Shown: piece by piece, positions 1 through 6,897 of the stretch | Numbering within the stretch: the first letter of the stretch is position 1 | How the letters are laid out: the number at the start of each line of letters is the position of its first letter | Assembly (NCBI GenBank): GCA_040752395.1 | Contig: JBFMHD010000149.1 | Span: 1 to 6,897, forward strand | Direction of reading: 5' to 3' | Source: JBFMHD01 sp040752395 [NCBI: Candidatus Hydrogenedentota bacterium] | GTDB lineage: Bacteria > JBFMHD01 | DNA: 6,897 bases | Translations under genes and position numbers: made by a program | Notes under the pieces: model-generated | Databases searched by the model: none | Seen by the model: only the letters and a program-made list of their open reading frames with translations | Told to the model about the DNA's origin: nothing

Positions 1-251
1 CCGGTTAGGGGTCGGGAGTCGTGAGGCGCAAGTCGTGAGTCAAAACAGGTCTCGAGACTCAAGACTCAAGACTTTTCAGCAGGCTTTTGGCTTTTGGCTC
101 CAGCCGGCTGTAGTCCGTAGCCTGTAGCCTGTCCTGATACTTCTCACTTCCCACTTCTTACTTCTTACTTTTTTCGTTATCTTGCATCTTGCATCTTGCT
201 TCTTTCGTTATCTTTTTTTTCCGTTATCTTGCTTCTTGCCTCTTGCTTCTA
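1..251. repeat. Heptad-period repeat tract, left copy (cut by window edge)
   Basis: From base 2 to 204 the sequence can be cut into 29 consecutive 7-base units without a phase break. Neighbouring units resemble each other and drift gradually: GAGTCGT/AAGTCGT types (16-43), CTCGAGA/CTCAAGA (51-71), TTTGGCT (86-99), TCCGTAG/CCTGTAG (107-127), TCTCACT/TCTTACT (142-169), TTATCTT/GCATCTT (177-204). After 204 the phase slips in T-runs, then resumes as GCTTCTT-type units to 251. Two perfect 10-bp palindromes lie inside, at 49-58 and 101-110. A closely related copy in the same orientation lies at 6614-6767. No credible protein is encoded: the reading frame that enters icd from here is a hydrophobic translation of the repeat. 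Base 1 is probably not the true left end. Confidence 0.9.
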
Positions 252-281
252 CTTGATATTATTAGAGTTACAGCGTTTTTC

Positions 282-289
282 AGAGGAGG
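282..289 (+). promoter_or_regulatory. Shine-Dalgarno site that fixes the icd start
   Basis: AGAGGAGG lies 10 bases before the ATG at 300. This site, and the 416-residue length it gives, decide against the in-frame TTG at 189, which lies inside the repeat tract and would add 37 residues of repeat-derived, mostly hydrophobic sequence. Confidence 0.9.
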
Positions 290-299
290 TCTACAAACT

Positions 300-1550
300 A
301 TGAAATATAAAAAAATTGTTATACCTGATAGAGGCGAAAAAATTAAAGTAAAAAAGGACTTGTCGCTTGAGGTACCTGATGAACCTATTATCCCGTTTAT
401 TGAGGGTGATGGTACAGGACCTGATATCTGGGCAGCTTCTAAAAATGTGATTGATAGCGCTGTGGCAAAAGCTTACCAGGGTAAAAGAAGAATCAGCTGG
501 TGTGAGATCTACGCAGGCGAGAAAGCTAATAAAGTATATGAAAAAGAGATATGGTTGCCGCACGAAACACTATTAGCTATAAAGGAATTTATCGTTGCGA
601 TTAAAGGACCTTTAACAACGCCAGTTGGTGGCGGAATTAGAAGCATTAATGTTGCACTACGACAGAAACTCGATCTGTATGCCTGTGTCAGACCTGTTAG
701 ATGGTTTGCTGGTGTCCCATCACCTGTTAAAGAACCACAAAAACTCAATGTTATTATCTTCAGAGAAACCACTGAAGATGTATATGCTGGCATTGAGTGG
801 CAAGAAGGTACAAAAGAAGCTAAAAAATTTATCGATTTTATGAAAAAAGGGTTAAAAGTAAAAATAAGAAAAGATTCAGGAATAGGTGTGAAACCTATAA
901 GCAGGTTCTGTACCCAGAGAATAGTTCGACGGGCCATAAGATATGCTATCGCTAATAACAAAAAGTCTGTTACTCTTGTCCATAAAGGTAATATAATGAA
1001 ATTTACTGAAGGCGCATTCAGAGACTGGGGTTATGAACTCGCTAAAAAAGAATTTAAAGATGTAGTTATAACAGAACAAGAACTGAATGAAAAATATCAG
1101 GGTAAATTACCTGATAGAAAAGTTTTAATCAAAGACCGTATCGCTGATTCTATGTTTCAGCAGGTTTTACTCAGACCCGATGAATACGAGGTCATCTGTT
1201 TACCTAATCTTAATGGCGATTATTTATCAGACGCCTGTGCTGCGCAGGTTGGTGGTCTTGGATTAGCACCTGGTGCTAATATCGGTGATTATGCTGCGTT
1301 ATTTGAAGCTACTCACGGAACCGCACCTAAATATGCAGGTCAGGATAAAGTTAATCCAGGAAGCTTACTACTCTCAGGTGTCATGATGCTTGAACATCTT
1401 GGCTGGAATGAGGCCGCTAATCTGATTATTAAGGGTTTAGAACAAACCATCAATAATAAAACTGTAACATACGACCTTGAAAGACAGATGCCAGGTTCTA
1501 AACTTTTAAAATGTTCACAATTCGCACAGGCTATCGTTGATAATATGTAA
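300..1550 (+). CDS. icd: Isocitrate dehydrogenase, NADP-dependent
   Basis: Cytosolic enzyme that oxidatively decarboxylates isocitrate to 2-oxoglutarate with NADP+; the reaction is reversible and needs Mg or Mn. The 416-residue product has the length of the E. coli enzyme and similar residue numbering. Visible motifs are the glycine-rich [10 protein letters not shown] near residue 35, the substrate loop IRSINVALR at 113-121 with the isocitrate-binding serine (S115, the counterpart of E. coli S113, the AceK phosphorylation site), the [13 protein letters not shown] segment with R155 and Y162, K229, and metal ligands D307 and D311. [10 protein letters not shown] at 339-348 gives K344 and Y345, and TYDLER gives Y391 and R395; these four residues mark NADP rather than NAD preference in the E. 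coli family. The start at 300 is supported by a strong SD. The CBS gene follows after 30 bases. Its 2-oxoglutarate product is the substrate expected for the kor enzyme downstream. No aceK is in view, so regulation by phosphorylation is not implied. Confidence 0.97.
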
Positions 1551-1562
1551 GGCACTGCCTTA
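1548..1562. other. 15-bp near-perfect palindrome over the icd stop codon
   Basis: TAAGGCA and TGCCTTA are exact reverse complements around a single C, and the left arm begins with the icd stop codon. With a one-base centre it can only fold as a short hairpin after opening some pairs, and no T-run follows, so it is not a convincing intrinsic terminator. It could be a dyad protein site, an RNA processing hairpin between icd and the CBS gene, or chance. Confidence 0.4.
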
Positions 1563-1580
1563 TCCGGGAGCAGATTGATA

Positions 1581-1988
1581 ATGGATGATTTACTCGCAAC
1601 CAGAGTCTCTGAGATAATGGTCAGCAATGTGATCAGTATTAAAAAGAATGAGAAGATTGTAGATGTTGCATCTTTGATGATTAAACATCACATCAATGCT
1701 TTACCTGTTCTTGATGATGAAAACAAATTACGCGGTATCGTATCTACCTATGATTTACTTCTAATACTTGCAGTTAGAACTTTTAATCGAAATATGAGTA
1801 TCGAATCTGTTTTTCAGACCGCGGGTAAACCTTTATCAATCTACGAAGACCAGACATTAGCTGATGTAATTACTTTACTGCTTAAACAACATATAAAAAC
1901 TATTCCGGTTATAAATCGAGACGGACAACTAACAGGTGTAATAAGTGTAAGCACCATACTTGAATACATAATGAAGAAGTCAAGGTAA
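1581..1988 (+). CDS. Two-CBS-domain protein (Bateman module), no partner domain
   Basis: A 135-residue protein made of almost nothing but a tandem CBS pair, CBS1 at about residues 8-64 and CBS2 at about 75-131. Each repeat opens in the typical way (VSEIMVSNVISI; IESVFQTAGKPLSI) and carries a xxLPVLDD or TIPVINRDG strand-turn. CBS pairs usually bind adenine nucleotides or S-adenosyl compounds. CBS1 ends GIVSTYDLL with the ribose-contacting Asp (D58), while the matching position in CBS2 is Thr (GVISVSTIL, T125), so one canonical nucleotide site is expected rather than two. No signal peptide or membrane segment is seen. The start is the ATG at 1581, ten bases after GGGAG (1566-1570); a TTG at 1575 would add only two residues and sit too close to that site. 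It lies 30 bases after icd and is probably co-transcribed. An energy-sensing regulator of the neighbouring enzymes is possible, but the target is unknown. Confidence 0.9.
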   Translation: MDDLLATRVSEIMVSNVISIKKNEKIVDVASLMIKHHINALPVLDDENKLRGIVSTYDLLLILAVRTFNRNMSIESVFQTAGKPLSIYEDQTLADVITLLLKQHIKTIPVINRDGQLTGVISVSTILEYIMKKSR

Positions 1989-2049
1989 CTGAGCAGTCGG
2001 GGTTGCGGGCTATAAACTTATTTATCTAAAGTGAAATCGCAAAAAATAA

Positions 2050-2078
2050 TTGACTATTTAATAAATAAAAATTATAAT
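2050..2078 (+). promoter_or_regulatory. Sigma70-type promoter ahead of the sucCD-kor operon
   Basis: TTGACT (2050-2055, five of six consensus bases) and TATAAT (2073-2078, perfect) are separated by 17 bases of almost pure A/T. Transcription would start near 2085. It is the only near-consensus promoter noticed in the window and the only one between the CBS gene and sucC. The transcript would have a leader of about 180 bases consisting of the decayed HEPN gene. The promoter may originally have belonged to that gene, whose GTG at 2086 would then be nearly leaderless. Confidence 0.75.
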
Positions 2079-2085
2079 GATAGTT

Positions 2086-2269
2086 GTGAATGATAAGATT
2101 AAATACTGGGTTGAGCTTTCTGAATACGATTTCGAAACGGCAAAAAATGCTGGAAACAGGAAGATATCTCTATGTTGGTTTTATGTGTCATCAAACGGTT
2201 GAGAAAATCCTGAAAGCATACTGGCAATCAAGGTTTTTAGGAGAAAAGCCTGAAATCTTTATAAAATGA
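2086..2269 (+). pseudogene. Frameshifted, truncated HEPN-domain gene remnant
   Basis: From the GTG at 2086 (an in-frame ATG lies at 2077, inside the -10 box) the first frame reads NDKIKYWVELSEYDFETAK and, left alone, stops at 2200-2202. If one base is removed from the six-A run at 2142-2147, the reading continues as MLETGRYLYVGFMCHQTVEK, then ILKAYWQSRFLGEKPE, up to the TGA at 2267-2269. The join is the classic N-terminal half of a HEPN domain: a lysine/tryptophan helix, then the ETAK-MLETGRY-YLYVGFMCHQ-EKILKAYW helices. About 60 residues survive of a domain usually over 110 long, and the C-terminal half, where the catalytic Rx4-6H motif of HEPN ribonucleases usually sits, is missing. HEPN proteins of this size commonly pair with a MNT nucleotidyltransferase as toxin-antitoxin; no MNT gene is visible. 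The stop overlaps the sucC ATG. A sequencing error in the A-run could explain the frameshift but not the lost 3' half. Confidence 0.75.
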
Positions 2270-3423
2270 AATTACAAGAGTTTCAATCTAAAAAGATATT
2301 TAAGGAACATAACATACCAGTCCCTGATGGTATAGCTGCGGGCAATGTAAAGACCGCTATCTGTAATTTAAAAAAGTTTAAAAAATATCCTTTAGTGATC
2401 AAAGCGCAGGTCTTAGCAGGTGGTAGAGGCAAAGCTGGTGGCATTAAGATCGCTAAAAATAAAAAAGAAGCAGAAAAATATATTAAAAGTATTTTAGGTA
2501 TGAATCTTATCACGCATCAGACATCGGCTCAAGGAATCAAGGTAAGAAAGATATTAATCGAAGAGTGTGCTGATCTATTAAAAGAATATTATTTCGGGAT
2601 GCTTATAGACAGAAGTAAAAAAGACATCTGTATTATAGTAAGTTCTGCAGGCGGTATGGAGATAGAAGAAATAGCAAAAGAAAAACCAGAAGAAATTATA
2701 AAGATTAATATTGACCCGAATATAGGACTCAGGGCTTTCCATATCTTTGACTTAATTAAAAGCCTGAAACTAACTAAAGAGACACAACAGGGGTTTGCTA
2801 ATATAATAAAAAGACTTTATAACCTGTTTATAGCTATTGATGCTTCGCTTGTAGAGATTAATCCATTTGGGTTATTGAAAGATAACACCTGGCTTGCGAT
2901 TGATGCTAAAATATTACTCGATGATAATTCGTTATTTAGACACCCAAACTTAGAAAAATTAAGAGATGTTTACGAAGAAGACGAACTTGAAAGATTAGCA
3001 AGAATAAAGAAGGTAAATTACGTCCGACTTGATGGTAATATAGGCTGTATGGTAAATGGTGCAGGGCTCGCTATGTGTACTATGGATCTAATAAAACATT
3101 ATGGTGCTTCGCCTGCTAATTTCCTTGACATCGGCGGCGGCGCTAAAGCTGAACAGGTGACTGAAGCTTTGAAAATTATTGTAAAAGACCCGAAAGTTAA
3201 AGGGATACTTATAAATATTTTTGGTGGTATTGTCAGATGTGATGAGGTAGCTAAAGGGTTTGTTGAAGCATTGAAAACTCTTAAATTGGACCTACCTGTG
3301 GTTATTCGACTAACAGGCACTAATCAGGATATAGGTATAAATATCTTAAAAGAACAAAAAATCGCGGTCTTCTCTGAAATGGATGACGCATTAAAAGAAA
3401 TTGTTAAAAAGGTCAAATTATGA
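2266..3423 (+). CDS. sucC: Succinyl-CoA synthetase (ligase), beta subunit
   Basis: Nucleotide-binding subunit of the cytosolic enzyme that interconverts succinyl-CoA, phosphate and a nucleoside diphosphate with succinate, CoA and the triphosphate. The 385 residues match bacterial SucC in length and run nearly in register with E. coli numbering. An N-terminal ATP-grasp domain (about 1-235) opens with [20 protein letters not shown] and carries K46, the AGGRGKAGG loop (51-59), and Mg ligands N199 (VEINP) and D213 (AIDAK). The C-terminal ligase domain (about 250-385) has [22 protein letters not shown] and [11 protein letters not shown], which form the phosphohistidine-facing and dimer surfaces. 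No good SD precedes the ATG: the nearest AGGAG (2239-2243) is 22 bases away. The ATG overlaps the TGA of the second HEPN frame as ATGA, so its initiation is either leader-dependent or coupled. The gene ends in another ATGA overlap with sucD. ADP or GDP preference cannot be decided here. Confidence 0.97.
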
Positions 3424-4292
3424 GCATACTCATTGATAAAAATACTAAACTTGTGGTTCAGGGTATAACAGGTAGAGAGGGTGGGTTCCATACCCAAAAG
3501 ATGATTGAGTATGGTACCAACGTCGTCGCTGGTGTCACACCTGGTAAGGGAGGTGAAAAAGTTTTAGGAGTACCTGTATTTGATTCAGTTGATTCTGCTG
3601 TTAAAGAAAAAGGTGCAGATACCGCTGTAATCTTTGTTCCAGCAGCTTTTGCTCCTGATGCTATAATCGAAGCCGCATTAACTGGTATTAAACTTATTGT
3701 TTGTATAACCGAGGGTATCCCTGTTATTGATATGGCTAAAGTAATGAGTATTATAAATAAGATGGGTGTCAAATTAATAGGGCCTAATTGTCCGGGGATT
3801 ATAAGTCCGGGTAAAGCAAAGATAGGAATTATGCCTGGATATATACATAAACAAGGTAATATTGGTGTTATATCAAGAAGTGGAACACTCACCTATGAGA
3901 TTGTCTATAATTTAACTAAAGACAACTTAGGTCAATCAACCTGCATTGGTATTGGTGGCGATCCTGTTACTGGGATGTATTTTATTGACTGTTTGAAGGA
4001 ATTTAAAGATGATAAAGAGACAGAGGCTGTTGTTATTATAGGTGAGATAGGTGGCTCCAGCGAAGAAGAAGCAGCGGTTTATATAAAGAGAGAGTTTAAT
4101 AAACCTGTGGTCGCTTTTATTGCAGGTCAGACAGCGCCACCTGGTAAACGAATGGGACATGCAGGTGCTATCATCTCAGGTGGCAAGGGCACAGCTTTAG
4201 AGAAGATTAAAGTTTTACAGGACTGTGGTATTAAAGTTGCAAAAACACCATCTGAAATCCCGGGACTGATACGATCAGCCTTAACGCATTAA
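3420..4292 (+). CDS. sucD: Succinyl-CoA synthetase (ligase), alpha subunit
   Basis: CoA-binding, phosphohistidine-carrying subunit that pairs with SucC. At 290 residues it has the usual bacterial length. The N-terminal Rossmann CoA-binding domain (about 1-130) shows [14 protein letters not shown] at 15-28, the AGVTPGKGG loop at 37-45 and [11 protein letters not shown] at 121-131 with the conserved cysteine C124. The C-terminal ligase domain carries GIGGDPVTG at 177-185, the glutamate of IGEIGG (E209) that contacts the active histidine, and [14 protein letters not shown] with the phosphorylated H247 (E. coli H246). The ATG overlaps the sucC stop by four bases, the standard arrangement for translational coupling and equal subunit supply. 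korD follows after 12 bases, tying the synthetase directly to the enzyme that makes or consumes its succinyl-CoA. Confidence 0.98.
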
Positions 4293-4304
4293 CCATTGGT
4301 ATCT

Positions 4305-4574
4305 ATGACTAACGAGAAGTATCTATGTTTTAATTTAAGCTGGTGTAAACGATGCAGATTATGTGCATATATCTGTCCTAAGAATGTTATTGATTTTGAT
4401 GAAAAGGGGTTCCCGTATGCTGCTCGATTAAATGATTGTATCCAGTGCGGTCAATGTGTAACCTATTGCCCGGATTTTGCTATTATCGGCGTTAAAGAAG
4501 AAAAAGAAAAATTAATATTAAATCGATATATTGATGAAAATACCAATATAAGAGAGGTAGAGATAAATGCCTGA
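4305..4574 (+). CDS. korD: 2-oxoacid:ferredoxin oxidoreductase, ferredoxin-like delta subunit
   Basis: An 89-residue 2x[4Fe-4S] ferredoxin-type protein that carries electrons from the thiamine site of the KorAB core towards external ferredoxin. Two CX2CX2CX3C motifs are complete: C14, C17, C20, C24 and C45, C48, C51, C55, each followed by Pro as in bacterial dicluster ferredoxins. C8 is an extra cysteine. A charged, glutamate-rich tail (about 64-89) follows the cluster domain. The ATG at 4305 is preferred over an in-frame TTG at 4296, which would add three residues; neither has a clear SD, so translation may be coupled to sucD 12 bases upstream. The 3' end overlaps korA by 8 bases. The order ferredoxin, alpha, beta, gamma is that of the four-subunit KorDABC enzymes. 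Confidence 0.93.
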   Translation: MTNEKYLCFNLSWCKRCRLCAYICPKNVIDFDEKGFPYAARLNDCIQCGQCVTYCPDFAIIGVKEEKEKLILNRYIDENTNIREVEINA

Positions 4575-5697
4575 ACGAATAGCATTTCTGCAGGGCAATG
4601 AAGCCTGTGCTGAAGGCGCTTTACTTGCTGGTGTGCAATTTTATGGTGGATATCCAATAACACCTTCAACTGAAATAGCTGAGCTTTTAAGTAAAAGGTT
4701 GCCAGAGATTGGTGGAAAATTTATTCAGATGGAAGATGAGATAGCGGCTTTGGGTGCGTGTATCGGTGCTTCGCTCACAGGCTTAAAATCTATGACTGCT
4801 TCAAGTGGACCAGGGATGTCCTTAAAACAGGAACATATAGGTTACGCAGCGCTTTGTGATGTACCGGTTGTTATAGTTGATGTTCAGCGTGGGGGACCAT
4901 CAACCGGGCTCCCAACTCAGGTATCTCAAGCTGATGTTATGCAGGCACGATGGGGAACTCATGGTGACCATCCTATTATTGCGATTGCACCATCAAGTGT
5001 TGAAGAAGTTCTATACATGACTATCAAAGCATTTAATCTATCTGAGAAACTGATGACACCAGTAATTGTTTTAACCGATGAAGTTATAGGTCATATGAGA
5101 GAGAAAGTGAAGATACCTGACAAAGATAAGATAGAGCTATGGGAGAGAAAGAAACCAGCTGTTTCACCCGAGGATTATAAACCATTTGATACAGATGATG
5201 ACGATATACCTGCACTTGCAACTTTCGGGAGTGGATATAGATATAATGTAACAGGACTGATGCATGACAGAGCTGGGTTCCCAACCACAAGACCAGATGA
5301 AGTCCAGGATTTGCTCGATAGAATCCATAGAAAAATAGAGAAACATATTGATATTATAACTGATGTAGAATATTACGGTGAAGAAAATGCTTCTTTGGGA
5401 TTTATCTCCTATGGTTCAAGTGCAAGAACAACAAAAAAAGCTGTTCAAGTACTGAAACAAAAAGGCATTAATACGAATATGATGAGAATAAAAACTCTCT
5501 GGCCGATACCTGCTAAAGAAATATTTGAGTTCTGTAAAGACAAAGAAAAAGTTTTTGTAGTAGAAATGAATATGGGACAATATATACATCCTGTTAAAAG
5601 TGTCTCGGATGACCCATATAAAATAAAAGGGATTTACAGATACGATGGTGATTTTATAACACCACGGGAAATTATTGATAGAGTCGGGGGGTTTTAA
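4567..5697 (+). CDS. korA: 2-oxoglutarate:ferredoxin oxidoreductase, alpha subunit
   Basis: Catalytic alpha subunit of the CoA-dependent reaction 2-oxoglutarate + CoA + oxidised ferredoxin to succinyl-CoA + CO2 + reduced ferredoxin, reversible in many anaerobes. The 376 residues fit the family. The PYR-type domain (about 1-190) starts with FLQGNEACAEGALLAG and the signature YPITPSTE (29-36) including the substrate-facing Thr32, then MEDEIAALG (55-63), TASSGPG (77-83) and DVQRGGPSTGLPTQ (105-118). Domain II (about 275-376) shows FISYGSSARTTKKAV, RIKTLWPIP and VEMNMGQ. The protein is not fused to a gamma domain. An AGAGAGG-like SD (4551-4557) lies about nine bases before the ATG, inside the korD coding end. 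The family also includes enzymes for branched 2-oxoacids; the 2-oxoglutarate assignment rests mainly on the flanking icd and sucCD. Confidence 0.93.
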   Translation: MPERIAFLQGNEACAEGALLAGVQFYGGYPITPSTEIAELLSKRLPEIGGKFIQMEDEIAALGACIGASLTGLKSMTASSGPGMSLKQEHIGYAALCDVPVVIVDVQRGGPSTGLPTQVSQADVMQARWGTHGDHPIIAIAPSSVEEVLYMTIKAFNLSEKLMTPVIVLTDEVIGHMREKVKIPDKDKIELWERKKPAVSPEDYKPFDTDDDDIPALATFGSGYRYNVTGLMHDRAGFPTTRPDEVQDLLDRIHRKIEKHIDIITDVEYYGEENASLGFISYGSSARTTKKAVQVLKQKGINTNMMRIKTLWPIPAKEIFEFCKDKEKVFVVEMNMGQYIHPVKSVSDDPYKIKGIYRYDGDFITPREIIDRVGGF

Positions 5698-5703
5698 TCA
5701 ACG

Positions 5704-6573
5704 ATGGACGCTAAAGTAAAAGAACGAATGACTAATCCTATGCACAATTATTTAAGGCCCAAAAAGAAGTTCCCTACTGTTTGGTGTGCAGGATGTGGGA
5801 ACGGCATAGTACTTCAGAGTATAGTATCAGCGATTGATTCTTTAGGTTTAGATAGAAACAAGGTAGTGCTTGTTTCAGGCATAGGGTGTTCTTCGCGTGC
5901 ACCGGTGTATGTTGATTTTAATTCATTACATACCACCCATGGCCGAGCGATCGCATTTGCTTCTGGTGTTAAGTTTGCTGACCCACAATTAAAGGTTATA
6001 GTTATAACAGGTGATGGTGATGCTGTTGCAATTGGTGGAAATCATTTTATACATGCTTGTAGAAGAAATATGGATATCACAGCGATAGTTTTCAATAACT
6101 ATATTTATGGTATGACAGGCGGTCAGGTGTCGCCGACCACACCCCAGTCTGCGTTTGCTTCAACCTCGCCACATGGTAATATTGACCAACCATTTGATAT
6201 ATGTGAGCTTGCGATAGGTGCAGGCGCATCGTTCGTAGCTCGAACCACTGTCGCACACCCTAATCTTTTATATCAATATATATTACAGGGGTTAAAAAAT
6301 AACGGGTTCTCAGTAATAGAAGTCTTGGTTAATTGCCCTACTAACTTTGGCAGACGAAACAAACTTGGGGACGCTGTTAATATGATTAAAAGTTTGAAAG
6401 AGATGGCCATAACTATGGATTCACTTAAAAGTAAATGGATGAAAGAGCAGAACATAGATTTGTCTGATTTAGAAAAACACATTCTGACCGGAATATTTAC
6501 AGATATAAAAAAACCGCGATTTATTGAGAATTATGCCTCACTTATTAAACGATTACAAAGATTGAAAGATTGA
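5704..6573 (+). CDS. korB: 2-oxoglutarate:ferredoxin oxidoreductase, beta (thiamine diphosphate) subunit
   Basis: Beta subunit that binds thiamine diphosphate and the proximal [4Fe-4S] cluster. In 289 residues it shows YLRPKKKFPTVWCAGCGNG (16-34), the thiamine-Mg motif GDGDAVAIGG (103-112) closing with the Asn pair N131/N132, and NYIYGMTGGQVSPTTP (132-147). The cysteines C28, C31, C62 and C211 have almost the spacing of the four cluster ligands of two-subunit archaeal homologues, so the cluster is probably intact. It starts six bases after korA; a G-run at 5686-5691 is the only SD-like element. The last codons (R-L-K-D and the stop) lie within an 8-base tandem array that continues downstream, so the C-terminal few residues may be repeat-derived rather than ancestral. 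Confidence 0.94.
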   Translation: MDAKVKERMTNPMHNYLRPKKKFPTVWCAGCGNGIVLQSIVSAIDSLGLDRNKVVLVSGIGCSSRAPVYVDFNSLHTTHGRAIAFASGVKFADPQLKVIVITGDGDAVAIGGNHFIHACRRNMDITAIVFNNYIYGMTGGQVSPTTPQSAFASTSPHGNIDQPFDICELAIGAGASFVARTTVAHPNLLYQYILQGLKNNGFSVIEVLVNCPTNFGRRNKLGDAVNMIKSLKEMAITMDSLKSKWMKEQNIDLSDLEKHILTGIFTDIKKPRFIENYASLIKRLQRLKD

Positions 6574-6612
6574 AAGATTAAAAGGAAAGGCACAGAGGCA
6601 CAAAGTATGAAA
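6553..6612. repeat. Octamer-period array straddling the korB stop
   Basis: Seven or so consecutive 8-base units hold one phase: TTACAAAG (6553), ATTGAAAG (6561), ATTGAAAG (6569), ATTAAAAG (6577), GAAAGGCA (6585), CAGAGGCA (6593), CAAAGTAT (6601). The first two and a half units are korB coding sequence and the third supplies its TGA. The array passes without a gap into the heptad tract at 6614. Only the ATTGAAAG and GGCACA parts are clearly repetitive; the outer units are degenerate. Confidence 0.65.
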
Positions 6613-6613
6613 A

Positions 6614-6767
6614 GAGTCACAAGTCGCAAGTCGTGAGTCAAAACAGGACTCGAGACTCAAGACTTTTCAGCAGGCTCTTGGCTTTTGGCTCCAGGTGGCT
6701 GTAGTCCGTAGCCTGTAGCCTGTCCTGACACCTCTCACTTCTTCTGTTATCTTGCTTCTTGCTTCTA
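6614..6767. repeat. Heptad-period repeat tract, right copy
   Basis: Exactly 22 consecutive 7-base units with no phase break, from GAGTCAC (6614) through AAGTCGT (6628), CTCGAGA (6649), TTTGGCT (6684), CCTGTAG (6712) and TCTCACT (6733) to GCTTCTA (6761). Compared with the left copy over 30-134 against 6628-6725, it differs by four substitutions and by the loss of exactly one heptad (one CTCAAGA). The later pyrimidine-rich part also has fewer units. It is in the same orientation as the left copy and sits inside the kor gene cluster, between korB and korC. No gene is seen in it. Confidence 0.92.
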
Positions 6768-6774
6768 AATAAAG

Positions 6775-6788
6775 GCAAATAAATTTGC
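6775..6788. other. Short inverted repeat in the korC leader
   Basis: GCAAAT and ATTTGC flank AA, giving a 14-base dyad in A/T-rich sequence directly after the heptad tract. The loop is too short and the stem too weak for a terminator. It may be an operator-like dyad or chance. Confidence 0.25.
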
Positions 6789-6820
6789 AATTTACAATGG
6801 AGCGAAGCGACAATAGGATT

Positions 6821-6831
6821 GGAAAGGGGGG
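6821..6831 (+). promoter_or_regulatory. Strong ribosome-binding site of korC
   Basis: GGAAAGGGGGG ends five bases before the ATG at 6837. It supports this start and allows korC to be translated independently, although a 263-base gap separates it from korB. Confidence 0.75.
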
Positions 6832-6836
6832 TCGTT

Positions 6837-6897
6837 ATGCGAAAGATTTCTGGTAGATACGATATAAGATTAAGTGGTTCAGGTGGTCAGGGACTTG
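6837..6897 (+). CDS. korC: 2-oxoacid:ferredoxin oxidoreductase, gamma subunit (5' end only)
   Basis: Only 20 codons are inside the window: MRKISGRYDIRLSGSGGQGL. The pattern of a short basic start, then a beta strand leading into GxGGQG (GSGGQG at 14-19), is the N-terminal signature of the gamma subunit / domain III of 2-oxoacid:acceptor oxidoreductases. It completes the korDABC set. The start is supported by the strong SD five bases upstream. Unlike the tightly packed genes before it, korC is separated from korB by an octamer array and a heptad repeat tract. The gene runs off the right edge, so its integrity cannot be judged. Confidence 0.88.
   Translation, partial: MRKISGRYDIRLSGSGGQGL

What the first reader, a model, noticed from the sequence alone, without database searches (positions are those of the whole stretch)
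1..251. Degenerate repeat that keeps a strict 7-base phase while its sequence changes
The left tract holds 29 heptads in one phase (2-204) and the right tract 22 (6614-6767), although the heptad sequence shifts through at least six families. A purine-rich start (AAGTCGT) turns step by step into a pyrimidine-rich end (GCTTCTT). Simple slippage would give one dominant unit; here phase is kept and unit identity is not. Heptanucleotide tandem repeats (STRRs) are known from filamentous cyanobacteria, but those I know of repeat one unit. This looks like a mosaic of heptad blocks with a conserved order, possibly a dispersed element of its own. Three heptads equal 21 bp, about two helical turns, so a protein reading one DNA face is conceivable.
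Basis: partly seen in the sequence, partly recalled or inferred. Interest (0 to 1): 0.7.

Follow-up and report, generated by a model that had tools for sequence, protein, structure and literature searches.

The report
Duplicated drifting seven-base repeat tract
Two gaps between genes in this bacterial DNA hold near-copies of one long, worn seven-base repeat; it looks like repeat DNA that grew by replication slippage and was then copied as a block, a little-described variant of a known kind of bacterial repeat.

Summary
The 7-base periodicity is real. Lag-7 identity is 0.60 (left) and 0.55 (right) against 0.28 and 0.25 in dinucleotide shuffles; 0 of 1000 shuffles reach either. The two tracts are collinear copies: 153 aligned bases, 12 substitutions, length differences of 7 and 21 bases, unrelated downstream flanks. 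Shuffling heptad order destroys the match (0 of 500), so the composite was copied as a unit.

One phase across unrelated blocks cannot be shown: junction identities fall to 1-3 of 7. And slippage need not give one unit: a simulation of unit turnover plus point mutation reproduces the decay and the drifting families (71 of 100 runs at the best-fitting rate).

The source genome is not held. In surrogate WOR-3-related genomes, degenerate heptad tracts were the commonest short-period repeat in 5 of 6 genomes sampled, enriched outside genes, with dispersed collinear copies. Hairpins were not specific to heptad tracts.

Verdict: a variant of known intergenic heptanucleotide repeats. How the block is copied is unknown.

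The parts
1..251 (+). Left heptad tract: blocks at 51-73 (CTCAAGA), 82-99 (GGCTTTT), 108-132 (CTGTAGC), 139-170 (ACTTCTC), 179-204 (ATCTTGC), 227-250 (TCTTGCT), before the isocitrate dehydrogenase gene that starts at 300
   Evidence: TRF arrays; lag-7 test
6614..6767 (+). Right heptad tract, a collinear copy of the left one in the same orientation, between korB and korC
   Evidence: alignments, heptad-order shuffle test, lag-7 test
16..196 (+). Part of the left tract that aligns to 6614-6766 of the right one: 153 aligned bases, 12 substitutions, gaps of 7, 11 and 10 in the right copy (11+10 = 21; MAFFT shows one gap of 21)
5704..6573 (+). korB-like gene; the gap between it and the korC-like start at 6837 is 263 bases and holds the right tract
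   Evidence: Pfam TPP_enzyme_C; KorC-like start read

Best explanation
Each tract is intergenic, non-coding repeat DNA that grew by gain and loss of 7-base units during replication (slippage). Point mutations accumulate about as fast as units turn over, so neighbouring heptads resemble each other, distant ones do not, and the unit drifts through 'families'. After the composite had formed it was copied as a block of about 150 bases or more to a second gap; the copies then diverged by substitutions and by loss or gain of whole heptads. Shown here: periodicity, decay of similarity with distance, collinear copying, unrelated downstream flanks, two in-register length differences. Inferred: slippage as the source of the units, escape of 7-base loops from mismatch repair, and recombination or template switching as the copying step. 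It probably does nothing specific for the neighbouring genes.
For: Decaying lag profile 0.62, 0.49, 0.38, 0.30, 0.30, reproduced by unit turnover of one event per substitution (mean 0.60, 0.45, 0.38, 0.34, 0.31; 71 of 100 runs within 0.1 at all five lags, 0 of 100 without unit events). Copies differ by 7 and 21 bases within the conserved part. Collinearity 0 of 500. Downstream flanks unrelated (60 of 200 shuffles align as well). In surrogates: period 7 is the commonest period in G138, G133, G083, G001 and G002; tract bases are non-coding in 2416 of 4886 (G138, 16.3% of sequence non-coding) and 3340 of 4050 (G001+G002, 18.3%); indels are denser in tracts, 4 in 311 columns against 15 in 18,030 outside; a composite on three contigs of G138 differs by a 7-base gap. 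Passages of PMC4679880 and PMC4692102 report heptanucleotide abundance and the polymerase-contact idea; PMC4060949 notes that mismatch repair is poor on loops longer than 1-3 bases.
Against: Of four tract indels between G001 and G002 only one is 7 (sizes 1, 6, 7, 30; the 6 and 1 lie 17 bases apart). A first slippage model that grew tracts from three units fitted poorly (at most 11 of 400 runs), so the fit depends on the model; at other rates of the second model 0-44 of 100 runs fit. Slippage does not explain copying to a second site. G089, in the same phylum, has hardly any tracts (1 period-7 segment in 400 kb). The tail of the window copies does not differ by a multiple of 7 (read).
Confidence: 0.58

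Rival explanations
1. A non-autonomous mobile element: the composite is inserted as a unit by an enzyme acting in trans, and the heptads are only its present body.
For: Collinear copies with unrelated downstream flanks; dispersed collinear tracts in G138; an 83-base stretch between korB and korC of G001 that G002 lacks, with an inverted relative about 3.1 kb away at 88%; korB-korC gaps are usually 40 bases or less, 41 of 47 loci, and 263 here.
Against: Inverted repeats found are internal; no target duplication seen by eye; surrogate copies are mostly short pieces with varied ends. The G001 insert has no significant lag-7 signal (z 1.3) and its relative also matches about 15 bases of the flank.
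Confidence: 0.2
2. A regulatory array: repeated 7-base sites bound by a DNA- or RNA-binding protein upstream of the genes that follow.
For: Both copies lie in the same orientation, ending 48 and 69 bases before a start codon. A passage of PMC4679880 reports a cold-shock protein that binds heptamers such as TTCTTTT, close to the pyrimidine-rich end.
Against: The unit changes along the tract; surrogate tracts show no clear strand or orientation preference; promoter-like sites are not in excess (27 against 22.0, sd 5.4).
Confidence: 0.08
3. A structured RNA or hairpin element whose stems are spaced by seven.
For: Predicted folds show 4-pair stems with 3-base internal loops in both copies; left self-complementarity exceeds 200 of 200 shuffles; 13 of 89 G138 tracts exceed the 99th percentile of shuffles.
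Against: Fold z-scores only -1.6 to -2.0; right copy 48 of 200 shuffles as good; heptad-free gaps in G138 are as self-complementary (75 of 399 against 15 of 89 at score 24); no Rfam match.
Confidence: 0.06
4. Chance low-complexity sequence without real periodicity.
For: Lag-7 identity is low at block junctions.
Against: 0 of 1000 dinucleotide shuffles reach the lag-7 value in either tract; collinear second copy.
Confidence: 0.01

Closest known systems
Heptanucleotide simple sequence repeats of prokaryotes (Mrazek et al. 2007; not read, known here only as cited in passages of PMC4679880 and PMC4692102)
   Same: Unit length 7; slippage linked to the stretch of DNA in contact with the polymerase is the proposed source
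   Different: Those surveys concern simple tandem repeats; here the unit drifts through several families and the whole composite is duplicated
GGGAATC-type heptads of Xanthomonas and GGGGA(C/T)T of Nostoc (PMC4692102, passages)
   Same: Heptads, partly heterogeneous (GGGANTN)n, intergenic, variable length between relatives
   Different: One G-rich core conserved in all units; here no common core
TAACTGA direct repeats of Beggiatoaceae (PMC4679880, passages)
   Same: Intergenic heptads, often upstream of start codons; some relatives have the same genes with a shorter gap and no repeats
   Different: A single fixed unit with few variants; that unit is not in either tract (read)
Four-heptad elements of Geobacter metallireducens (PMC2700814, passages)
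   Same: Short heptad array dispersed as a multicopy element (49 places)
   Different: Consensus unit and four repeats; also within genes
STRR heptads of filamentous cyanobacteria
   Same: Tandem heptads outside genes
   Different: One unit per array (recalled); drifting mosaic here

Membership tests
Intergenic heptanucleotide tandem repeat (broad sense) | Unit length of 7 well above chance | tested here: met
   lag-7 test, TRF
Intergenic heptanucleotide tandem repeat (broad sense) | Lies outside genes | tested here: met
   Tracts lie before the gene at 300 and between korB and korC
Single-unit heptad repeats (STRR, TAACTGA, GGGAATC types) | One dominant unit or fixed core in all repeats | tested here: not met
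   Six TRF arrays with different consensus units on the left; junction identities 1-3 of 7
Cyanobacterial STRR | Host is a filamentous cyanobacterium | tested here: inconclusive
   No close relative found; none of the 54 KorB loci carries a cyanobacterial title, but the host is unplaced
REP- or MITE-like non-autonomous element | Terminal inverted repeats | tested here: not met
   Only internal inverted pairs, 30-41/63-74 and 31-41/56-66 on the left, 6628-6639/6654-6665 on the right
REP- or MITE-like non-autonomous element | Target site duplication | tested here: inconclusive
   Not searched by a tool; none seen by eye around the right copy; only 15 bases upstream of the shared part of the left copy are in the window
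REP- or MITE-like non-autonomous element | Many copies with constant ends in the host genome | not testable with these tools
   Source genome not held
Known structured RNA | Match to a curated family | tested here: not met
   0 Rfam matches at gathering score in the whole window

The most novel reading that the evidence does not exclude
Uncultivated bacteria carry a class of dispersing intergenic element made of heptad blocks: composites with conserved block order that are copied whole into gaps, even between genes of a normally tight operon, by an undescribed process, and that then change length by whole heptads. Heptad blocks shared between this genome and WOR-3-related genomes would reflect common descent or exchange, not convergence.
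Probability: 0.17. Interest if true: 0.6.

Novelty: new variant of a known kind. Interest (0 to 1): 0.33.

Why it matters
Heptanucleotide repeats are reported to be over-represented in bacteria, yet one paper says no detailed literature on them existed in 2015 (PMC4692102, passage). Degenerate tracts like this would be missed by surveys of perfect repeats, so their share in uncultivated phyla may be underestimated (inference). Pairs of collinear composites record how such DNA changes (whole-heptad gain and loss) and spreads, and could help to test why seven is a favoured slippage length.

Tried and rejected
Heptad-phased palindromes: at first striking, then rejected as a specific feature, because heptad-free gaps of G138 are as self-complementary (controls drawn with replacement from 198 gaps) and the right copy is ordinary. 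A block-level test of inverted neighbours was uninformative (0 of 20 adjacent pairs reached 6 of 7 on the inverted match; the segmenter merges arms). A first slippage simulation fitted poorly; the turnover model fitted. Placing the host: best full-length KorB identity 57%, one partial match at 72% on a contig titled Sumerlaeota; SucC 51-52%; isocitrate dehydrogenase 67%. The host is left unplaced. Pieces of the tract in viral contigs: two patterns found 0; three shorter ones found 18, 24 and 15 stretches. Of the 18, 5 have the match inside a period-7 segment; of the other 39, none has one nearby. Plasmids: 4 records matched parts of the tract; the Vibrio harveyi one is a TCTTGCT array, the E. 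coli one has no period-7 segment. Phages: no match. Phyla of G164, G149 and G161: 0 of 40, 0 of 3 and 0 of 82 genomes (the tool warns that an empty answer shows nothing).

Full report
WHAT IS THERE. The window is bacterial DNA (38% G+C) with isocitrate dehydrogenase (300-1550), a CBS-domain protein (1581-1988), both subunits of succinyl-CoA ligase (2266-3423, 3420-4292), a ferredoxin-like protein (4305-4574), two subunits of a 2-oxoacid:ferredoxin oxidoreductase (korA 4567-5697, korB 5704-6573) and the first codons of a korC-like gene at 6837 (the korC name rests on a recalled GxGGQG motif in 20 residues). The two heptad tracts occupy the gap before the first gene and the gap between korB and korC. 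Related loci usually have almost no korB-korC gap: of 49 of the 54 loci given to the script, 47 showed the motif, 41 of these with a gap of 40 bases or less, median -1. The window has 263 (one search printed 264, one too many, because it took the start as 6838). The method takes the last methionine before the motif, so negative values are rough. The five loci left out (L048, L049, L052, L053, L054) are partial matches.

OBSERVATION. Lag-7 identity is far above two kinds of shuffle in both tracts, and TRF reports six period-7 arrays on the left and four on the right with different units. Similarity decays with distance (left 2-204: 0.62, 0.49, 0.38, 0.30, 0.30 for lags 7 to 35; right 0.56, 0.41, 0.37, 0.21, 0.21). 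The tract is a real degenerate heptad repeat. The claim of one strict phase is weaker than it looks. Written in rows of seven, any sequence stays in phase; the claim has content only where neighbouring heptads resemble each other, and at the block junctions they agree at 1-3 of 7 positions. After 204 the left tract visibly shifts.

TWO COPIES. The right tract is a second copy of the left one. MAFFT aligns them with gaps of 7 and 21 bases inside the conserved part. A pairwise alignment of 16-196 with 6614-6766 gives 153 aligned bases, 12 substitutions and gaps of 7, 11 and 10, the last two summing to 21. The 100 bases after the copies are unrelated (60 of 200 shuffles align as well); upstream only 15 bases of the left copy's flank are in the window. 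Shuffling the order of heptads in one copy lowers the score from 107.5 to at most 34 in 500 trials. Block order is thus conserved and the composite was copied as a block. Towards the end of the tract the register is lost: the left copy carries an extra T8 run and a partial 31-base duplication.

DOES SLIPPAGE PREDICT THIS? A model with unit duplication and deletion balanced against substitution shows otherwise. At one unit event per substitution the mean lag profile is 0.60, 0.45, 0.38, 0.34, 0.31, and 71 of 100 runs match the left tract within 0.1 at all five lags (1000 or 3000 events; 44 of 100 at 300). At other rates 0-35 of 100 match, and without unit events 0 of 100. The simulated tract printed in that call, made at two unit events per substitution, shows successive families much as here. 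An earlier growth model fitted poorly (at most 11 of 400). This shows sufficiency, not proof.

SURROGATE GENOMES. The source genome is not held. A genome-collection scan with KorB found no close relative (best full-length identity 57%), and the host stays unplaced. Five of the 54 KorB loci, found without regard to repeats, contain period-7 segments, and 7 is the commonest period there (6 segments; the next, 12, has 4; 673 kb). A search of 147 genomes of the tool's phylum of G001 (whose locus L031 is titled candidate division WOR-3) with the left tract gave matches in 23 at E 0.001 or less, most of them in the 138-250 part; up to five candidates a genome were scored, so counts are lower bounds. 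I sampled genomes from that list. G138 (552 kb, rich, partly chosen around matches): 65 period-7 segments, next period 12. G133 (67 kb, rich): 4, next 1. G083 (131 kb, rich, partly chosen around matches): 10, next 4. G089 (400 kb, chosen for its long contig): 1, while two other periods had 2 each, so not every member is rich. G001 and G002 (192 and 154 kb, partly chosen around matches): 14 and 11, next 3 and 5. By rough gene calls, tract bases are non-coding in 2416 of 4886 in G138, where 16.3% of the sequence is non-coding, and in 3340 of 4050 in G001+G002, where 18.3% is. Gap type and sense-strand purine content show no clear preference, though this was not formally tested.

DISPERSAL AND CHANGE IN THE SURROGATES. 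G138 holds composites in several places. One has three copies on three contigs (the query itself, and 84% twice over 85-88 bases) with a 7-base gap separating copies. One pair shares 94 bases at 90%, about 1.7 kb apart. One pair about 1 kb apart (151 bases, 87%) includes the upstream flank, so it may be a segmental duplication. Of 36 tracts of 50 bases or more, 15 have a partner at a score of 0.6 per base or better, against 4 of 36 after heptad shuffling. Between G001 and G002, indels are concentrated in tracts (4 in 311 columns against 15 in 18,030), but only one of the four is exactly 7 (sizes 1, 6, 7, 30). At the korB-korC junction G001 has an 83-base stretch that G002 lacks (adjoining alignments 97.2% and 96.0% identical), with no target duplication that I could see. 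It has an inverted relative about 3.1 kb away at 88%, which also matches some 15 bases of the flank, and shorter pieces match at many other places (27 matches in G001 and 24 in G002 in all). Its own lag-7 signal is not significant (z 1.3). It is evidence for gain or loss of such DNA, not for heptads as such.

FUNCTION. Folding suggested hairpins with heptad-spaced stems (z -1.96, -1.95 and -1.56), and several G138 tracts read as opposed arms. The control removed this: heptad-free gaps in G138 are as self-complementary. Promoter-like and terminator-like sites are not in excess (27 against 22.0; 3 against 4.2), and Rfam gives nothing. The copies end 48 and 69 bases before start codons, which leaves a regulatory role possible but unsupported.

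COMPARISON WITH WHAT IS KNOWN. I read passages, not whole papers. PMC4679880 and PMC4692102 report that heptanucleotide repeats were found in 2007 to be the most abundant longer-unit class in most genomes, with slippage linked to the stretch of DNA that the polymerase contacts; they describe single-unit or fixed-core heptads in Beggiatoaceae, Xanthomonas and Nostoc. PMC4060949 notes that mismatch repair handles loops of 1-3 bases well and longer ones poorly. PMC2700814 describes dispersed four-heptad elements in Geobacter. Five paper searches were answered, and no title or abstract start in their listings describes drifting, block-ordered heptad composites; most subscription journals are missing from that library. 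The tract belongs to intergenic heptanucleotide repeats in the broad sense, fails the single-unit criterion, and differs by being a composite copied whole: a new variant of a known kind.

Noticed in passing
window 2080-2265: Remnant of a small gene between the CBS-domain gene and sucC: a 58-residue stop-free piece matches the Pfam HEPN domain (E 1.5e-6), another frame's piece matches nothing. It looks decayed.
   Followed up: partly
window 6557-6584: A separate array of period 8 (AAAGATTG, 3.5 copies) at the end of korB, close to the right heptad tract.
   Followed up: no
window 49-72 and 6725-6753: A terminator-like site on the minus strand inside the left tract and a promoter-like site on the plus strand inside the right tract; neither class is in excess over shuffles in the whole window.
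   Followed up: no
L170 2968-3089 and 3961-4074 (G138): Two nearby tracts share their first part, but the last block has ACTGCYY heptads in one and ACTTCYY in the other, as if one position had changed in all units together (by eye).
   Followed up: partly
L189 14124-14343 (G083): A 220-base heptad tract that by eye alternates a few heptads (CTTGCTT, CTTACTT, CTTGCAT) in a higher-order pattern.
   Followed up: no
L131 395-504 (Vibrio harveyi plasmid p2): A TCTTGCT heptad array inside a gene annotated as a hypothetical protein.
   Followed up: no
L032 7430-8000 against L031 7640-8000: Between two close WOR-3 genomes this gap differs in content and length (517 against 303 unaligned bases); the G002 version is full of short degenerate repeats in both orientations, by eye.
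   Followed up: no
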